Assembly (NCBI GenBank): GCA_016861045.1
Contig: BOKP01000001.1
Location: forward strand, 747,529-811,528
From: Actinomycetes bacterium
GTDB taxonomy: Bacteria > Actinomycetota > Thermoleophilia > Solirubrobacterales > 70-9
DNA: 64,000 nucleotides
Direction: 5' to 3'
The notes below the pieces were generated by a model, which ran no database searches, was not told where the DNA came from, and worked only from the letters and a program-made list of their open reading frames with translations. Positions 1 to 64,000 of this stretch are shown one piece after another (within the stretch, counting starts at the first letter, position 1; every line of letters begins with the position of its first letter). The position numbers and the translations under genes were made by a program.

Positions 1-61
1 CCGGGTTGTCCTTGTGCTGGAGGAGGTAGGGAGAGGTCTCGTCGGCGAGTCGGTTGGCCAC
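1..61 (-). CDS. YyaL/DUF255-type thioredoxin-domain protein, N-terminus only (runs off window)
   Basis: Reading the minus strand from a GTG at 61 gives about 20 codons beginning MANRLADETSPYLLQHKDNP. This is the hallmark N-terminus of the YyaL/SPATA20 family (DUF255), a thioredoxin-like domain fused to a six-hairpin glycosidase-like domain. The rest of the gene lies beyond the window edge. The start is 10 bp downstream of the MarR gene stop, so the two are probably co-transcribed. The family match rests on this short but very characteristic opening. The in vivo function of the family is poorly defined. Confidence 0.75.
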   Translation of the reverse strand, partial: MANRLADETSPYLLQHKDNP

Positions 62-71
62 CGCCGGACGC

Positions 72-581
72 CTAGCAGGCGGGGTCCTCCGGCCCGGCGC
101 CGGAGCCCTCGAGCTTCTCCCAGACTCGCGCGAGACGCTCGAGGTCGTCCCGGTCGAGCCTGCTGACGAACTGCTCGCGGATCGCCGCCAGGTTGGTCGG
201 CCGCGCCCGGCGGAACCGCTCGGCGCCGGCCTCGGTCAGCCGCGCCCAGGTCCCGCGACGGTCCTCGGAGCAGGTGTGGCGCTCGACCAGGCCCCGGGCC
301 ACCATCCGGTCGATGAGGCGGGTCAGGCCGCTGCGGCTGAGCAGGAGCCCGTCGGCGAGCCGTCCCATCCGCATCGACTGCTCGGGAGCGCTCGAGAGCA
401 GCAGCAGCACCTCGTAGGAGCCGAGCGAGAGGTCGTGGTCGTGCTCGAGGCGCTCGTCGATCGCCGCCGTCATGTTGCGGTAGGCGAACAGCATGCCCCT
501 CCAGGCGGCGAGCTCGAGCGGGTCGAGCTGGCGCGAGTCGGGTCGGCGCGGGCGGTCAGGGGCTTCGGTTGTCGCGGCCAT
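72..581 (-). CDS. MarR family transcriptional regulator
   Basis: This 169-residue protein has the MarR winged-helix layout: an N-terminal dimerisation helix, a winged helix at about residues 60-125 (RLADGLLLSRSGLTRLID recognition region, followed by the EDRRGTWARLT wing) and a C-terminal helix. MarR proteins bind palindromic operators and respond to phenolic or lipophilic ligands. It is divergent from a ring-cleaving dioxygenase gene 87 bp away, so autoregulation plus control of that gene is the natural inference. Transcription appears leaderless, because a TTGCGT / 16 nt / TAGAAT promoter ends 6 nt before the ATG. Confidence 0.9.
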   Translation of the reverse strand: MAATTEAPDRPRRPDSRQLDPLELAAWRGMLFAYRNMTAAIDERLEHDHDLSLGSYEVLLLLSSAPEQSMRMGRLADGLLLSRSGLTRLIDRMVARGLVERHTCSEDRRGTWARLTEAGAERFRRARPTNLAAIREQFVSRLDRDDLERLARVWEKLEGSGAGPEDPAC

Positions 582-587
582 GCGGTC

Positions 588-615
588 ATTCTAGCCGGGA
601 TGATTGACGACGCAA
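588..615 (-). promoter_or_regulatory. Promoter of the MarR gene, leaderless type
   Basis: On the minus strand, TTGCGT (615-610) and TAGAAT (593-588) are separated by 16 nt, and only 6 nt lie between TAGAAT and the ATG at 581. The transcript should therefore begin at or next to the start codon. This is the clearest two-box promoter in the window. Confidence 0.6.
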
Positions 616-668
616 CCATAATCGGGCGCATGGAGTACGGTGGGCATGGCGAGCGAACGGGAGCGGGC

Positions 669-1583
669 ATGAGCCTCGAGGGAATCCACCACGTGACGGC
701 GATCACCGCCGACGCGCAGGACAACATCGACTTCTACGCCGGGGTCCTCGGGCTGCGGCTCGTGAAGAAGACCGTCAACCAGGACGACCCGACCGTCTAC
801 CACCTGTTCTTCTCCGACGAGCAGGGGCGGGCCGGCTCCGACATCACGTTCTTCGAGTTCCCGAACGCCCCGCGCGGGCGGGCCGGGGCGGGGATGGTCC
901 ATGCGATCGTCTGGCGGGTCGGGAGCGCGGCCGCGCTCGACTTCTGGGCGGAGCGGCTTCGCGACGAGGGAATCGAAGTCGAGCGCGGCGCCGACTCCCT
1001 TCGCTTCGCCGATCCCGAGGGGCTCGCGCACGAGCTCCGGATCAGCGACGTCGGCGACGAGCCGCTGGTCGCCGAGCACCCCGAGATCCCGGCCGAGCAC
1101 GCGCTCCAGGGATTCGACGCGGTGCGCGCCTACACGGCCGACCCGGAGGCGAGCGCCGGCCTGCTGGAGGCGCTCGGGTTCGGCGGCGGCGCCGGCGACT
1201 GGGAGGCCCGCGGCGAGGCCCGCGGCGGCTGGGTCCACTACGACGCTCCGCCGGAGCACCGCGGCATGCAGGGCGCCGGGACCGTCCATCACGTCGCCTG
1301 GGCATCGACGCCCGAGGAGCACGAGGCGTGGCGCGAGCGAGCGATCGCCGGCGGCGCCCGGCCGACGCCCGTCATCGACCGCTTCTACTTCAAGTCGATC
1401 TACTTCCGCGAGCCGAGCGGCGTCCTCTTCGAGATCGCCACCCTCGGTCCCGGCTTCGACGTCGACGAGCCGCTCGAGCACCTCGGCGAGAAGCTCTCGC
1501 TCCCGCCCGACTACGAGCACCTCCGCGAGCGGGTCGAGGCGAACCTGAAGCCGGTCTCGAGCCCGCGCCAGCGGGTCGGCTGA
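669..1583 (+). CDS. VOC-family ring-cleaving dioxygenase (glyoxalase fold, MhqA/MhqO-like)
   Basis: This 304-residue protein is a tandem glyoxalase/vicinal-oxygen-chelate protein. It opens with SLEGIHHVTAITADAQDNID, whose HHVT histidine is the usual first metal ligand. A second VOC half starts near residue 150, with GTVHHVAW at about 210 supplying another histidine and FEIAT near 260 the usual glutamate. Homologues are Fe(II) extradiol dioxygenases acting on hydroquinones or catechols. The ATG at 669 was chosen because homology starts there and ACGGGAG lies just upstream; longer in-frame extension upstream has no similarity. It is likely controlled by the divergent MarR gene. The exact substrate cannot be read from sequence. 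Confidence 0.85.
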   Translation: MSLEGIHHVTAITADAQDNIDFYAGVLGLRLVKKTVNQDDPTVYHLFFSDEQGRAGSDITFFEFPNAPRGRAGAGMVHAIVWRVGSAAALDFWAERLRDEGIEVERGADSLRFADPEGLAHELRISDVGDEPLVAEHPEIPAEHALQGFDAVRAYTADPEASAGLLEALGFGGGAGDWEARGEARGGWVHYDAPPEHRGMQGAGTVHHVAWASTPEEHEAWRERAIAGGARPTPVIDRFYFKSIYFREPSGVLFEIATLGPGFDVDEPLEHLGEKLSLPPDYEHLRERVEANLKPVSSPRQRVG

Positions 1584-1586
1584 CGA

Positions 1587-2015
1587 TCAGGAGACGTCTC
1601 GGCGGCGCAGCCGGATCAGGCCGAGCGCGAGCGGGACCAGGACCCAGGCGATCGCGGCGGTCGCGATCCGGTCCCATTCGGGCGCGGGGGAGAGCTTCGC
1701 CGCCATCACCCGCTCGCGCACCGGGACGAGGGTGAAGGTCTCGAGTGCGGTCCGCTGCGACCACTCGCCGGTGACGAGGAGGATCGGCACGATCGGCATC
1801 AGCACGCTCGCGGCGAGCATCGCGTCGACGAACAGCTCACCGAAGTCGCGGTTGCCGTCGTCGACGAAGGCCCCGACGACGACGGCGGCGACCGCGGAGA
1901 GCGCGGTCAGGATCAGAAGCCACATGGCCGCGCGCGTGTCGACCATCTTCCGGGCCTCGACCGCGCCGAGGCGAAGCAGCGGCGGCCGCACGGACCGATC
2001 CGTGGTCGCGTCCAT
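1587..2015 (-). CDS. ABC-2 type transporter permease, internally shortened
   Basis: This 142-residue protein overlaps the stop of the ATPase gene by one base (TGATG at 2017-2013). The first ~108 residues match the N-terminal half of a typical ABC-2 permease (EARKMVDTRAAMW..., two membrane segments at about 30-50 and 65-85, then the conserved GEWSQRTALETFTLVP..RVMAAKL region). The last ~35 residues match the family C-terminus (APEWDRIATAAIAWVLVPLALGLIRLRRRDVS region). Members of this family are usually about 240-270 residues, so the central membrane segments appear to be missing through an in-frame deletion after residue ~109. It may be non-functional or may depend on another permease. Confidence 0.7.
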   Translation of the reverse strand: MDATTDRSVRPPLLRLGAVEARKMVDTRAAMWLLILTALSAVAAVVVGAFVDDGNRDFGELFVDAMLAASVLMPIVPILLVTGEWSQRTALETFTLVPVRERVMAAKLSPAPEWDRIATAAIAWVLVPLALGLIRLRRRDVS

Positions 2016-2908
2016 CAGCCGCCGGCCCCCGGTTCGGCGCCGGAGGTGAGCGAGAGGAAGAGCTGCTCGAGCCCAGCCCCCTCGGCGGGCCGGAGCTCGC
2101 TCAGGGCCACCTGCCCGGCGAGGGCGGCCCGGCCGACCGCCTCCGGCTCCGCGTCGGCGATCAGACCGTCGTCCGAGGCCGTCGTCGCGATCGCGGCCGC
2201 CTCGAGCGCCGCGGCGAGGCGCTCGGGCTCGGGGCTGCGGACGAGGGTCCCGGTTCCGGCGAGCAGCTCCCGCTTCGAGCCCGATGCGACGAGCCGGCCC
2301 TCGTTGATGAGCAAGAGCTGGTCGGCGAGGGCCTCGACCTCGTGCAGGAGGTGCGAGGAGAGCAGCACCGTGCCGCCGCGGTCGGCGAAGTAGCGGAGAA
2401 GCTCCCGCATCCAGTTGATCCCCGCCGGATCGAGCCCGTTGGCGGGCTCGTCGAGGATCAGGACCTCGGGCTCGCCGAGCAGCACGTGCGCGAGCCCGAG
2501 CCGCTGCCGCATCCCGAGCGAGTACTGGCCGACCCGGCGCTTCGCCGCGGCGCGGTCGAGCCCGACGAGTGTGAGCACCTCGTCCACCCGGGCCGGGTCG
2601 GCGCCGATCGTCTCCGCGCACAGGCGCACGGTCTCGCGTCCGCGGCGGCCCTCGTGCTGGGCGCTCGCGTCGAGCATGACGCCGACGTGGCGGGCCGGGT
2701 TCGCGATCCGCCGGTAGGCGGTCCCGAGAACCGTCGCCTCGCCGGCCGTCGGCACGGTCAGCCCGCAGATCATCCGCAGCGTCGTCGACTTGCCGGCGCC
2801 GTTGGGGCCGAGGAAGCCGGTCACCGTCCCGGGCTCGCAGCGGAACGAGAGGTCGCGCACGGCGACCTGGGCGCCGTAGCGCTTGGTCAGCCCCCGGGCC
2901 TCGATCAT
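2015..2908 (-). CDS. ABC transporter ATP-binding protein (ABC-2/drug-export type)
   Basis: This 297-residue ATPase has Walker A GPNGAGKST near residue 34, a signature region YSLGMRQRLGLA (a variant of LSGGQ common in this subfamily), Walker B VLILDEPANGLDP and the switch histidine in LLSSHLLHEVE. A ~75-residue C-terminal extension follows, as in two-component exporters. It overlaps the GST-like gene by 4 bp (ATGA, 2908-2905) and the permease by 1 bp, so it belongs to a translationally coupled operon. The exported substrate is unknown. The partner permease is shortened, so transport activity is uncertain. Confidence 0.9.
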   Translation of the reverse strand: MIEARGLTKRYGAQVAVRDLSFRCEPGTVTGFLGPNGAGKSTTLRMICGLTVPTAGEATVLGTAYRRIANPARHVGVMLDASAQHEGRRGRETVRLCAETIGADPARVDEVLTLVGLDRAAAKRRVGQYSLGMRQRLGLAHVLLGEPEVLILDEPANGLDPAGINWMRELLRYFADRGGTVLLSSHLLHEVEALADQLLLINEGRLVASGSKRELLAGTGTLVRSPEPERLAAALEAAAIATTASDDGLIADAEPEAVGRAALAGQVALSELRPAEGAGLEQLFLSLTSGAEPGAGG

Positions 2909-3645
2909 CGCGCCGCGGGGACCCAGCCCTCCGGGAAGGCTCCCGCCGGGACGTGCCCGGCGTAGTCGGGGAACCAGCGCCGGGCGATCCGCTCGCCGGC
3001 CCGGCCGGCGAGCAGCGGCTCGAGGTCGCCGATCGTCAGCAGCACCCGGATCGTCGACCCGATCTGGAGGTCGGCGGCGTTGGCGCCCTCGCCGCCGATC
3101 ACGCCGGCGTCGGCGAGCTCGTCGATCCGGTCGAGCTTCGCCGGCAGCCCGGCGAGGTCGGCGGCGAGCCGCTCGGCGCTGATCCCGTGGTACTTCCAGG
3201 TCGCCCGGGCGAACCGGATCGCGAAGTCGGTCCCGGCGGGGTCGAGCGCCCCGCCGCCGCCGTAGGTGCCGAGCGCCTCGGGCCGGAAGTGGAGGGCGCC
3301 CCAGGGCAGGCGGCGGCCGAGGTCCTGAAGCTCCTCGTCGCCCCAGCGGTCGGCGTCGCGGACGGCCGCGGCGATCGGCTCGGGGTAGAGCGCCGGCTCG
3401 GGAGCGATCTCGTCGAGCCGCGCGAAGATCGGCCGCGAGCCGTGCACGGGCTCGCCGTCGACGACGATCCCCGGCACGGTCCGGTTGCCGGCGCCGTAGA
3501 TCGCCTCCATCTGCTCGTTGTGGCGCCCCATCTCCATCTCGACCCGCTCGAACTCGATGCCCTTGATGCGGAGCGCGACCTCGGCCGCCATGGAGGGGTG
3601 CGACGGCGGCAGGCCGTGCAGGGTGATCTCGGGGGCGGCGCTCAC
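2905..3645 (-). CDS. Glutathione S-transferase-like protein
   Basis: This 246-residue protein has an N-terminal thioredoxin-like GST domain (residues ~6-80: EITLHGLPPSHPSMAAEVAL, then TVPGIVVDGEPVHGSRPIF, where VPG is the conserved cis-proline and SRPI replaces the usual ES-I glutathione-binding motif) and an all-helical C-terminal part. Actinobacteria often lack glutathione, so another thiol or a non-enzymatic role is possible. The GTG start at 3645 overlaps the preceding gene stop (GTGA) and the 3' end overlaps the ABC ATPase gene. It is the third gene of the 7438-1587 operon. Confidence 0.7.
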   Translation of the reverse strand: MSAAPEITLHGLPPSHPSMAAEVALRIKGIEFERVEMEMGRHNEQMEAIYGAGNRTVPGIVVDGEPVHGSRPIFARLDEIAPEPALYPEPIAAAVRDADRWGDEELQDLGRRLPWGALHFRPEALGTYGGGGALDPAGTDFAIRFARATWKYHGISAERLAADLAGLPAKLDRIDELADAGVIGGEGANAADLQIGSTIRVLLTIGDLEPLLAGRAGERIARRWFPDYAGHVPAGAFPEGWVPAAR

Positions 3646-5993
3646 CGGCGAGACTCTATTCGCCCGGTGCCCCAGCGGCGGATCGCCCGGCGGTAGGCGG
3701 CGAACGCGGGCTTGCGCGAGTAGTCGTCGCGGAGCAGCCCGACCGAGTCGAAGAGGCCGGGGCCGCCGCTGATGTTGTCGCGGAGGTTGAACCAGCGGTA
3801 GTCGCTGACGCCGAGCGTGCCCGACCAGCGGTGGACGGCGCGCGCGGTGGAGGCGAGGGCGGCCCTCTGACCCGCCTCGTCGCGGCCGAGGTTGGTCACG
3901 TAGCCGTTCTCGGTCACCCAGAGCTCGGTGCGCGGCCCGATCCCGGCCTTCGGCAGGTAGCAGCGCCGCATCAGCGTCAGCGCCTTGACCGTCTCGGCGC
4001 CGGCGCCGGAGCCGGGCGCGATCGCCGGCGGCACGACGAGGCCGGGATAGATCTGGAGGCCGACGTAGTCGAGGGCGCGTCGAAAGCGCGGCGTCGCCCG
4101 GCGGCCGATCTTCTCCCAGAACTCGCGGTCGGAGGCCGGCAGCCAGCGCCAGGCGAAGGAGAAGCCGAGCTCGATGTCGCGGCGGCCGATCGCGCGAAGC
4201 TCGCGCTGGGCGGCGACGATGCCGCGGACGATCGCCCGGCGGACCCCGGGGAAGCTGCCGTCGGAGGTGTTCGGGGAGACGTCGAAGTTCGCCTCGTTGG
4301 TGATCGAGAGGGCCACGACCGAGTCCCGGCGGCCGAGGATCCGGACCGCCCGGCGCACGTAACGCCGCCAGGCTCGCATGTCGCCCGCCTTCCCCTCCGG
4401 CGGGTGATAGCGGACCTGGAGCTCGCTCGCGAACCCGGCGGCGGCGAAGCGGTCGACGATCCGCGCGTAGCGCCTGATGCCGGCGGTCCCGTCAGCCCAG
4501 AACATCCGGTTGAGGCGGAGCACGAGCGCCCGGCCCGGCGGCTCGAGCCGGTGCAGGCGCCCGATCGCCTTCGCGCGGTCCTCGGGGACCGGCTCGGCCT
4601 GGACCGCGCCGGCGCTGCCGGCGGCGAGCGGGGCGACACCGAACCGGAGGCGCTCGGCTGGGCGGTCGCGGTCGGGCGTCGGGCTGCCGAGGCAGTCGCC
4701 GCCGTCGGCCGCATGCGCGCCCGGCGGCGCGGGCGCCGCCACCGCGAGGCAGGCGGCGAGGGCGGCGACGGCAACGGCCGCAGCGAGCGTGGCGCGGCGC
4801 CGGCGGAGGCGGACGGCGACGGCGACGGCGCCGAGCGCGGCCGCGGCCGCGACCAGGAACGAGGCGCCGTAGCCGCCGAGCGCAGCGGCGGCGCCGGCGA
4901 TCGGTGCTCCGACCCCCATGCCGACGTCGAAGCAGGCCGTGAAGGTGCCCATCGCGACGCCCCGGCGCTGCGGGGCGACCCGCTCCATGACGAGGACGAC
5001 GAGGCTCGGGAACATCAGCGAGAACGCAGCGCCGACGGCGATCGCGCCGGCTACGGCGGTCGCGATGCTCGTGGCGAGGGCGATCAGCGTCAGCCCGACC
5101 GCCTCGATCAGGCCGGCGCCGATCGCGCAGCGGGCGCCGCCGAATCGGTCCGGCATCCAGCCGAGCAGGATCCGCGCGGCGACGACGGTGATCGCGAAGG
5201 CGGTGAAGATCGTCGCGCCATGCTCGATCCCGCGGGCGTCGAGGTGGAGGACGATGAACCCGGCGAGGGCGGCGAAGCCGAGGGTCGCCAGCGTCATCGC
5301 CAGGCCGGGCCCGAGCGCCTCCGGCGCGAGGAGCCGGGTGCGGGCCCTGGCGTCCAGGGGGCCGGCCGCCGGCTTCGGCGGCGGCGGGATCCGGGCCGCA
5401 ACCAGCGCGGCGAGCAGCGGCGCCGCCGCAGCCAGCGCCCAGACCGCCTCGTAGCCCGCGGCCCGGTGCAGGAAGTCCCCGATCGGCGGCCCGAGCGAGA
5501 GCCCGCCCCAGATCGCCAGCCCGTAGAGGCCGATCACCCGACCGCGCCGCGCCGGGTCGGAGATGTCGACTACCCAGGCCGAGCTCGCCGTGTAGACGAC
5601 CCCCTCGCCGGCGCCGAGGATCAGCCGGGCGACGATCAGGCCGGCGACGCCGAGCGGCGCGAAGTAGAGGAGGCTGGCGACGACGGTGATCACGGCGCCG
5701 ACGATGACGACGGGCTTGCGGCCGCGGGCATCGGCGATCGTGCCGGCGAGCGGGCGGCAGGCGAGCCCGGTCAGGGCATAGGCGCCGATGACGACGCCGA
5801 CCGCGAGGTCGGTGGAGCCGATCGGGCCCTTCACGTACTGCGGCAGGACCGGCAGCGTCGCGCCGATGCTGAGCAGCGTCAGCAGCGTCACCGCGAACAG
5901 CGCCGTGAACGTCCCCCCGGGCTGCGCCGCGGCGGCGAGACCGCGATCGGCGGTCGCCGGCGACGCCGGCGTGGCGGCGGCCGTCCGGCTCAT
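3642..5993 (-). CDS. MFS transporter fused to an extracytoplasmic clan GH-A-like glycosidase domain
   Basis: This is one uninterrupted 783-codon frame. Residues ~28-400 form a 12-TM major facilitator with the classic TM2-3 loop DARGRKPVV and an acidic GEGVVYTASSAWVVD segment in TM5. A cytoplasmic RLRRRR cluster follows at about 395-400, then a thirteenth hydrophobic segment (~401-421) ending in a signal-peptidase-like AHA. The remaining ~345 residues look like a (beta/alpha)8 glycosidase: SITNEANF (Glu ~567, acid/base) and WVTENGY (Glu ~695, nucleophile) are the clan GH-A pair. The topology is coherent: 12 TMs leave the C-terminus inside, and the extra TM puts the glycosidase outside. No ATG/GTG/TTG lies near the junction. 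It overlaps both neighbours by 4 bp (ATGA and GTGA). Confidence 0.8.
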   Translation of the reverse strand: MSRTAAATPASPATADRGLAAAAQPGGTFTALFAVTLLTLLSIGATLPVLPQYVKGPIGSTDLAVGVVIGAYALTGLACRPLAGTIADARGRKPVVIVGAVITVVASLLYFAPLGVAGLIVARLILGAGEGVVYTASSAWVVDISDPARRGRVIGLYGLAIWGGLSLGPPIGDFLHRAAGYEAVWALAAAAPLLAALVAARIPPPPKPAAGPLDARARTRLLAPEALGPGLAMTLATLGFAALAGFIVLHLDARGIEHGATIFTAFAITVVAARILLGWMPDRFGGARCAIGAGLIEAVGLTLIALATSIATAVAGAIAVGAAFSLMFPSLVVLVMERVAPQRRGVAMGTFTACFDVGMGVGAPIAGAAAALGGYGASFLVAAAAALGAVAVAVRLRRRRATLAAAVAVAALAACLAVAAPAPPGAHAADGGDCLGSPTPDRDRPAERLRFGVAPLAAGSAGAVQAEPVPEDRAKAIGRLHRLEPPGRALVLRLNRMFWADGTAGIRRYARIVDRFAAAGFASELQVRYHPPEGKAGDMRAWRRYVRRAVRILGRRDSVVALSITNEANFDVSPNTSDGSFPGVRRAIVRGIVAAQRELRAIGRRDIELGFSFAWRWLPASDREFWEKIGRRATPRFRRALDYVGLQIYPGLVVPPAIAPGSGAGAETVKALTLMRRCYLPKAGIGPRTELWVTENGYVTNLGRDEAGQRAALASTARAVHRWSGTLGVSDYRWFNLRDNISGGPGLFDSVGLLRDDYSRKPAFAAYRRAIRRWGTGRIESRR

Positions 5994-7438
5994 GCCCCGG
6001 CGCCAGCGCGCAGCTCGGCGCGTCGGATCTTGCCGCTCGCGGTCTTCGGCAGCGACTCGGCGAACTCGACGACCCGCGGGTACTTGTAGGGAGCGGTCTG
6101 CCGCTTGACGTGCTCCTGGAGCTCCCGCGCCAGCTCGTCCCCGGGCTCGCCGGAGCGGAGGACGACGATCGCGCGCACGATCGCACCGCGCTCGGCGTCG
6201 GGCGCGGCCACCGCGGCCGCCTCGGAGACGGCGGGATGGGAGACCAGGGCCGATTCGACCTCGAACGGGCCGATCCGGTAGCCGGAGGAGATGATCACGT
6301 CGTCGTCGCGGCCCTCGAACCAGAGGTGGCCGTCCCCGTCGGCGTGGACCCGGTCGCCGGTTCGCCACCACTCCTCGACGTAGGGATCGGAGCCGAGGTA
6401 GCGCGTGAAGAACGTCGGGCAGGTGGCGCGGCGGACGACCAGCTCGCCCTCGTCGATCCGCAGCTCGATCCCCGGCAGCGGCTTGCCCATCGAACCGTCG
6501 CGCACCGGCTCGCCTGCGAGCGCGCCGGTCAGCGCGCCGGTCTCGGTCTGCCCGTAGCCGTCGTGGATGTCGAGCCCGAGCCCGGAGCGGAACGCCCGCA
6601 TCACCTCCGGATTGAGCGGCTCGCCGGCGCTGACCAGCCGCCGCAGCGAGGGAACCGGCCGCAGCTCCGTCCGTTTGGCGAGCATCCGGTACTCGGTCGG
6701 CGCCTGGCAGAGGACGTTGATCCGCTCGCGCTCGCAGATCGCGAGCCGCTCGGCGGGATCGAACCGGCCCGCGTGGAGATAGGCGGCGGCGCCGCCGAGC
6801 CACGGCGCGATGAACGCGTTCCGGGCCGACTTCGACCAGCCGCTCGCCGCCGTGCACCAGGCGAGCTCGCCGGGCCGGGCGCCGAACCAGTGCTCGGCCT
6901 GGAGGCGCTGGCCGAAGAGGTAGCGCTGCGGGTGGACGGCGGCGCGGGCCTCGCCGGTCGTGCCCGATGTGAAGACGATCAGCGCCGGGTCCTCGGGGTC
7001 GAGGTCGGCCGCCGCGGCCGGCGGTGCCTGCGGCCGCTCCTCGTCGAGCACCGCCCCGATCTCGGTCAGGCCCATGCACTCCACGCCGCCGGGGACCCCA
7101 TCGAGCAGGTCGTCCTCGCCGAGCGCGAGCGCCGGGTCCGCGACGGCGACCCGGTGGGCGAGGTCGGCGGCCCGGAGCTGCGTGTTGCAGGGCAGCGCGA
7201 CGGCCCCGATCCGGAAGCAGGCGAGCATCGCCAGCACCCACTCGGCGCGGTTGCCGATCACGGTAATCACGACGTCGCCGCGCCCGACCCCCCGCGCCTC
7301 GAGCGCCCCGGCGAGGCCCGCCGTCCGCGCCGCGACCTCGCCGAAGCCCCACTCGCGCCGCGCGCCCGACTCGTCGACCGTGACCATCGCCAGCCGCGCG
7401 GCCGGAAAGCCGCTCAACACGTCCTCGGTGAAGTTCAT
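5990..7438 (-). CDS. AMP-dependent acyl-CoA synthetase/ligase
   Basis: This 482-residue member of the ANL superfamily activates a carboxylic acid as acyl-AMP and then acyl-CoA. Visible core motifs are the P-loop FTSGTTGEARAAVHP near 155 (the usual PK after TG is replaced by AR), A5 HDGYGQTETG near 290, A8 GRDDDVIISSGYRIGPFEVE near 385 and the catalytic-lysine motif PKTASGKIRR near 468. The substrate is probably a short or medium acyl chain, but this is not determinable here. It is the first gene of the overlapping operon that continues into the MFS-glycosidase fusion (ATGA at 5993-5990). A TAGCGT box lies 9 nt before the ATG. Confidence 0.88.
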   Translation of the reverse strand: MNFTEDVLSGFPAARLAMVTVDESGARREWGFGEVAARTAGLAGALEARGVGRGDVVITVIGNRAEWVLAMLACFRIGAVALPCNTQLRAADLAHRVAVADPALALGEDDLLDGVPGGVECMGLTEIGAVLDEERPQAPPAAAADLDPEDPALIVFTSGTTGEARAAVHPQRYLFGQRLQAEHWFGARPGELAWCTAASGWSKSARNAFIAPWLGGAAAYLHAGRFDPAERLAICERERINVLCQAPTEYRMLAKRTELRPVPSLRRLVSAGEPLNPEVMRAFRSGLGLDIHDGYGQTETGALTGALAGEPVRDGSMGKPLPGIELRIDEGELVVRRATCPTFFTRYLGSDPYVEEWWRTGDRVHADGDGHLWFEGRDDDVIISSGYRIGPFEVESALVSHPAVSEAAAVAAPDAERGAIVRAIVVLRSGEPGDELARELQEHVKRQTAPYKYPRVVEFAESLPKTASGKIRRAELRAGAGA

Positions 7439-7447
7439 GGGGCGCGG

Positions 7448-7453
7448 ACGCTA
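7448..7453 (-). promoter_or_regulatory. -10 box (TAGCGT) of the acyl-CoA synthetase operon
   Basis: Minus-strand TAGCGT lies 9 nt upstream of the ATG at 7438. No Shine-Dalgarno sequence is visible between them, so a leaderless or nearly leaderless transcript is likely. Confidence 0.4.
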
Positions 7454-7592
7454 GATGATCGTGATCGTGTTGCCGACGACTCGCCGGGTACGACATATGT
7501 CCGGGTTGCCTTGTGCCGAGTGAAACGGTGAGCCAGCTTCTGGCCGGATCATCATCTGCTGGCTCTGAATGGCTGCGGAGAGGAGGGGAACG

Positions 7593-7799
7593 ATGAAGGT
7601 CGCCCGAGGCGATCAGCTCCGTGTCTCGGCTGTCTGCGCCGGTGCGGTCGTGTTTCTGGCATGGGCATTCGCCGCAACGGCCAGCGCGACAGACCGTGAC
7701 GTCGCGCCTGCCCCGGAGAACCTGTCTTGCCCTTGGAACCTGTCTCATAACCCAGCCGGGAAGGGCTTGAGCGCGAGCCGTCGAACTGGAGGGCGTTGA
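7593..7799 (+). pseudogene. Secreted-protein N-terminus cut off by an IS remnant
   Basis: A strong GAGGAGGGG ribosome site at 7577-7587 precedes this ATG. The product starts with a clear signal peptide (MKVARGDQLRVSAVCAGAVV, then a hydrophobic stretch ending ATASA) and about 15 mature residues. From about 7736 the frame runs into transposase-linked DNA and stops after 68 codons. I read this as a secreted protein gene truncated by an insertion; the original function is unknown. A 10-bp direct repeat (GAACCTGTCT at 7718-7727 and 7736-7745) marks the junction. The stretch is visibly less GC-rich than its neighbours. Confidence 0.45.
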
Positions 7800-8010
7800 C
7801 ATAACCGCGTCCGAGGAGCTTCATGGCTACCGAGTCGATCTGGCAGATCCGCGACGAGCTCTGGGATCCTGAGCGACTCCCGCGGCGTTCCGCTCGCGGT
7901 CTCGCTGACCGCGGGCAACCGTAACGACTTCACCCAGCTTCTGCCGCTGATCGACGGCTTCAAGCCGCTTGGCGGCCGTCGGGGCCGCCCGCGCAGACGG
8001 CAACGCGCAG
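7736..8010 (+). mobile_element. IS5-family transposase remnant (internally deleted)
   Basis: An ATG at 7823 with GAGGAG upstream begins MATESIWQIRDELWDPE, which resembles the N-terminus of IS5-family (IS1031/IS427-like) transposases. Directly afterwards the frame shifts, and codons from about 7871 to 8000 read DSRGVPLAVSLTAGNRNDFT and then LLPLIDGFKPLGGRRGRPRR, a stretch from the DDE domain of the same family. The region between these two parts and the C-terminus are missing. CTGTCTCATAACC at 7740-7752 resembles a terminal repeat of such elements, but I found no matching right end. The element is dead; the boundaries are approximate. Confidence 0.6.
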
Positions 8011-8391
8011 TCGCCGCAGGCAACTTGGAAACGCAGGATCCTGTTGCGGATCGCAGCAATAGCCGTACTTGGAATCGCAGGCGTCGCCGTTGCCCGGCTC
8101 GCCGACAACCCGGAACCTGTCGTTCTCCAGAAGGGAAAGACGATCGGGTACATCGATTTGCGGACCGGTGAGCCAATTCATTGCCCGAATGGGGCGCCGC
8201 TGACCTATTCCCCAAGTGCCAACCCAGTCGAGGACGATGGTCCTCGGTGCGCGGACGGATCGGTGCCCGACGTCTACTCATCGCAGGTGCGCGACTACGA
8301 GCAGTGGCTCGAGAAGCAGCCCGCCGGCACCGCTCTCGCTGATGGGCCAACGTTCTCGTACGAGCTCAAGTCCGGCATCCCAGGGCAGTAG
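7969..8391 (+). CDS. Small membrane-anchored hypothetical protein, 5' end uncertain
   Basis: This frame of up to 140 residues has one N-terminal membrane segment (RILLRIAAIAVLGIAGVAVA) preceded by WKRR, so the rest would be outside. The C-terminal ~90 residues contain two cysteines (EPIHCPNG and GPRCADG) and no family I recognise. The only upstream start, TTG at 7969, lies inside the transposase remnant. A TTG at 8044 within the membrane segment, with AGGA before it, is another option. The original N-terminus may have been replaced by the insertion. The region is less GC-rich than the surrounding genes. Confidence 0.45.
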   Translation: MAAVGAARADGNAQSPQATWKRRILLRIAAIAVLGIAGVAVARLADNPEPVVLQKGKTIGYIDLRTGEPIHCPNGAPLTYSPSANPVEDDGPRCADGSVPDVYSSQVRDYEQWLEKQPAGTALADGPTFSYELKSGIPGQ

Positions 8392-8430
8392 ACAGCGCGG
8401 CCGAGCCGCAAGTAACGCGTCCCGGCTGCT

Positions 8431-8661
8431 CTACTCGTAGAGCTTGACGATCCGGATCGTGCCCGCCGGCGCCGCGTCGACGCAGAGGTTGCAGAGCACG
8501 CACTCGTCGAGGTTCTCGGTGACGATGCCGACCCGGCCGCCGTCGGCGCTGAAGATGTCGACCGGGCAGACCTCGGCGAGCTTGGCGGCGAGGTCGGCGT
8601 CGGCGGCGATCGCGTCGTCGACCTCGACGTCGATGAAGATGCCGTGCAGCTCCTCGCTCAT
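8431..8661 (-). CDS. Small [4Fe-4S] ferredoxin
   Basis: This 76-residue protein has four cysteines in the pattern CPVDIF (Cys ~32) plus CVLCNLC (Cys ~53, 56, 59), enough for one [4Fe-4S] cluster. The position that would supply a fourth C-terminal-cluster cysteine is alanine (VDAAP), so the CP of the first half must complete the cluster. The layout resembles half of a bacterial 2[4Fe-4S] ferredoxin. The ATG overlaps the succinyl-CoA synthetase alpha stop (ATGA, 8661-8658), so it is translated with that gene and may supply electrons to an oxidoreductase acting on the same CoA esters, although none is encoded next to it. Confidence 0.75.
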   Translation of the reverse strand: MSEELHGIFIDVEVDDAIAADADLAAKLAEVCPVDIFSADGGRVGIVTENLDECVLCNLCVDAAPAGTIRIVKLYE

Positions 8662-9569
8662 CGCCCGAGCGCCTCCTTGACGCAGTCGGGGATCTCGTCG
8701 ATCCGCTCGACGACCGGGATGCCGGCCGCCTCGAGGCGAGCGATCTTCTCGGTCGCCGAGTCCTCGACGCCCTCGACGATCGTCCCGGCGTGGCCGAAGC
8801 TCATCCCCTGCATCTCCTCGTCGTCCATGAACCGGCCCGCCATGAAGGCGACGATCGGCATCGTCGAGCCGGCGGCTTCGCGCCACTCGACGAGCTCCGC
8901 CTCCATCCGGCCGCCGGGCTCGGTGTAGATCACGATCGCCTCGGTCTGCGGGTCCTCCTCGAAGAGCGGCATCAGCTCCGCGTAGGTCGAGCCGATGATC
9001 GCGTCGCCGCCGATCGAGATCGCGGTCGAGACGCCGAGGCCGGCGGCCGTAAGGGTCGAGGAGATCTCGGTCGTCATCCCGCCGGAGCGGCTCATCACCC
9101 CGACCGGGCCGGGGACGTAGGCCTTCGCGGCGTCCCTCGCGGGGCCGCCGATGCCGCCCATCTTGGCGACGCCGGGGGCGATCAGGCCGAGGCAGTTGGG
9201 CCCGATGATCCGCGCCCCGCGCTCGTTCGCGAGCTCGACCATCTCGGCGACGTCACGGCGCGGGATCCGCTCGGTGACGACGACGATCAGCTTCACCCCG
9301 TTCTCGATCGCCTCCATCACCGCGTCCTTGGTGAAGGCGGGGGGGACGGTGGCGACGGCGCCGTCGATCGGCCCGCCGTGGTGGGCGACGGCCTGCTCGA
9401 CGGTGTCGAAGACGGGGACGCCGTGGACCTCGCGGCCCTTGCGGCCGGGAGTGACGCCGGCGACGATCCGCGAGCCGAAGTCGAGGCACTCGCGGGTCAG
9501 GTTGACCGCCTCGCGCCCGGTGATGCCCTGGACGATGAAGGTGAAATCGGGGTGGAGCAGAACGGCCAT
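8658..9569 (-). CDS. sucD: Succinyl-CoA synthetase alpha-subunit family (SucD-like)
   Basis: This 303-residue protein carries the CoA-binding Rossmann domain (TFIVQGITGREAVNLT near 10), the GPNCLG and GVMSRSGGMTTE loops, and the phospho-histidine motif GMSFGHAGTI near 260. The family makes succinyl-CoA or, in close relatives, malyl-CoA (malate-CoA ligase MtkB). The malyl-CoA lyase gene elsewhere in the window makes the second option worth considering. A ribosome site AGAGAGG lies 6 nt before the ATG. It lies 104 bp downstream of the beta-subunit gene, with a small hairpin between them, and overlaps the ferredoxin gene. Confidence 0.88.
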   Translation of the reverse strand: MAVLLHPDFTFIVQGITGREAVNLTRECLDFGSRIVAGVTPGRKGREVHGVPVFDTVEQAVAHHGGPIDGAVATVPPAFTKDAVMEAIENGVKLIVVVTERIPRRDVAEMVELANERGARIIGPNCLGLIAPGVAKMGGIGGPARDAAKAYVPGPVGVMSRSGGMTTEISSTLTAAGLGVSTAISIGGDAIIGSTYAELMPLFEEDPQTEAIVIYTEPGGRMEAELVEWREAAGSTMPIVAFMAGRFMDDEEMQGMSFGHAGTIVEGVEDSATEKIARLEAAGIPVVERIDEIPDCVKEALGR

Positions 9570-9590
9570 CGCTTACCTCTCTCGCTCCCA

Positions 9591-9617
9591 GCAAGCAGCT
9601 CGCAGCCTGGGGCTTGC
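9591..9617 (-). other. Intercistronic hairpin between sucC and sucD
   Basis: GCAAGC (9591-9596) and GCTTGC (9612-9617) form a 6-bp stem with a 15-nt loop in the 104-bp sucC-sucD gap. It may be a processing site or weak attenuator. There is no U-tract. Confidence 0.25.
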
Positions 9618-9673
9618 AGCGATCGGCGCTCGACGGGATCCGGCGAGGCCGAGCGGCGTGACCCGCTGCCCGC

Positions 9674-10879
9674 TCATCCCTGCACCTTCTCGACGGCGAT
9701 CCCGGCCGCCTCCCACATCGATACCGAGCGGTCGACGTACTCGACCCCGTACTTGTCGAGGATCTTGTAGCCCTCGTCCTCCCAGGCGCCGGGGATGCGG
9801 AAGATCGCGATCGTCTCGGCCGGGTCCCTGCCGAGCTCGAGGCAGGCCTTGATCACGCCGCGGGCGACGATGTCGACGCGGGTGTTGGAGACGATCGACA
9901 TCATGACCGCGATCTTGTCGACCCCGTCCTTCTCGAGGACCTGCCTGGCGAGGCCACATGACTTCGCGACCGAGGGGTTGCCGCCGATCTCGGCGTAGTT
10001 GGCCGGCCTGCCGCCCTGGCTGCGGACCGCGTCGGTCAGGGTCAGCGACCCGCCGCCGGCGCCGATCACGAGGCCGAGGTCGCCGCTGAAGCCGTGGTCT
10101 TTGCCCTGGATCACCCCGCGGTGGTCGGCGGCGTCGATCGCCTTCACGTTGCGCTCGAACTCGCTCGGCTCGTAGAGCTCGCGCGGCTCGTCGAGGTCGA
10201 CGCCGATCCCTGCCAGCATCGCCTTGTGGCGGCCGACCGCCTCGTCCTCCATCTCCATGTGGGCGTCGAGGGCGACGAAGGAGCCGTCGGCGAGCCGCGC
10301 CAGCGGGTTGATCTCGGCCAGGGTCATGTCGAGGTCGCGCTGGAGGCGGGCCAGCGCCGCGAGGACCCGGCTCGCGCGTCCGAGCTCGGGGCCGGTCATC
10401 CCGCAGCGGGCGACGGCCTCCTTCGCCCGGAAGTCGGCGATCGGGTGGAGGTTCGGGAGGTGGGCGCGACCGACGTGGTCGGGATGCTCGGCGGCGACCT
10501 GCTCGATGTCGATCCCGCCCATGTCGCTGAACAGCATCATCGGGCGCTTCGCGCGCCCGTCCCACAGCACCGCGGCGTAGTACTCCTGCTCGACCTCGGC
10601 CTTCGGGTCGACGAGGACGCCGACCGGCATGTGGCCGCCGATCTCGAGCTCGAGGATCCGGTCGGCGTGCTCGGCCGCCTCGTCGGGGGTGTCGGCGAAC
10701 CTGACCCCCCCGGCCTTCATCCTGCCGCCGGTCAGGACCTGCGACTTGACGACGACCGGGCCGCCGATCGAGTCGGCGGCGGCGCGGGCCTCCTCGGCGG
10801 TCGTGCAGAACCCGTAGTCGGTGACCGGGATCCCGGCCCGCTCGACGATGCGGCGTGATTCGTACTCGTAGAAGCGCAT
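9674..10879 (-). CDS. sucC: Succinyl-CoA synthetase beta-subunit family (SucC-like, ATP-grasp)
   Basis: This 401-residue ATP-grasp protein starts MRFYEYESRRIVERAGIPV. It shows the nucleotide-binding VVVKSQVLTGGRMKAGGV (about 45-65), the metal-binding MTLAEINPLARL (about 200) and the C-terminal ligase domain with GHSGFSG-like DHGFSGD and AEIGGNPS. Paired with the SucD-like protein it should form an acid-CoA ligase (succinyl-CoA, possibly malyl-CoA). The ATG at 10879 was chosen because upstream codons are antisense to PEP carboxykinase and lack homology. A possible TAGGGT -10 lies at 10922-10917, giving a ~37-nt leader. It is divergent from pckG. Confidence 0.88.
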   Translation of the reverse strand: MRFYEYESRRIVERAGIPVTDYGFCTTAEEARAAADSIGGPVVVKSQVLTGGRMKAGGVRFADTPDEAAEHADRILELEIGGHMPVGVLVDPKAEVEQEYYAAVLWDGRAKRPMMLFSDMGGIDIEQVAAEHPDHVGRAHLPNLHPIADFRAKEAVARCGMTGPELGRASRVLAALARLQRDLDMTLAEINPLARLADGSFVALDAHMEMEDEAVGRHKAMLAGIGVDLDEPRELYEPSEFERNVKAIDAADHRGVIQGKDHGFSGDLGLVIGAGGGSLTLTDAVRSQGGRPANYAEIGGNPSVAKSCGLARQVLEKDGVDKIAVMMSIVSNTRVDIVARGVIKACLELGRDPAETIAIFRIPGAWEDEGYKILDKYGVEYVDRSVSMWEAAGIAVEKVQG

Positions 10880-11119
10880 TTGCTCGTGCCGCCCGGTCGT
10901 CGCCGAGCGCCGCGGAACCCTAGCGGCTCGGCCGGGGAGGGCGGCTCGCCGCCGCGCATCGGTAGCGGGCCGCGGCTGGCCTCGGTAGCCGCCACCACGG
11001 CGGCCCGGGCCGCGATACGGCAGAATGGGCCGACAGCTACCGCTGCCGCGCGCCCCCTGCCGACTGCGGGCGGCCCCGATTCGCGCAGCGTTCCCAGATA
11101 GGAGTTGATCCAGTCCACG

Positions 11120-12928
11120 ATGACCGACGCCACCGCCGCGCCCGAGGCGCCCACCCGCAACCAGGCCCTGACGAGCTGGGTCGACGAGATCGCCAAGCTC
11201 GCGAAGCCGAAGGCGATCCACTGGTGTGACGGCTCCGCGGAGGAGTACGACCGGCTCTGCGGGCAGCTCGTCGAGGCGGGGACCTTCCGGCGGCTGTCCG
11301 ATGCCAAGCGCCCGAGCTCGTATCTGGCCTGGTCGGACCCCTCCGACGTCGCCCGCGTCGAGGACCGGACTTTCATCTGCTCCGAGACCGAGGCCGAGGC
11401 CGGCCCGAACAACAACTGGCGCGAGCCGGGGGAGATGAAGGAGGAGCTGCTCGAGCTCTTCGACGGCGCGATGGCGGGGCGGGTCATGTACGTCGTCCCG
11501 TTCTCGATGGGGCCGCTGGGCTCGGACAAGTCGCAGATCGGCGTCCAGGTGACCGATTCGCCCTACGTGGTCGTCTCGATGCGGATCATGACCCGGATGG
11601 GCAGGAAGGCGCTCGAGGTCCTGGGCGACGACGGTGAGTTCGTTCCCTGCGTGCACTCGGTCGGCGATCCCCTCGCCGCGGGCGAGGAGGACGGCGCCTG
11701 GCCGACGAACGCGGAGACGAAGTACATCGTCCACTTCCCGGCGAGCCGCGAGATCTGGTCCTACGGATCGGGCTACGGCGGCAACGCGCTGCTCGGCAAG
11801 AAGTGCCTGGCGTTGCGGATCGCCTCGGTGATGGCCCGGGACGGGGGCTGGATGGCCGAGCACATGCTGATCCTGAAGCTGACCTCGCCCGAGGGCGCCG
11901 TCAAGTACGTGACCGGGGCCTTCCCGTCGGCCTGCGGCAAGACCAACCTGGCGATGATGATCCCCTCGCTCGAGGGCTGGAAGGCCGAGACGATCGGCGA
12001 CGACATCGCCTGGATGCGCTTCGGCGAAGACGGCCGCCTCTACGCCATCAACCCCGAGGCCGGCTTCTTCGGCGTCGCTCCCGGCACCAGCGCCGACACC
12101 AACCCGAACGCGATGAAGGCGATCGAGCGCGACACGATCTTCACCAACTGCGCGCTGACCGACGAAGGCGACATCTGGTGGGAAGGGATGACGAAGCAGC
12201 CGCCCGCCCACCTGATCGACTGGCACGGGAAGGACTGGTCCCCCGGCGCCGAGGCGACCGCCGCGCATCCGAACGCGCGCTTCACGGTCTCCGCGAGGCA
12301 GGCGCCTTCGATGGCGCCGGAGTGGGAGGACCCGGAGGGCGTCCCGATCGACGCGTTCCTGTTCGGCGGCCGCCGCGCGAGCGTCGTCCCGCTGGTCCGC
12401 GAGGCGTTCGACTGGGAGCACGGCGTCTTCCTCGGGATGACGATGTCTTCGGAGATGACCGCGGCGGCGTTCGGCGCCGTCGGCCAGCTCCGCTTCGACC
12501 CGTTCGCGATGCTGCCGTTCTGCGGCTACGACCTCGCCGATCACTGCGCCCACTGGCTCGAGATCGCCCGAGCCGAGGGGGCGCAGCTGCCGCGGGTGTT
12601 CTACGTCAACTGGTTCCGCAAGGACGCCGACGGCGGGTTCATCTGGCCCGGCTTCGGCGAGAACAGCCGCGTCCTCGAGTGGGTCTTCCGCCGCTGCGAC
12701 GGCGAGGGGAAGACGGTCGAGACCCCGATCGGCCTCGTGCCGGCGATCGACGGGATCGACACCGACGGCCTCGAGGTCGGCGAGGAGGAGATGACCGAGC
12801 TCCTCACCGTCGACGAGGACGCCCTCCGCGACGAGCTGCCGCAGGTCGAGGAGCACCTGGCGAAGTACGAGCGGCTGCCGGCCGAGGTCCGCGCGCAGTT
12901 CGAGGCGCTGAAAGCCAAGCTCGGCTGA
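11120..12928 (+). CDS. pckG: Phosphoenolpyruvate carboxykinase (GTP)
   Basis: This 602-residue enzyme converts oxaloacetate to PEP with GTP, the first step of gluconeogenesis. Family motifs are present: [13 protein letters not shown]-type substrate loop ([14 protein letters not shown]), the metal-binding TKYIVHFP region, the P-loop [12 protein letters not shown] near 275, GDDIAWM and the guanine-binding FYVNWFRKD. Length and motifs are those of an intact GTP-type enzyme. The ATG at 11120 was preferred over the TTG at 11105, which directly abuts ATAGGAG; the ATG leaves 15 nt to that ribosome site. It is divergent from sucC and fits anaplerotic coupling to the ethylmalonyl-CoA genes. Confidence 0.95.
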
Positions 12929-12944
12929 GCGTTCGCGCACAACC

Positions 12945-13042
12945 GGGTCACCTCACCTGCCAACAGCGTGGTCAGGGTGACCCACGTCCGAGAGCGGCGG
13001 CCCGCATAGCGACGTGGTCATCCGACCCACGCCTATCGTGGG
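12945..13042. terminator. Bidirectional terminator region between pckG and the FHA-HtrA gene
   Basis: Two inverted repeats lie between these convergent genes: GGGTCACC (12945-12952) with GGTGACCC (12976-12983), and a tight hairpin CCCACG-cctat-CGTGGG (13026-13042). Neither has a U-tract, as is usual at this GC content. Confidence 0.5.
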
Positions 13043-13067
13043 CGGGACGGCCCACCGCGGGGGTCGG

Positions 13068-14489
13068 CTAGAGGTACGGAAGCTCGACCGCGAAGCGGCC
13101 GCCGCGGGTGACGCCGCTGACCGTCGCCGTGTCGCCGGGCTCAGCCTGCTCGGCGATCCGGCAATAGTCGGCGCGGGTCCGGACCGGCCGGCCGTCGATC
13201 GCGGTGACGACCGCGACCTCGCTGCCGAAGCCGGCGTCGGCCGCCTCCGACCCCTCGACGGCGTTGTTGACGACGAGGCCCTTGCCGTTGGCGATGAAGT
13301 CGAAGCCGAGGAAGCCGATCGAGTCGCCCTGCTCGAGCGTCGGCGCCTGCTCCTTGAACAGGTCGACGCCGATCGCGAACCCCTGCCCCTGGGTCTCCAG
13401 CGTGGTCAGCGAGTTGATCCCGACCAGGTTGCCGGCGTCGTCGACCAGCGGGCCGCCGGAGTTGCCGTGGTTGATCGCGGCGTCCGTCTGGACCACGTTC
13501 GGGTAGCGGCGGGTGTCGGGATGCGCCCCGGCCTCGGAGCGGCTCTGCACCGACTCCTCGACGACCGAGACCGTGCCGGTGTTCGACTGCAGCGGCGTCG
13601 AGGCGAAGTTGGTGAACTCGTTGCTCGGATAGCCGACCACGTTGACCTGCTCGCCCTGGGCGAGGTCGGACTGGGAGCCGAGCGGTAGCGTCTCGAGCCC
13701 GCTCGCGTCATCGACCTCGAGCATCGCGATGTCGTAGCAGGGCGAGTTCGCATACAGGGTGGCGGGGCGCGGCTCGTCGTCGACGAGGACACGGTAGGTG
13801 GTCAGCCCGGGCGTCTCCTGGTCGCCGACGACGTGCGCGTTGGTCACGACGAGCCCCCGATCGGCGTCGTAGACCCAGCCGGTCCCGGCGCCGTTGCTCC
13901 GGTCGTCGACCCTGGTCAGGACCCGTACCGTCGACGGCCTCGCCCTGGCGATGATCTCGCTCGCGGTCGGCGGCTCCTCGGGGTCGGAGGAGAAGACGCC
14001 CGTCGCCGCGGCGACGATCGCGCCGGCCGCGACGAGGACCGCGATCACGGCGAGGATCGTCGCGCGGCGGACCGATCGCTCCAGCCGCAGCCGCTGGATC
14101 ACGCTGGAGTCGCCCGAGACCATGCGCCGGATCCGCGACCGCTCGTCGGGCTTGGCCGCCGCCCCGCCGGCTCCGGCCGCCGCGCCGCCGGCTGCGCGAT
14201 CGGGCTCGATCCGCAGGGTGCTGGAGCCGATCCGCAGCGAGTCGCCCGGGGCGAGCGTCACCGGCCGCTCGATCCGGCGTCCGTTGACGAACGTCCCGTT
14301 GCTGGAGCCGAGGTCGCCGACCTCGACATCGCCGTCGACCACCTGCAGGTAGGCGTGGCGGCGCGAGACCTTGCCGTCATCGAGGGTCAGGTTGCAGGCC
14401 GGGTCGCGGCCGATGACGAAGCGCTCCTCGGCCCCGACCTCGATCCGGCTGTCGGCGTTGGGCCCGGTGAGGAAGATCAGCTCGGCCAT
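13068..14489 (-). CDS. FHA domain-transmembrane-trypsin-like protease-PDZ protein (HtrA-like)
   Basis: This 473-residue protein has an FHA domain at ~20-95 with canonical phosphothreonine residues (GRDP, VSRRHA, GSSNGT), an Ala/Gly linker, a single TM at ~143-163 and an extracytoplasmic trypsin-like domain. The catalytic triad is visible as His219 (VVTNAHVVG), Asp253 (CYDIAMLEV) and Ser344 (NHGNSGGPLV). A C-terminal PDZ-like domain spans ~385-470. The protease therefore sits outside while the FHA domain reads phosphorylation inside. It lies 13 bp downstream of the Hsp70-like gene in the same operon and close to a kinase gene, so FHA binding to kinase-phosphorylated threonines probably controls it. 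Confidence 0.9.
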   Translation of the reverse strand: MAELIFLTGPNADSRIEVGAEERFVIGRDPACNLTLDDGKVSRRHAYLQVVDGDVEVGDLGSSNGTFVNGRRIERPVTLAPGDSLRIGSSTLRIEPDRAAGGAAAGAGGAAAKPDERSRIRRMVSGDSSVIQRLRLERSVRRATILAVIAVLVAAGAIVAAATGVFSSDPEEPPTASEIIARARPSTVRVLTRVDDRSNGAGTGWVYDADRGLVVTNAHVVGDQETPGLTTYRVLVDDEPRPATLYANSPCYDIAMLEVDDASGLETLPLGSQSDLAQGEQVNVVGYPSNEFTNFASTPLQSNTGTVSVVEESVQSRSEAGAHPDTRRYPNVVQTDAAINHGNSGGPLVDDAGNLVGINSLTTLETQGQGFAIGVDLFKEQAPTLEQGDSIGFLGFDFIANGKGLVVNNAVEGSEAADAGFGSEVAVVTAIDGRPVRTRADYCRIAEQAEPGDTATVSGVTRGGRFAVELPYL

Positions 14490-14502
14490 CGGGCTCCCGC
14501 CC

Positions 14503-16497
14503 TCAGGCCAGCTGTCGCCAGGCGTTGATCGAGCGCGAGACCGGGACGTCGGTGGCCTCGGAGGCCATGAAGGCGATCTTGAGCTGGCTGTCGTCGGTCC
14601 AGATCACCCAGTTCTGGCCGTCCTCGTCGGTGTAGCAGGCGAGGTTGCCGATCGTCTTCTGCGGATCGTTCCGGTACCAGGTGCCCTTCGTTCCCCAGTC
14701 GTTGGCGCTGCAGCCGCCGGGGTCGAGCGTTGCCGCGTAGCGCTTGAAGGCCGCGTTGAGGTCGCGGCGGCTCTCGAAGGACTCGATGAAGACGACGAAG
14801 CCGGGCGGGCCGTCGCACTGGATCCCGGCCTGGGCGCCGACCTCGAAGTCCTGCTCCTTCTCGGGCACGCAGCTGTCGCGGAACTTCTCCGGGATGAACG
14901 TCGCCAGCTCCTCCTCGGGCGTCGTCTCGTCGGTCGTGGTCGTCGTCGTGGTCGGGTCGCCGCCGCCACCGCCGCCGAGCAGCACCACCGCGGCGAGGAT
15001 CGCGACGACCGCCGCGCCGCCGAGGATCGCCGCGATGGTCCGCCCGCGCCCGCCGCCGGAGCCGCCCGCACGCCGGGCCGCCGCCGCGGGTTGGCGGGCG
15101 GGTTCCGGCCCGGCGTCGTCGGCCCCCCGCCCGGGATCGCGCGGGACGCCACCTCCTCCGGCTCCGGCGCCGGGCCCGGGCGTGGGCGGGACCGGATCCC
15201 CTGGCCCGGGCGTCGCGGCGACCATCGGCCGCCCACCCGGCTCCGGCGGCGCCGGGACGTCGATCTCGGTCGCGTTCGGGTCGGCGGCCACGGCGTCCGT
15301 CGGATCCGCGGCGGCGGCCCCGGCCGCGGCCGGGGCGGCAGCCCCCGGAAGCGGCGGGATCGCCGCCCCCTCCGGCGACAGCGGGCGCTCGTCGACCGAG
15401 GAGTCGCGCGCCGCGGCCCGCTCGAGCCGCGCCGCGCCGAGCGCGATCACCGACTTCGGGTCGTCGAGGTGCTCGGGCAGGACCCCGAGGCGCTCCTGGA
15501 TCAGACGGCCGACGAGCGGGATCCGGCTCGAGCCCCCGGCGAGGTAGATCGCGGCCAGATCCGACGTCTGCAGGCCGGCGGCGAGGATCGTCCGCTCGAG
15601 CTCGGCGACGGTGCCGCGCAGGGTCGGCGCGATCAGGCGCTCGAAGTCGGTGACGTTCGCCTCGAGCTCCCGATCGACCGGCGGCGGCAGGTAGAACTCG
15701 TACTGGGAGCTGCGCGACAGCCCCTCCTTGGCGCGACGCGCGTGGCGGAGGAGCTCTCGGTTCGCCTGCGCCCAGGCCCGGTCCCGGCTCGCGTCCGCCT
15801 CCCGGAGATGCTCCCAGACGTCGCCGGGAAGCTGGTCGCCGAGGTGGCGGTAGAGGAGGTCGTCGAAGTCCTCGCCGCCGAGCTCCTCGTCGCCGCCGGT
15901 CCTGCCGACGACCGTGAACGAGCTCCCGTGCCGCTTCAGGACCGCGGTGTCGAGCGTGCCGCCGCCGAGGTCGTAGACGGCGACGTGCTCGCCCTCGGCG
16001 AGGCGCTCGCTGGCGAAGTGGACGGCGGCCGCGACCGGTTCGGGGACGAAGGTCGGCTCGCCGAGGCCGGCCATCGAGGCGGCCTGCCCGAGCTTCGCGA
16101 GGCGCGACTTCTGCCAGCGCGCCGGGTGGGTCAGGCGGATCTCGTCCGGGGGCTCGCCGCCGCTCAGCGCCATCGCCTCGTTGTGGACCTCGCGCAGGAT
16201 CGCGGCGATGATCTCGACCGGCCGCAGCTGCTTGTCGCCGAGTTGGATGAACTCCTCGCCGAGCCGGCTCTTCGGCGCGCGCTCCAGACACCACGGCGCG
16301 AGGGTCGACAGCTCCTCGGCCTCGACGCCGAGCACGAGCCGGCCGGTCCCCGACGCCCCCGTCCCCTCGCGCCAGAAGGCTAGCGACGGCATCCGCGGCC
16401 CGCCCTGGAGCTGGATCGTCTCGACCCGGTCGCCGACCCTCCGTGCCGCCGCGGTCGAGGTCGTGCCGACGTCGATGGCGAGGATCCAGCCGCTCAA
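14503..16497 (-). CDS. Hsp70/DnaK-like ATPase with transmembrane segment and extracytoplasmic cysteine domain
   Basis: This 664-residue protein starts at a TTG preceded by AAGGGAG with 7-nt spacing. Residues ~1-365 form an actin/Hsp70 ATPase with phosphate-1 LAIDVGTTST, phosphate-2 VAVYDLGGGTLDTAV and adenosine motif IYLAGGSSRIPLVG. The usual Hsp70 substrate-binding domain is absent. Instead there is a Pro/Ala/Gly linker, one TM (~487-509), a run of threonines and a ~130-residue C-terminal domain with four cysteines (SCVP, IQCD, GGCS, LACY). That domain resembles the extracytoplasmic domain found on many actinobacterial Ser/Thr kinases (family knowledge). ATPase inside and sensor outside suggest a transducer. 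It is in operon with FHA-HtrA and divergent from the FHA-ABC gene. Confidence 0.85.
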   Translation of the reverse strand: MSGWILAIDVGTTSTAAARRVGDRVETIQLQGGPRMPSLAFWREGTGASGTGRLVLGVEAEELSTLAPWCLERAPKSRLGEEFIQLGDKQLRPVEIIAAILREVHNEAMALSGGEPPDEIRLTHPARWQKSRLAKLGQAASMAGLGEPTFVPEPVAAAVHFASERLAEGEHVAVYDLGGGTLDTAVLKRHGSSFTVVGRTGGDEELGGEDFDDLLYRHLGDQLPGDVWEHLREADASRDRAWAQANRELLRHARRAKEGLSRSSQYEFYLPPPVDRELEANVTDFERLIAPTLRGTVAELERTILAAGLQTSDLAAIYLAGGSSRIPLVGRLIQERLGVLPEHLDDPKSVIALGAARLERAAARDSSVDERPLSPEGAAIPPLPGAAAPAAAGAAAADPTDAVAADPNATEIDVPAPPEPGGRPMVAATPGPGDPVPPTPGPGAGAGGGGVPRDPGRGADDAGPEPARQPAAAARRAGGSGGGRGRTIAAILGGAAVVAILAAVVLLGGGGGGDPTTTTTTTDETTPEEELATFIPEKFRDSCVPEKEQDFEVGAQAGIQCDGPPGFVVFIESFESRRDLNAAFKRYAATLDPGGCSANDWGTKGTWYRNDPQKTIGNLACYTDEDGQNWVIWTDDSQLKIAFMASEATDVPVSRSINAWRQLA

Positions 16498-16614
16498 ACT
16501 GCCCACTCCCTTCGTACAGCGCGCGCGGGTGAGGCGCTTCTCGTGCCGGGGCAGGGGACGAAACCTGGTTCCCCCCGGATCATGCCCGGCGACCGTACCA
16601 CGAGATGGCGGGGA

Positions 16615-16620
16615 TATGCT
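16615..16620 (+). promoter_or_regulatory. -10 box (TATGCT) of the FHA-ABC/kinase operon
   Basis: TATGCT ends 7 nt before the ATG at 16628 and itself overlaps an upstream in-frame ATG (16616). This favours the second ATG as a leaderless start. Confidence 0.45.
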
Positions 16621-16627
16621 GCAAATC

Positions 16628-19315
16628 ATGGGGTGGTCGGTGAAGGTGAGGTCCGGTGATGCCCGCCGCCTGATCACCGTCGAAGGCGAGCTGACGATCG
16701 GCCGCGGCGTCGACGGCGCCGGCGGCCTGCCCGAGGACCGCAAGGTCTCCCGCCGCCACGCCCGGTTCCTCCTCGCGGCCGACGGCGCGCTCCTGGTCGA
16801 GGATCTGGGCTCGGCGAACGGGACCGAGGTGAACGGGGTCGCGCTCGAGCCGGGCGCGCCGCGCGAGCTCGACACCGGGGACGTGATCGCCGCCGGCAGC
16901 ACGGTGCTCGAGGTCGGGGAGCGGATCGATGCCGGCCCGGGCCCGTCGCGGCCGCTGTCCCCGCCGGCGCCCGGGCGCGCGTCCGAGCCCGACCCGGCCC
17001 GGCTCCCGACCCCGGTCGAGCAGCTGGGCTCGCCGTCCTCGGTGCGCCCGCCCTCGGCGCCGGCGCCCGGGCCGATCGCGGGCGAGGTGCTCCACGCGGG
17101 TGGCCGCGCGGCCATCGGCGCCGGGGGCGTCACGATCGGCGCCGATCCCGGCTGCGAGGTGGTTGTCGAGGGTCGGACCGCGGCCGGGCGCCACGCGACG
17201 ATTCGCGAGCGTGACGGCCGCCACTACCTCGCCGACCTCGGCGCCGGCACGGGCACGCGCCTCAACGGGGAGCTCCTGCGGGGCGAGTCGCGATGGCTCA
17301 ACAGCGGCGATTCGATCGAGGTCGGCGGCGAGGCGCTTCGCTACGTCGCCGGCGAGCGCACCCGCCTCGGCGCGGCCGCCGCGCCGGCCGCCGCCGCGGA
17401 GACCATCCACCTCGGCTCCGGGGCGCTGACGATCGGCCGCGACCCGGCGAACGAGGTCGTCCTCGACGACCCGAACGTCTCCCGGTTCCACGCCGAGGTG
17501 CGGCCGGTCGACGGCGCGTCGGAAGTCCGCGACCTCGGCTCGCGCAACGGCACCAGGGTCGACGGCGGGTTCGTCGGCGGGAGCGTCGTGATCAGGCCGG
17601 GTGCGGAGATCGGGATCGGCCCGTTCCGGCTCGTCTTCGACGGCAGCCGCTTCGTCCGTCGCGACGACCGGGGAGCGATGCGGCTGCGCGGCGAGGAGGT
17701 GTCGATGCAGGTTCGCGACAAGCTGATCCTCAACCGGGCCTCGATCGCGGTCGAGCCCGGCGAGTTCGTCGTCGTCATCGGCGAGAGCGGGTCCGGCAAG
17801 ACCACGCTCGTGAAGGCCCTGGCCGGCGTCACCGACCCGACCGGGGGGCGCGTGCTGGTCAGCGGCGAGCCGGTCCAGAGCCGCCTCACCGACATCGGCT
17901 ACGTGCCGCAGGACGAGATCGTCCACCGCGGCCTGACCGTGGTCGAGGGACTGCGCTACGCCGCCTGGCTGCGGCTGCCCGGGGACTCGACCCGCGAGGA
18001 CATCGACGATGCCGTCGATCGCGTCCTCGAGGAGCTCGACCTCGCCCCCCATGCCGACACCCGGATCGGCTCGCTCTCGGGCGGGCAGCGAAAGCGCGTC
18101 GGGGTCGGGACCGAGCTCGTCAACCGGCCGAGCCTGCTGTTCCTCGACGAGCCCACCACCGGCCTCGATCCCGGCCTCGAGACGCGGCTGATGGAGATCT
18201 TCCGCGAGCTCGCCGAGCCGGGGCGGCGCAGCGTCACCGTGGTCACGCACGCGACCAAGAACCTCGACCTCCCGGACAAGGTCTGCGTGATGGGCCAGGG
18301 GGGAGAGCTCTGCTTCTTCGGCCCGCCCGAGGAGGCCAAGGAGTTCTTCGGGACGGCGAGCTTCGACGGCATCTACTCGGCGCTCGAGGGGCGGCCGGCG
18401 CCCCAGTGGCGGCGCGAGTTCGAGGCTGAGCGCGGCGAGGCCCTGCCGACGCTCGAGGAGCCCGCCCCGGCGCCGTCGGCCCCGCGCCCGCGGCGCCCGC
18501 GCCCCGACGTCGGTCGCCAGTCGACGCTCCTCGCCCGCCGCTACCTGACCCTGATGGTGCGCGACCGTCGCAACCTGGCGATCCTGCTCGGCCAGGTGCC
18601 CCTGATCGCGCTCGGGATCGCGCTGTTGTTCAAGTCCGATGTGCTCCGCGGCTCGGTTGACACCAACAACGCGGCACTCCTGCTGTTCCTCGTCGTCACC
18701 TCGATGATCTGGCTCGGGGCGATCGACGCGGCCCGCGAGATCATCAAGGAGCGGCCGCTGATGGAGCGCGAGCGCGCGATCGGGGTGCGCCTCAGCGCCT
18801 ACCTCGGATCGAAGTCCATCGTCCTGTTCGGGCTCGTGGTCGTCCAGGCGGCGCTGCTCGGCGCGGTCACGTTCGGGCTCCGCCCGCTGTACGAGTCGCC
18901 GCCGACGTACCTCGCCCTGTTCGCGGTGCTGGCCGTGACCGGGTTCGTCTCGGTCGCGATGGGCCTCTGGATCTCGTCGCTGGTCTCGAGCGAGGATCAG
19001 GCCGCCAGCTTCATCCCGCTGGCGCTGATCCCGCAACTCCTGTTCGGGGGGGCGATCGTCGCCGTCGAGGAGATGAGCGGGGCGATGCAGCAGCTCTCGA
19101 AGCTCGTCTACTCGCGCTGGGCCTTCGCCGACATCGGGGCCGCCATCGACCTCGGCGATCGGATCCGCCAGACGACTCACTCGATCCCGAGCCGCTACAC
19201 GCCCGACTTCTTCGAGCTCCCGCTCGGGCGCGGGGTCGCGATCCTGGCGGCCTTCCTGCTCGCCTTCCTCGCGCTCACCTATGTGACCCTCGAGATCAAC
19301 CGCCGGGAGGGGTAG
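16628..19315 (+). CDS. Triple-FHA ABC transporter (ABCG/Rv1747-like exporter)
   Basis: This 895-residue fused exporter has three FHA domains at ~20-90, ~150-225 and ~262-340. An ABC ATPase follows at ~365-590 (Walker A GESGSGKTTL, signature LSGGQRKR, Walker B LLFLDEPTTGLDP), then an ABC-2 membrane domain with about six TMs. FHA1 (SRRHA, GSANGT) and FHA3 (SRFHA, GSRNGT) keep the phosphothreonine residues; FHA2 does not (AAGRHA, GAGTGT). The architecture resembles mycobacterial Rv1747, whose FHA domains are controlled by kinase PknF and which exports cell-envelope components; the substrate here is unknown. The kinase gene starts 16 bp downstream. Some long upstream in-frame codons exist but lack homology. 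Confidence 0.9.
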   Translation: MGWSVKVRSGDARRLITVEGELTIGRGVDGAGGLPEDRKVSRRHARFLLAADGALLVEDLGSANGTEVNGVALEPGAPRELDTGDVIAAGSTVLEVGERIDAGPGPSRPLSPPAPGRASEPDPARLPTPVEQLGSPSSVRPPSAPAPGPIAGEVLHAGGRAAIGAGGVTIGADPGCEVVVEGRTAAGRHATIRERDGRHYLADLGAGTGTRLNGELLRGESRWLNSGDSIEVGGEALRYVAGERTRLGAAAAPAAAAETIHLGSGALTIGRDPANEVVLDDPNVSRFHAEVRPVDGASEVRDLGSRNGTRVDGGFVGGSVVIRPGAEIGIGPFRLVFDGSRFVRRDDRGAMRLRGEEVSMQVRDKLILNRASIAVEPGEFVVVIGESGSGKTTLVKALAGVTDPTGGRVLVSGEPVQSRLTDIGYVPQDEIVHRGLTVVEGLRYAAWLRLPGDSTREDIDDAVDRVLEELDLAPHADTRIGSLSGGQRKRVGVGTELVNRPSLLFLDEPTTGLDPGLETRLMEIFRELAEPGRRSVTVVTHATKNLDLPDKVCVMGQGGELCFFGPPEEAKEFFGTASFDGIYSALEGRPAPQWRREFEAERGEALPTLEEPAPAPSAPRPRRPRPDVGRQSTLLARRYLTLMVRDRRNLAILLGQVPLIALGIALLFKSDVLRGSVDTNNAALLLFLVVTSMIWLGAIDAAREIIKERPLMERERAIGVRLSAYLGSKSIVLFGLVVVQAALLGAVTFGLRPLYESPPTYLALFAVLAVTGFVSVAMGLWISSLVSSEDQAASFIPLALIPQLLFGGAIVAVEEMSGAMQQLSKLVYSRWAFADIGAAIDLGDRIRQTTHSIPSRYTPDFFELPLGRGVAILAAFLLAFLALTYVTLEINRREG

Positions 19316-19331
19316 GCCGAAGGGGCCGCTG

Positions 19332-22300
19332 ATGGGCCGGCGCGGGATCGGAATCGGCAGCACGATCGCCGGGCGCAGGCTCGAGGCGGAGATCGGCCGC
19401 GGCGGCATGGGCGTCGTCTATCGGGCCGAGAACGACCGCCTCGACCGGATGGAGGCGGTCAAGGTGATCGCCGACGACCTCGCCCGCGACCGCGGCTTTC
19501 GCGAGCGGTTCCTGCGCGAGGCGATGATCGCGGTCGCGGTCGAGCACCCCCACGTGATCCCCGTCTACGACGCCGACGAGGCGGCGGGCGGGCACCTGTT
19601 CATCGCGATGCGCTACGTCAGCGAGGGCTGGAACCTGGCCAGCCTGATCGGCCAGCGCGGGCGGCTCGAGCCGCGCCTGGCGGCCCAGATCGTCTCCGAC
19701 ATCGCCTCCGCGATCGACGCCGCCCACGCCCGCGACCTCGTTCATCGCGACGTCAAGCCGACCAACATCCTCATCGTCGACCAGCGCTCCCACCACTCCT
19801 ACCTGACCGACTTCGGCCTCTCCAAGCGCGTCTCCTCGAAGACGATGCTGAGCGGCGCCGGCGCCGTGATCGGGACCGTCGACTACATGTCGCCGGAGCA
19901 GGCGCAGGGGCGCGAGGTCGATCATCGCACCGACGTCTACGCGCTCGGGGTGACGCTGTTCGAGGCGCTGAGCGGGCGGGTGCCGTATCTGAACGAGACC
20001 AACGAGGGGCGGCTGCTGGCCAAGGTCCAGGAGCCGGCGCCGATGGTCACCCAGGTCGCCGCCGGGATCCCGCCCGCGTTCGACGCGGTCCTCGCCCGCG
20101 CCCTCGCCCGCGACCCCGAGGAGCGCTATGCCTCCGCCGGGGAGCTCGGGCGCGCCGCTCAGGAGGCGGCCGGACGGCCGTCGTCGGTCACCAGCAGCCG
20201 TGAGATCGGGGTCGGCTCGGTGATCGCCGACTGCCTGATCGAGGAGGTGGCGGGAGAGGGCGGCATGGCGGTCGTCTACCGGGCGACGCAGCAGAGCCTC
20301 GGGCGCGAGGTCGCGGTCAAGGTGATGGCGCCCGGGCTCGCCGACCGGCCCGAGTTCCGGACCCGCTTCGAGCGCGAGTGGAAGATCGCTGCGGCGCTCG
20401 AGCACCCGGGCGTCGTCCCGATCCTCTGGGCCGGAGAGCATGACGGCCGCCTCTTCATCGTCATGCGGTTCGTCGCCGGGGGGACCCTTCGGGAGCGGCT
20501 CGCCGAGCGCGGCCGGCTCGAGCCCGAGCTCGCGGTCGAGGTCCTCGAGCAGCTCGCCGACGCCCTCGACGCCGCCCACTCGCGCGGGCTCGTCCACCGC
20601 GACATCAAGCCCGGCAACGTGCTCGTCGACGAGTCGAGCGGCGCCGTCTACCTGACCGACTTCGGGCTCGCCAAGGAGCTCGGCGACGACACCACCGACG
20701 TCGGCGAGCAGGTGATGGGCACCGCCCGCTACATGCCGCCGGAGCGCCACGGCGGTGGGCCCGTCGACGAGATCCGCGGCGACGTCTACTCGCTCGGCTG
20801 CCTGCTCTGGGACATGCTGGCCGGCAGCGAGCGGCCCCGCCTGGAGACGATCGCCGGCGTGGCGCCGGAGCTCGCCGCGGTCGTCACGCGGGCGATGAGC
20901 GAGGATCCGCGGCAGCGCTTCGGCTCGGCCGGGACGATGGCGGCCGCCGCCCGCGCCGCGCTCGCGTCGGCGCCGCCACCGACCGAGGAGGGGGCGCCTC
21001 TCCGGCCCGCCGCGCCCCGGCCCGCGCCGCCGCCGCGCCGGCGCCCGTTCGAGCCGGCGCCCTTGTCGAGCGGGCTCTCCCGGCGGGTGGTCGATCTCTG
21101 CGACTCGGTGCTCGCGATGGGGGTCGCCGAGGGTCCCGCCCTCGCCGACCTCGCCGCGGTGCGCGAGCGTCTCGTCGCGCCGCTTCTGCTCGCGATCTCG
21201 GGACGGCCGGGCAGTGGGCGCTCGACGCTGGTCAGCGCGCTGGTCGGGCGCCGGCTCGCCGGCGGCGCCGGCTACGGCGCCCTCGCGGCCCCGCTCGAGA
21301 TCGCCTACGGGGATCGCGAGCGGGTCGTCGCCGTGACGGCTTCCGGCGAGCGGATCGAGCAGGGGTTGACGCCGGAGGGCCTTCTGCCCGATTGCCTGCT
21401 CGAGCCCGATGGGGGGCTCGGACGGATCGCCGTCGAGCTCCCGGTCGAGTCGCTTCGGACCGTCTCCCTCGCGGTCGGCCGCGCGGACGACGCCGATGCG
21501 GTCCTCCTGATCGTCGCCGCCGACGAGGCCACGGATGCGGCCACGGTCGCGGACGAGTGCGTCGCGGAGCCGGTGCGGCGGTCGCTCTCGGCGGTCAACT
21601 GCGCGGCGGCGCTGACGAAGCCCGACCTCGTCGCCGGCGAGCTCGGTGAGGCGCTCGCGGCCGTCCGCTCGTCGCTCGGCCACGCGATCGCGACCGTCGT
21701 CCCCCTCGACGGCCTGATCGCGGCCCTCGCCGCCACCGGAGCACCGGTCGGGGAGGACGTGGCCCTGATCGGCGAGCTCGCCGCGGCGGGGACCGATCGC
21801 GACGCGCTGCTGGCCACCGCCGGGGCGTTCACCGCCGGCGCCACCGCGATCGGCGCCGAGGAGCGCGCGGCGCTGCTCGACCGCTACGGGCTCTCGGGCC
21901 TGCGCTGGGCGCTCGAGCTCGCCGACTCCGGCGGGCTCACCGGGGTCGGACTGCGGCGGCGGCTGCGCGAGGTCTCGGGGCTCCCGGAGCTCGAGGAGGC
22001 GATCGACGGATTCCACCAGCGCAGCGACGCGCTGAAGGCGGACCGGGCGCTCGACCGGCTCGAGGAGCTCGCCTACGAGCACCCCGAGCTGGCGCTCCTC
22101 GGCGATCACGTCGAGGCGCTGCGGCTCGCGCCGGAGATGCACCTGGTCGGCCTGATCCGCGCCTATCAACGGATCGTCATCGACGGGGTCGAGGTCCCGG
22201 ACGAGCTCCTCGGCGACCTCGAGCGCCTGATCACGGGCCGCACCCGGGCGCAGCGGTTCGGGATCGACGAGGACCGGACGAGCGACGTCCGCGCCGCCGC

Positions 22301-22433
22301 CCTCGCCGGCTTCCGCGCCTGGAAGATGCTCGAGAACGCCGGCAACGCCGGCCCCGCGGCCCGCCGCGTCGCCCGCCTCGTCGCCCGCTCCTACGAGCAG
22401 TACGCGCGTGACGCCGAGGCGGCGACGCAGTGA
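19332..22433 (+). CDS. Tandem Ser/Thr protein kinase fused to a P-loop GTPase-like domain
   Basis: This 1033-residue soluble protein contains two complete Hanks-type kinases. Kinase 1 (~13-275) has GRGGMGVVY, Lys44 (EAVKV), HRDVKPTN (Asp140) and DFG (Asp160). Kinase 2 (~297-545) has GEGGMAVVY, REVAVKV, HRDIKPGN and DFG. A Pro/Arg linker leads to a P-loop NTPase with G1-like SGRPGSGRSTL near 620 and TKPDL as a possible G4, followed by a helical C-terminus, which suggests a dynamin- or Era-like GTPase. No TM is present. It is co-transcribed with the triple-FHA exporter and is the obvious kinase for all FHA proteins of the locus. I know no well-studied protein with this domain order. Confidence 0.88.
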   Translation: MGRRGIGIGSTIAGRRLEAEIGRGGMGVVYRAENDRLDRMEAVKVIADDLARDRGFRERFLREAMIAVAVEHPHVIPVYDADEAAGGHLFIAMRYVSEGWNLASLIGQRGRLEPRLAAQIVSDIASAIDAAHARDLVHRDVKPTNILIVDQRSHHSYLTDFGLSKRVSSKTMLSGAGAVIGTVDYMSPEQAQGREVDHRTDVYALGVTLFEALSGRVPYLNETNEGRLLAKVQEPAPMVTQVAAGIPPAFDAVLARALARDPEERYASAGELGRAAQEAAGRPSSVTSSREIGVGSVIADCLIEEVAGEGGMAVVYRATQQSLGREVAVKVMAPGLADRPEFRTRFEREWKIAAALEHPGVVPILWAGEHDGRLFIVMRFVAGGTLRERLAERGRLEPELAVEVLEQLADALDAAHSRGLVHRDIKPGNVLVDESSGAVYLTDFGLAKELGDDTTDVGEQVMGTARYMPPERHGGGPVDEIRGDVYSLGCLLWDMLAGSERPRLETIAGVAPELAAVVTRAMSEDPRQRFGSAGTMAAAARAALASAPPPTEEGAPLRPAAPRPAPPPRRRPFEPAPLSSGLSRRVVDLCDSVLAMGVAEGPALADLAAVRERLVAPLLLAISGRPGSGRSTLVSALVGRRLAGGAGYGALAAPLEIAYGDRERVVAVTASGERIEQGLTPEGLLPDCLLEPDGGLGRIAVELPVESLRTVSLAVGRADDADAVLLIVAADEATDAATVADECVAEPVRRSLSAVNCAAALTKPDLVAGELGEALAAVRSSLGHAIATVVPLDGLIAALAATGAPVGEDVALIGELAAAGTDRDALLATAGAFTAGATAIGAEERAALLDRYGLSGLRWALELADSGGLTGVGLRRRLREVSGLPELEEAIDGFHQRSDALKADRALDRLEELAYEHPELALLGDHVEALRLAPEMHLVGLIRAYQRIVIDGVEVPDELLGDLERLITGRTRAQRFGIDEDRTSDVRAAALAGFRAWKMLENAGNAGPAARRVARLVARSYEQYARDAEAATQ

Positions 22434-22492
22434 CCGGACGCGCCGATCCCCGCGGGCGACGACCCGTGTCTGGCCACGGTGTCCCGCTCCCG

Positions 22493-22507
22493 CCGCTCGC
22501 GGAGCGG
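22493..22507. terminator. Hairpin between convergent kinase and pyrophosphatase genes
   Basis: CCGCTC-gcg-GAGCGG forms a 6-bp stem in the 100-bp gap between the two gene ends. There is no U-tract. Confidence 0.4.
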
Positions 22508-22533
22508 ATCGGGCCCGAGCCGTTCCGCCCGGA

Positions 22534-24204
22534 TCAGGCTCCGAGCAGAACCGGGGCGACCTGCTTCTTGCGCGACATGACGCCGGGGAGCTCGAAGAGG
22601 CCGTACTCGTCCGGATCCCCGAACGCGCGGCGGAGCGGCGCCTCGTCGCCGGAGGCGATCAGCGTCGTCCCCCGAGCGAGGATGTCGGTGACCATCAGCG
22701 CCGCGAGCGAGTGGCCGTTTCGCTCGCGGACCTCGGCGATCGCTTCGGTGAGCTCCTCGCGCCGCTCGAGCACACCGCCGCCGACGGTCTCGATCTGGGC
22801 GATCGAGACCGTCTCGCCGGAGGCGAGCGTGTACTCCTTGGCGTCGCGGGTGACGATCTCGCGCGCCGTGAGCTCGGTCACATCGGAGGTCGAGGCGAAC
22901 ATCTCGCGCCCGAGATCGATCGCGTTGACGTCGACCAGGTCCTCGAGCTCGTTGATCGCGTCGCGGTCGCGGTCGGTCGTCGTCGGCGAGTTGAGCAGGA
23001 CCGTGTCGGAGAGGATCGCGCAGAGCAGCATGATCGCCGTCGAGTCCATCGGGTCGACGCCGTTGGCGGCGTAACGCTCGGCGATCAGCGTCGCCGTCGA
23101 TCCGACCGGGTCGAAGGTGGCGGTCACCGGGATCCGCGTCTCGATCGAGCCGATGTGGTGGTGGTCGAGGATCTCGACGATCTCGGCCTGCTCGACGCCC
23201 GGCACGCTCTGCGCCGCCTCGGCGTGGTCGACGAGGATCACCCGCCGCGGCCTCGGGGCGACCAGGTCGCTGCGGGTGAGCAGCCCGACCGGCCGCTTGC
23301 GCCCGTCGACGGCGACGGCGGCGCGGTAGTGAACGTCCTTGACCTGCTCGGAGATCTCGACGATCAGGTCGTCCGGGTCGACCGTCAGCGGCTCGCGGTC
23401 GGCCAGGCCCTCGCAGGGCGAGGCCAGGGTCACCATCCGGCAGCTCACGTAGGAGTCGAGCGGGCTGACCACGATCCGGCAGCGGCGCTCGCGGGCGAGC
23501 TCGCGGATCTCGGGCTCGGGAGCGATGCCGTTGCTCGCGATCAGCACGGCCGCGCCGAGCTCGATCGACTGCCGCTGGGCGTCGAGGCGGTTGCCGACGA
23601 CGACGACGTCGCCGTCGGAGATCCGGCTCCTGCTCCGCGCGGCGTCGATCGAGTGGACCCAGACGCGGCCGGCGACGGTCCCGTCCTCGCCCTCGACCAG
23701 CTCGCCGTCGAGGACCGCGACGATCGCCGAGATGGTGGTCGGCGCGTCGGCGAGGCTGTGCGTCCTCCCGGTCTCGCGGATGTAGCGGTGGGCGAGGGCG
23801 CGCTCGGTCATCACCCCGACGAGCTCCCCCTCGTCGCCGACGATCGGGACGATGTCGAGGTCGTCGGCTGCCATCGTCCGCCCGACCTCGCGCAGCGGCT
23901 CGCCGTGCCCGGCGACCGGGAAGTCCTCCCGCATCACGTCCCGCACCCTGAGGAAGACGTGTCCCATCCGCTCGGGGAGCCGGGCTCCGCTGCGCTCCAG
24001 CGCCCAGGCGGTCTGCGCGTTGACCCTGCCGAGCCGGACCGGCACGTACTCGCTGTCGGGATCGAGCTGCTGCTTGAGCTCGGCGTAGGCGATCGCCGAG
24101 GCGATCGAGTCGGTGTCGGGGTTGCGGTGGCCGGTGACGTAGATCCGCCGCCGCCGCGGGTCGATCGGCTCCTCGCTGCTCACCGCCGGCGAATCATCGA
24201 GCAT
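22534..24204 (-). CDS. ppaC: Manganese-dependent inorganic pyrophosphatase (family II) with CBS/DRTGG insert
   Basis: This 556-residue DHH-superfamily enzyme hydrolyses pyrophosphate. Catalytic and metal motifs are GHRNPDTDSI near 25, VDHAEAAQ near 330, EILDHHHIG near 348 and GSTATLIAERY, followed by the DHHA2 domain. A ~200-residue insert carries CBS motifs (RDVMREDFPV and VKDVHYRAAVAV) flanking a DRTGG-like region, as in adenine-nucleotide-regulated CBS-pyrophosphatases, so AMP/ADP inhibition and ATP or ApnA activation are likely. It lies convergent with the kinase gene, and a strong hairpin separates it from the gene upstream. Confidence 0.9.
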   Translation of the reverse strand: MLDDSPAVSSEEPIDPRRRRIYVTGHRNPDTDSIASAIAYAELKQQLDPDSEYVPVRLGRVNAQTAWALERSGARLPERMGHVFLRVRDVMREDFPVAGHGEPLREVGRTMAADDLDIVPIVGDEGELVGVMTERALAHRYIRETGRTHSLADAPTTISAIVAVLDGELVEGEDGTVAGRVWVHSIDAARSRSRISDGDVVVVGNRLDAQRQSIELGAAVLIASNGIAPEPEIRELARERRCRIVVSPLDSYVSCRMVTLASPCEGLADREPLTVDPDDLIVEISEQVKDVHYRAAVAVDGRKRPVGLLTRSDLVAPRPRRVILVDHAEAAQSVPGVEQAEIVEILDHHHIGSIETRIPVTATFDPVGSTATLIAERYAANGVDPMDSTAIMLLCAILSDTVLLNSPTTTDRDRDAINELEDLVDVNAIDLGREMFASTSDVTELTAREIVTRDAKEYTLASGETVSIAQIETVGGGVLERREELTEAIAEVRERNGHSLAALMVTDILARGTTLIASGDEAPLRRAFGDPDEYGLFELPGVMSRKKQVAPVLLGA

Positions 24205-24217
24205 CTCCCCGGGACGT

Positions 24218-24256
24218 GGGTCGCCGAGCCTTCGCGGAGCGTCGCCTCGGCGACCC
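24218..24256 (-). terminator. Terminator after the AAA ATPase-thioesterase operon
   Basis: GGGTCGCCGAG (24218-24228) and CTCGGCGACCC (24246-24256) form a perfect 11-bp stem with a 17-nt loop just beyond the thioesterase stop. Confidence 0.6.
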
Positions 24257-24273
24257 GCCCCCGATCCCGCGGC

Positions 24274-24696
24274 TCAGCCCTTTCGGTCGCCCAGGTAGGG
24301 CTCGAACGCGGTCCTGACCGAATCCGGGATCGGGACGGGACGGCCATCGCCGGGACCGACGAAGACGTGACGGAGCTCGCCCTCGGCGACTACGACCGAG
24401 TCGCGAACGACCTCGATCGCGGTCGTCATCGAGGTCCTGCCGATTCGCGAGACCGCGGCGCGCAGCTCGAAGACATCGTCGAAGCGCAGCGAGTCCAGGT
24501 AGCGGATCCCGGCCTCGGCGACGACGAGGTCGACCCCCGCGTCGGCGGTCGCCTGCTCGTAGGGGCCGACCGCCTCACGCCAGATCTCGGTCATCGCGAC
24601 GTCGAAGTACTCGAGGTAGCGGGCGTTGAAGACGATCCCCTGCGGGTCGCACTCGGCGAAGCGGACCCGCATCCCGTAGGTCATCGAGCGGCTCAC
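24274..24696 (-). CDS. 4HBT-type hot-dog acyl-CoA thioesterase
   Basis: This 140-residue hot-dog protein has the YbgC/4-hydroxybenzoyl-CoA thioesterase opening MRVRFAECDPQGIVFNARYL, where Asp of AECDPQG is the catalytic residue of that subgroup. It then continues through ...GIRYLDSLRFDDVFELRA and the C-terminal strand GELRHVFV. It should hydrolyse an acyl-CoA thioester. The GTG start at 24696 overlaps the AAA ATPase stop (GTGA), so the two are translationally coupled, although their jobs have no obvious link. A strong hairpin follows the gene. Confidence 0.85.
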   Translation of the reverse strand: MSRSMTYGMRVRFAECDPQGIVFNARYLEYFDVAMTEIWREAVGPYEQATADAGVDLVVAEAGIRYLDSLRFDDVFELRAAVSRIGRTSMTTAIEVVRDSVVVAEGELRHVFVGPGDGRPVPIPDSVRTAFEPYLGDRKG

Positions 24697-25814
24697 TCCG
24701 CCGTCCTCCCGGCGGCGACCCACTCGCCGAGCAGCGGGTCGACGACCCGGTAACCGGTCCTGGCCGCCGGGTCGGGCTGGATCTCGCCGCTGTCGAGGAG
24801 GGCGTCGACCGCTGCCTTCGCCGACCCGCCCCGCGAGCCGCCGTGGCGGCGGCCGGCGGCGTAGATGCCGTCGCGGTTCTCGGCGACCGCGGTCAGCACC
24901 CGCCGCTGACCGGTGCTCAGTCCGTTCCAGATCGCCCGCAGCTCGTCCTGGACTTCGGCCATCGCGCGGTCCGCCGCCGCCGGCCACTCCTCGTCACCGG
25001 CCCGCCCGCCGGGGGCGGTCCGCTCCCAGAGCAGGTGGGCGAGCAGCATCGTCCGCTGCGGGTGGCCGCGGGCGAGATCGAGCAGCGGATCGAGGGCGTC
25101 CCCGATCTCGCGGTTGGTGGCGCGGAAGCGGGCGTCGATGTGCGAGGCGACGTCGACGGGATCGAGCGGGGAGAGGTCGAGCGCCCGCGCCTGGCCGTAG
25201 AGCGCCCGGCGCCTGTCGGCGAACAGGCTGCGCATCATCCCGAGCTGCGAGCCGGCGAACACGTAGCTGGCCGCGTCGCCGTGGTGCTGGATCTCGCTGC
25301 GGATCACCGCGTCGGCGCGGTCGGAGGCGGTGAGGACGTCCTGGAACTCGTCGAAGACGACCAGCGTCCGTGTCCCGGTGCGCTCGAACATCCGCCGCGG
25401 GATCGCAAGCCGCTCGAGCAGTGGCGGCTCGGCGGCGGGGTCGAGCGCGATCGCGAGGTCGGCCCCGGCGCCCTCCCCGGCCCCGATCCGCAGGCTCGGC
25501 CGCAGCCGCCGCCGGAAGCCCGCGAACCAGGCCGCGACACCGCCCTCGAGCTGGGAGGCGTAGGCGCGCTCGACGCGGGCGGCTACGTCGGCCAGCGTCA
25601 GGACGCCGAAGAAGTCGACGTGGACCGTGTTCCAGCCCTCCTTCGCGAGCTCCTCCGCGAGCCGTGTCAGAAGCGACGTCTTGCCGTACCGGCGCGGGGC
25701 GACGATCCGGCTGTTGTTGCCGCTGACCGCGATCTCGACGAGCGTCTCGGTCTCCTCGTCGCGGTCGATCAGCTCGCTCGGCGGCAGCGGCTCGCTGTAG
25801 CGGAACGGGTTCAT
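24693..25814 (-). CDS. AAA-type ATPase with C-terminal winged-helix region (archaeal-ATPase-like)
   Basis: This 373-residue STAND/AAA-type ATPase has Walker A APRRYGKTSLL at ~39-49, Walker B TLVVFDEFQD near 155 and sensor FAGSQLG near 190. Its C-terminal ~90 residues (IWNGLSTGQRRVLTAVAENR..., ALLDSGEIQPDP) look like a winged helix. Such proteins often act as nucleotide-controlled regulators or in DNA-associated defence or maintenance roles; the function here is unknown. It has an unusual upstream region with three TAGAGC-based operators spaced 23 bp apart overlapping a TATTAT -10, which suggests tight repression, perhaps by its own DNA-binding domain. Confidence 0.75.
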   Translation of the reverse strand: MNPFRYSEPLPPSELIDRDEETETLVEIAVSGNNSRIVAPRRYGKTSLLTRLAEELAKEGWNTVHVDFFGVLTLADVAARVERAYASQLEGGVAAWFAGFRRRLRPSLRIGAGEGAGADLAIALDPAAEPPLLERLAIPRRMFERTGTRTLVVFDEFQDVLTASDRADAVIRSEIQHHGDAASYVFAGSQLGMMRSLFADRRRALYGQARALDLSPLDPVDVASHIDARFRATNREIGDALDPLLDLARGHPQRTMLLAHLLWERTAPGGRAGDEEWPAAADRAMAEVQDELRAIWNGLSTGQRRVLTAVAENRDGIYAAGRRHGGSRGGSAKAAVDALLDSGEIQPDPAARTGYRVVDPLLGEWVAAGRTAE

Positions 25815-25825
25815 GTTCGCGCGGG

Positions 25826-25881
25826 ATAATAGAGCAACATCGCTCTTTCTGTTAGAGCAAGCGCGCTCTACTGTCTAGAGC
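25826..25881 (-). promoter_or_regulatory. Promoter with three phased TAGAGC operators upstream of the AAA ATPase gene
   Basis: Site 1 is TAGAGC-N6-GCTCTT (25830-25847), site 2 is a perfect TAGAGC-N6-GCTCTA (25853-25870), and site 3 begins TAGAGC at 25876 with a degenerate right half. The left halves are exactly 23 bp apart. Minus-strand TATTAT (25831-25826), 11 nt before the ATG, overlaps site 1, so binding would block transcription. Confidence 0.65.
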
Positions 25882-25917
25882 ATCTCTGCTGGCGGCCCGG
25901 CCCGACCTTGGCTGAGA

Positions 25918-25973
25918 AGGGACCAGGCCGCGGTTGCGCGCCACTTCACCGCTCAACTGCGGATTTGGTCCCT
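25918..25973 (-). terminator. Two-tier hairpin, probable terminator of the malyl-CoA lyase gene
   Basis: The outer stem AGGGACCA (25918-25925) pairs with TGGTCCCT (25966-25973). The inner stem CCGCGGTTG (25928-25936) pairs with CAACTGCGG (25954-25962) with one G-U, leaving a 17-nt loop. It lies 95 bp beyond the mcl stop in the direction of mcl transcription. The rest of 25883-26067 shows no gene. Confidence 0.5.
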
Positions 25974-26067
25974 GCCAGGGCAGCGACTTGCAGTTGGGGC
26001 GGCAGGTGTGGCCCCGGCCGCTCCCTCCCAGCAATCCCCCGCTCGCCTGGCAGGCCGGTCGGCCGGG

Positions 26068-27117
26068 CTACAGCCCGTAGGCCGCCTTCAGCTCCGGATC
26101 CTTCTCGGCCAGCATCTCCGCCAGCCCGACCATCACCTTGCACTGCTTCCAGGTCGCGTCGTCTTGCATCTTGCCGTCGATCATGTGGACGCCGCGGCCG
26201 TCCGGGATCGCCTCGATCACCTTCTTGGCGAAGCGGACCTCCTCGGGATCGGGGCTGAAGACCTTCTTGGCGATCTCGATCTGGACCGGATGCAGCGACC
26301 AGGCGCCGACGCAGCCGAGCAGGAAGGCGGCGCGGAACTGCGCCTCGCAGCCGGCCGTGTCCTTGATGTCGCCGTAGGGCCCGTAGAAGGGCAGCAGCCC
26401 GGCCGAGGTGCAGGCATCGACCATCCGGGCGATCGAGTAGTGCCAGGGATCCTGCTGGGCGGTCGCGCGGGGGGCCTCCGGGTCGTCCGCGTCGGGATCG
26501 TTGATGACGAGGTAGCCGGGGTGGCCGCCGCCGACCCGGGTCGTCTTCATCCGCCGCGAGGCGGCGAGGTCGGCGGGGCCGAAGCTCATCCCCTGCATCC
26601 GCGGGCTCGCCGTCGCGATCTCCTCGAGGTTGACGACGCCGAGCGAGGTCTCGAGGATCGCGTGGACGAGGATCGGGCGATCGAGGCCGGCCTTGGCCTC
26701 GAGCTGGGCGAGCAGGCGGTCGACGTAGTGGATGTCCCAGGCGCCCTCGACCTTGGGGATCATGATCACGTCGAGCTTCGCGCCGATCTCGGTGACCAGC
26801 GTCGTCAGGTCGTCGAGCACCCAGGGGCTCTCGAGCGCGTTGACCCGCGTCCAGAGCTGGGTGTCGCCGAAGTCGACCTCCTTGGCGACCCGGACGAGCC
26901 CGTCGCGGGCGGCCAGCTTCTTGTCGACCGGGACGGCGTCCTCGAGGTTGCCGAGCAGGATGTCGGCCTGCTCGGCCATGTCCGGGACCTTCGCCGCCAT
27001 CTTCTCGTTCGAGGCGTCGAAAAAGTGGATCATCCGCGAGGGCCGGAACGGGACCTCGAGCACCGGATCGGGGGCGCCGATCGCGAGCGGCCGGGGGAAG
27101 GTGCGTGGGTTTCTCAA
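26068..27117 (-). CDS. mcl: HpcH/HpaI-citrate lyase family: L-malyl-CoA/beta-methylmalyl-CoA lyase
   Basis: This 349-residue TIM-barrel lyase has [20 protein letters not shown] at the start, the metal-ligand acidic motif [12 protein letters not shown], the CoA-contacting arginine region [20 protein letters not shown], and [18 protein letters not shown] with the second acidic ligand. These are features of malyl-CoA lyases. In the ethylmalonyl-CoA pathway it would cleave beta-methylmalyl-CoA to glyoxylate and propionyl-CoA, and malyl-CoA to glyoxylate and acetyl-CoA. The TTG start at 27117 was chosen because AGGAG lies 6 nt before it. A TAGCGT box lies further up. It is divergent from a lipoprotein gene; mcd and the hydratase gene follow that gene. 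Confidence 0.85.
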
Positions 27118-27247
27118 GTTCTGCTCCTGGATCGGTCGGTGGGGGCCGAGGACGCTACCGGAGCACCGACCGACGGTCCCGCCTGGGCCGCGCATAGACT
27201 CCGGCCGCTAATCGGCCCGGATCGGAGGGCCCCGGAAAGGGAGCTTC

Positions 27248-27790
27248 ATGCGACTTCTCAGAATCCCACTCGTCATCCTCGCCCTCGTCGGGCTGATCGC
27301 GCTCGCCGGCTGCGGCGGCGGCGACGGCACCGACAGCACCGAGGCCACCAGCTCCGATGCGCTCAGCGACGAGGAGTACGCGCAGGAGGCCCAGGCGATC
27401 CTGCTCGAGTTCGGGACGAACTTCCAGCAGCTCGGAACCGAGATCTCGAGCGCCAAGAACGCGCAGGAGTTCAGCGATCTCGTCGATGATGCGGAGGCCG
27501 AGATCCAGGGGGCGATCGACGATTTCGGCGCCCTGCAGCCGCCGGCCGACGCCCAGGAGGGCCACGACCAGGCGCTCGCGGCCCTCGAGAACTTCTCGTC
27601 GAAGCTGACCGACGTCAGCGAGGCGGCCGAATCCGGCGACGAGCAGGCCTTGCAGGAGGCGGCGCAGGCGCTGCAGGAGGCGGCGGTCACCTTCGAGACC
27701 GAGCTCACGCAGGCGGCCGAGTCCTTCCAGGAGGCCGGCGTCGAGCTCGGCGGCTCGTCCACCGACTCGACCGACGCGACGACCGGCTGA
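27248..27790 (+). CDS. Secreted lipoprotein, acidic and helical
   Basis: This 180-residue protein has a lipoprotein signal peptide (MRLLRIPLVILALVGLIALAGC, lipobox LAGC, Cys ~22), a short Gly/Asp/Thr linker and a ~135-residue acidic, Gln/Glu-rich domain predicted to be helical (repeated heptad-like stretches such as QEAAQALQEAA). It ends in a Thr/Ser-rich tail. The anchored domain would sit on the outer face of the membrane. The function is unknown. AAAGGGAG lies 5 nt before the ATG, and TAGACT at 27195-27200 gives a ~40-nt leader. A very strong hairpin follows. Confidence 0.8.
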   Translation: MRLLRIPLVILALVGLIALAGCGGGDGTDSTEATSSDALSDEEYAQEAQAILLEFGTNFQQLGTEISSAKNAQEFSDLVDDAEAEIQGAIDDFGALQPPADAQEGHDQALAALENFSSKLTDVSEAAESGDEQALQEAAQALQEAAVTFETELTQAAESFQEAGVELGGSSTDSTDATTG

Positions 27791-27822
27791 CCGCAGGCGC
27801 GGAGCCGCGTCGCCGGGCGGCG

Positions 27823-27854
27823 GAGGCTCCCCGGACCGGGTCCCGGGGAGCCTC
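27823..27854 (+). terminator. Strong terminator after the lipoprotein gene
   Basis: GAGGCTCCCCGG (27823-27834) and CCGGGGAGCCTC (27843-27854) form a perfect 12-bp stem with an 8-nt loop, followed by GGTTCGT. Confidence 0.7.
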
Positions 27855-28006
27855 GGTTCGTCCGCCGCGAGCGGGCGCCGGTATCCTTCGCCCGTCGCAG
27901 GCGGCCGCGCCGCGGCGGCTGCCGCCGCCGAGGAGGGCCCGGGCGGGCACGCGGCGCCGCGACGAGGTCCGACGTTCGCCCCAGATCCCCGCAGGAGCCC
28001 GCAGAG

Positions 28007-29224
28007 ATGGCCGTAGACGCCCCGAGCTTCGAAGAGAAGACAGAGATCCAGAAGGAGATCACCGAGATGGTGCGCTCCTTCGTCGACAACGAGATCATCC
28101 CAGTCGCCGAACGGTACGACCACGAGGACGAGTTCCCGGAGCCGATCGTCGAGCAGATGAAGGAGCTCGGCCTGTTCGGGGTGACGATCCCCGAGGAGTA
28201 CGGCGGAATGGGCCTCGACCTGACGACCTACGCGATGATCGTCGAGGAGCTCTCGCGCGGCTGGATCTCGATCTCGGGGGTCGTCAACACCCACTTCATC
28301 GGTTCCTACCTGCTGATGAAGTTCGGCACCGACGAGCAGAAGGACCACTTCCTGCCGCGGATGGCGACCGGCGAGATCCGGGCCGCGTTCTCGCTCTCGG
28401 AGCCCGAGGTCGGCTCCGACGTGCAGGGGATCAAGTCGACCGCGAACAAGGACGAGGCGAGCGGCGACTGGATCCTCGAGGGCCAGAAGATGTGGGTCAC
28501 CAACGGGCTCCGCTCCGGCGTCGTCTTCGCCCTGATGAAGAACGATCCGAAGGCCGACCCGCCGCACACCGGGATGACCTGCTTCATCACCGAGAAGGCT
28601 CCGGGGGAGCATGAGAACACGGGCGATTTCGCCGGTCTCTCGGTGCCGCCGCAGATCAAGAAGATGGGCTACAAGGGGGTCGAGTCGACCGAGCTCGTCT
28701 ACAGCGGCTACCGCTGCCCGCCCGAGCGCATCCTCGGCGGCGAGGGGGCCGGGCTCGGCAAGGGCTTCGCGCAGATGATGGACGCGCTCGAGGTCGGTCG
28801 CGTCAACGTAGCCGCCCGCGGCGTCGGGATCGCCCAGCGCGCGCTCGAGCTGGCGCTCCGCTACAGCCAGGAGCGGAAGACGTTCGGCAAGCCGATCGCC
28901 CAGCATCAGGCGGTCCTGTTCAAGCTCGCCGACATGGCGACGAAGATCGAGGCGGCGCGCCTGGTGACGCTGAAGGCGGCGCGGATGAAGGACGCCGGCG
29001 AGCGCTCCGACCTCGAGGCCGGGATGGCGAAGCTGATCGCCTCCGAGACCGGCAAGGAGTGCGTCGAGGAGTCGTTCCGGATCCACGGCGGATACGGCTA
29101 CTCGAAGGAGTACGAGATCGAGCGCCTCTACCGCGACGCGCCGCTGCTTCTGATCGGCGAGGGGACGTCGGAGATCCAGCGCATGGTGATCGGCAAGAAG
29201 CTGCTCCAGCGGCACAGGATATGA
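28007..29224 (+). CDS. mcd: Acyl-CoA dehydrogenase, probable (2S)-methylsuccinyl-CoA dehydrogenase
   Basis: This 405-residue FAD enzyme of the acyl-CoA dehydrogenase family has the substrate/FAD motifs AAFSLSEPEVGSDVQGIKST and WVTNG, the FAD-contacting RKTFGKPIAQHQ, and the catalytic-base region LIGEGTSEIQRMVIG near the C-terminus. The specific role is inferred from context: it is followed by a MaoC-type hydratase and sits near mcl, ecm and ccr, as in Streptomyces ethylmalonyl-CoA clusters. Classical proteobacterial Mcd is longer, so the assignment is moderate. CAGGAG lies 9 nt before the ATG. Its stop overlaps the ATG of a repeat micro-protein. Confidence 0.8.
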   Translation: MAVDAPSFEEKTEIQKEITEMVRSFVDNEIIPVAERYDHEDEFPEPIVEQMKELGLFGVTIPEEYGGMGLDLTTYAMIVEELSRGWISISGVVNTHFIGSYLLMKFGTDEQKDHFLPRMATGEIRAAFSLSEPEVGSDVQGIKSTANKDEASGDWILEGQKMWVTNGLRSGVVFALMKNDPKADPPHTGMTCFITEKAPGEHENTGDFAGLSVPPQIKKMGYKGVESTELVYSGYRCPPERILGGEGAGLGKGFAQMMDALEVGRVNVAARGVGIAQRALELALRYSQERKTFGKPIAQHQAVLFKLADMATKIEAARLVTLKAARMKDAGERSDLEAGMAKLIASETGKECVEESFRIHGGYGYSKEYEIERLYRDAPLLLIGEGTSEIQRMVIGKKLLQRHRI

Positions 29225-29418
29225 GCGCCGCGTCCTCCGCCACGCGTCCGGGCGCGGACGACTGCGCCGCGTCCTCCGCTACGCGTCCGGGCGCGGACGA
29301 CTGCGCCGCGTCCTCCGCCACGCGTCCGGGCGCGGACGACTGCGCCGCGTCCTCCGCTACGCGTCCGGGCGCGGACGACTGCGCCGCGTCCTCCGCTACG
29401 CGTCCGGGCGCGGCTTGA
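29221..29418 (+). CDS. Micro-protein of five 13-residue repeats, coupled to mcd
   Basis: The ATG at 29221 overlaps the mcd stop (ATGA). The 65-residue product is MS followed by four exact copies of AASSATRPGADDC and a fifth cut to AASSATRPGAA. Each full repeat ends in Asp-Asp-Cys. There is no signal peptide or known family. The 39-bp DNA units differ only at a silent GCC/GCT codon, so the array is recent or homogenised. Whether it is translated is not shown: coupling favours it, but a simple minisatellite with 39-bp (3n) units would also stay open. Confidence 0.45.
   Translation: MSAASSATRPGADDCAASSATRPGADDCAASSATRPGADDCAASSATRPGADDCAASSATRPGAA
29227..29412 (+). repeat. 39-bp tandem repeat, 4.8 copies, each with a hairpin
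   Basis: Units start at 29227, 29266, 29305, 29344 and 29383; the last keeps 30 bp. Each unit contains CGTCCG-ggcg-CGGACG, a 6-bp stem with a 4-nt loop. The copies are identical except for one C/T. There are no spacers, so it is not a CRISPR array. Confidence 0.9.
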
Positions 29419-29425
29419 TCCCGCG

Positions 29426-29788
29426 ATGAGCTCGATCACCCAAGACCTGATCGGGATCGCCCACGGGCGCCTGGTCGAGCAGATCCCCGCCCTGGCGAAG
29501 CTGAAGCTCGTCGCCAGGCTCGAGCTGCGCGGTCGCGGCGACGTCCAGGTCTTCCGGGTCAGCTCTCCCGGTCCCGAGATCAGCAAGCAGGAGCCCGAGG
29601 ATGCGCGGATCGAGGTCTCGCTGCCGCGGGCCGACTTCAACGACCTCGCCGACGCCGACCTCTCGCACTGGCGCACCGCCTACGAGCACGGCGTCGTCAA
29701 GATCGGCGGCGAGCCCGCCGTGGTCAGGCTGCTCGGCGGCGTCATCGCCAAGCACGAGGCACGCGGCAACCTCAAGCGGGTCCGCTGA
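29426..29788 (+). CDS. SCP2-like small protein
   Basis: This 120-residue protein begins MSSITQDLIGIAHGRLVEQI. A beta-rich core follows (LVARLELRGRGDVQVFRV, DARIEVSLPRADFNDLA), then a helical end with HGVVKIGGEPAVVRLLGGVI. That order resembles SCP2 sterol-carrier-like domains, which bind lipids or acyl-CoA, but the match is by eye. It sits between the acyl-CoA dehydrogenase and the MaoC hydratase, so a supporting role with acyl-CoA substrates is plausible. The start is 7 bp after the repeat micro-protein stop; no strong ribosome site is visible. Confidence 0.6.
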   Translation: MSSITQDLIGIAHGRLVEQIPALAKLKLVARLELRGRGDVQVFRVSSPGPEISKQEPEDARIEVSLPRADFNDLADADLSHWRTAYEHGVVKIGGEPAVVRLLGGVIAKHEARGNLKRVR

Positions 29789-29840
29789 GCGCCGTGCGCC
29801 CGAGCCTTCCGGAGTCCCCGAATCAACGCAACGAGGAGCA

Positions 29841-30362
29841 ATGAGCGAGAACGAGAGCCACGAGCTGATCACCGACCAGGCCGGTCGCGAGGCGTCGGGT
29901 GCCCACGCCTACGGCCGCTACCTGGAGGAGTTCGAGGTCGGAGCCGTCTACAAGCACTGGCCGGCGAAGACGGTGACCGAATCCGACGACCACCTCTTCT
30001 GCCTGATCACGATGAACCACCATCCGCTGCACCTCAACGACGTCTACGCCGGCGAGTCGCAGCAGGGCCGCAACGTCGTCGTCGGCCCGCTCGTCTACTC
30101 GCTCGCGCTCGGGATGTCGGTCAGCGACGTCTCCGGCAAGGCGATCGCCAACCTGGCGACCGAGGACCTCAGCCACCCGAACCCGGTCTTCCACGGCGAC
30201 ACCCTCTACTGCGAGTCGGAGGTGCTCGAGGTGCGGCCGTCGCAGTCGAAGCCCGATCGCGGCATCGTCAAGGTCCACACCCGCGTCTACAAGCAGGACA
30301 ACACGCTCGTCGCCGAGTTCAAGCGGACCGTCCTCGTCCCCCGCAGGGACCCGGGGGAGTAG
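29841..30362 (+). CDS. MaoC-type hot-dog hydratase, probable mesaconyl-CoA hydratase
   Basis: This 173-residue MaoC-like dehydratase has YLEEFEVGAVYKHWPAKTVT, the hydratase segment DHLFCLITMNHHPLHLNDVY (catalytic Asp and His of the R-hydratase motif), VVGPLVYSLALGMS and a C-terminal hot-dog strand. In actinobacterial ethylmalonyl-CoA clusters a single-domain MaoC protein beside mcd and mcl is the candidate mesaconyl-C1-CoA hydratase; that specificity is inferred. GAGGAG lies 4 nt before the ATG. It heads a run of closely packed genes to 32594. Confidence 0.8.
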   Translation: MSENESHELITDQAGREASGAHAYGRYLEEFEVGAVYKHWPAKTVTESDDHLFCLITMNHHPLHLNDVYAGESQQGRNVVVGPLVYSLALGMSVSDVSGKAIANLATEDLSHPNPVFHGDTLYCESEVLEVRPSQSKPDRGIVKVHTRVYKQDNTLVAEFKRTVLVPRRDPGE

Positions 30363-30377
30363 GCGCCGGGATCGCCG

Positions 30378-31034
30378 GTGGTCGATCCCTACGCGACCCG
30401 GCGCCCCGACCTGAGCGGCCGGCCCGCCGGGCCGCCCGCGTGGGCCGCGGACGTCGAGCGGCTCGGCGGCGCGCCGGTCGGCGCCGGAGGCGGGCTCGAC
30501 GGCGACTGCGCGTTCGCCGTCGTGCCCTGCCGCGGGATCGGCACCCTGGCGCCGGTCGCGATGGTCGAGCCGCCGCTGGGCGTGCTGCTCTGGCTCGAGC
30601 ACGTCGCCGACCCGCGTGGCGGCGACCCGGCCAACCGCCTGCTCGCGCGGCTCGACGCCCTCGATCGCCCGATCCTCGCCGTCAAGCACGGATCCGTCGG
30701 CGGCCCGCCGGACCGTCCCGGCTGCGTCGAGGTCGGAGCCGGCCTCGTCGCGACGGTCCTCGAGGCGCTCGATGCCGTCGTCTGGGAGCGCGATCCTGAC
30801 TTCGGCTACCTGGTCCCCGCCGCCGTCCCCGGCCTCGCCGATCCCGAGGCGCGGGTGCTGATGCCGCGGCTGCTCTACGCCGACAACGACCGCGTCTACG
30901 AGCACGCCGGGCTCGTCGCCGACAAGCAGCGTGAGCGGCGGGCGATCGCCGCCGCCGCCGCCGGCCTCGATCCGCGCGTCGGCGCGGCCTCCCGCTGGCC
31001 GCCGTCGCCGACCGGCGAGCGCTGGCGGGACTGA
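30378..31034 (+). CDS. Hypothetical protein with a PckA-tail-like C-terminus
   Basis: This 218-residue protein starts at a GTG 16 bp after the MaoC gene. The C-terminal half (KHGSVGGPPDRPG..., ERDPDFGYLVPAAVPGLADP, LMPRLLYADNDRVYEHAGLV) resembles by eye the last ~100 residues of ATP-dependent PEP carboxykinase. The nucleotide-binding P-loop and metal-binding parts of that enzyme are absent, so it cannot be a working carboxykinase. The N-terminal half is not recognised. It may be a regulatory or degenerate paralogue in the acyl-CoA gene cluster. The next gene starts 4 bp downstream. Confidence 0.55.
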   Translation: MVDPYATRRPDLSGRPAGPPAWAADVERLGGAPVGAGGGLDGDCAFAVVPCRGIGTLAPVAMVEPPLGVLLWLEHVADPRGGDPANRLLARLDALDRPILAVKHGSVGGPPDRPGCVEVGAGLVATVLEALDAVVWERDPDFGYLVPAAVPGLADPEARVLMPRLLYADNDRVYEHAGLVADKQRERRAIAAAAAGLDPRVGAASRWPPSPTGERWRD

Positions 31035-31038
31035 GGCC

Positions 31039-31530
31039 GTGGGCGAGGTCAGGCTGGAGGTGCGCCTCGCCGTCGCTCCCGATCGCCTGTGGCGTGAGGT
31101 ATGCACGCTCGACGGAGTCAACCGCGAGCTCGCGCCGCTGCTGCGGATGACCGTTCCACCGGGCCTCGAGGGGGCGACCTTCGACGCGCTGCACCCGGGC
31201 GACCCGGCCGGCCGGTCGTGGCTGCTCCTCGCCGGCCTCGTCCCGGTCGAGTACGACGATCTCCGCCTGGTCGAGATCGAGCCGGGGCGCTTCCTCGAGC
31301 GGTCGCGGATGCTTACGATCGACCCCTGGGAGCATGACCGGTCGGTCGTCGCGGCGGGCTCGGGGTCGCTGCTGCGCGATCGGCTGCGCTTCGAGCTGCG
31401 CCGGCCGCTGGCGCTGCTGCCCGGGGCCGATCGCCTCGCGCGAGCGCTCGTCGGCGCGATCTTCCGCCACCGCCACCGGCGCCTTGCGAAGCTGTACGGC
31501 CGACCGACCGAGAGGAGCGAGCACGAATGA
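31039..31530 (+). CDS. SRPBCC-fold protein (START-like)
   Basis: This 163-residue protein starts at GTG 31039. It has an initial beta strand LEVRLAVAPDRLWREVCTLD, typical of SRPBCC/polyketide-cyclase-like proteins, a strand-rich centre (LLAGLVPVEYDDLRLVEIEP, GRFLERSRMLT) and a long basic C-terminal helix (RHRHRRLAKLYGR). Such folds bind hydrophobic ligands. It is tightly packed between the preceding gene (4 bp) and the peptidase gene (ATGA overlap 31527-31530). The ligand is unknown. Confidence 0.65.
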   Translation: MGEVRLEVRLAVAPDRLWREVCTLDGVNRELAPLLRMTVPPGLEGATFDALHPGDPAGRSWLLLAGLVPVEYDDLRLVEIEPGRFLERSRMLTIDPWEHDRSVVAAGSGSLLRDRLRFELRRPLALLPGADRLARALVGAIFRHRHRRLAKLYGRPTERSEHE

Positions 31531-32594
31531 GTGGCATCCCCGAGTCCCTTGACGCGCTGATCCGCGTCCCGGCGCCGTCCGGCTACGAGACGCCGGCGGC
31601 CGAGGTCTGGCGGGACGCCGCCTCGTTCGGCGATGTCGGTGCCGACGTGCTCGGCTCCTCGACCGTGTCGGTCGGCGTCGCCGAGGACCGGCCGACGGTG
31701 GCCGTGGTCGGGCACATCGACGAGATCGGCCTGTTCGTCAGCCACGTCGACGACGAGGGGTTCCTCTGGTTCGGGCCGATCGGCGGCTGGGATCCGCAGA
31801 ACCTCGTCGGCCAGCGGGTGATCGTCCGCGGCTCGGGATCGGGGGGAGGGGGCGAGGTTCCCGGGGTGATCGGCAAGAAGCCGATCCACCTGCTCGAGCC
31901 CGACGACCGCAAGAAGCCGGCGGAGATCAAGTCGATGCACATCGACATCGGCGCCAAGGACAGGGACGAGGCCCTGACGCTGGTCAGCGTCGGCGACCCG
32001 GCGGTGCTCGCGGCCGAGCCGCTGCTGCTCCCGAACGGCCGCCTCGTCTCCCGCTCGCTCGACAACCGGCTCGGCTCCTACGTCGCGCTCGAGGTCGCGC
32101 GCCGGATCGGCGCCGGCGACGAGGTCGCGGTCGGCGTCGTCGGCTGCGCCGTCGCGCAGGAGGAGATCGGGCTGTTCGGCTCGGCGACGACCGGCTTCTC
32201 GCTCGACCCCGACGTCGCGATCGCCGTCGACGTCACCCATGCCACCGACGCGCCCGGGATCTCCAAGCAGGAGAACGGCGATCACGCGCTCGGCTCCGGC
32301 CCGGTCGTCGGCCGCGGCTCGACGTTGAGCCCCAAGGTCTCCGACCTGCTCCGCGACGCCGCCGAGGCCGAGGGCATCGCTTTCACCTTCGAGGCCTCGG
32401 GCCGTCACACCGGAACCGACGCCGACTCGCTGCAGGTCGCCCGCGGCGGCATCGCCACCGGCCTCGTCTCGATCCCGCTGCGGTACATGCACTCCTCGGT
32501 CGAGACGGTCTCCCTCGACGACGTCGAGGGAGCGATCCGCCTGATCGAGGCGTTCATCCGCCGCCTCGATCCGGACGAGTCGTTCGTGCGGTAG
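31527..32594 (+). CDS. M42-family metallo-aminopeptidase
   Basis: This 355-residue co-catalytic metallopeptidase of the tetrahedral aminopeptidase/endoglucanase M type shows VVGHIDEIG (metal His), RSLDNRLG (bridging Asp), AVAQEEIGLFG (Glu base and ligand), VAIAVDVTHATD (Asp ligand) and IPLRYMHSSVE (His ligand). All expected metal ligands appear present. It would trim N-terminal residues from peptides in the cytosol; there is no signal peptide. Its ATG overlaps the SRPBCC gene stop. It is the last gene of the run that begins at 28007 or 29841. Confidence 0.9.
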   Translation: MSGIPESLDALIRVPAPSGYETPAAEVWRDAASFGDVGADVLGSSTVSVGVAEDRPTVAVVGHIDEIGLFVSHVDDEGFLWFGPIGGWDPQNLVGQRVIVRGSGSGGGGEVPGVIGKKPIHLLEPDDRKKPAEIKSMHIDIGAKDRDEALTLVSVGDPAVLAAEPLLLPNGRLVSRSLDNRLGSYVALEVARRIGAGDEVAVGVVGCAVAQEEIGLFGSATTGFSLDPDVAIAVDVTHATDAPGISKQENGDHALGSGPVVGRGSTLSPKVSDLLRDAAEAEGIAFTFEASGRHTGTDADSLQVARGGIATGLVSIPLRYMHSSVETVSLDDVEGAIRLIEAFIRRLDPDESFVR

Positions 32595-33066
32595 GGGGCG
32601 GGCGGTCGCTCGGCCCGCGCCGGAGCCGCCGGCATTGGCGGTGGGCGCCCGGCTTCCACCGTTGCCACACGGCGGCTCGGGCGAGCGGCTTGGCCGGGTC
32701 GGCGGGCGGGCCTTGTCGGCCACCGCCGGCCGTGAAGCCGTCGAAACCCACCGTACACGTGGATAGCGTCGACCTCAGGGTCGTCGGCGCCGTCCAGGAG
32801 CCGAGCCGAGCGGACTTTCTTCGGAATCGCGAAGGTTCTCGCAGTCGCTCGCCGCGAACGCTGCGTGACGGCGACTTCGGCTCGCGCAAGGGCATCTCTC
32901 GCCGCCGCCCGCGATCAAAGCATCACGGGACGCCCGCGGGCGAACGCTCGCGGCGCAGTCACCTCCGGGATGCCGATCCCCGCCCGCACCCTTCCCTCGC
33001 TGCCGGGCCGCAGCCAGCCCGCCGGCAGCCACCGAGGCCCCAGCGCACAAGCCCGCCGCTTCGGAG
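32595..33066. other. Non-coding stretch without a recognisable gene
   Basis: Several open frames cross this interval on both strands, but none has a start with ribosome site, family similarity or plausible composition. The GC content is somewhat uneven. It may hold a decayed gene or an unrecognised RNA; I can assign nothing. Confidence 0.6.
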
Positions 33067-33116
33067 GGTGAAGTCGACAAGGGTTGCGCCTGGCGCAACG
33101 AATACCGACCTTCACC
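33067..33116 (-). terminator. Nested hairpin, probable terminator of the CxxC protein gene
   Basis: The outer arms GGTGAAG (33067-33073) and CTTCACC (33110-33116) extend with TCG/CGA after a one-base bulge. An inner hairpin GTTGCGC-ctg-GCGCAAC spans 33083-33099. It lies 20 bp beyond the minus-strand stop at 33136. Confidence 0.5.
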
Positions 33117-33135
33117 GCGCGCGGGACGAGTCGTC

Positions 33136-33702
33136 TCAGTGCGCCTCGTCGGCGTGGGCCGGGGGGCGCGATTCCTCCGCCAGGGAGGTGATCTCGAGCA
33201 TCCCGCGCGCGGCGGTCTCGAGGACGTCGGTGGCCTCTTCGGAGGAGCGGGCGTAGAGCTCGACGAGGAGGTGGACGACGATCCGCTCCTCGTCGTGCTT
33301 GTGGAAGCGGACGTGGGTGAAGAACTCACGCGTGCCGGCGTCGCCGAAGGCGCCGTAGGTGAGGCTGTCGGCCGCCTCGGGGCCGGAGCAGATCTCGACC
33401 AGGTCCTGATCGACGGTGACGGTGCAGGAGGCGACCCAGGGGGTGCCGGCGACCAGGCGCTCCCAGCGGTCCTCGATCGGCACGACGCGCCCCTCCTCGA
33501 CGGCGAGATGAGGCTGGTCGTGCATGCAGTCGAGGCACTGGACGACCGACTCCTGGACCTCGTCGACCCGCTCGGCGGGCTCGCCGGTCTCGGGGTCGAT
33601 CCGGAGGATCGCGTCGTAGTGGACCTGCGCCTCGAGCCGCTGCGACCAGCAGCGGTAGCAGCGCAGCCAGGCGCTGCGGTCGTTGTTCATCGCGTCGGCC
33701 AT
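33136..33702 (-). CDS. Hypothetical protein with two CxxC pairs
   Basis: This 188-residue protein begins MADAMNNDRSAWLRCYRCWS. The pairs CYRC near residue 18 and CLDC near 58 could form a zinc ribbon. A beta-rich region of about 100 residues follows (WVASCTVTVDQDLVEICSG, FFTHVRFHKHDEERIVVHLL) and an acidic His-rich tail. I do not recognise the family. The ATG at 33702 has GGGAGCGGGA upstream; an ATG 4 codons earlier is possible. It is divergent from a methyltransferase gene. Role unknown. Confidence 0.65.
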   Translation of the reverse strand: MADAMNNDRSAWLRCYRCWSQRLEAQVHYDAILRIDPETGEPAERVDEVQESVVQCLDCMHDQPHLAVEEGRVVPIEDRWERLVAGTPWVASCTVTVDQDLVEICSGPEAADSLTYGAFGDAGTREFFTHVRFHKHDEERIVVHLLVELYARSSEEATDVLETAARGMLEITSLAEESRPPAHADEAH

Positions 33703-33840
33703 TCCCGCTCCCATTGTGGCGGGTCCGGACGACCGGCGAGGAGCTGGGCAGCCGGGTTGCCAGGCGATCGGCGCTCCGGTCTCCCCCCTTCATGCAGGTA
33801 TCTTGATGCCGGCACTGTCGAATTCGGATCGAGGTGCGCG

Positions 33841-34662
33841 ATGGCCACTGTGGGAGGTTCGGGCGAGACGGGCGCGGGAGCCACCGATTCGGTTTGGGCG
33901 CTCGGCGACTATCACTGCTTCGCCAAGGCAACGATCTGGGGGTGCGGCGCCGGGCTCGTCAGCGCCTGCGGGGTCGCGCCCGGCCAGCACGTCCTCGATG
34001 TCGGCACGGGCAGCGGGAGCACGGCGATCCGCGCGGCTCAGGCCGGCGCCGACGTCGTCGCCTCCGATGCCACCGCCGCGAACTTCGAGGCCGGCCGGCG
34101 CGAGGCCGAAGATCTCGGGGTCGCCCTGGAGTGGGTCGAGGCCGACGCTCAACGCCTGCCGTTCGACGATGGCGCCTTCGATGTCGTCACCTCCTCGTTC
34201 GGCGTGATGTTCGCCCCCGACCACCGTGCCGCCGCGACAGAGCTCGTTCGCGTTTGCCGGCCCGGCGGCACGATCGGGCTCCTCGCGTTCACGCCCGAGG
34301 GCCTGTTCGCCGACTTCCTCGGAGCGCTGGCCCCGTACGGTCCCGAGCCCGCCGGCGATCCGCCGCAGCTGTGGGGGAGCGAGGAGCACGTTCGCGCTCT
34401 GCTCGCCGATCGGGTCACCGGGCTCGAGATGACGCGCGATCACTACAGCGAGCGCGCTGCAAGTCCGGCGGCCTACGCGGCGCTCTTTCGCGAGAAGTTC
34501 GGCCCCGTAGTCGCGATCTTCGCGGGACTCGCAGGAGATCCGGAGCGCGCGATCGCGGCCGAGCGCGATCTGCTCGCCTTCGCCGAGCGCGCCAACCAGG
34601 GGTCGTCCGCCGGCGATGCCGAGTATCGCTACGAGTACCTGCGGGTGCTGGCGAGCCCGTAG
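33841..34662 (+). CDS. Class I SAM-dependent methyltransferase
   Basis: This 273-residue Rossmann-fold methyltransferase shows motif I HVLDVGTGSGSTAIRAAQAG, motif II-like VVASDATAANFEAG, VEADAQRLPFDDGAFDVVTS (motif IV) and CRPGGTIGLLAF (motif VI). This is the pattern of ubiquinone/menaquinone or small-molecule methyltransferases. GAGGTGCGCG precedes the ATG at 33841; in-frame codons upstream are antisense to the CxxC protein and lack homology. The substrate is unknown and the neighbours give no direct clue. Confidence 0.85.
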   Translation: MATVGGSGETGAGATDSVWALGDYHCFAKATIWGCGAGLVSACGVAPGQHVLDVGTGSGSTAIRAAQAGADVVASDATAANFEAGRREAEDLGVALEWVEADAQRLPFDDGAFDVVTSSFGVMFAPDHRAAATELVRVCRPGGTIGLLAFTPEGLFADFLGALAPYGPEPAGDPPQLWGSEEHVRALLADRVTGLEMTRDHYSERAASPAAYAALFREKFGPVVAIFAGLAGDPERAIAAERDLLAFAERANQGSSAGDAEYRYEYLRVLASP

Positions 34663-34676
34663 CCGCCGCCGGGCGC

Positions 34677-35141
34677 TCAGCCGAGCCAGCGGGGAAGGCG
34701 ACTGCGCGCGGCGAACAGCCCGAGGCCGGCCGGCCCCGCCCACCAGGTGAGCAGCAGCGCGAGCCGCGCGCTCCGCCCCTCGGCCAGCGCGCGGCGCCAG
34801 ATCCAGCCGCCGACGAAGAGGTCGAAGCTGATGTAGTGGGTCCAGCCGGCGAGCATCGCCTCCGGTTGCCGGAAGGCGCGCGAGACGCTCGCGAGCCGCG
34901 TGAAGTCGACGCGCTCGCCGGATCTCGCCACGGCGGTCAGGAGCGCCACCGAGTAGACGACGCTGAGCACCGCGTGCAGCGGCGCGACCCGCTCCATCAG
35001 CCACCGGGTCGGCGCGCTCCGCGGCGCGACGATCATCGCGATCCAGAACGGGAGGGTGCTGAAATTGGCGGCGCTCCATGCCCGCTGCAGATGTGCCGGT
35101 GCCTCGGGGGCGGCGGGCTCGGCCTGTCGCGCCCCCTCCAC
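34677..35141 (-). CDS. ABA4-like membrane protein
   Basis: This 154-residue protein has about four membrane segments and the ABA4-like signature: ANFSTLPFWIAMIVAPRS near the start, a central segment, then GWTHYISFDLFVGGWIWR and a final LLLTWWAGPAGLGLF segment. The family (DUF4281) is named after a plant neoxanthin-related protein; its bacterial role is unknown. The GTG start lies 4 bp after the ecm stop, so it is probably co-transcribed with ethylmalonyl-CoA mutase. Confidence 0.7.
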   Translation of the reverse strand: MEGARQAEPAAPEAPAHLQRAWSAANFSTLPFWIAMIVAPRSAPTRWLMERVAPLHAVLSVVYSVALLTAVARSGERVDFTRLASVSRAFRQPEAMLAGWTHYISFDLFVGGWIWRRALAEGRSARLALLLTWWAGPAGLGLFAARSRLPRWLG

Positions 35142-35145
35142 GGGC

Positions 35146-37146
35146 TCAAGCGGGGTGCGAGGCGGTCGCCCGCTCGCCGACGAGGTCGGCGATGTCGATC
35201 ATGATCCGGTTCAGGTCGAAGTCCTTCGGCGTGTAGACCCGGGCGATGCCGGCGGCGGCGAGTGCCTCGGCATCGGCGCGCGGGATGATCCCGCCGACGA
35301 TCACCGGCGCCTCGACGCCGGCGTCGCGCAGGAGCTCGACGACCCGGGGCACGAGCTCGCGATGGGATCCGGAGAGGATCGAGAGCCCGATCACGTCGAC
35401 GTCCTCCTGGATGGCGGAGGCCGCGATCTCCTCCGGCGTCAGGCGGATGCCCTGGTAGATGACCTCCATGCCGACGTCGCGGGCGCGGACGGCGATCTGC
35501 TCGGCGCCGTTGGAGTGCCCGTCCAGCCCGGGCTTGGCAACGAGGATGCGGATCCGGTGGCCGATCGCCCCGCTGACGGCGCCCACCCGGTCGCGGGCGC
35601 CGGCGAGCTGGCCGGGGTCGCCGCCGGAGGCGGAGCCGTCGAGCCCGGTCGGGCCGCGGTAGGCGCCGAAGACCTCGCGCAGGGTGCCGGCCCACTCGCC
35701 GGTCGTGGCGCCCGCCTTCGCGGCGGCGATCGTCGCGCCCATCAGGTTCACCGAGTGGTCGGCGGCCGCGGCGCCGAGGTCGTCGAGCGCGGCCGCGACG
35801 GCGGCGGCGTCGCGGCTCGCCTTCCAGTCCTCGAGCGCCTCGATCCGCTCGCGCTCGACCGCGGGGTCGGGGGTGAGGATGCCGCCGTCGTCGCCGACCG
35901 TGAGCGGCGAGTCCTCGGTCTCGGTGAAGCAGTTCTGGCCGATCACCTCGAGCTCGCCGGCCTCGATCCGGGCGAGCCGGTCGCGGTGGGACTCGACGAG
36001 GCGGGCCTTCATGTAGGCGACCGCCCCGCTCGTGTTGGCGCCGCCGTGCTCGGCGACGATCGCCATCTCCGCCCGGGCGCCCTCGGTCAGCTCGGCGACG
36101 AGGCCGTCCATGACCTTCGAGCCCTCGAAGATGTCCGGGTAGTCGAGCAGGTCGGTCTCCTCGGCGAGGATCTGCTGGATCCGCAGGCTCCACTGCTGGT
36201 CCCAGGGGCGGGGAAGGCCGAGCGCCTCGTTCCAGGCGGGGAGCTGGATCGCCCGGGCGCGGGCGTCGCGGCCGAGGGTCACCGCGAGCGCCTCGAGGAC
36301 GATCCGCGGCACGTTGTTCTCGGGTTGCGCCTCGGTCAGGCCGAGCGAGTTGACCTGGACGCCGTAGCGCATCCGCAGGTAGCGGGGCTCGGTCACGCCG
36401 TAGCGCTCGCGCCCGAGCTCCTCCCAGAGCGCCCCCATCGCCCGCAGCTTCGCGTGCTCCTCGATGAAGCGGACGCCGGCGTTGACGAAGAAGCTGATCC
36501 GGCCGAAGACCCGCGGGAAGTCCTCGGCGGCGACCTGGCCGCGCTCGCGGACCGAGTCGAGGACGGCGATCGCGTTGCAGAGCGCGTAGGCGATCTCCTG
36601 CACCGGCGTCGCCCCCGCTTCCTGGAGGTGGTAGGAGCAGACGTTGATCGGGTTCCAGCTCGGGATCTCGTTGACGGTGAACGCGACCATGTCGGCGATC
36701 AGCCGCATCGAGGGCTCCGGCGGGAACGCGTAGGTGCCGCGCGACAGGTACTCCTTGATGATGTCGTTCTGGGTCGTCCCCTTGAGCTCGGCGCGGGGGA
36801 CGCCCTGCTCGTCGGCGACCGCGACGTAGAGCCCGAGCAGCCAGGCGGCGGTCGCGTTGATCGTCATCGACGTGTTCATCTCGCCGAGCGGGATCCCGTC
36901 GAGCAGCGTCTCCATGTCGCCGCGGTGGGCGATCGAGACGCCGACCTTTCCGACCTCGCCGCGGGCGAGCTCGGCGTCGGGGTCGTAGCCGTTCTGGGTC
37001 GGCAGGTCGAAGGCGACCGAGAGGCCCGTCTGCCCCTTCGCGAGGTTGCGGCGGTAGAGCTCGTTCGAACGGCGGGCGTCGGAGTGTCCGGCGTAGGTGC
37101 GCATCACCCACGGGCGGTCGCGCTCGGGCAGGCGGTGCTCGCTCAT
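35146..37146 (-). CDS. ecm: Ethylmalonyl-CoA mutase (coenzyme B12-dependent, MeaA-like)
   Basis: This 666-residue single-chain B12 mutase has the N-terminal catalytic barrel (RPWVMRTYAGHSDARRSNEL, GQTGLSVAFDLPTQNGYD, MNTSMTINATAAWLLGLYV, FFVNAG) and a C-terminal cobalamin domain with the base-off motif DGHSNG in LVAKPGLDGHSNGAEQIAVR, then GLSILSGSH. Sequence and size match MeaA/Ecm rather than the heterodimeric methylmalonyl-CoA mutase. It converts ethylmalonyl-CoA to methylsuccinyl-CoA after Ccr. It is transcribed with an ABA4-like gene; TAGAAT lies 9 nt before the ATG. Confidence 0.92.
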   Translation of the reverse strand: MSEHRLPERDRPWVMRTYAGHSDARRSNELYRRNLAKGQTGLSVAFDLPTQNGYDPDAELARGEVGKVGVSIAHRGDMETLLDGIPLGEMNTSMTINATAAWLLGLYVAVADEQGVPRAELKGTTQNDIIKEYLSRGTYAFPPEPSMRLIADMVAFTVNEIPSWNPINVCSYHLQEAGATPVQEIAYALCNAIAVLDSVRERGQVAAEDFPRVFGRISFFVNAGVRFIEEHAKLRAMGALWEELGRERYGVTEPRYLRMRYGVQVNSLGLTEAQPENNVPRIVLEALAVTLGRDARARAIQLPAWNEALGLPRPWDQQWSLRIQQILAEETDLLDYPDIFEGSKVMDGLVAELTEGARAEMAIVAEHGGANTSGAVAYMKARLVESHRDRLARIEAGELEVIGQNCFTETEDSPLTVGDDGGILTPDPAVERERIEALEDWKASRDAAAVAAALDDLGAAAADHSVNLMGATIAAAKAGATTGEWAGTLREVFGAYRGPTGLDGSASGGDPGQLAGARDRVGAVSGAIGHRIRILVAKPGLDGHSNGAEQIAVRARDVGMEVIYQGIRLTPEEIAASAIQEDVDVIGLSILSGSHRELVPRVVELLRDAGVEAPVIVGGIIPRADAEALAAAGIARVYTPKDFDLNRIMIDIADLVGERATASHPA

Positions 37147-37155
37147 CGCCGGGCC

Positions 37156-37236
37156 ATTCTAGATCGGATGCCGTGGCAGCCCGATGAACCGATCCCCGAT
37201 CCCGCCCGTGGCGGGCCGGAACCGATCGTCTAGCGT
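37156..37236. promoter_or_regulatory. Divergent promoters of ecm and the MBL-fold hydrolase
   Basis: Minus-strand TAGAAT (37161-37156) lies 9 nt before the ecm ATG, and plus-strand TAGCGT (37231-37236) lies 8 nt before the GTG at 37245. Between them sits a hairpin CCCGCC-cgt-GGCGGG (37201-37215) and two GAACCGATC copies that could be regulator sites. Confidence 0.45.
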
Positions 37237-37244
37237 GCGCCGCC

Positions 37245-38075
37245 GTGGCGGCCGCGCGGCTGATCGACACCCGGCATCTCGGCCGCGACCGGGTGATCGG
37301 CGCCTGGGAGCGGGACGGCGCCCTGATCGACCCCGGCCCGGCGAGCACGATCGAGACCGTCCTCGCCGGGCTGCCCGGCGGCAGGCCGCGGGCGCTCCTT
37401 CTCACCCACATCCACCTCGACCACGCCGGGGCCGCCGGTGCCCTGGTGGAGCGCTTCCCCGACCTGCCCGTCCACGTCCACGAGGTCGGGGCGCCACACC
37501 TCGCCGACCCTTCGCGGCTGCTCGCCAGCGCCGGGCGCCTCTACGGCGACCGGATCGGGGAGCTCTGGGGCGAGGTGCTGCCCGTGCCGGCGGCCAACAT
37601 CGTCCCCCTCGCCGGCGGCGAGGTGGTCGAGGGCCTCGAGGTCGTCGCCGCGCCGGGGCACGCCTCCCACCACGTCGTCTACGTCGATCCCGGCGGCGAT
37701 GCCTTCGTCGGCGACGTCGCCGGGGTCCGGATCCCGCCGGGCGGCAGCGTCTGGCTGCCGACGCCGCCTCCGGACATCGACCTGGAGCTCTGGCGCGCCT
37801 CGATCGGGGCGGTCGCGGCGCGGCGACCGGCGCGGCTGCTGCTCACCCACTACGGCGCCGTCGGTGATCCCGCCCGGCATCTGGCCGCGGCCGAGGCGGA
37901 GATCGACCGCCTCGACGCCGCCTCGCGCGACGGTGACCGCGAGCTGTTCATCGACGCGCTCGAGCGGCGGATCGACGCCGAGCCGCCGGGGCTGGCCGAG
38001 CGGACGCGGCAGGCGATGCCTCCGGCGCAGGCCTGGGCCGGCCTCGAGCGCTACCGGCGATCCCGCGCGGGCTGA
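37245..38075 (+). CDS. Metallo-beta-lactamase-fold hydrolase
   Basis: This 276-residue hydrolase has the metal motif LLTHIHLDHAGAAG (HxHxDH) near residue 52, APGHASHH near 135, FVGDVAGV near 150 (bridging Asp) and LLTHYG near 205. It is a glyoxalase II-like MBL protein with a C-terminal helical extension of ~70 residues. The substrate is not predictable; thioester hydrolysis is one option given the acyl-CoA neighbourhood. The GTG start is supported by a TAGCGT -10 box 8 nt upstream. Confidence 0.85.
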   Translation: MAAARLIDTRHLGRDRVIGAWERDGALIDPGPASTIETVLAGLPGGRPRALLLTHIHLDHAGAAGALVERFPDLPVHVHEVGAPHLADPSRLLASAGRLYGDRIGELWGEVLPVPAANIVPLAGGEVVEGLEVVAAPGHASHHVVYVDPGGDAFVGDVAGVRIPPGGSVWLPTPPPDIDLELWRASIGAVAARRPARLLLTHYGAVGDPARHLAAAEAEIDRLDAASRDGDRELFIDALERRIDAEPPGLAERTRQAMPPAQAWAGLERYRRSRAG

Positions 38076-38162
38076 CCGCCACCGCTACTTCGACCCCGGG
38101 GCCGTGTTCGCAAGGTTCGGGGCACGCCGTCCTCGGGCCGACCCGCGGTCCGTCGCGCTGGC

Positions 38163-38168
38163 TACGCT
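38163..38168 (+). promoter_or_regulatory. -10 box (TACGCT), leaderless type
   Basis: TACGCT ends 7 nt before the ATG at 38176. There is no ribosome site between them. Confidence 0.4.
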
Positions 38169-38175
38169 GACCGAG

Positions 38176-38844
38176 ATGACCAAGCGAATCGCTCTGACAG
38201 CCACGATCCTGGCCGCGCTCGCGGTTGCCGTCCCCGCCTTCGCGGGGATCACCGTCTATAGCAACAGCTTCAAGGCGAAGTCGAGCTACAAGGCGATCAC
38301 CAAGCAGTCCGGCAAGGGCAAGAGGTGCAAGCGCGAGTGGCGCAAGAAGTCGGCGCTCGGCGTCGCCGTCAAGGGCGGCAAGCAGAACTGCGCGCTGAAG
38401 ACGCCGGTCGCCGGCGACTCCGCGCAGCCCGACCTGATCGTCAAGGCGCTGGCGAAGCTGACGGGGAGGACCGACAAGGCCGCCCGCAAGGGCGCCTACC
38501 TCGGGGTCTCGGTGCGCGCAAGCCGCAAGGACGGCTACGTCTTCCGGGTGATTCCGAAGGCCCGCAAGTGGGAGCTGCTCGAGAACAAGGTCGTGGTCGA
38601 GAAGGGCAAGGACGACGCGATCGCGGGTATCAAGAAGAAGAACGTGCTCGAGATCCGCGCCCGCGGCAAGAAGATCTCCGGCCGCGTCAACGGCGAGGCG
38701 GTCGTCTCCTACGACGCGCCCGACCCCGAGCAGGTGCGGGGGACCGGCACCGGGCTCGTCTACGGCAACAAGCACAAGGTCAAGGGCAAGAAGAAGGCGG
38801 TCGGCTTCTTCGACGACCTCGCCGTCCAGGTTCCGAGCCCCTGA
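38176..38844 (+). CDS. Secreted, very basic hypothetical protein
   Basis: This 222-residue protein has a Sec signal peptide (MTKRIALTATILAALAVAV, cleavage near PAFA-G). The mature protein is rich in lysine, especially KAKSSYKAITKQSGKGKRCK and KVKGKKKAVGF, and holds two cysteines near residues 50-70. Its beta-strand pattern (YVFRVIPKARKWELLEN, VLEIRARGKKISGRVNGEAV) resembles a concanavalin/LamG-like sandwich, so wall or polysaccharide binding is possible. The family is not recognised. The start was chosen from the signal peptide and the -10 box. Confidence 0.75.
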   Translation: MTKRIALTATILAALAVAVPAFAGITVYSNSFKAKSSYKAITKQSGKGKRCKREWRKKSALGVAVKGGKQNCALKTPVAGDSAQPDLIVKALAKLTGRTDKAARKGAYLGVSVRASRKDGYVFRVIPKARKWELLENKVVVEKGKDDAIAGIKKKNVLEIRARGKKISGRVNGEAVVSYDAPDPEQVRGTGTGLVYGNKHKVKGKKKAVGFFDDLAVQVPSP

Positions 38845-38899
38845 GCGCGGCCCCGTCCCGCGGCGGGCCGATCATCTAGATTGGCCCGGGCCGACCGAG

Positions 38900-39196
38900 A
38901 TGCAGGCGATGACGACCGAGACCATCGAGCGACCGCGCGCGTCCGATCCCGGCACCGGTGGCGGCGGCTGGCGGGTGATCGTCCGCAACGACGACCACAA
39001 CACCTTCGAGCACGTAGCGGCGACGCTCGCCCGGGTGATTCCCGGGCTCAGCTACGACAACGGGATGGCGTTCGCCAACACGATCCACAACACCGGCCAG
39101 GCGATCGTCTGGACCGGGATGCGGGAGCCGGCCGAGCACTACTGGGAGCAGCTCGCGGACGCCGGCCTGACGATGGCCCCGCTCGAGCGGCACTGA
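38900..39196 (+). CDS. clpS: ClpS-like adaptor of the Clp protease
   Basis: This 98-residue ClpS-fold protein has WRVIVRNDDHNTFEHVAATL (the NDD..T..HV motif that contacts N-degrons), MAFANTIHNTGQAIV with the conserved His of the substrate pocket, and a final GLTMAPLE. It would deliver N-end-rule substrates to ClpAP/ClpC. Its N-terminal tail, needed for substrate transfer, is ~25 residues. TAGATT at 38877-38882 gives a short leader. An ATG at 38909 is an alternative start. A 9-bp hairpin follows. Confidence 0.85.
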   Translation: MQAMTTETIERPRASDPGTGGGGWRVIVRNDDHNTFEHVAATLARVIPGLSYDNGMAFANTIHNTGQAIVWTGMREPAEHYWEQLADAGLTMAPLERH

Positions 39197-39205
39197 GGCC
39201 GGGAC

Positions 39206-39226
39206 GGGCGGCGCTTCGCGCCGCCC
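39206..39226 (+). terminator. Terminator after clpS
   Basis: GGGCGGCGC-ttc-GCGCCGCCC is a perfect 9-bp stem with a 3-nt loop starting 10 bp after the stop codon. The remaining ~100 bp before the next gene end show nothing. Confidence 0.7.
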
Positions 39227-39328
39227 TCGCGCCCGATCCCGTCGGCCGTCGCGATGCTCCCGCCGGACGCCGCGCTGACGCGGAGGGCGAGGGTCCGCGA
39301 GGCGGCCCGCACGGCTGCCGCGCTCGAA

Positions 39329-39508
39329 TCAGAGCCGCAGCAGGCGGCCTCCGGCACCGGGCGGCGAGCCGCCGAGGGAGCCGCGCGAGCGCCGCCGCCC
39401 CCGGCGGCGCCGCTTGCGAGCGCGGTGGGGGTCCTGCTCGGTCCCGTCGCGCTGCCGCTTCTCGAAGGCGGTCAGATGGAGTTGTGCGATCACGGTCGAG
39501 CTCGTCAT
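39329..39508 (-). CDS. Small basic protein divergent from the LysR gene
   Basis: This 59-residue reading frame starts MTSSTVIAQLHLTAFEKRQR and ends with an Arg-rich stretch (RKRRRRGRRRSRG) and a Gly/Pro tail. Its support is an excellent ribosome site, AGAAGGAGG, 7 nt before the ATG, which is rare in this window. LysR regulators often control a divergent neighbour, so it is the natural candidate target. It could be a nucleic-acid-binding peptide or a regulatory leader; no family is known to me. Confidence 0.45.
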   Translation of the reverse strand: MTSSTVIAQLHLTAFEKRQRDGTEQDPHRARKRRRRGRRRSRGSLGGSPPGAGGRLLRL

Positions 39509-39599
39509 TCGGCTGCCTCCTTCTCGTCTGATCACGGCTACCGGCTCGAGGGTGGCGAAGAGCTGGAATAAGCGCAATAGAAACCTCTTGGGGTGCTGA

Positions 39600-39605
39600 T
39601 AAGCT
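39600..39605 (+). promoter_or_regulatory. -10 box (TAAGCT) of the LysR gene
   Basis: TAAGCT lies 8 nt before the ATG at 39614. The intergenic region is AT-richer than its surroundings and contains T-N11-A-type sequence where LysR proteins bind. Confidence 0.4.
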
Positions 39606-39613
39606 TGGCTCAT

Positions 39614-40546
39614 ATGCTCGACCTCAAGCGCCTCCGCGTCCTCCGCGCCGTCGCCGAGCACGGCTCGTTCTCCGCCGCAGCCGACGAGCTCCACGTCTCG
39701 CAGTCCGCCGTCAGCCAGCAGATCGCCAACCTCGAGGCCGAGGTCGGTGAGCCGCTGATCCTGCGCCTCCGCGGCGGCCCGGTGCTGACCGACGCCGGCG
39801 GCGTCCTCGTCGGCCACGCCGAGGCGGCGATGGCCCGCCTCGATCAGGCCGAGCGCGAGCTCTCGGCGCTGTCGGGGCTCGAGGCAGGGGAGCTGCGGCT
39901 CGTCAGCTTCGCCAGCGCCAGCGCGACCGTCGTGACCGTCGCGATCACGCGGTTCCGCGATGCCCACCCCGGCGTCCGCCTCAGCCTCACCGAGGCCGAG
40001 CCCGAGGAGGCGCTGCCGGCGTTGCGGCGCGGGCGCTTCGACGTCGCCGTCCTCTACGACTTCGAGCTGCATCCGTTCGAGCCCGATCCCGATCTCGAGC
40101 TGCGCCCGGTGATCGACGAGCGCATGCACCTGGCGCTTCCGCCCGGGCACCGGCTCGCCGGCCGCGCCGCGGTCGACCTCGCCGAGCTCGCCGACGAGTC
40201 CTGGCTCTGCGGCAGCAGCGAGACGTCCTGCCGCCAGCTCACCCTGCGCAGCTGCGAGCGCGCCGGCTTCACCCCCGACATCGCCTACGAGAGCAACGAC
40301 TACACGGTCATGCAGGCCCTCGTCGCAGCGGGCATGGGGGTGACGCTGATTCCCGACCTCGCCCTGATGCTGCCGAGCCCCGGGGTGGCGCTCGTCGAGG
40401 TCGTTCCCGACCCGCCGGTTCGCCGCGTCTGGGCGGCGACCCTCGGCGCCGGTGCCCGCAGCCCCGCGGCCGCGGCGATGGTCGAGACGCTGGCGACGGT
40501 CGGAGCCGAGGTTGCTCCGGGGGAGCGCCGCCCGCCGGCGCCCTGA
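39614..40546 (+). CDS. LysR family transcriptional regulator
   Basis: This 310-residue protein has the N-terminal LysR winged helix (LKRLRVLRAVAEHGSFSAAA, LHVSQSAVSQQIANLE) and a periplasmic-binding-protein-like effector domain (GELRLVSFASAS..., FDVAVLYDFEL, LPPGHRLAG, LVAAGMGVTLIP). It likely binds a small metabolite and controls the divergent small gene and itself. The effector is unknown. The ATG at 39614 was chosen because it begins the LysR domain and has a -10 box 8 nt upstream. Confidence 0.9.
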   Translation: MLDLKRLRVLRAVAEHGSFSAAADELHVSQSAVSQQIANLEAEVGEPLILRLRGGPVLTDAGGVLVGHAEAAMARLDQAERELSALSGLEAGELRLVSFASASATVVTVAITRFRDAHPGVRLSLTEAEPEEALPALRRGRFDVAVLYDFELHPFEPDPDLELRPVIDERMHLALPPGHRLAGRAAVDLAELADESWLCGSSETSCRQLTLRSCERAGFTPDIAYESNDYTVMQALVAAGMGVTLIPDLALMLPSPGVALVEVVPDPPVRRVWAATLGAGARSPAAAAMVETLATVGAEVAPGERRPPAP

Positions 40547-40550
40547 GCGG

Positions 40551-40581
40551 GCCCCGGGCGCAACTGCGAACCGGCCGGGGC
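40551..40581. terminator. Hairpin between convergent LysR and hydroxylase genes
   Basis: GCCCCGG (40551-40557) and CCGGGGC (40575-40581) form a 7-bp stem with a 17-nt loop in the 42-bp gap. Confidence 0.5.
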
Positions 40582-40588
40582 TCCGCGG

Positions 40589-41455
40589 CTAGCCCCGCGT
40601 GTTGGACTCCATCTCGGCGGCGGCGACGCCGGGCGGGGTCCAGCCCGGTCCGTGATAGAGAACGCCGAGCTTCGCGCGCGGGCCGCGCGCCCGCTTCATG
40701 TCGTGCCACATCGCCACGTACTCGTGGAAGGCCGCGCGGACCGGGTTGAAGGTGCCGATGTTCTCGGTCAGGCCGTAACGGACCCGCTCGCCCTCGGGCG
40801 CGTAGGTGCCGAACAGCCTGTCCCAGATGATCAGGATGCCGCCGTAGTTCCTGTCGAGGTAGACGTCGTTGGAGCCGTGATGGACGCGGTGGTGGGAGGG
40901 CGTGTTCAGCACCGCCTCGAGCGGGCGCGGCAGCTTCCGGATCCGCTCGGTGTGGATCCAGAACTGGTAGATGAGCGACCAGGCCTGGGCGAGGAGCACC
41001 ATCCACGGCTCGAAGCCGACCGCCGGCATCCAGAGCCAGAACGGAAAGTAGGTCATCGGCACCCAGGTCTGCCGCAGGGCCGTCGAGAGGTTGTAGTGGG
41101 TGCTGGAGTGATGGACGACGTGGCTCGCCCAGAAGAAGCGGCTCTCGTGGCTGCAGCGGTGGAACCAGTAGTAGGAGAGGTCGTCGGCGAAGAACAGCAG
41201 CACCCAGGTCAGCGGGTCGTCGGGGTCGAGGCGCAGCGGACTCAGCTCGTAGACCGCCACGTACATCGCGACGACCGCGGACTTCCAGGCCACGTTGACG
41301 AGCACGTTGCCGATCCCGAGAGCCAGGCTCGTCCGTGTGTCACGGATCTCGTAGCCGATCAGGCCGTCCTCGTCGCGGGCGTGGCGGAACGAGAGCGCCT
41401 CGACGACCAGGAGCAGGATGAAGAACGGGATCGCGTAGTAGAGGACCTCCGCCAC
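40589..41455 (-). CDS. Sterol desaturase/fatty acid hydroxylase superfamily protein
   Basis: This 288-residue integral membrane di-iron protein has His boxes HRCSHESRFFWASHVVHHSS near 100-120 and HHRVHHG near 190, plus WIHTERI between them. These give the HX3-4H / HX2HH / HX2HH set of the family. About four membrane segments surround them. Members hydroxylate or desaturate lipids, sterols or carotenoids using O2. The substrate is unknown; an ABA4-like gene is also nearby in the window. The C-terminal ~40 residues are soluble. Confidence 0.88.
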   Translation of the reverse strand: MAEVLYYAIPFFILLLVVEALSFRHARDEDGLIGYEIRDTRTSLALGIGNVLVNVAWKSAVVAMYVAVYELSPLRLDPDDPLTWVLLFFADDLSYYWFHRCSHESRFFWASHVVHHSSTHYNLSTALRQTWVPMTYFPFWLWMPAVGFEPWMVLLAQAWSLIYQFWIHTERIRKLPRPLEAVLNTPSHHRVHHGSNDVYLDRNYGGILIIWDRLFGTYAPEGERVRYGLTENIGTFNPVRAAFHEYVAMWHDMKRARGPRAKLGVLYHGPGWTPPGVAAAEMESNTRG

Positions 41456-41524
41456 GTCCGCAATCCAAGCACGGAGCGGCCGCCGCCGCGAGCCGGTCGG
41501 ACCGGCCCGGCGCCCCCCGGGGGG

Positions 41525-41824
41525 TCAGGCGCGCTCGGAAGCGACCAGCGCGTGCCAGACCGGGTAGATCGGCTTGTTGTAGTAGCCGACCGCTGCCTCG
41601 CGCGCGGCGGCGACCTCGTCCGAGGACCAGAAGCGGTCGAAGTCGGCCCGCGAGCCCCAGGTCGTCGTCTGCAGGAAGTGCAGGTGGTCCTCCTCGGAGC
41701 GGGTCAGCGTGAACCCGTGGGCGCCGAACGACGGGGCGCGCTCCAGCGCCGGCATCCAGATCTCGTACCAGCGATCGGCCCGGAACGGGTTGACGTGCCA
41801 GTTGACGACGTTGACCTCGGCCAT
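41525..41824 (-). CDS. Dimeric alpha/beta-barrel (ABM-like) small protein
   Basis: This 99-residue protein starts MAEVNVVNWHVNPFRADRWY, contains FTLTRSEEDHLHFLQTTTWG and ends with a helix carrying SDEVAAAREAAVG. It has the size and alternating pattern of antibiotic-biosynthesis-monooxygenase/heme-degradation-like ferredoxin-fold proteins. The enzymatic role is not established. TAAGAT lies 9 nt before the ATG. Confidence 0.65.
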   Translation of the reverse strand: MAEVNVVNWHVNPFRADRWYEIWMPALERAPSFGAHGFTLTRSEEDHLHFLQTTTWGSRADFDRFWSSDEVAAAREAAVGYYNKPIYPVWHALVASERA

Positions 41825-41833
41825 CGGCCGCGC

Positions 41834-41839
41834 ATCTTA
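41834..41839 (-). promoter_or_regulatory. -10 box (TAAGAT) of the ABM-like gene
   Basis: Minus-strand TAAGAT lies 9 nt before the ATG at 41824. No ribosome site is seen. Confidence 0.4.
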
Positions 41840-41877
41840 TTGCCGCTCCCGAGAGAATGCAGGGCCGACGGGCGGCG

Positions 41878-41921
41878 CGAGATGCGAATCCGGTCCCTGA
41901 CGGGGACAAATCCGCATCTCG
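41878..41921 (-). terminator. Terminator after ccr
   Basis: CGAGATGCG (41878-41886) pairs perfectly with CGCATCTCG (41913-41921). A smaller GTCCC/GGGAC hairpin sits inside. It lies about 55 bp beyond the ccr stop in its direction of transcription. Confidence 0.6.
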
Positions 41922-41974
41922 GCTGTCGCGCGATGCGGCTGGGGGTCCGGGCACGCGGGCCCGGGGCTCGTCGG

Positions 41975-43231
41975 CTACGCGCCGACCTCGGCCCAGATCG
42001 CGCCCTCGCCGGCTTCTGTCTGGCCCTCGTGGTCGTCGGTGGCGCCGACCCGGATCGTGATCTTCCCCGAGTGACGGTTCTCGTGCAGCATCTGGTGCGC
42101 CTCGGGGACGCCCTCGAACCCCATCGCCTGTGAGAGGACGGGCCGGACCTTGCCCTCGGCCATCAGCTGGTTGGCGCGCATGCACTCGTAGGCGTTGGCG
42201 AAGTGGGAGCCGAGGATCTCCTTCTGCTTCATCCACAGGTAGCGGACGTCGAAGTCGAGCGTGTAGCCGGAGGTGGCGCCGCAGATCACGACCCTGCCGA
42301 ACGGCTTCACGGTGAAGACCGAGGTCGGGAACGTCGCCTTGCCGACGTGCTCGAAGACGACGTCGGGGGCGTCGCCGAGGATCGACTTCACCTGCTTGGC
42401 GAAGGCCCGTGACTCCTTGAAGCGGGCCTTCTCGGCCTCGGCGTCCTCGTCGCCGGTCCGCATCATCCCCTTGAACTCGTTGCGGTCGATGTAGTCGACC
42501 GCGCCGAGCTGCTTGACGAGCTCGCCCTTCTCGGGCGAGGAGACGACGCCGACCGCGTTCGCGCCGCTCGCCCTGCAGAGCTGCGTCGCGAAGACGCCGA
42601 GACCGCCGGCGGCGCCCCAGATCAGGACGTTGTGGCCGGCCTGGATCCTCGCCCGGTCGATCAGCATCCTGTAGGCGGTGAAGTAGGTCAGCCCGTAGGC
42701 CGAGCAGTCGACCCAGGAGAGGTTCGCGGGCTTCGGCAGCAGCTGCTGGGCCTGGACCTTGGTGAACTGGGCGAAGCTGCCCCAGGTCGTCTCGTAGCCC
42801 CAGATCTTCTGCGACGGCGCCGCCAGCGGGTCGAGCCCGTGCACCTCGACGTCCTCGTAGGAGGCCTGGTTGCAGTGGACGACGACCTCGTCGCCGGGCT
42901 TCCAGCTGGTTACGCCGGGGCCAACCTTCCAGACGATCCCGGAGGCGTCGGAGCCGCCGATGTGGTGGCCGTGCTCGGGGTGGTCGCCGTAGCCGAAGAC
43001 CGACACGGGCTTGCCGAGTGCGGCCCAGACGTTGTTGAAGTTGACCCCGGCCGCCATCACGCGGACGATCACCTCGAAGGCGCCGGGCTCGGGGACCTCG
43101 ACCTCCTCGACCTGGAAGGCGTCCTTGGGCTCGCCCTCGCGCTCGGGCCGGATCACCCAGGCGGCCATCTTCTCGGGCAGGGTGCCGGGCTCGACGTCGA
43201 GCTTGGCGACTTCGGCGATGTCTAGGGCCAC
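41975..43231 (-). CDS. ccr: Crotonyl-CoA carboxylase/reductase
   Basis: This 418-residue MDR-superfamily reductase has NNVWAALGKPVSVFGYGDHP and GHHIGGSDASGIVWKVGPGV, IWGYETTWGSFAQFTKVQAQ, the NADPH-binding IWGAAGGLGVFATQLCRASG and VVICGATSGYTLDFDVRYLW. These are specific to Ccr. It reductively carboxylates crotonyl-CoA to ethylmalonyl-CoA, the entry step of the ethylmalonyl-CoA pathway, and can also supply polyketide extender units. The GTG start has GAGGAG 5 nt upstream. Unlike in Streptomyces it is ~5 kb from ecm rather than adjacent. A good terminator follows. Confidence 0.93.
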   Translation of the reverse strand: MALDIAEVAKLDVEPGTLPEKMAAWVIRPEREGEPKDAFQVEEVEVPEPGAFEVIVRVMAAGVNFNNVWAALGKPVSVFGYGDHPEHGHHIGGSDASGIVWKVGPGVTSWKPGDEVVVHCNQASYEDVEVHGLDPLAAPSQKIWGYETTWGSFAQFTKVQAQQLLPKPANLSWVDCSAYGLTYFTAYRMLIDRARIQAGHNVLIWGAAGGLGVFATQLCRASGANAVGVVSSPEKGELVKQLGAVDYIDRNEFKGMMRTGDEDAEAEKARFKESRAFAKQVKSILGDAPDVVFEHVGKATFPTSVFTVKPFGRVVICGATSGYTLDFDVRYLWMKQKEILGSHFANAYECMRANQLMAEGKVRPVLSQAMGFEGVPEAHQMLHENRHSGKITIRVGATDDHEGQTEAGEGAIWAEVGA

Positions 43232-43322
43232 TGTTCTCCTCGGCTCCTCGGGTTCGACGGATCTGAAGCGGCCGGGATGGTAGCGACGGACGGGCGCGGC
43301 GCCCCCCGCCACAGGAGGGGCG

Positions 43323-44948
43323 CTACTCGCCCTGCCTGCGGGCGATCGCGGCGACGGCGCCGCGCGGCTGCGGATCGGCGCCGGCGGGGCCGGGCGCGAC
43401 GGCGTCGGCGGCGGGGCCCGACCGGCGCGCCCCGATCAGCAGCAGCGCCAGCACGGCGCCGGCGGCGGCGACCGCGGCCGAGACGCCGATCGAGGTCGTC
43501 AGGCCGGAGACGAAGGCCTCACGGGCGGCGCCGGCGGCCTGCTCGGCGAGGTGGGGCGGCATCGAGTCCAGCGTCTGCGCGAGGCCGCCGCTTCCGAGCT
43601 GCTCCGACATCGACTCGACCTGGGCCGGATCGAGGCCGGCGCCGTGCAGGTCCTGCTCGAGCACCGCGCGGCTGTGGCCCTGGAAGATCGCCCCGAGCAC
43701 GGCGACGCCGAAGGTGCCGCCGACCATCCGCGACATCGACAGCAGGCCCGACGCGAGCCCGGACTTGGTCACCTCGACCGCGTTCATCGCCGCCGTCGAC
43801 ATCGGCGACATCGTCAGCCCGATCCCGAGGCCCATGAGGATGAACGGGAACAGCAGCGAGCTGAAGCCGGAGGTGACGTCGATCTGCGCCTGCATGAACA
43901 GCGAGGCGGCGACGATCGCGAGGCCCGCGACGATCGGGGGCCGGGCGCCGATCCGGTCGGTCATCCGGCCTGCGATCGGGGCGACGACCATGATCACGAG
44001 CGTCGTCGGCAGGAACCGCACGCCCGCCTCCAGCGGCGAGTACCCGAGGATGTTCTGGATGTACAGCGCCATGAAGAAGAACATCCCGAGCATCGCGAAG
44101 GAGATGACGAACGCGACGGTCGTGGCGCCGACGAAGTCGCGGTTGCGGAGGAACTCGAACTGGACGATCGGGGCCCGGACCCGGCCCTCCATCCAGACGA
44201 AGACGGCGAGCAGGACGATCGAGGACGCGATCAGGGCGATGATCCGCTCCGAGCCCCAGCCCCAGCCGTTACCCTCGATCAGCGCCAGGACGCCGGCGGT
44301 GAGCCCGGCTGTGAGCACCGCGGTGCCGGCCCAGTCGATCTCGCGGCCGACGGTGTGGTCGCGCGACTCGCGGACCGCGAACAGGGCGGTGACCACGGCG
44401 CCGGCGGCGACCGGGATGTTGAGATAGAAGATCGCGCGCCAGGAGACGTGCTCGGTGAGAAAGCCGCCGAGCAGCGGGCCGATCGCCAGCGCCAGCGCCG
44501 AGACCCCGGCCCAGGTGCCGATCGCGCGACCGCGCTCGGCCGGCGGGAAGGCGTTGGTGATGATCGAGAGCGTCGCCGGCATCATCAGCGCCGCCCCGAC
44601 CCCCTGGGTGATCCGGCTGACCACGAGCGCGGTCGTCGAGGGGGCGAGGCCGGCGGTCGCCGACGAGAGCGCGAAGAGGACTACGCCGGCGAGGAACATG
44701 CGACGGCGCCCGAGGATGTCGCCGAGGCGGCCGCCGGTCGCGAGCAGCACGGCGAAGGAGAGGCTGTAACCGTTGATCACCCACTCGAGGGCCGAGATCG
44801 ACGCGCCGAGGTCCTCCTGGATCGACGGCAGCGCCACGTTCATGACCGTGTTGTCGAGCATGATCATGAACAGGGCGAAGCACATCGCCGCGAGCGTCCA
44901 CCACTTCGCGTTCTCCTCGGTGATCAGGTGCCCGTAGCGCTTCGTCAC
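43323..44948 (-). CDS. DHA2-family (EmrB/QacA-type) 14-TM drug exporter
   Basis: This 541-residue MFS protein has 14 predicted TMs and DHA2 motifs: LDNTVMNVALPSIQ in TM1 (motif D1), GGRLGDILGRRRMFLAG (motif A), SRITQGVGAALMMPATLSII (motif B) and GPLLGGFLTEHVSWRAIFYL (motif C). It would export drugs or organic cations by proton antiport. The start GTG at 44948 overlaps the MarR stop as GTGA; a GTG two codons upstream is less likely. Regulation by the co-transcribed MarR gene is expected. Confidence 0.92.
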   Translation of the reverse strand: MTKRYGHLITEENAKWWTLAAMCFALFMIMLDNTVMNVALPSIQEDLGASISALEWVINGYSLSFAVLLATGGRLGDILGRRRMFLAGVVLFALSSATAGLAPSTTALVVSRITQGVGAALMMPATLSIITNAFPPAERGRAIGTWAGVSALALAIGPLLGGFLTEHVSWRAIFYLNIPVAAGAVVTALFAVRESRDHTVGREIDWAGTAVLTAGLTAGVLALIEGNGWGWGSERIIALIASSIVLLAVFVWMEGRVRAPIVQFEFLRNRDFVGATTVAFVISFAMLGMFFFMALYIQNILGYSPLEAGVRFLPTTLVIMVVAPIAGRMTDRIGARPPIVAGLAIVAASLFMQAQIDVTSGFSSLLFPFILMGLGIGLTMSPMSTAAMNAVEVTKSGLASGLLSMSRMVGGTFGVAVLGAIFQGHSRAVLEQDLHGAGLDPAQVESMSEQLGSGGLAQTLDSMPPHLAEQAAGAAREAFVSGLTTSIGVSAAVAAAGAVLALLLIGARRSGPAADAVAPGPAGADPQPRGAVAAIARRQGE

Positions 44949-45409
44949 GAGCACGCTCCGTCCAGGTCGAGCTCGGCGAGCGCCCGTGAGAGGGTCTCCC
45001 GCTGCGTCGGCTCGAGCCCGGCCACGAACCGCTCGAGCTGCGCCCGCTTCAGGGCCGTGAGCCGGGCCGCGGCGGCGCGGCCGGCCACGGTGATCGCGAA
45101 CAGCCGGACCCGCCGATCCTCGGGGGACTCGGTCCGGGCGACGAAGCCCTTGTTGACGAGCGCGTCGAGCGCCCGGCTCGTGGCGGCGGGGGAGATGCCG
45201 AGGCGCTCCGCGATCCGTCCGCCCGACAGCTGCTCGGGGTCGGAGCAGGCGAGCATGTGGATCGCCCGGACTTGCGAGAGCGTCAGGTCGAGCTCCTCGA
45301 CCGCGCGCAGGTGATCCGCCTCGGGGTCGAGGGTGAGGCGCCGGAACAGCTCGAAGAGCTGCTGGCCGAGCCGGGTCTCGCGCGCCGTCGCCGGGGGGGA
45401 AGCTTGCAT
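44945..45409 (-). CDS. MarR family repressor of the DHA2 exporter
   Basis: This 154-residue winged-helix protein has AERLGISPAATSRALDALVN as recognition helix and SPEDRRVRLFAIT as wing, with N- and C-terminal dimerisation helices. It is the first gene of the MarR-exporter pair and overlaps the exporter by 4 bp, so it probably represses both. A palindrome GCAA-tgg-TTGC lies immediately upstream of the ATG. Confidence 0.88.
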   Translation of the reverse strand: MQASPPATARETRLGQQLFELFRRLTLDPEADHLRAVEELDLTLSQVRAIHMLACSDPEQLSGGRIAERLGISPAATSRALDALVNKGFVARTESPEDRRVRLFAITVAGRAAAARLTALKRAQLERFVAGLEPTQRETLSRALAELDLDGACS

Positions 45410-45413
45410 GAGC

Positions 45414-45473
45414 GCAATGGTTGCACAGGCCGGAAATGTGCCGGAGTGAGATCGATCACACCGATCGGATCTC
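45414..45473. promoter_or_regulatory. Operator region of the MarR-exporter operon
   Basis: GCAA-tgg-TTGC (45414-45424) sits just upstream of the MarR ATG. A longer palindrome, GAGATCGATC with GATCGGATCTC (45448-45473, one-base bulge), lies in the middle of the region shared with the divergent DUF2130-like gene. Both are plausible MarR sites. Confidence 0.5.
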
Positions 45474-45539
45474 GGCCTGGCGATCAGCCGCCGGCGCGTC
45501 AGGAACCCATCCGGGGCCGCGACTACCTTGGGGAGTCCG

Positions 45540-46916
45540 ATGGAGGCATCCCCCCGGGACAGATTTGACGGCGAGCAGCGGCGTCTCGACGAGGGCGAGG
45601 AGTCGGTCCGGGCGCTCGGCGACCGGATCCTGATCGAGCGGCTGACGGTCGCCGACGAGCGCGCGGCCAGGGTCGTCCGCGAGCGGGCCGAGGCCGGGAC
45701 GGCGCCGGCCGAGAGCGTCGCGAAGGCGATCGAGATCGGCGCCCGCGTGATCGACTCGGAGGCGACGGCGGCCAACGTCGACTACGTGCAGCGCGTCTTC
45801 GAGGAGCGGGTCGGCCGCCTGCACGATGACCTCAGCGGCACCCTCGAGGAGGGCAGCGCCGAGATCGCCAGGCACATCGCCGACAGGTTCGACGTCGAGC
45901 GCGCCGACTCGGTCCAGGGCGAGATCAAGGAGATGCTGACCGCGGCCGCGCGCATCCAGCAGGAGCAGCTCCATCGCGCCCTCACCGCAGAGGACGGGCC
46001 GCTGACGGCGGTCCAGCAGCGGACCGTCAAGCAGGTCCTCGAGGCCGAGGACCGCCACCGCAAGCAACTCACCGACCTGCGGGAGGCGCACGCGAAGGAG
46101 GCGCGGGCCCTCGGCGAGAGCCACAGCAAGGAGGCGCGGCGCCTGCAGGGCGAGATCGCCGGGCTCAAGGAGCAGATCAGCGTCTTCGTCGAGCGCGCCG
46201 CCGGCGAGGAGGCGGTCGCCGCGGCCGAGGAGGCCGGAACGCGCAAGGGCTTCGGCTTCGAGGAGCGTGTCAACGACGCCGTCGAGCGGATCGCGTCGCT
46301 GCGCGGCGACTGCGCCACCCACACCGGCGCCGAGGGCGCCGAGGGCGGCGGCAAGAAGGGCGACACGCTGGTCGAGATCGGTGCCGGGTCGGGCCCCGCG
46401 AGCGGCCGCATCGTGTTCGAGTCCAAGGACAGCAAGCTCTCCAAGAACCAGGCCTGGAAGGAGCTCGACGACGCGATGGCGGCGCGGGCCGCCTCGTTCG
46501 GCGTTCTCGTCGTCGCCGGCGAGGAGCGGATCCCGGCCGGCCGCGAGCCCCTGCACGAGTACGAGGGCAACAAGCTGATCGTCGCCGTCGACCGCGACGA
46601 GCCCGACGGTCCCGAGCTCGCGCTCGCCTACCGGCTGGCGCTCGCCCGGGTCGCGATGGCGCGCGATCGCAACCTCACGGTCGACGCCGGCGAGGTCCGC
46701 GCGGCGGCCGAGGAGGCGCTGTCCTGCCTCAAGCAGGCGCAGAAGATCCGCACCGCGTTGACCGGCATCAAGACCTCCTCCGACAAGGCTCGAGACGGCC
46801 TCGATGCGATGGTCGACGCGGTCGAGGAGAAGCTCGAGCGCATCGACTCGCTCGTCGCCGAGGCCGCGGACGAAGGCGACGGCACCGCGGCCGGAGCCGG
46901 CGCAGGGACGCGGTAG
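45540..46916 (+). CDS. Coiled-coil protein with a DUF2130-like nuclease-fold domain
   Basis: This 458-residue protein is acidic, helical and Glu/Arg/Ala-rich for the first ~235 residues, with heptads typical of coiled coils. It continues with GFGFEERVNDAVERIASLRG, a GKKGDTLVEIG strand and GRIVFESKDSKLSKNQAWKE. The D...ExK arrangement resembles the PD-(D/E)XK core of DUF2130 proteins. Another helical region ends the protein. DUF2130 function is unknown; DNA binding or cleavage is possible. GGGGAG precedes the ATG closely, and a TACCTT box lies 10 nt upstream. It is divergent from the MarR gene. Confidence 0.65.
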   Translation: MEASPRDRFDGEQRRLDEGEESVRALGDRILIERLTVADERAARVVRERAEAGTAPAESVAKAIEIGARVIDSEATAANVDYVQRVFEERVGRLHDDLSGTLEEGSAEIARHIADRFDVERADSVQGEIKEMLTAAARIQQEQLHRALTAEDGPLTAVQQRTVKQVLEAEDRHRKQLTDLREAHAKEARALGESHSKEARRLQGEIAGLKEQISVFVERAAGEEAVAAAEEAGTRKGFGFEERVNDAVERIASLRGDCATHTGAEGAEGGGKKGDTLVEIGAGSGPASGRIVFESKDSKLSKNQAWKELDDAMAARAASFGVLVVAGEERIPAGREPLHEYEGNKLIVAVDRDEPDGPELALAYRLALARVAMARDRNLTVDAGEVRAAAEEALSCLKQAQKIRTALTGIKTSSDKARDGLDAMVDAVEEKLERIDSLVAEAADEGDGTAAGAGAGTR

Positions 46917-46992
46917 CCGCCTCCGGCGGCGGGTCGGACCGGCCGCGCCGGCTCCGGCCCGGCCCGCGGGCTCCGGCGCCCCCGCTCCGTGG

Positions 46993-47391
46993 TCAGGGCA
47001 GCAGCAGCTCGTTCGAAGCGCTCGGGCGCTCGGGACCGACCGTCATCGCGCCGTCGGCGATCGTCGGCACGCCGGCCTCAATCTCGTAGGTGCCGGGCTC
47101 GAGCTCGAACTGGACGGCGCCGACGCCGCCGGCGGGAATCACATCGGTCCTGATGTCACTCGGTCCGTCGAAGGCGAGCTCGACGCCGTCACGCGACTGG
47201 TTCGAGATCGTGAACGTGGCGAGGCCGGCGCCGACCTCGTCCGGCACCACCGTCACCTTGCGGTCGTCGACTTTGGCGCTGAGCTCGACCGGGGCGGGAG
47301 GGCGGGGATCGTTCGGGAACTCCTCGGCGCCGCAGCCGGCCGCGAGGACCGAGGCGGCGAGTAGTCCCGCTGCTGCGGATCTCCCTCTCAT
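46993..47391 (-). CDS. Secreted lipoprotein with cupredoxin-like beta domain
   Basis: This 132-residue protein has a lipoprotein signal (MRGRSAAAGLLAASVLAAGC, lipobox LAAGC) followed by a ~100-residue beta-rich domain (VELSAKVDDRKVTVVPDEVG, ATFTISNQSRDGVELAF, VQFELEPGTYEIEAG). The pattern resembles a cupredoxin or Ig-like sandwich, but no copper ligands (His/Cys/Met cluster) are visible, so it is probably not a copper protein. A TAGATT box lies 9 nt before the ATG. Function unknown. Confidence 0.75.
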   Translation of the reverse strand: MRGRSAAAGLLAASVLAAGCGAEEFPNDPRPPAPVELSAKVDDRKVTVVPDEVGAGLATFTISNQSRDGVELAFDGPSDIRTDVIPAGGVGAVQFELEPGTYEIEAGVPTIADGAMTVGPERPSASNELLLP

Positions 47392-47400
47392 CCGGTCCTG

Positions 47401-47406
47401 AATCTA
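47401..47406 (-). promoter_or_regulatory. -10 box (TAGATT) of the lipoprotein gene
   Basis: Minus-strand TAGATT lies 9 nt before the ATG at 47391. Confidence 0.4.
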
Positions 47407-47440
47407 CCCGACGGCACGGCGATCGTCGCCGCCCTGCCGG

Positions 47441-48385
47441 TCAGGCCTCGATCGCCTCGACCGTCGCCGTAGCGTCGGCTCCGACCGCCACCTCGTCGCC
47501 GGGCTCGGCCTCGCGGCGGAGGATCGCGAGGGCCAGCGGGCCGCCGGCGGGGGAGATGACGGCGGTGCCGACGGCGCCGAGCTCGCGCTCGTCCGCGGTG
47601 ACGGGATCGCCGGCCGCGACCGGGGCGGACGCGCGCAGGCGCCGCAGGTGGCGGTTCGGCCTCCCTTTGTAGTGGAGGCGCGCCACCGGCTCCTGGCCGA
47701 TATAGCAGCCCTTCGTGAAGCTGACGGCGCGCTCCTCGAGGCCGGCTTCCGCCGGCATCGTCCGCAGCCCGATCTCGCGCCTCACGCGCGGCCGTCCGGC
47801 CTCGACGCGGGCGATCTCCGCCGCATCCTCGGCGACCGGCTGCGCGCCCTCGGCGAGCAGCCGGTCGCGGACCGCATCGGCCCCTGCCGCGGGCACGAGC
47901 AGGTCCGCGCCGGCGGTGGTCGCCACCGCCCGGCAGCCGACGCCGGCGACGAAGAGCTCGCGGTGGGCGTGCTCGGGCCCGGGAATCGCACCGCCGAGGA
48001 GCTTCGCCGCCATCGGTCCGAGCAGCGACAGCAGCGAGCGCGGCTCGGCGTCGGCCGTGACGGCCGCGTCGCGACCGATGTTGTAGGTGCTGAGGTGGCC
48101 GAGGACGTCCTCGCCGAGCTCGGGCTCAGTGTCGACCAGGAACGCGTCGGCCGCGAGCCGAAGCACCCGCATGTCGGCCCGAATCCTGCCCTTGCGGTCG
48201 AGCAGAAGCGCGTAGCAGCCCGCCCCCGGCTCGAGCGCCTCGACGTCGTTGGTCACCTGTCCCTGCAGGAACTCGGCAGCCTCGCCGCCGGTCACCGTGA
48301 TCCGCGGCCGCCCGGAGCGGTCGAGGAGCCCGGCCTCCTCGCGGATCGCGCGGTACTGGGCGTCGAGCTCGAGCGTCGCTTCCAT
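47441..48385 (-). CDS. ygfZ: Folate-binding YgfZ/GcvT-like protein
   Basis: This 314-residue GcvT-fold protein has FLQGQVTNDVEAL near 40, the signature KGCYIGQEPVARLHYKG near 230 (the Cys-containing YgfZ motif) and a C-terminal beta-barrel. YgfZ proteins bind tetrahydrofolate and help assemble or repair Fe-S clusters such as that of MiaB. The ATG at 48385 has a TACAAT box 8 nt upstream; longer upstream codons run through the palindromic repeats and were rejected. Confidence 0.88.
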   Translation of the reverse strand: MEATLELDAQYRAIREEAGLLDRSGRPRITVTGGEAAEFLQGQVTNDVEALEPGAGCYALLLDRKGRIRADMRVLRLAADAFLVDTEPELGEDVLGHLSTYNIGRDAAVTADAEPRSLLSLLGPMAAKLLGGAIPGPEHAHRELFVAGVGCRAVATTAGADLLVPAAGADAVRDRLLAEGAQPVAEDAAEIARVEAGRPRVRREIGLRTMPAEAGLEERAVSFTKGCYIGQEPVARLHYKGRPNRHLRRLRASAPVAAGDPVTADERELGAVGTAVISPAGGPLALAILRREAEPGDEVAVGADATATVEAIEA

Positions 48386-48393
48386 CGCGATCG

Positions 48394-48399
48394 ATTGTA
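48394..48399 (-). promoter_or_regulatory. -10 box (TACAAT) of ygfZ
   Basis: Minus-strand TACAAT lies 8 nt before the ATG at 48385, a close match to the consensus. Confidence 0.5.
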
Positions 48400-48455
48400 G
48401 GCGCCGCCCGTCGCGTATCCGAAACGAGCTCGCCTCCATCGCGCCGATCGCCGCG

Positions 48456-48576
48456 ACCCGGGGGTGGGGCATTTTGAGCACCGCATGCGGCTCCGAAATG
48501 CCCCAGGTCCGCTCCCACCCGGGGGTGGGGCATTCTGAGCACCGCATGCGGCTCCGAAATGCCCCAGGTCCGCTCC
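48456..48576. repeat. Two 61-bp tandem palindromic repeats
   Basis: Copies start at 48456 and 48517 and differ at one position. Each contains a long imperfect palindrome: GGGGCATT...AATGCCCC outer arms around the perfect palindrome CCGCATGCGG, flanked by GAG and CTC. It could be a REP-like element or a pair of terminator/processing hairpins between ygfZ and the metal operon. Confidence 0.8.
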
Positions 48577-48609
48577 ATGCGTGCAATGGCCGGGGGTACC
48601 GCGGCGGCC

Positions 48610-48676
48610 GGCGCGGCATCTGCGACAGCGTGGAGCTGGCGCGGCATCTGCGACACCGTGATTTTGATCTGTCAAA
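48610..48676 (+). promoter_or_regulatory. Putative operator region of the metal operon
   Basis: Two 23-bp direct repeats, GGCGCGGCATCTGCGACA plus c/gCGTG (48610-48632 and 48638-48660), have a 28-bp period. They are followed by a perfect palindrome TTTGA-tctg-TCAAA (48663-48676) that ends 10 nt before the start codon. The DtxR-type regulator encoded in the operon is the natural candidate to bind the palindrome. Confidence 0.5.
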
Positions 48677-48686
48677 CTTTGGGCTG

Positions 48687-49820
48687 ATGGCGATTCCAAC
48701 AAGCCAGCGGCACGATCCCGATGGGCTGCGCGGTCCCGACGAGCCTCCGGCCGGGACCGGGAAGCGCGTCTTCAGCCGCCGCAGGCTGCTCGCCGGCGGG
48801 GCGCTCGCGAGCTTCTCGCTGCCGGCCCTGCACGAGCTGGTCCCGCACGAGGGCCTGCACGGCGGCGATGGGGACGCGCTCGCCGCCGGCGGGCATCGGG
48901 GGCACGCGACCGCGACCGGCGGCCACGAGCATGCCGCGTTCGCGGGCGGGGCGGGGGTCGATCATGCTGCCAACGGCTTCGACCCGAGCGCGATGCTGCG
49001 CGACTTCGACTGGGGGAAGACCCGGCGGCTGCCCGGCGGCCGCGTCCTCCGCGAGTGGGAGATCCACGCCCGTGACCGCGAGATCGAGGTCGCGCCCGGG
49101 GTCCACTACGCCGCCTGGACCTACAACGGCCGCGTCCCCGGCCCGACCCTGCGCTGCCGCGAGGGCGAGCGGCTGCGGATCCGCTTCGTCAACGCGTCGA
49201 CCCACCCCCACACGATGCACTTCCACGGCGTCCATTCCTCGTTCATGGACGGGGTGCCGGGGATCGGCGAGGGGACGGGGGGCGGCGAGATCGAGCCCGG
49301 CGGGAGCTTCGACTACGAGTTCGACGCCGAGCCCTTCGGCATGCACCTCTACCACTGCCACGTCGCGCCGCTCGCCGCCCACATCGCGAAGGGGCTCTAC
49401 GGCGCGTTCATCATCGACCCGGCCCGGGGGCGCCCGGAGGCGGACGAGCTGGTGATGGTGATGAACGCCTTCGACACCAACTTCGATTTCTCCAACGAGG
49501 TCTACGCGGTCAACACCGTCGGCTTCCACTACCAGCACCACCCGATCGCGGTCCACCGTGACGAGCTCGTCCGGATCTACCTCGCCAACCTCGTCGAGTA
49601 CGACCCGATCAACTCGTTCCACCTGCACGGGAACTTCTTCCACCACTACCCGACCGGGACCTCGCTCGAGCCGGCCGAGCTCACCGACATCGTCGTCCAG
49701 GGCCAGGCGCAGCGCTGCATCCTCGAGCTCCGGTTCCCGAAGCCCGGCCGCTACATGTTCCACGCCCACAAGACCGAGTTCGCCGAGCTCGGCTGGACCG
49801 GCTTCTTCGAGGTGGGCTGA
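48687..49820 (+). CDS. Tat-exported two-domain multicopper oxidase
   Basis: This 377-residue protein has a twin-arginine signal (FSRRRLLAGGALASFSLPAL) and a His/Gly-rich mature N-terminus. Two cupredoxin domains carry copper motifs: HPHTMHFHGVH, GMHLYHCHVAPLAAHI (type-1 Cys-His pair), FHLHGNFFHHYP and MFHAHKTEFAELG. The layout is that of two-domain laccase/nitrite-reductase-like oxidases. It would oxidise metal ions or phenolics outside the membrane. It leads an operon with a ZIP transporter, a DtxR-type regulator and an Nramp transporter, so manganese or iron oxidation is a reasonable hypothesis. Confidence 0.88.
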   Translation: MAIPTSQRHDPDGLRGPDEPPAGTGKRVFSRRRLLAGGALASFSLPALHELVPHEGLHGGDGDALAAGGHRGHATATGGHEHAAFAGGAGVDHAANGFDPSAMLRDFDWGKTRRLPGGRVLREWEIHARDREIEVAPGVHYAAWTYNGRVPGPTLRCREGERLRIRFVNASTHPHTMHFHGVHSSFMDGVPGIGEGTGGGEIEPGGSFDYEFDAEPFGMHLYHCHVAPLAAHIAKGLYGAFIIDPARGRPEADELVMVMNAFDTNFDFSNEVYAVNTVGFHYQHHPIAVHRDELVRIYLANLVEYDPINSFHLHGNFFHHYPTGTSLEPAELTDIVVQGQAQRCILELRFPKPGRYMFHAHKTEFAELGWTGFFEVG

Positions 49821-49821
49821 C

Positions 49822-51021
49822 GTGGAGGCGGGCAGTGAGCCGGTGCCGGCGCATTCGTCGCGGGCGCCGGCGTGGCTGCTCGGGCTGGCGCCGCTCGCCC
49901 TGCTCGCCGTCGCGATCGCGGCGATCGCCGCGCTCGGGGCGCCAGGCCTCGGCGAGCGAAACGGAGTCCCGGTCGAGGAGCTGGCCGTCGAGCGCACGAC
50001 CCTGCGCCCGGGCGAGATCGCTCTCACCGTACGCAACGACGGCCCCGACCCGGTCGCGGTCGAGCAGGTGTCGGTCAACGACGCCTACTTCCCGTTCACG
50101 GGCGGCGGCGAGATCGGCCGCCTCGGCTCGCGGACACTGAGTGTCTCCTATCCCTGGGTGGAGGGAGAGGCCTACGAGATCTTCCTCCTGACCTCGACCG
50201 GGGCGACGATCGAGGCGACGATCGACGCGGCCGCGGAGTCCCCCGCGGTCGATGCCGGGTTCATCGGGCTGATGGCCCTGCTCGGGATCTACGTCGGGGT
50301 GATCCCGGTCGCGATCGGGATGCTCTGGCTTCCGCTCGTGCGACGGGCCGGCCCGGGCCTCGTCCGCGGCCTGCTCGCGTTCACGGTCGGCCTGCTCGCG
50401 TTCCTCGGCGCCGACGCGCTCCTCGAGGGCCTCGAGATCGCCGCCGCCGGGCCGCAGGCGTTCGGCGGCGCCGCGCTCGTCCTGCTCGGCGCCTCCGGCT
50501 CCTACCTGCTGATGGCCTGGATCGAGGCGGCGATGCGGGACCGTCGCCGGCGCGCCCGGACGGCCGGCGCCGGCGGCATGCACCTGGCCCTCCTGATCGC
50601 GGTCGGGATCGGCCTGCACAACCTCGGCGAGGGCCTGCTGATCGGCTCCGCCTACGCGGCCGGGGCGCTCGCGCTCGGCGCCTTCCTCGTGGTCGGCTTC
50701 GCGATCCACAACACGACCGAGGGGCTGGCGATCGTGGCGCCGCTTTCGCGGACGCGCGCCTCGCCCGGCCGGCTCGCCGGGCTCGGGCTCGTCGCCGGCG
50801 CCCCCGCCGTCCTCGGCGCCTGGATCGGCGCGTCCCTGTTCGATCCGAGCCTCGTCAGCCTCCTCTTCGGCGCCGGGATCGGCGCCATCGTCCAGGTCGT
50901 CGTCCAGATCTGGCCGGCGCTCCGACCCGCGGCGGGCTCGCGCCTCGACGGGACCGCGTTCGCCGGCCTCCTCGGCGGCGTCGCGGCGATGTACGCGACC
51001 GGGCTGCTGATCGGTGCCTGA
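49822..51021 (+). CDS. ZIP-family metal transporter with an extra extracytoplasmic N-domain
   Basis: This 399-residue protein has a first TM (~15-35), an extracytoplasmic beta domain of ~100 residues (ELAVERTTLRPGEIALTVRN, DPVAVEQVSVNDAYFPFTG), then an eight-TM ZIP core. The core carries the two metal motifs GLHNLGEGLLIG and GFAIHNTTEGLAI in TM4 and TM5. ZIP proteins move divalent metals into the cytoplasm; the extra domain may collect metal outside or meet the oxidase. The GTG start is 2 bp after the oxidase stop, and the 3' end overlaps the regulator gene by 8 bp. Confidence 0.85.
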   Translation: MEAGSEPVPAHSSRAPAWLLGLAPLALLAVAIAAIAALGAPGLGERNGVPVEELAVERTTLRPGEIALTVRNDGPDPVAVEQVSVNDAYFPFTGGGEIGRLGSRTLSVSYPWVEGEAYEIFLLTSTGATIEATIDAAAESPAVDAGFIGLMALLGIYVGVIPVAIGMLWLPLVRRAGPGLVRGLLAFTVGLLAFLGADALLEGLEIAAAGPQAFGGAALVLLGASGSYLLMAWIEAAMRDRRRRARTAGAGGMHLALLIAVGIGLHNLGEGLLIGSAYAAGALALGAFLVVGFAIHNTTEGLAIVAPLSRTRASPGRLAGLGLVAGAPAVLGAWIGASLFDPSLVSLLFGAGIGAIVQVVVQIWPALRPAAGSRLDGTAFAGLLGGVAAMYATGLLIGA

Positions 51022-51733
51022 GTCGGTTGCATCACCCGGGAGCCACGGCCGCGACCGGCGCGCGAGCGCGACCGAGGCGATCGAGGACTACGCGAAGGCG
51101 ATCCACGCCCTCGCGGGGCGCGAGCCGGGTCCGGTCGGAACAAGCGCGCTCGCGGAGCGGCTTGGCGTCTCGCCCGGGACCGTGACCTCGATGTGCAAGC
51201 GGATGGCCGAGCTCGGCCTCGTCGTTTACGAGCCCTATCAGGGGGTGGAGCTGACAGCGGCCGGCGAGCGGGTTGCGCTCGAGGTCATCCGCCACCACCG
51301 GCTGCTCGAGTCCTTCTTCGCCGACGCGCTCGGGATGCCGTGGGACCAGGTCCACGACGAGGCCGAGGTGCTCGAGCACTACATCAGCGAGGAGCTGGAG
51401 GAGCGGATCGCGGCCGCCCTCGGAGACCCCGAGCGCGACCCGCACGGGGATCCGATCCCCGACCGCGACCTGACGATCACCGACCCCTTCCCGGGCGTCC
51501 CGCTGCTCGAGCTCGAAGCGGGCAGCGGCGGCACCTTCGCCCGCGTCTCCGACGGACACCCGGAGATGCTGCGCTTCCTCGACGAAGCCGGGATCCGCCC
51601 CGGCGCCGGGATCCGGGTCCTGCGCCGGGAGCCCTTCGGCGGCGCCGTCGTAGTCAGCGCCGCCCGGGGCGAGTGCCCGATCGGCCCCGACCTCGCGGCG
51701 CGGATGCTCGTCGTGCCGAAGCGGGACGCTTGA
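51014..51733 (+). CDS. DtxR/MntR-type metal-dependent regulator
   Basis: This 239-residue regulator has the DtxR layout: winged helix at ~15-75 (IEDYAKAIHAL, LAERLGVSPGTVTSMCKRMA), dimerisation/metal-binding domain (RHHRLLESFFADALG, VHDEAEVLEHYISEELEERI, DPHGDPIP), and a C-terminal FeoA/SH3-like domain (VPLLELEAGSGGTFARVSD). Metal-bound protein would repress its own operon, probably through the palindrome at 48663-48676. It overlaps the ZIP gene (8 bp) and the Nramp gene (TTGA). Confidence 0.9.
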   Translation: MPESVASPGSHGRDRRASATEAIEDYAKAIHALAGREPGPVGTSALAERLGVSPGTVTSMCKRMAELGLVVYEPYQGVELTAAGERVALEVIRHHRLLESFFADALGMPWDQVHDEAEVLEHYISEELEERIAAALGDPERDPHGDPIPDRDLTITDPFPGVPLLELEAGSGGTFARVSDGHPEMLRFLDEAGIRPGAGIRVLRREPFGGAVVVSAARGECPIGPDLAARMLVVPKRDA

Positions 51734-53082
51734 GCGGTCGCACGACAGCGACCGGGGCGCCCGCCGAGCTCGAGCGCGAGCGGGAGGAGATCGCGGCGGA
51801 GGCCGGCGCCGTCCTGCCCGGCGAGGCGATGGTCGCCGAGGCCGCGCAGCGCTCGCTCGACGGCGACCGGCGCGGCCTCGCCCGGCTCTGGCCGTTCCTC
51901 GGCCCGGCGTTCATCGCCTCGGTCGCCTACATCGACCCGGGCAACTTCGCGACCAACATCGCCTCCGGCGCGCAGTTCGGCTACAGCCTGCTCTGGGTCG
52001 TGCTCGCCGCGAACCTGATCGCGATGGTCGTGCAGACGCAGTCGGCGAAGCTCGGCATCGCCACCGGCCGCAACCTGCCCGAGCTCTGTCGCGAGCGCTT
52101 CTCGCGTCGAGCCTCGATCGGGCTCTGGATCCAGGGCGAGCTGGTCGCGATGGCGACCGACATCGCCGAGGTCGTCGGCGCCGCCCTCGGCCTCCACCTG
52201 CTGTTCGGGATCCCGCTGTTCCCCGCGGGCCTGATCGCCGGCGCCGGGTCGTTCGCGATCCTGGCGCTGCAGACGCGCGGCGTCCGCAAGCTCGAGGCGG
52301 TGATCGCCGCCTTCGTCGGCGTCGTCGTCGCCGCCTTCGTCTTCGAGGTGTTCCACTCCAACCCCGATCCGCGGGGCATCGCCGAGGGCCTGCTGATCCC
52401 CGGTTTCGACGGCACCGAGAGCGTCCTGCTGGCGACCGGGATCCTGGGTGCGACCGTGATGCCCCACGTCGTCTACCTGCACTCGGCGCTGACCCAGTCG
52501 CGCGTCGTCGGCCGCGACGAGAGCGAGCGTCGCCGCATCCTCGGCTTCGAGAAGGCCGACGTGATCATCGCGATGAGCCTCGCGGGGCTCGTCAACATGT
52601 CGATGGTCATCGTCGCGGCGGGCTTGTTCAACGCCGGCGGGCTGACCGGGATCGATTCGATCGAGGGCGCCTACGAGGGCCTGCGGCAGACCGTCTCCGA
52701 CAACTCCGCGACGGTCTTCGGCGTCGCGCTGCTGGCTTCCGGCCTCGCGTCGACGTCGGTCGGGACGATGGCCGGGCAGGTGATCATGCAGGGCTTCATC
52801 CGCCGCCGGATCCCGCTCAACCTGCGCCGCCTGATCACCCTCGCGCCGGCGCTCGTTGTGCTCGCGGTCGGGCTCGACCCGACGCGGGCCCTGGTCGTCA
52901 GCCAGGTGGTGCTCTCGTTCGGGATCCCGTTCGCGCTGATCCCGTTGCTGCTCCTCGCCCGCCGCCGGGAGGTGATGGGGGCCCTCGTCAACCCGGGCTG
53001 GCTGACGGCGATCGCCTCCGCTCTCGCGGCGATGATCATCGCCCTCAACCTGTTCCTGCTCCAGCAGCTCTTCTTCGCGTGA
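51730..53082 (+). CDS. mntH: Nramp-family divalent metal transporter
   Basis: This 450-residue protein has eleven predicted TMs and the Nramp metal motifs AYIDPGNFATNI in TM1 and TVMPHVVYLHSALTQSR in TM6, both intact. It imports Mn2+ or Fe2+ with protons. The TTG start overlaps the regulator stop (TTGA at 51730-51733), giving tight coupling with the DtxR-type gene. A ~45-residue soluble N-terminal extension (ELEREREEIAAEAGAVLPGE) is longer than usual. It is the last gene of the metal operon. Confidence 0.9.
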   Translation: MSGRTTATGAPAELEREREEIAAEAGAVLPGEAMVAEAAQRSLDGDRRGLARLWPFLGPAFIASVAYIDPGNFATNIASGAQFGYSLLWVVLAANLIAMVVQTQSAKLGIATGRNLPELCRERFSRRASIGLWIQGELVAMATDIAEVVGAALGLHLLFGIPLFPAGLIAGAGSFAILALQTRGVRKLEAVIAAFVGVVVAAFVFEVFHSNPDPRGIAEGLLIPGFDGTESVLLATGILGATVMPHVVYLHSALTQSRVVGRDESERRRILGFEKADVIIAMSLAGLVNMSMVIVAAGLFNAGGLTGIDSIEGAYEGLRQTVSDNSATVFGVALLASGLASTSVGTMAGQVIMQGFIRRRIPLNLRRLITLAPALVVLAVGLDPTRALVVSQVVLSFGIPFALIPLLLLARRREVMGALVNPGWLTAIASALAAMIIALNLFLLQQLFFA

Positions 53083-53092
53083 GGGCCCGCGC

Positions 53093-53098
53093 TAGGCT
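53093..53098 (+). promoter_or_regulatory. -10 box (TAGGCT)
   Basis: TAGGCT lies 9 nt before the ATG at 53108, within the 25-bp gap after the Nramp gene. Confidence 0.4.
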
Positions 53099-53107
53099 GG
53101 GACGCCG

Positions 53108-53470
53108 ATGGCGCTGGCGGAGTCGTTTCAGGAGATCGTCGAGTCGCTCCCGCGCGACTGGACCGACATGCAGCTCGACCTGCGGATCGCCGACGAGACC
53201 CGTTACGTCGACGCCTCGATCCCGATGACCCAGATCAACGCCCAGCCGCACTCGCGAGCCGACTGGCACTGGCGGATCAACGTCGCCAACGGCTTCGGCC
53301 ATGCCGCCGCCCCGGAGACCGTCGCCTGGGTGCTCGGCATGCTCGACGGCCAGGGGATCGAGGGCGAGCTCGTCGTCAACGACCTGAACGAGGGCCGGGC
53401 CGAGGTCAGGCAGATGTGGGGGCGGCCGGAGAGCGTTCGCGCCGAGTACCGGCGCCGGCGCTCGATCTAA
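53108..53470 (+). CDS. Conserved-looking hypothetical protein
   Basis: This 120-residue soluble protein starts MALAESFQEIVESLPRDWTD. A beta strand pattern (MQLDLRIADETRYVDASIPM), HWRINVANGFGHAAAPETVA and an acidic loop GQGIEGELVVNDLNEGRAEV follow. I do not recognise the family; the composition is that of a real cytosolic protein. Its own -10 box separates it from the Nramp gene, and the next small gene starts 2 bp after its stop, so the two are probably co-transcribed. Confidence 0.65.
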   Translation: MALAESFQEIVESLPRDWTDMQLDLRIADETRYVDASIPMTQINAQPHSRADWHWRINVANGFGHAAAPETVAWVLGMLDGQGIEGELVVNDLNEGRAEVRQMWGRPESVRAEYRRRRSI

Positions 53471-53472
53471 GC

Positions 53473-53799
53473 GTGGCGCGAGTCCTCGCCGTCGTCGCCG
53501 ACCTGATGCTGGCGAGCCGGGTCGAGGCGCCGCTGAGCGCCGCCGGGCATGAGGTCACCGTCCGCCCCGACCCCGGCCCCGACGCCGCCGGCTTCGACCT
53601 GATCGTCACCGACCTCGACCTTCCCGGCGCCGAGGCGGTCGCCGCCGCCGGCCCGCCCGCGATCGGCTTCTACTCGCACGTCGACGTCGCGACCCGCCGT
53701 CGCGCCGAGGCGGCGGGATTCGACCTCGTCCTGCCCCGCTCGCGGATGGCGCGTGAGCTTCCCGGGCTCGCCGCCGGGCTGCTCGAGCGTCGCCGCTAG
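53473..53799 (+). CDS. Short receiver-like protein
   Basis: This 108-residue protein has a CheY-like opening (ARVLAVVADLMLASRVEAPL), FDLIVTDLDLPGAEA where the aspartate after T would be the phosphorylation site, a strand AIGFYSHVD, and LVLPRSRMARELP near the end. It may be a shortened response-regulator receiver or a non-phosphorylated relative; the acidic pocket at the N-terminus is incomplete. The GTG start is 2 bp after the preceding stop. Confidence 0.6.
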   Translation: MARVLAVVADLMLASRVEAPLSAAGHEVTVRPDPGPDAAGFDLIVTDLDLPGAEAVAAAGPPAIGFYSHVDVATRRRAEAAGFDLVLPRSRMARELPGLAAGLLERRR

Positions 53800-53833
53800 A
53801 CGGCCGAGCGTCGGTCGCGGCGGGCCTGGGTAC

Positions 53834-53839
53834 TAGACT
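53834..53839 (+). promoter_or_regulatory. -10 box (TAGACT) of the aquaporin gene
   Basis: TAGACT lies 53 nt before the GTG start, giving a leader of about 45 nt with an AGGAGG ribosome site at 53880-53885. It contrasts with the leaderless-type genes nearby. Confidence 0.4.
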
Positions 53840-53892
53840 GGCGCCGCCCAGACGCGCCCCGTGGCGCCTACGCCCCTACAGGAGGTTCGAGA

Positions 53893-54642
53893 GTGCAGGA
53901 TCGAGGATTGGCCGCATACGTCGCGGAGCTGATCGGAACGTTCTTCCTCGTGTTCGTGATCTGCGCCGTGATCACGCTCTACGTCGCAGCCGGGGGCTCG
54001 GCCCAGTTCGGGTCCGACTTCGCCGTGGTCGGCTTCGCGCAGGGGCTGGTGCTGTTCGCGATGATCATGGCCTTCGGCACGGTGAGCGGCGGACACTTCA
54101 ACCCGGCGGTGACAACGGCCGCAGCGTTCCTGCGCCGGATCGACCCGATCGACGCGGTCGTCTACATCCTCGCCCAGCTCTCCGGCGCCGTCCTCGGCGC
54201 GCTCGCGGTGAAGGGGCTGCTGCTCGACGAGGGGCGCGCCGTCAACTGGGGGGCCGGCGAGATCAGCCCGCTGCTCGGCAGCGACTTCGCCGGAATGGTC
54301 TGCGAGGGGATCGGCGCGCTGCTGATCGTGCTCGGCGTCGTCGCCGTGGCGATGAACAAGCGCGCCCGCAACGAGTGGGGCCCGCTCACGATCGGCCTCA
54401 CGTTCGCGTTCTGCGTGTTCATCTTCGGGCCGCTCACCGGCGGCTCGTTCAACCCGGCCCGCTGGTTCGGCCCGGCGCTGGTCAGCAACGAGTGGGGTGG
54501 CGTCTGGCCCTACATCGTCGGCCCGCTCGTCGGCGGCCTGATCGCGGCGCTGATCTACAAGCTCGTGATCTCAGCCGGCGGCGAGGAGCCGAAGGCCGAG
54601 AAGGCCGAGCCCGCGCCGGCGGACTCGGGCTCGAAGAAGTAG
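53893..54642 (+). CDS. MIP-family channel (aquaporin)
   Basis: This 249-residue channel has six TMs and two half-helices bearing the NPA motifs GGHFNPAVTTAAAF and GGSFNPARWFGPAL. The second motif followed by R-W-F-G-P fits a water-selective aquaporin more than a glycerol facilitator. The charged Lys/Glu/Ala-rich C-terminal tail (~25 residues) is cytosolic. The GTG start is fixed by AGGAGG 7 nt upstream. Confidence 0.9.
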   Translation: MQDRGLAAYVAELIGTFFLVFVICAVITLYVAAGGSAQFGSDFAVVGFAQGLVLFAMIMAFGTVSGGHFNPAVTTAAAFLRRIDPIDAVVYILAQLSGAVLGALAVKGLLLDEGRAVNWGAGEISPLLGSDFAGMVCEGIGALLIVLGVVAVAMNKRARNEWGPLTIGLTFAFCVFIFGPLTGGSFNPARWFGPALVSNEWGGVWPYIVGPLVGGLIAALIYKLVISAGGEEPKAEKAEPAPADSGSKK

Positions 54643-54699
54643 CGGCCGGCGGGAAGTCCTGGACCGGGCGCCCGCGGCGGGAGGGGCGCCCCGGTCCGT

Positions 54700-54705
54700 T
54701 ACCGT
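54700..54705 (+). promoter_or_regulatory. -10 box (TACCGT) of fbiC
   Basis: TACCGT lies 7 nt before the ATG at 54713. No ribosome site is present. Confidence 0.4.
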
Positions 54706-54712
54706 CCGCCCG

Positions 54713-56965
54713 ATGCGGCGAGTCACCTTCTCGCGCAACCTGACGCTGTCGCTGGCGCGCACCTGCCGCTGCTACTGCAAGTACTGCGCCTTCGCCACCC
54801 ACCAGGCGCACGTGCATCCGCCCGAGTGGGTGGTCGACCGCCTCGACGCGGCCGCCCGGCGCAACGTGAAGGAGCTCCTCGTCCTCACCGGGGAGCGGCC
54901 CGAGGTCAACCCGGTCGTCGCCGAGCGGCTGCGCTCCTGGGGCCACGACGACTTCACCTCCTACGTGCGCTGGGCCTGCCGGAAGGCGCTCGAGCGCGGC
55001 CTTCTCCCGCACACCAACATCGGCGTCGCCGACGGCGACGACTACATGCGGCTGCGCGAGGTGACCGCCTCGCAGGGCCTGATGCTGGAGTCGGTCAGCA
55101 AGCGGCTGATGGAGACGGTCCACGCCGGCTCGCCGACCAAGCACCCCCGCGTCCGCCTCGACGCGATCGAGGCCGCCGGCGAGGCGCGGATCCCGTTCAC
55201 CAGCGGCATCCTCGTCGGGATCGGGGAGAGCGAGGAGGAGCGGATGGCTTCGCTCGAGGCGCTCGCCGAGCTGCAGCGGCGCCACGGTCACATCCAGGAG
55301 GTGATCCTCCAGAACTTCGTGCCGCATCCGCGCTACTACGGCGCCGAGGTGGCCGAGATCGCGGCGGAGGCGAGCGAGCTGCGATGGGCGGAGGGGCGGC
55401 CGGCGAGCGGGCGGCGGGTGGCGGGGGGCGGTCCGCGGGCGGACGCGATCGAGTGGCCGGAGTGGGCCGAGCCGGTGACGCTGGCGGAGATGAAGCGGCT
55501 CGTCGCCGAATCGCGACGGCTGATGCCGGAGGTCGGCGTCCAGGTGCCGCCGAACCTCTCCGACTGGTGGCTCGACCTCGTCGATGCGGGGGCCACCGAC
55601 CTCGGCGGCCTCTCCGCCAACGGCGATCACATCTCGCCCGAGCACCCGTTCCCGAGCCCGCTCCAGGTCCGCCGGCGCCTGCGTCCTCGCGGCTACGCGC
55701 TGACCGAGCGGCTCTGCGTCTACCCGCAGTACATGAACGAGGAGTGGGTCGACCGGCGTGTGCTCGACGTCCTCGCCGAGCGCTACCCGACGTTCCTGCC
55801 GCGCCGGGCGGCGTTCGGTTCCCGGGACGGCAGCGGCAACGGCAACGGGCGTCGGGCGCTCGGCCCCGGCGATCCGGTCCACAGCGCCCTCGCCCGCGGC
55901 CGGGCCGGCGATGAGCTGACGCGCGATGAGCTCGCCGCCCTGTTCGCGGAGACGCGGCCCGAGGCGGTGGCCGAGATCCGCGTCGCCGCCGACGAGCTCC
56001 GCGCCGAGCTCGCCGGCGACGTCGCCACCTTCGTCGTCAACCGCAACATCAACTTCACCAACGTCTGCACCGTCGGCTGCGCGTTCTGCGGGTTCGGGCA
56101 GACCGGCCGCAGCCCTGATGCCTACGAGATCGATCCCGACGAGTTCACGGTCAGGGTCCGCGAGGCGGTCGAGTTCGGGGCGACGGAGATCTGCATGCAG
56201 GGCGGGATCCATCCCGACTACACGCTCGAGCGCTACGGCGGGTGGCTGCGGCGGGTCAAGGACGTTGCGCCGGACATCCACCTGCACGCCTACTCGCCGA
56301 TGGAGGTCCACTTCATGTGCGAGCGCTCCGGCCGCGATCCCGACTGGGTCTTCGCGTACCTCCGTGAGCAGGGCCTCGGCTCGACCCCGGGAACCGCCGC
56401 CGAGGTGCTCGACGACGGCGTCCGCGGCCGGATCTCGCCGAACAAGCTGCCGGCCGGCCGCTGGGTCGAGATCATCGAGGCCTCCCACCGGGCGGGCCTG
56501 CGCTCGACCTCGACCGTGATGTTCGGCCACATCGAGCGGCCCGAGGAGCTGGCCGAGCACATGCGCGTCGTCCGCGCCGTCCAGGAGCGGACCGGGGGCA
56601 TCACCGAGTTCGTCCCGCTCAGCTTCATCCCCTACCACACGATGCTCGGCCGCACCCACGGGATCGAGGAGATCTCCGCCGCCGAGAACCTCAAGCACAC
56701 CGCCGTCTTCCGGCTCGCCCTCGGCAGGACGGTTCCGAACCTCCAGGCGAGCTGGGTGAAGATGGGCCTCGGCGCCGCCACCGAGGCGCTGAGCTGGGGC
56801 GTCAACGACCTCGGCGGCACCCTGATGGAGGAGAGCATCTCGCGCATGGCCGGCTCGCGGCACGGCTCCCGCCTCGAGCCCGCCGACCTGATCGGCGCCG
56901 CCCGTGCCGCCGGCCGCACCCCGGCCCGGCGCTCGACGCTCTACGAGGTGCTGGAGACCTACTGA
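54713..56965 (+). CDS. fbiC: FO synthase, fused CofG-CofH (FbiC)
   Basis: This 750-residue protein has two radical-SAM halves. The CofG-like half has a cluster motif within TCRCYCKYCAF (CxxxCxxC) near residue 20. The CofH-like half has CTVGCAFCGF near 445, then EICMQGGIHPDYTLERYGGW and FVPLSFIPYHT. It builds the 5-deazaflavin FO from a ribityl-diaminouracil and tyrosine, the first committed step to coenzyme F420. The fused arrangement is usual in Actinobacteria. The F420 side-chain genes lie 40 bp away on the other strand, convergent with this gene. Confidence 0.94.
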   Translation: MRRVTFSRNLTLSLARTCRCYCKYCAFATHQAHVHPPEWVVDRLDAAARRNVKELLVLTGERPEVNPVVAERLRSWGHDDFTSYVRWACRKALERGLLPHTNIGVADGDDYMRLREVTASQGLMLESVSKRLMETVHAGSPTKHPRVRLDAIEAAGEARIPFTSGILVGIGESEEERMASLEALAELQRRHGHIQEVILQNFVPHPRYYGAEVAEIAAEASELRWAEGRPASGRRVAGGGPRADAIEWPEWAEPVTLAEMKRLVAESRRLMPEVGVQVPPNLSDWWLDLVDAGATDLGGLSANGDHISPEHPFPSPLQVRRRLRPRGYALTERLCVYPQYMNEEWVDRRVLDVLAERYPTFLPRRAAFGSRDGSGNGNGRRALGPGDPVHSALARGRAGDELTRDELAALFAETRPEAVAEIRVAADELRAELAGDVATFVVNRNINFTNVCTVGCAFCGFGQTGRSPDAYEIDPDEFTVRVREAVEFGATEICMQGGIHPDYTLERYGGWLRRVKDVAPDIHLHAYSPMEVHFMCERSGRDPDWVFAYLREQGLGSTPGTAAEVLDDGVRGRISPNKLPAGRWVEIIEASHRAGLRSTSTVMFGHIERPEELAEHMRVVRAVQERTGGITEFVPLSFIPYHTMLGRTHGIEEISAAENLKHTAVFRLALGRTVPNLQASWVKMGLGAATEALSWGVNDLGGTLMEESISRMAGSRHGSRLEPADLIGAARAAGRTPARRSTLYEVLETY

Positions 56966-57006
56966 ACGGGGGCCGCCGGTGGATGCGCACGGCGGGACGG
57001 GGAGGG

Positions 57007-57753
57007 TCAGCGGAAGAGGTCGGCCTCGCGAGCGCGCCGGAGGGCGGCGGCGCCGGGGCCGTCGGCGGCCGTGACGCGATCGCCGAGCCCGCGGACGATC
57101 GCGACCGGGAGTCCGGCGGCCTTGTCGCGGCAGAGGTCGGCGGCGGCTGCGATCTGGTCGGCGATCGCGACCTCGGTCGCGCGCAGCTCGCGGCCGTCGC
57201 GGTCGGGGGAGCCGCGGCGGTCGTCGAGCGGGTCGAGGCCGGCACAGCCGATCGCGACGTCGGTCTGGCCGACCCGCCAGGGGCGGCCGAAGCTGTCGCT
57301 GATGACGACCGCGACGCGGCCGGCCGTGGCCGTTCCGATCTCGGCCCGCAGCCGCCGGGCGGACGCGTCGGGATCGGCTGGCAGCAGCAGGACCTCGTCC
57401 TCGCCCGGGACGTTCGACGAGTCGATGCCGGCGTTGGCGCAGACGAGGCCGGTGTGGGTCTCGACGATGAGGACCCGTTCGGCGCGGACGATCCGCCGGG
57501 CCTCGGCGAGGATCAACTCGACCAGGCGCGGATCCTTGCCGAGCCCGGCGGCGAGCGACCGGGCCCGGGCCGAGGGCTCGACCCCGGCGAGCCGGCGTTG
57601 CCGTCCCTCGGCCTTGGAGACGACCTTCTGGGCGATCACGACGACGTCGCCTCCGCGGGGGGCGGCGGCGGCGGCGATCAGCCGGCCGAGCGGATCGCCG
57701 GGGCCGATCTCGGGCAAGCCGGCGACCGGCTCGATCCCGACCGGGCCGCTCAA
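57007..57753 (-). CDS. cofE: Coenzyme F420-0:L-glutamate ligase (CofE domain)
   Basis: This 248-residue CofE-fold protein has VVVIAQKVVSKAEGR near 38, ETHTGLVCANAGIDSSNVPG near 100 (metal/nucleotide binding), VISDSFGRPWRVGQTDVAIG and ADQIAAAADL. It adds glutamates to F420-0 using GTP. In mycobacteria this domain is fused to an FMN-oxidoreductase-like domain as FbiB; here it stands alone, so another protein must do the final reduction of dehydro-F420. The TTG start overlaps the cofC stop (TTGA). Confidence 0.9.
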   Translation of the reverse strand: MSGPVGIEPVAGLPEIGPGDPLGRLIAAAAAPRGGDVVVIAQKVVSKAEGRQRRLAGVEPSARARSLAAGLGKDPRLVELILAEARRIVRAERVLIVETHTGLVCANAGIDSSNVPGEDEVLLLPADPDASARRLRAEIGTATAGRVAVVISDSFGRPWRVGQTDVAIGCAGLDPLDDRRGSPDRDGRELRATEVAIADQIAAAADLCRDKAAGLPVAIVRGLGDRVTAADGPGAAALRRAREADLFR

Positions 57754-58406
57754 CCCCCCGTCTCGCCGAGCTGCCGCAGGGCGGCCGAGGTCGCAGGCGC
57801 CCGCTCGGGGTCGGCCGCGAGGGCGAGCACGAGCTGTCGCAGGTCCTCGCCGGTGTCGAGGTCGAGCGCCATCGACGGGACGGTCGCGATCCGGCAGCGG
57901 ACCCCCGCCTCGCGGGCGCGCGCGAGGTGGCGCTCCCGGCTGTCGGGCCCGAAGGCCGGCTCGATCGCGTCCGGCGGGGTGAGGATGAGGCCGTTGGTCC
58001 CGGTGCCGTGGCGATCGGGGATCAGCGCGACGCCGGGTGCCTGGGCGTCGAGCTCGCGGTCGAGCTCGAACCCCTCGAGCAGCGGGCAGTCACCGGCGAT
58101 GAGCGCCACGCACTCGTCGCCGCGGGCGATCGCGTCGGCGACGCCGATCGCGGCCGCCTCGACGTGACCGCGGTCGTCGGGGTCGACGAGGTGCTCGACG
58201 CCGGCTTCCTCCGCGACCTCGACCGCCTCCGGCTCTCCGGTGACGACGACGATCCGGTCGAGGAGTCGCGCCTCGTTGAGGCCGAGGAGGACGTCGGCCA
58301 ACATCGCCCGGGCGAGGGCCGGGCGGTGAGAGGCCGCACCGGTGCCGGAGAGCCGCCGCTTCGCGGCCTCGAAGCGCTTGACCGGGATGATCGCCGTTGC
58401 TCGCAT
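57750..58406 (-). CDS. cofC: Phosphoenolpyruvate/2-phospho-L-lactate guanylyltransferase (CofC/FbiD)
   Basis: This 218-residue MobA-like nucleotidyltransferase has TAIIPVKRFEAAKRRLSG at the start, VVVTGEPEA, ECVALIAGDCPLLEG near 115 and the substrate region RHGTGTNGLILTPPDAI followed by FGPDSRERHLARAREAG. It makes the activated PEP or phospholactate used by CofD; in Actinobacteria PEP is the likely substrate (as FbiD). It lies 4 bp after cofD and overlaps cofE. Confidence 0.9.
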   Translation of the reverse strand: MRATAIIPVKRFEAAKRRLSGTGAASHRPALARAMLADVLLGLNEARLLDRIVVVTGEPEAVEVAEEAGVEHLVDPDDRGHVEAAAIGVADAIARGDECVALIAGDCPLLEGFELDRELDAQAPGVALIPDRHGTGTNGLILTPPDAIEPAFGPDSRERHLARAREAGVRCRIATVPSMALDLDTGEDLRQLVLALAADPERAPATSAALRQLGETGG

Positions 58407-58410
58407 CGGC

Positions 58411-59340
58411 TCAGCTTGCCAGTACCGCGGCGAAGTCGAGCGTCGCCTCGGCGACGCGGCGGCGCCCGGCTTCCCCCTCCATCAGCGTGTCGAGCCTGCA
58501 CACGGCCAGATCCCCGACGTCGGGGTCCGGTCCCGGGTCGGCGGCGTCGACGATCAGCCCTCCGGCCACGTCCCCGTAGGTCGCCGCGATCCCCGCCGCC
58601 GACGGCTCGAGGCCGGCCGCGCGCATGAACGGCTCGGTCGGGCCCTTGACGACGGCTCCCGCCACGAACGGGCTGACGGCCACGACCGGGGCCGGGGAGG
58701 CGGCGATCGCCGCCTTCATGCCGGCGACGGCGAGGATCGGGCCGATCGAGATCACCGGGTTCGACGGGCCGATCACGATCGCGTCGGCGCGCTCCAGCGC
58801 GGCCGCGGCCTCGGGGCCCACGGCCGCCTCCTCGATCCCGTCGAGGGCGACCGCCTCGATCGCCGTGTCCGCCCCCTCGAGGACGAGGAACTCCTGCAGG
58901 CCGCGCCAGCCGGCGGCGGTCCGGACCCGGGTCCGGACCGGCTCATCGCACATCGGCAGGACCGTCGCGCGCGCTCCCAGCGAGCGGGCGAGATCGGCGG
59001 CGATCGTCGTCGGACGGTCGCCGCGGTCGAGCCGCCGCCGGCGCTCCAGGCAGGTCGCGAGGTCGCGGTCGGAGAGGCCGAACCACTCCGGCGCGCCGAG
59101 CTCGACGAGGCGCTCGAAGACGGTGAAGCCGTCGCCGCGGATCCCCCAGCCGCGCTCCTCGTCGATCTCGCCGCAGAGCCAGTACGTGCAGAGGTCGGGA
59201 TCGGGGGAGACGTGGACGCCGAGCGCCTCGACGTCGTCGGCGCCGTTGGCGATCACCGTCAACCCGGCTCCGACGATCTCCTGCAGGCCGGCGGCGAGCT
59301 TCGCCCCGCCGGTCCCGCCGGCGAGCGCGACGACGTTCAT
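58411..59340 (-). CDS. cofD: 2-phospho-L-lactate/PEP transferase (CofD/FbiA)
   Basis: This 309-residue protein of the CofD family has VVALAGGTGGAKLAAGLQEI at the start, NGADDVEALGVHVSPDPD, a long substrate region (GWGIRGDGFTVFERLVELG) and IVIGPSNPVISIGPILAV. It transfers the phospho-organic group to FO, giving (dehydro)F420-0. The ATG at 59340 overlaps the npdG stop (ATGA). It is second in the npdG-cofD-cofC-cofE operon. Confidence 0.92.
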   Translation of the reverse strand: MNVVALAGGTGGAKLAAGLQEIVGAGLTVIANGADDVEALGVHVSPDPDLCTYWLCGEIDEERGWGIRGDGFTVFERLVELGAPEWFGLSDRDLATCLERRRRLDRGDRPTTIAADLARSLGARATVLPMCDEPVRTRVRTAAGWRGLQEFLVLEGADTAIEAVALDGIEEAAVGPEAAAALERADAIVIGPSNPVISIGPILAVAGMKAAIAASPAPVVAVSPFVAGAVVKGPTEPFMRAAGLEPSAAGIAATYGDVAGGLIVDAADPGPDPDVGDLAVCRLDTLMEGEAGRRRVAEATLDFAAVLAS

Positions 59341-60065
59341 GCCCACGGATCGGCATCGGGCAGGCCGGTGAGCCTGATCCCCGCGTGCGCCTTGTAGCGG
59401 ACGTTGACCGAGATCAGAAGCGGCGTCAGCTGCTCGGCGAAGCGGGCCGTCTCGAGCGCGCCCGCGTTGACCGCGCGGAGGCCGTCGATCCGCTCGATCA
59501 GGCGCGCGACCGGGGCCTTGTCGCGCTTGCGGTCGCCGCAGACGAGGACGTCCTCGTCGAGCCGGGCGTCGGGGTCGGAGAGGGTCGGGGCGCCGACCGT
59601 GTGCAGGGCCGAGACGACGGTGACCCCGTCGGGGACCATCTCCTGTGCCTGCTCGGCGGCCGATCCCTGCCAGACGCCGAGCGTCCGCGTCGCCTTGCCG
59701 CTGATCGCGGCGGCGAGCGGGACGGTGCAGTCGACGAGCGTCTGCCCCGGCTCGAGCGCGTAGCGCAGGTTGTTGAGGGTCTCCGACTGGGCCCGGAACG
59801 GGACGGTGAGGAAGACGATCGGCCCGCGCCCGGCCGCGTCGCCGTTCTCCAGCCCCTCGACGCGCGCGCCCGCCACCTTCTCGCGGACGGCCGCGGCGGC
59901 CTGCTCGGCTCGCTTCGCCTCGCGCGACCCGATCACGACCTCGGCCCCGGCCGCGGCCCAGCGCACCGCGAGGCCGTAGCCGAGCGCGCCGGTGCCGCCG
60001 AGGATCGGGATCGGCGGGGCCGCCCCGGGCCGCGCCGCCCCGTCTGGTTCCGCTTCGGTGCCCAT
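59337..60065 (-). CDS. npdG: NADPH-dependent F420 reductase
   Basis: This 242-residue Rossmann protein has IPILGGTGALGYGLAVRWAA near 20 (GGTGALG dinucleotide loop), VVIGSREAKRAEQAA for NADP recognition, IVFLTVPFRAQSETL and SALHTVGAPTLSDPD. It passes electrons between NADPH and F420. A short Pro/Ala-rich N-terminal tail precedes the domain. It leads the F420 operon, and its TAGACT -10 box lies 7 nt before the ATG and overlaps the -10 of the divergent gene. Confidence 0.9.
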   Translation of the reverse strand: MGTEAEPDGAARPGAAPPIPILGGTGALGYGLAVRWAAAGAEVVIGSREAKRAEQAAAAVREKVAGARVEGLENGDAAGRGPIVFLTVPFRAQSETLNNLRYALEPGQTLVDCTVPLAAAISGKATRTLGVWQGSAAEQAQEMVPDGVTVVSALHTVGAPTLSDPDARLDEDVLVCGDRKRDKAPVARLIERIDGLRAVNAGALETARFAEQLTPLLISVNVRYKAHAGIRLTGLPDADPWA

Positions 60066-60072
60066 CGGCGCG

Positions 60073-60082
60073 AGTCTATGCT
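60073..60082. promoter_or_regulatory. Overlapping divergent -10 boxes of npdG and the FlK-like gene
   Basis: AGTCTATGCT holds minus-strand TAGACT (60078-60073), 7 nt before the npdG ATG, and plus-strand TATGCT (60077-60082), 8 nt before the ATG at 60091. The two boxes share bases 60077-60078, so only one polymerase can open the site at a time. Confidence 0.6.
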
Positions 60083-60090
60083 GCCTCCCG

Positions 60091-60519
60091 ATGAGCGGAC
60101 GAGACCCCTCCGAGCCGCCGCGACCGCGCCGCGGCGGGGGCGAGGCCGGGGGCCCGGCGCCGGGCGCCGAGCGGATCGACGAGTTCGAGGTGGCCGGGGC
60201 GCTGCTGACCGACGTCGGCGGCACGATCGGGGCCGCCGTCCTCTCGACCCCGGGGATGATCGCGATGATGGAGCGGACGGCCGCCGTGCTCGCCTACGAG
60301 TCGCTGCCGGAGGGCAGCGCCACGGTCGGCTTCGAGGTCTGCGTCAGGCACGTGGCCGTGGCCGCCGAGGGCTCGACCTGCATGGCCAGGGCGACGCTGA
60401 CCGACGTCGTCGACGACCGCAAGCTCTTCTTCGACGTCGAGGTCCGCGAGGGCGATCGGACGATCGGCGTCGGCACCCACCAGCGGCGCGTCATCGCGGT
60501 CCCGGTCGCGGGAGGCTGA
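60091..60519 (+). CDS. FlK-like hot-dog thioesterase
   Basis: This 142-residue hot-dog protein resembles fluoroacetyl-CoA thioesterase-type proteins: VLSTPGMIAMMERTAAVLAY (catalytic Thr/Glu region), GSATVGFEVCVRHVAVAAEG with the His of the active site, and a final strand GVGTHQRRVIAV. It probably hydrolyses a small acyl-CoA. The first ~28 residues are Pro/Arg/Gly-rich and disordered. It lies 1 bp before the HMG-CoA lyase gene, so they are co-transcribed. Confidence 0.8.
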   Translation: MSGRDPSEPPRPRRGGGEAGGPAPGAERIDEFEVAGALLTDVGGTIGAAVLSTPGMIAMMERTAAVLAYESLPEGSATVGFEVCVRHVAVAAEGSTCMARATLTDVVDDRKLFFDVEVREGDRTIGVGTHQRRVIAVPVAGG

Positions 60520-60520
60520 G

Positions 60521-61459
60521 GTGACGGCCTACCCCGAGCGCGTGCGGATCCGCGAGGTCGGGCCGCGCGACGGCTTTCAGAACGAGCCGGAGGTGATCGC
60601 CACCGCCGACAAGGTGAGGCTGATCGAGCTGCTGATCGCGGCCGGGTTGAAGCGGATCGAGGTGACGTCGTTCGTGCGTCCCGACGTGATCCCGCAGCTC
60701 GCCGACGGCGCCGAGGTCCTGGCGTCGCTCGATCGTCCCGACGACGTCGCCTTCTCGGTCCTGGTGCCGAACGAGCGCGGGCTCGAGATCGCGCTTCGCG
60801 GCCGCGACGGCTTCGACGAGATCAGCGTCTTCCTGTCGGCCTCGGAGACCCACAACCGCAGGAACGTCAACCGCTCGATCGCCGAGTCGCTCGAGGGGCT
60901 CGAGCGGGTCCTGGCGACGGCGGGGGCCGAGGGCCTGCGATGCGAGGGCGTGATCGCCACCAGCTTCGGCTGCCCCTACGAGGGCGAGGTGCAGCCGGGG
61001 CGGGTGCTGGAGATCGCCGAGCGGCTCGCCGCCGCGGGCTGCGCGGAGATCGGCTTCGGCGACACGACCGGGATGGCCAACCCGCTCCAGGTCGACGGCT
61101 TCTTCGCCGGCATGCGGTCGGCGCTGCGGCCGGGCGGCGAGGGCCCCGAGCTCACCGCCCACTTCCACAACACCCGCGGGCAGGGGATCGCCAACGCCGT
61201 CGCGGCGCTCGGCCGCGGCATCGACTCGTTCGAGGCGAGCTTCGGCGAGCTCGGCGGCTGTCCGGTGCCGTCCGGCTCGACCGGCAACGTCGCCACCGAG
61301 GACCTCGTCTCGATGCTGCACGAGATGGGGATCGCCACCGGGATCGATCTCGACGGACTGCTCGCCGCCTCGCGCGCGGTCCAGGACGTGCTCGGCCGCC
61401 CGCTCGGCTCACACCTGCTGACGGCCGGCCCGATCGACTGGGCCGGGGGCGGGGCTTGA
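60521..61459 (+). CDS. Hydroxymethylglutaryl-CoA lyase family enzyme
   Basis: This 312-residue TIM barrel of the HMGL-like family has REVGPRDGFQNEPEVI at the start (catalytic Arg and metal Asp), ISVFLSASETHNRRNVNRS, GFGDTTGMANPLQ, HFHNTRGQGIANAV (metal His pair) and GGCPVPSGSTGNVATED with the catalytic Cys. It would split HMG-CoA (leucine breakdown) into acetyl-CoA and acetoacetate. The GTG start is 1 bp after the thioesterase stop, and the stop overlaps the next small frame (TTGA). Confidence 0.9.
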   Translation: MTAYPERVRIREVGPRDGFQNEPEVIATADKVRLIELLIAAGLKRIEVTSFVRPDVIPQLADGAEVLASLDRPDDVAFSVLVPNERGLEIALRGRDGFDEISVFLSASETHNRRNVNRSIAESLEGLERVLATAGAEGLRCEGVIATSFGCPYEGEVQPGRVLEIAERLAAAGCAEIGFGDTTGMANPLQVDGFFAGMRSALRPGGEGPELTAHFHNTRGQGIANAVAALGRGIDSFEASFGELGGCPVPSGSTGNVATEDLVSMLHEMGIATGIDLDGLLAASRAVQDVLGRPLGSHLLTAGPIDWAGGGA

Positions 61460-61596
61460 TCCGCGCGGCCTTCGCGATCGGGCGGACCACCGACTCCGAC
61501 CTCGACCTGCAGGCGATCGAGCGCGCGCTCGGCCTGCAGACGATCCGGACGCGGGGCACGATCGGGCGCCTCGCCGCCAAGCACCTCGCCGGCTAG
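61456..61596 (+). CDS. Small hypothetical protein coupled to HMG-CoA lyase
   Basis: This 46-residue frame starts at a TTG overlapping the lyase stop (TTGA), the same coupling seen for cofE and mntH. The product (MIRAAFAIGRTTDSDLDLQA then IERALGLQTIRTRGTIGRLA) is amphipathic and basic. It has no known family. Coupling and the absence of a better use for this gap are the only support; its stop codon is part of the next gene's -10 box. Confidence 0.4.
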   Translation: MIRAAFAIGRTTDSDLDLQAIERALGLQTIRTRGTIGRLAAKHLAG

Positions 61597-61599
61597 GCT
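61594..61599 (+). promoter_or_regulatory. -10 box (TAGGCT) overlapping a stop codon
   Basis: TAGGCT lies 6 nt before the ATG at 61606; its TAG is the stop of the small frame upstream. Leaderless type. Confidence 0.45.
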
Positions 61600-61605
61600 C
61601 CGCGG

Positions 61606-62007
61606 ATGCGATCCGACGCCTTCGTCGACGCCGTCCACTCGCTCTCGAAGGAGAAGCTCGAGGCGGCGCTCGATCCCGAGATCAGGTTCTTCAGCCCGGT
61701 CACGTTCCGCTCCTACGACGGCCGCGACCTCGTCGTCACGATCCTCACCGAGGGCCCGATGAAGCTCTTCGAGGACTTCGAGTACGTGCACGCGATCGAG
61801 GATCCGGGCGAGCCGGTGGCGGCGCTGATCTTCCGAACCAGGGTCGGGGACCGCTGGATGGACGGGCTCGACCTGCTGACGTTCGGGGCCGACGGCCTCG
61901 TCACCGAGCTCAAGGTGATGCTGCGGCCGAAGAGCGCCGTCGATGCGATGGCCGCCGCCATGGGTCGCCGCTTCGAGGAGCTCGGCCTGACGGCGCCGGG
62001 CGGCTGA
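61606..62007 (+). CDS. NTF2-like (SnoaL-fold) protein
   Basis: This 133-residue protein has the cone-shaped NTF2 pattern: helix DAFVDAVHSLSKEKLEAAL, DPEIRFFSPVTFRSYDGRDL, then strands VAALIFRTRVGDRWMDGLDL and LVTELKVMLRPKSAV. It is similar to SnoaL-like isomerase/hydratase or ligand-binding proteins; the function is unknown. The leaderless-type -10 box supports the ATG. Confidence 0.75.
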   Translation: MRSDAFVDAVHSLSKEKLEAALDPEIRFFSPVTFRSYDGRDLVVTILTEGPMKLFEDFEYVHAIEDPGEPVAALIFRTRVGDRWMDGLDLLTFGADGLVTELKVMLRPKSAVDAMAAAMGRRFEELGLTAPGG

Positions 62008-62067
62008 TCTCCCCGGCCGCGGCGCGGTAGGGTCCGCGACCGCAAGCGAGACCGTCTCGAGGAGAAA

Positions 62068-62952
62068 ATGGCTATCAACAAGGTTGGAGTCGTCGGCGGT
62101 GGCCTGATGGGCCACGGGATCGCCCAGATCTGCGCCCAGGCGGGATGGGACGTCGTCCTGCGCGAGGTCGATGACGGCAAGGTGGAGAAGGCCGTCGCGA
62201 TGATCGACAAGCAGCTCTCCCGCGCCGTCGACCGGGGCCGGATGGAGGGCGCCGCCGCGGACGCGGTCCGCGGCCGGATCGAGGGCACGACCGACTACGG
62301 CAGGCTCGCCGACTGCGACCTGGTGATCGAGGCGATCACCGAGGACCTCGGCCTGAAGCTCGAGATGTGGAAGGAGGTCGACCCGATCGTCAAGGACGGC
62401 GCCTTCCTCGCCACCAACACCTCCTCGCTCGCGGTGATCGACCAGGCCGCGGTCACGAGCCGCCCCGACCGCTTCCTCGGCCTTCACTTCTTCAACCCGG
62501 CGCAGGTGATGCCGCTGCTGGAGGTCGTGCAGACGGTGACCACCTCCGACGAGGCGCTGAAGGTCGGCTTCGAGGTTGGCGAGGTGCTCGGCAAGACCGT
62601 CGTCCACGCCAAGGACAAGACGGGGTTCATCGTCAACCGGCTCCTGGTCCCCTACATGCTCGACGCGGTCCGCGCCTACGAGGAGGGCGTCGGATCGATC
62701 GAGGAGATCGACGCCGCGATGAAGGCCGGCGCCAACCACCCGATGGGCCCGCTGACCCTGGCCGACTTCGTCGGCCTCGACACGCTGGTCTCGATCGGGG
62801 CGGTGATGTTCGACGAGTACCGGGAGCGTCGCTTCGCGGCGCCGCCGACGCTGCGGAAGATGGTCGCCGCCGGCTGGTACGGCCGCAAGTCCGGAAAGGG
62901 CTTCTACGACTACTCCGGCGACAAGCCGGTGGCCTCCGAGCTCGGCCTCTAG
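62068..62952 (+). CDS. hbd: 3-hydroxybutyryl-CoA dehydrogenase
   Basis: This 294-residue NAD(P)-dependent dehydrogenase has the dinucleotide loop GVVGGGLMGHGIAQICAQAG, LVIEAITEDLGLK, ATNTSSLAV, the catalytic-His motif FLGLHFFNPAQVMPLLEVV, and the C-terminal domain GFIVNRLLVPYMLDAVRAYE and NHPMGPLTLADFVGLD. It interconverts acetoacetyl-CoA and 3-hydroxybutyryl-CoA, feeding crotonyl-CoA to Ccr. GAGGAG lies 5 nt before the ATG. A terminator hairpin follows. Confidence 0.92.
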   Translation: MAINKVGVVGGGLMGHGIAQICAQAGWDVVLREVDDGKVEKAVAMIDKQLSRAVDRGRMEGAAADAVRGRIEGTTDYGRLADCDLVIEAITEDLGLKLEMWKEVDPIVKDGAFLATNTSSLAVIDQAAVTSRPDRFLGLHFFNPAQVMPLLEVVQTVTTSDEALKVGFEVGEVLGKTVVHAKDKTGFIVNRLLVPYMLDAVRAYEEGVGSIEEIDAAMKAGANHPMGPLTLADFVGLDTLVSIGAVMFDEYRERRFAAPPTLRKMVAAGWYGRKSGKGFYDYSGDKPVASELGL

Positions 62953-62968
62953 GAGCGGATCGGCGCCG

Positions 62969-62990
62969 CCCGCCGCACGGCTGCGGCGGG
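62969..62990 (+). terminator. Terminator after hbd
   Basis: CCCGCCGC-acggct-GCGGCGGG is a perfect 8-bp stem with a 6-nt loop starting 17 bp after the stop. Confidence 0.6.
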
Positions 62991-62994
62991 TATC

Positions 62995-63000
62995 TATCCT
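62995..63000 (+). promoter_or_regulatory. -10 box (TATCCT) of the DivIVA-like gene
   Basis: TATCCT lies 6 nt before the ATG at 63007 and directly follows the hbd terminator hairpin. Leaderless type. Confidence 0.5.
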
Positions 63001-63006
63001 CAACCG

Positions 63007-63999
63007 ATGGCTTCCGATCGAATCGAAGAGCTGAGGACCGTGCGGTTCCCGACCGAGCGCCGCGGCGGCTACGACCGCCGCGCCGTCGATGCCTTCCTCG
63101 CCGAGCTCGCCGACTGGCTCGAGACGGGTGGCGAGGACGAGGCCCGGCGCGCGCTCGTGCGGCGGGCGATGGGAGAGGTCGGTGAGCGCACCGGCTCGAT
63201 CCTGTCGGCGGCGCAGGAGGCCGCCGACCGCCTCGCCGCCGAGGCCGGGGCCGCCGCCGAGCGAGCCCGCGGCGAGGCCGAGCGGGAAGCGGCGAAGGCG
63301 CGCGCCGACGCCGAGCGGGACGCGGCGCGGGCGCGCTCCGACGCCGACGCCTACGCGTCCGGGACACGCGCGGGCGCCGACGCATACGCCGCCGAGGCGC
63401 GCTCCGACGCCGACGCCTACGCGTCCGGGACCCGCGCCGCCGCCGACGAGCACGCTCGCGTCACCGCCGAGGCCGCCGCGGCGGAGGCGAAGACGATCGC
63501 CGAGGGGGCCGAGGCGACGCTCCGCAAGGCGGAGGAGGAGGCGGCCGCGCGGACCCGCGGGATCGAGCAGGAGATCGCCGACCTCGTCCGCAAGCGCCGC
63601 GACGTCGTCGCCAACCTGGAGCAGCTCAACGCCGAGATGCGGCTCGCGATCGAGGGCCCGGGCGAGCGCGATCTGGGGCTGCCGAAGCGGGTCGAGGAGG
63701 CCGCCGCCCCCGCGCCGGCCGGACGCGACACCGAGATCGCGGAGGGCGAGGAGGAGACCGTCGTCTCGCGGGCCGTCGGGCGCCCGGACCGGGTGCCGGA
63801 TGCGGAGGCCGCCGCGGATGCCGCAGCCGAGCCCGCCCCCGACGCCGGGCCGGACGCCAGCGGGCCCGCCCAAACCGAGCCCGGCGCCGCGGGTGGCGCC
63901 GATACCGAGCCGGACGCCGCCGAGCGCGACCGCCGCCGGCGCTCGGTCGAATCGGTCGATCCGCCGACCGAGGACACGAAGCTGACCGAGCTGCTCTAG
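63007..63999 (+). CDS. DivIVA-like coiled-coil protein
   Basis: This 330-residue protein has an N-terminal DivIVA/Wag31-like motif VRFPTERRGGYDRRAVDAFL (residues ~12-31), then a long Ala/Glu/Arg coiled coil (~50-215). The coil contains a repeated ARSDADAYASGTRA unit (two copies ~35 residues apart) and a second coil IEQEIADLVRKRRDVVANLE. A long acidic Pro/Ala-rich tail ends with KLTELL. DivIVA proteins mark curved membrane at poles and septa and organise wall synthesis. The frame is complete just before the window end. Confidence 0.8.
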   Translation: MASDRIEELRTVRFPTERRGGYDRRAVDAFLAELADWLETGGEDEARRALVRRAMGEVGERTGSILSAAQEAADRLAAEAGAAAERARGEAEREAAKARADAERDAARARSDADAYASGTRAGADAYAAEARSDADAYASGTRAAADEHARVTAEAAAAEAKTIAEGAEATLRKAEEEAAARTRGIEQEIADLVRKRRDVVANLEQLNAEMRLAIEGPGERDLGLPKRVEEAAAPAPAGRDTEIAEGEEETVVSRAVGRPDRVPDAEAAADAAAEPAPDAGPDASGPAQTEPGAAGGADTEPDAAERDRRRRSVESVDPPTEDTKLTELL

Positions 64000-64000
64000 C

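Follow-up and report, generated by a model that had tools for sequence, protein, structure and literature searches.

A four-gene actinobacterial locus that appears to merge an Rv1747/PknF-type exporter module with the ini dynamin system

Results

Layout of the locus

Four genes, here called A to D, make up the locus. They lie within the 64-kb stretch of DNA that was analysed as a whole (the window), in the interior of a 1.15-Mb contig from a genome of 2.7 Mb. An earlier note on this DNA had placed four genes at 13068-22433; these coordinates were confirmed, and the Pfam domains agree with the architectures that it gave for A, B and C. The genes and features discussed below are, in positions of the window:

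11105-12928, convergent to the locus: flanking gene, PEP carboxykinase (named by eye)
13068-14489, minus strand: gene A, FHA-TM-HtrA-PDZ (Pfam, hydropathy, triad motifs, orthologues in the class)
14503-16506, minus strand: gene B, Hsp70 ATPase domain-TM-extracytoplasmic domain (Pfam, tree, neighbours of the family)
14503-14910, minus strand: C-terminal extracytoplasmic domain of B, putative sensor (matches in the class, conserved Cys, low-confidence model)
16507-16615, no strand: divergent intergenic region, putative promoter (sequence)
16616-19315, plus strand: gene C, three FHA domains, ABC_tran and ABC2_membrane, Rv1747-like ABCG half-exporter (Pfam)
19332-22433, plus strand: gene D, kinase-kinase-IniC-like predicted pseudo-GTPase (Pfam, motifs, hhalign, model)
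about 21042-22430, plus strand: IniC-like predicted pseudo-GTPase domain of D (hhalign, lost motifs, model, fold match)
22534-24204, convergent to the locus: flanking gene, DHH-type pyrophosphatase-like (named by eye)

Each of the four reading frames is open and has the coding bias of high-GC DNA (GC3 0.94-0.96). On the minus strand B is followed by A after a gap of 13 bp, and on the plus strand the kinase gene D starts 16 bp after C. The divergence of the two pairs, described previously, holds; the distance of 130 bp given with it depends on the choice of starts, and B and C are 109 bp apart with those chosen in our analysis. No sigma-70-like site was found in this interval (16507-16615) by a consensus scan. 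Both flanking genes are convergent to the locus, which leaves its edges clean.

The FHA-HtrA protein

Gene A encodes an FHA domain (residues 25-88; Pfam match 9e-21), a TM segment (143-161), a trypsin-like HtrA domain (202-358; Trypsin_2, 1e-31) and a PDZ-like domain (392-464), the PDZ_2 match of 5.8e-5 being under Pfam's curated cut-off. The protease triad motifs NAH, YDIA and GNSGG are all intact. The TM segment is preceded by an Arg/Lys-rich flank and followed by none, so that hydropathy predicts the FHA domain inside the cell and the protease outside. A sample of about 200 class genomes contains full-length orthologues, 42-54% identical, with the same FHA-TM-HtrA layout. The FHA-HtrA protein is recurrent in the class and mostly encoded as a single gene; a kinase gene adjoins it in 3 of 13 class loci, two of these three belonging to the same genus, which lends some support to the earlier interpretation. 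One same-genus HtrA orthologue (L131:11411-11835), truncated at a contig end, is 69% identical and has no FHA domain. A fusion of two FHA domains with trypsin has been noted earlier in Bacteroides (PMC2605481).

The grouping of FHA, kinase and HtrA proteins, also proposed in the earlier note, found a counterpart in a related cluster of G209, a genome of the window's class (L061:5344-12881), which encodes FHA-TM-HtrA, FHA-TM-beta-propeller, FHA-TM-sensor, FHA-TM and kinase-TM-sensor proteins. They look like one TM scaffold on which outer and inner domains have been swapped.

The exporter and its neighbouring kinase

In mycobacteria, the phosphorylation-controlled exporter and iniBAC, an isoniazid-induced dynamin operon, are separate modules. 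The kinase PknF is membrane-bound, and FHA domains bind phosphothreonine. In Mycobacterium tuberculosis, PknF phosphorylates Rv1747 and modulates it positively, while deletion of either Rv1747 or PknF up-regulates iniBAC (PMC3908365). Phosphorylation of the FHA regions of Rv1747 by PknF leads to the formation of condensates (PMC9312465).

In the single chain of C, the FHA domains precede an ABCG-type ATPase and a membrane domain (Pfam). Class-wide searches for B, C and D were done with fragments of each, and the membrane domain of C had matches in 14 of 199 class genomes; C was not found in two other genomes of the window's genus. A kinase is the direct neighbour of the FHA-ABC gene in 8 of 11 class loci and lies within two genes of it in a ninth. 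The FHA-ABC regions hold 12 kinase genes among 424 genes, mostly those direct neighbours. Judging from domain order and neighbourhood, C and its kinase form a pair of the Rv1747/PknF type, a parallel already drawn in the earlier note and strengthened by the recurrence of the pairing.

A double kinase with an IniC-like tail

Gene D encodes two Pkinase domains (Pfam), with the VK, HRD and DFG motifs intact in both, plus a P-loop region. Hydropathy, on which this point relies, reveals no convincing TM segment. As a single sequence the tail of D was missed by Pfam, NCBIfam and PADLOC, and it was identified through profiles: the C-terminal 463 residues align with IniC of ini loci, in a match over its full length (hhalign 99.7%, E 2.7e-25, 30% identity over 433 columns). 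The IniC profile matches the tail at 2e-37 in a search of that one sequence, and the IniA profile gives no match. An AlphaFold2 model built with 44 homologues (pLDDT 85, pTM 0.82) has IniA (PDB 6J72) as its best fold match in the PDB, at 1.3e-6 and with a low global TM-score of 0.36; further matches are the bacterial dynamin pair 5OWV and mitofusin, with global TM-scores of about 0.3-0.4. On profile and predicted fold, the tail is best seen as a degenerate dynamin-like domain of the IniC type.

Its GTPase motifs are lost: the P-loop Lys is replaced by Arg and the G2 Thr by Gly, and DTPG and the following switch region are deleted. P-loop Lys, G2 Thr and DTPG are kept in 44 of 44 homologues. 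The loss makes it most likely that the domain is a pseudo-GTPase kept for binding, inactive-looking and presumably no longer able to hydrolyse GTP. Of the tandem kinase-GTPase described earlier, the two kinases stand, and the supposed GTPase turns out to resemble IniC with the Walker A Lys and DTPG gone. In the 198 other genomes of the class, no orthologue of the tail was found beyond one weak match.

The Hsp70-TM family of ini loci

The HSP70 match of B (7.5e-36) covers the ATPase domain only, ending at profile position 369 of 599. Beyond it follow a Pro/Ala linker, a single TM helix (residues 491-509) and a C-terminal extracytoplasmic domain. An Arg/Lys-rich flank before the TM helix, and none after it, places the Hsp70 part inside and the putative sensor outside according to hydropathy.

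The outer domain of B measures about 135 aa and the recurring domain about 110 aa, with conserved Cys residues. Counting the window's own genome, 7 of 199 class genomes encode it; elsewhere (L061, L062, L063-L067) its carriers are FHA proteins, kinases and proteins without assignment. By sequence it fits no Pfam or PDB family. A single-sequence model (pLDDT 68) gave a weak match to a PsbP/DcrB-like fold and, also weakly, to the sensor domain of PknH.

B alone, used in a degenerate-pattern scan of 84,980 species, gave no relative, probably because it is too divergent. When the ATPase domain was compared across the phylum, relatives closer than DnaK appeared in a few genomes of other classes. 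These Hsp70 genes adjoin two GTPases, of 606-641 aa and 477-511 aa, and the profile of the larger one corresponds to M. smegmatis IniA (PDB 6J72; 7e-165) along its length. Near ini-type Hsp70 genes there is also a weak match to the N-terminal part of IniB, and an IniR-like regulator was found in 40 of 87 sequences scanned.

Scanning the same 84,980 species for the Hsp70-TM subfamily yielded 456 relatives, and the neighbour counts use the best 80 of these 456. Among these 80 loci, the flank contains IniA in 63, IniC in 62, both in 60 and at least one of them in 65; for loci of 16 kb or more, IniA and/or IniC occur in 39 of 47. The same 80 loci include an FHA gene in 0, a kinase in 2 and HtrA in 1. 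About 30 regions chosen for unrelated purposes served as controls: IniA was found in none of them, and IniC in L146 alone, which had itself been picked for IniC. B's usual partner is accordingly the dynamin pair, and the grouping of the Hsp70-like gene with kinase and FHA proteins, as put forward in the earlier note, was not borne out. Among the best 80 of 456 loci, one has a protease neighbour: in an Ilumatobacter MAG, the Hsp70-TM gene has a short HtrA-like gene (L221:2875-3531) immediately upstream of it.

Hosts of the best 80 of 456 include Ilumatobacter and other Acidimicrobiia, Actinoplanes, Asanoa, Salinispora, Saccharothrix, Amycolatopsis and Nitriliruptoraceae. Hsp70-TM genes beside iniA/iniC (L160-L239, L154-L158) are spread across Actinomycetota, with one record titled Chloroflexota. 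A TM helix follows the ATPase domain in 17 of 18 sampled members, as it does in B. In a FastTree phylogeny of the ATPase domains, B joins the Hsp70-TM proteins of ini loci, apart from DnaK (support 0.963, on a long B branch), and by this phylogeny and its architecture B belongs with the membrane-anchored Hsp70 family of iniA/iniC loci. The literature that we found on such a partner amounts to a single remark, on a dnaK-like gene, a putative member of the family, at the ini locus of M. smegmatis (PMC5760070). A B-like protein was not recognised in 49 genomes of the window's family, in which the matches look like DnaK. Three same-family genomes encode second DnaK-like proteins of 627-872 aa (L010, L011, L017, L039-L041), which fall on the DnaK side of the tree.

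Within the 64-kb window, no IniA was found by profile, and IniB-like and IniR-like queries had no match. The earlier note had taken homologues that are never neighbours elsewhere as the sign of a chance neighbourhood; by this test, pairs of the homologues do adjoin elsewhere, and the full set of four was found in no second genome. Since the complete set was seen in the genome of the window alone, the locus is either rare or a recent assembly.

Discussion

Whether the four proteins form a hybrid envelope-stress unit, in which D would be docked to B via its pseudo-IniC tail and would control the FHA-bearing exporter C and protease A, is in our judgement about evenly balanced. Independent evidence connects B with D, given that the IniC-type domain of D has relatives adjoining B's family, and the fusion of kinases to a seemingly dead dynamin-like domain suggests a physical link between the two modules. 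Starting from domain content, homologies, hydropathy topology, GTPase motif loss and conserved gene pairings, we infer docking, sensing, phosphorylation targets and control of protease and exporter as follows. D would be a soluble double kinase, whose IniC-derived domain, presumably without GTP hydrolysis, probably serves as a docking scaffold. B, with an outer domain that might sense the state of the envelope, could recruit D to the membrane through this tail. There, the exporter C, B or both may become substrates of the kinases of D, which may also phosphorylate themselves. FHA domains, three in C and one in A, would read the phosphothreonines. This could cluster C and activate export of an envelope component, as PknF does for Rv1747, and might draw the outward-facing HtrA protease A into the same complex.

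Several observations count against such a unit. Ini-type Hsp70 loci elsewhere have no FHA genes and hardly any kinases (0/80 and 2/80 in the best 80 of 456); no second genome has all four genes, and the same-genus genomes lack C; IniA, IniB and IniR were not recognised in the window, and the closest same-genus HtrA is without FHA.

An unlikely alternative is that D phosphorylates threonines in the linker of B, which then recruits the FHA exporter and the FHA protease, the ini connection being incidental. Phosphothreonine binding by FHA domains is known, the genes are adjacent, and the linker of B contains several Thr residues, one in a T-x-x-D context. However, a few Thr in a long linker are weak evidence, and we judged these motifs uninformative about phosphorylation. 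Moreover, the relatives of B go with IniA and IniC, without FHA and nearly without kinases (best 80 of 456), and the IniC-like domain of D accounts better for its pairing with B. It is also improbable that the locus consists of two independent units around a common divergent promoter region, C and D as an Rv1747/PknF-like pair of exporter and kinase, A and B for membrane quality control, without physical contact between the two. Most genomes do keep C-kinase pairs apart from solo FHA-HtrA genes, and all four genes are together in no other one; against this stand the IniC-type domain of D, whose relatives adjoin B's family, and the presence of FHA domains in both A and C.

A further reading takes D as a membrane-remodelling dynamin partner free of GTP hydrolysis, for instance with an IniA encoded elsewhere, so that the kinases would regulate fission or vesicle release and not the exporter. 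IniA has membrane-fission activity and IniC is its suspected regulator (PMC6715688), and the predicted fold of the D tail appears dynamin-like; yet there is no IniA-like gene in the 64-kb window and, by hydropathy, no convincing TM in D, and we consider this reading very unlikely. A role in defence against phages or in conflict, with kinase and protease as the effectors, is hardly credible and was rejected, as the PADLOC defence-kinase models that match the kinase domains of D are generic Ser/Thr kinases, the nearest relatives of C are exporters, the genes bordering the locus look housekeeping and not like a defence island, and no defence-island setting was seen among the loci examined.

If the hybrid unit with D docked to B is real, it touches on a question in M. 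tuberculosis. The switch-on of iniBAC after loss of Rv1747 or PknF has so far been explained only indirectly, via accumulating wall intermediates. That an IniC-like domain is fused to kinases next to an exporter of the Rv1747 type points to direct contact between the proteins. The locus could even be a "Rosetta stone" for the PknF/Rv1747 and iniBAC pathways as one machine, the pseudo-IniC domain holding the two kinases at a transmembrane Hsp70 sensor, with an equivalent link in trans that would join PknF, Rv1747, IniA/IniC and the dnaK-like protein of mycobacteria and further actinobacteria; this we hold to be rather unlikely. With the Hsp70-TM protein as a regular partner of IniA and IniC across Actinomycetota, an envelope-stress system of relevance to drugs gains a probable component. 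The ini connection, which the earlier note had missed, is the more informative part of the locus.

Comparison with known systems

A resembles the membrane-anchored HtrA/DegP proteases in its trypsin-like domain with intact triad motifs, PDZ-like domain and TM anchor, and differs from them by an additional N-terminal cytoplasmic FHA domain. B shares the Hsp70 ATPase domain with the DnaK/Hsp70 chaperones, but has a TM helix and an outer domain in place of their substrate-binding domain; without the latter, and on a branch apart from DnaK, it was rejected as a chaperone of this kind. The cluster of G209 (L061) is similar to the locus in its FHA-TM-HtrA protein and in kinase and FHA proteins that carry B's outer domain, whereas it has no Hsp70-TM gene, FHA-ABC or IniC-like domain in that stretch.

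The closest parallels are found in the two mycobacterial systems. Like the Rv1747-PknF operon of M. tuberculosis, the locus has FHA domains fused to an ABCG-type half-exporter and an adjacent Ser/Thr kinase gene. Rv1747 has two FHA domains, C has three; PknF is a membrane kinase, whereas D is apparently soluble, with the kinase doubled and fused to an IniC-like predicted pseudo-GTPase; and the locus adds an FHA-HtrA protease and an Hsp70-TM gene. With the iniBAC locus (IniR-IniB-IniA-IniC) it shares B, of the Hsp70-TM family found beside iniA/iniC, and the IniC-like tail of D, although here this part is without GTPase motifs and fused to two kinases. The locus is best described as a new hybrid merging two known envelope-stress modules, the exporter/kinase pair and the ini dynamin system.
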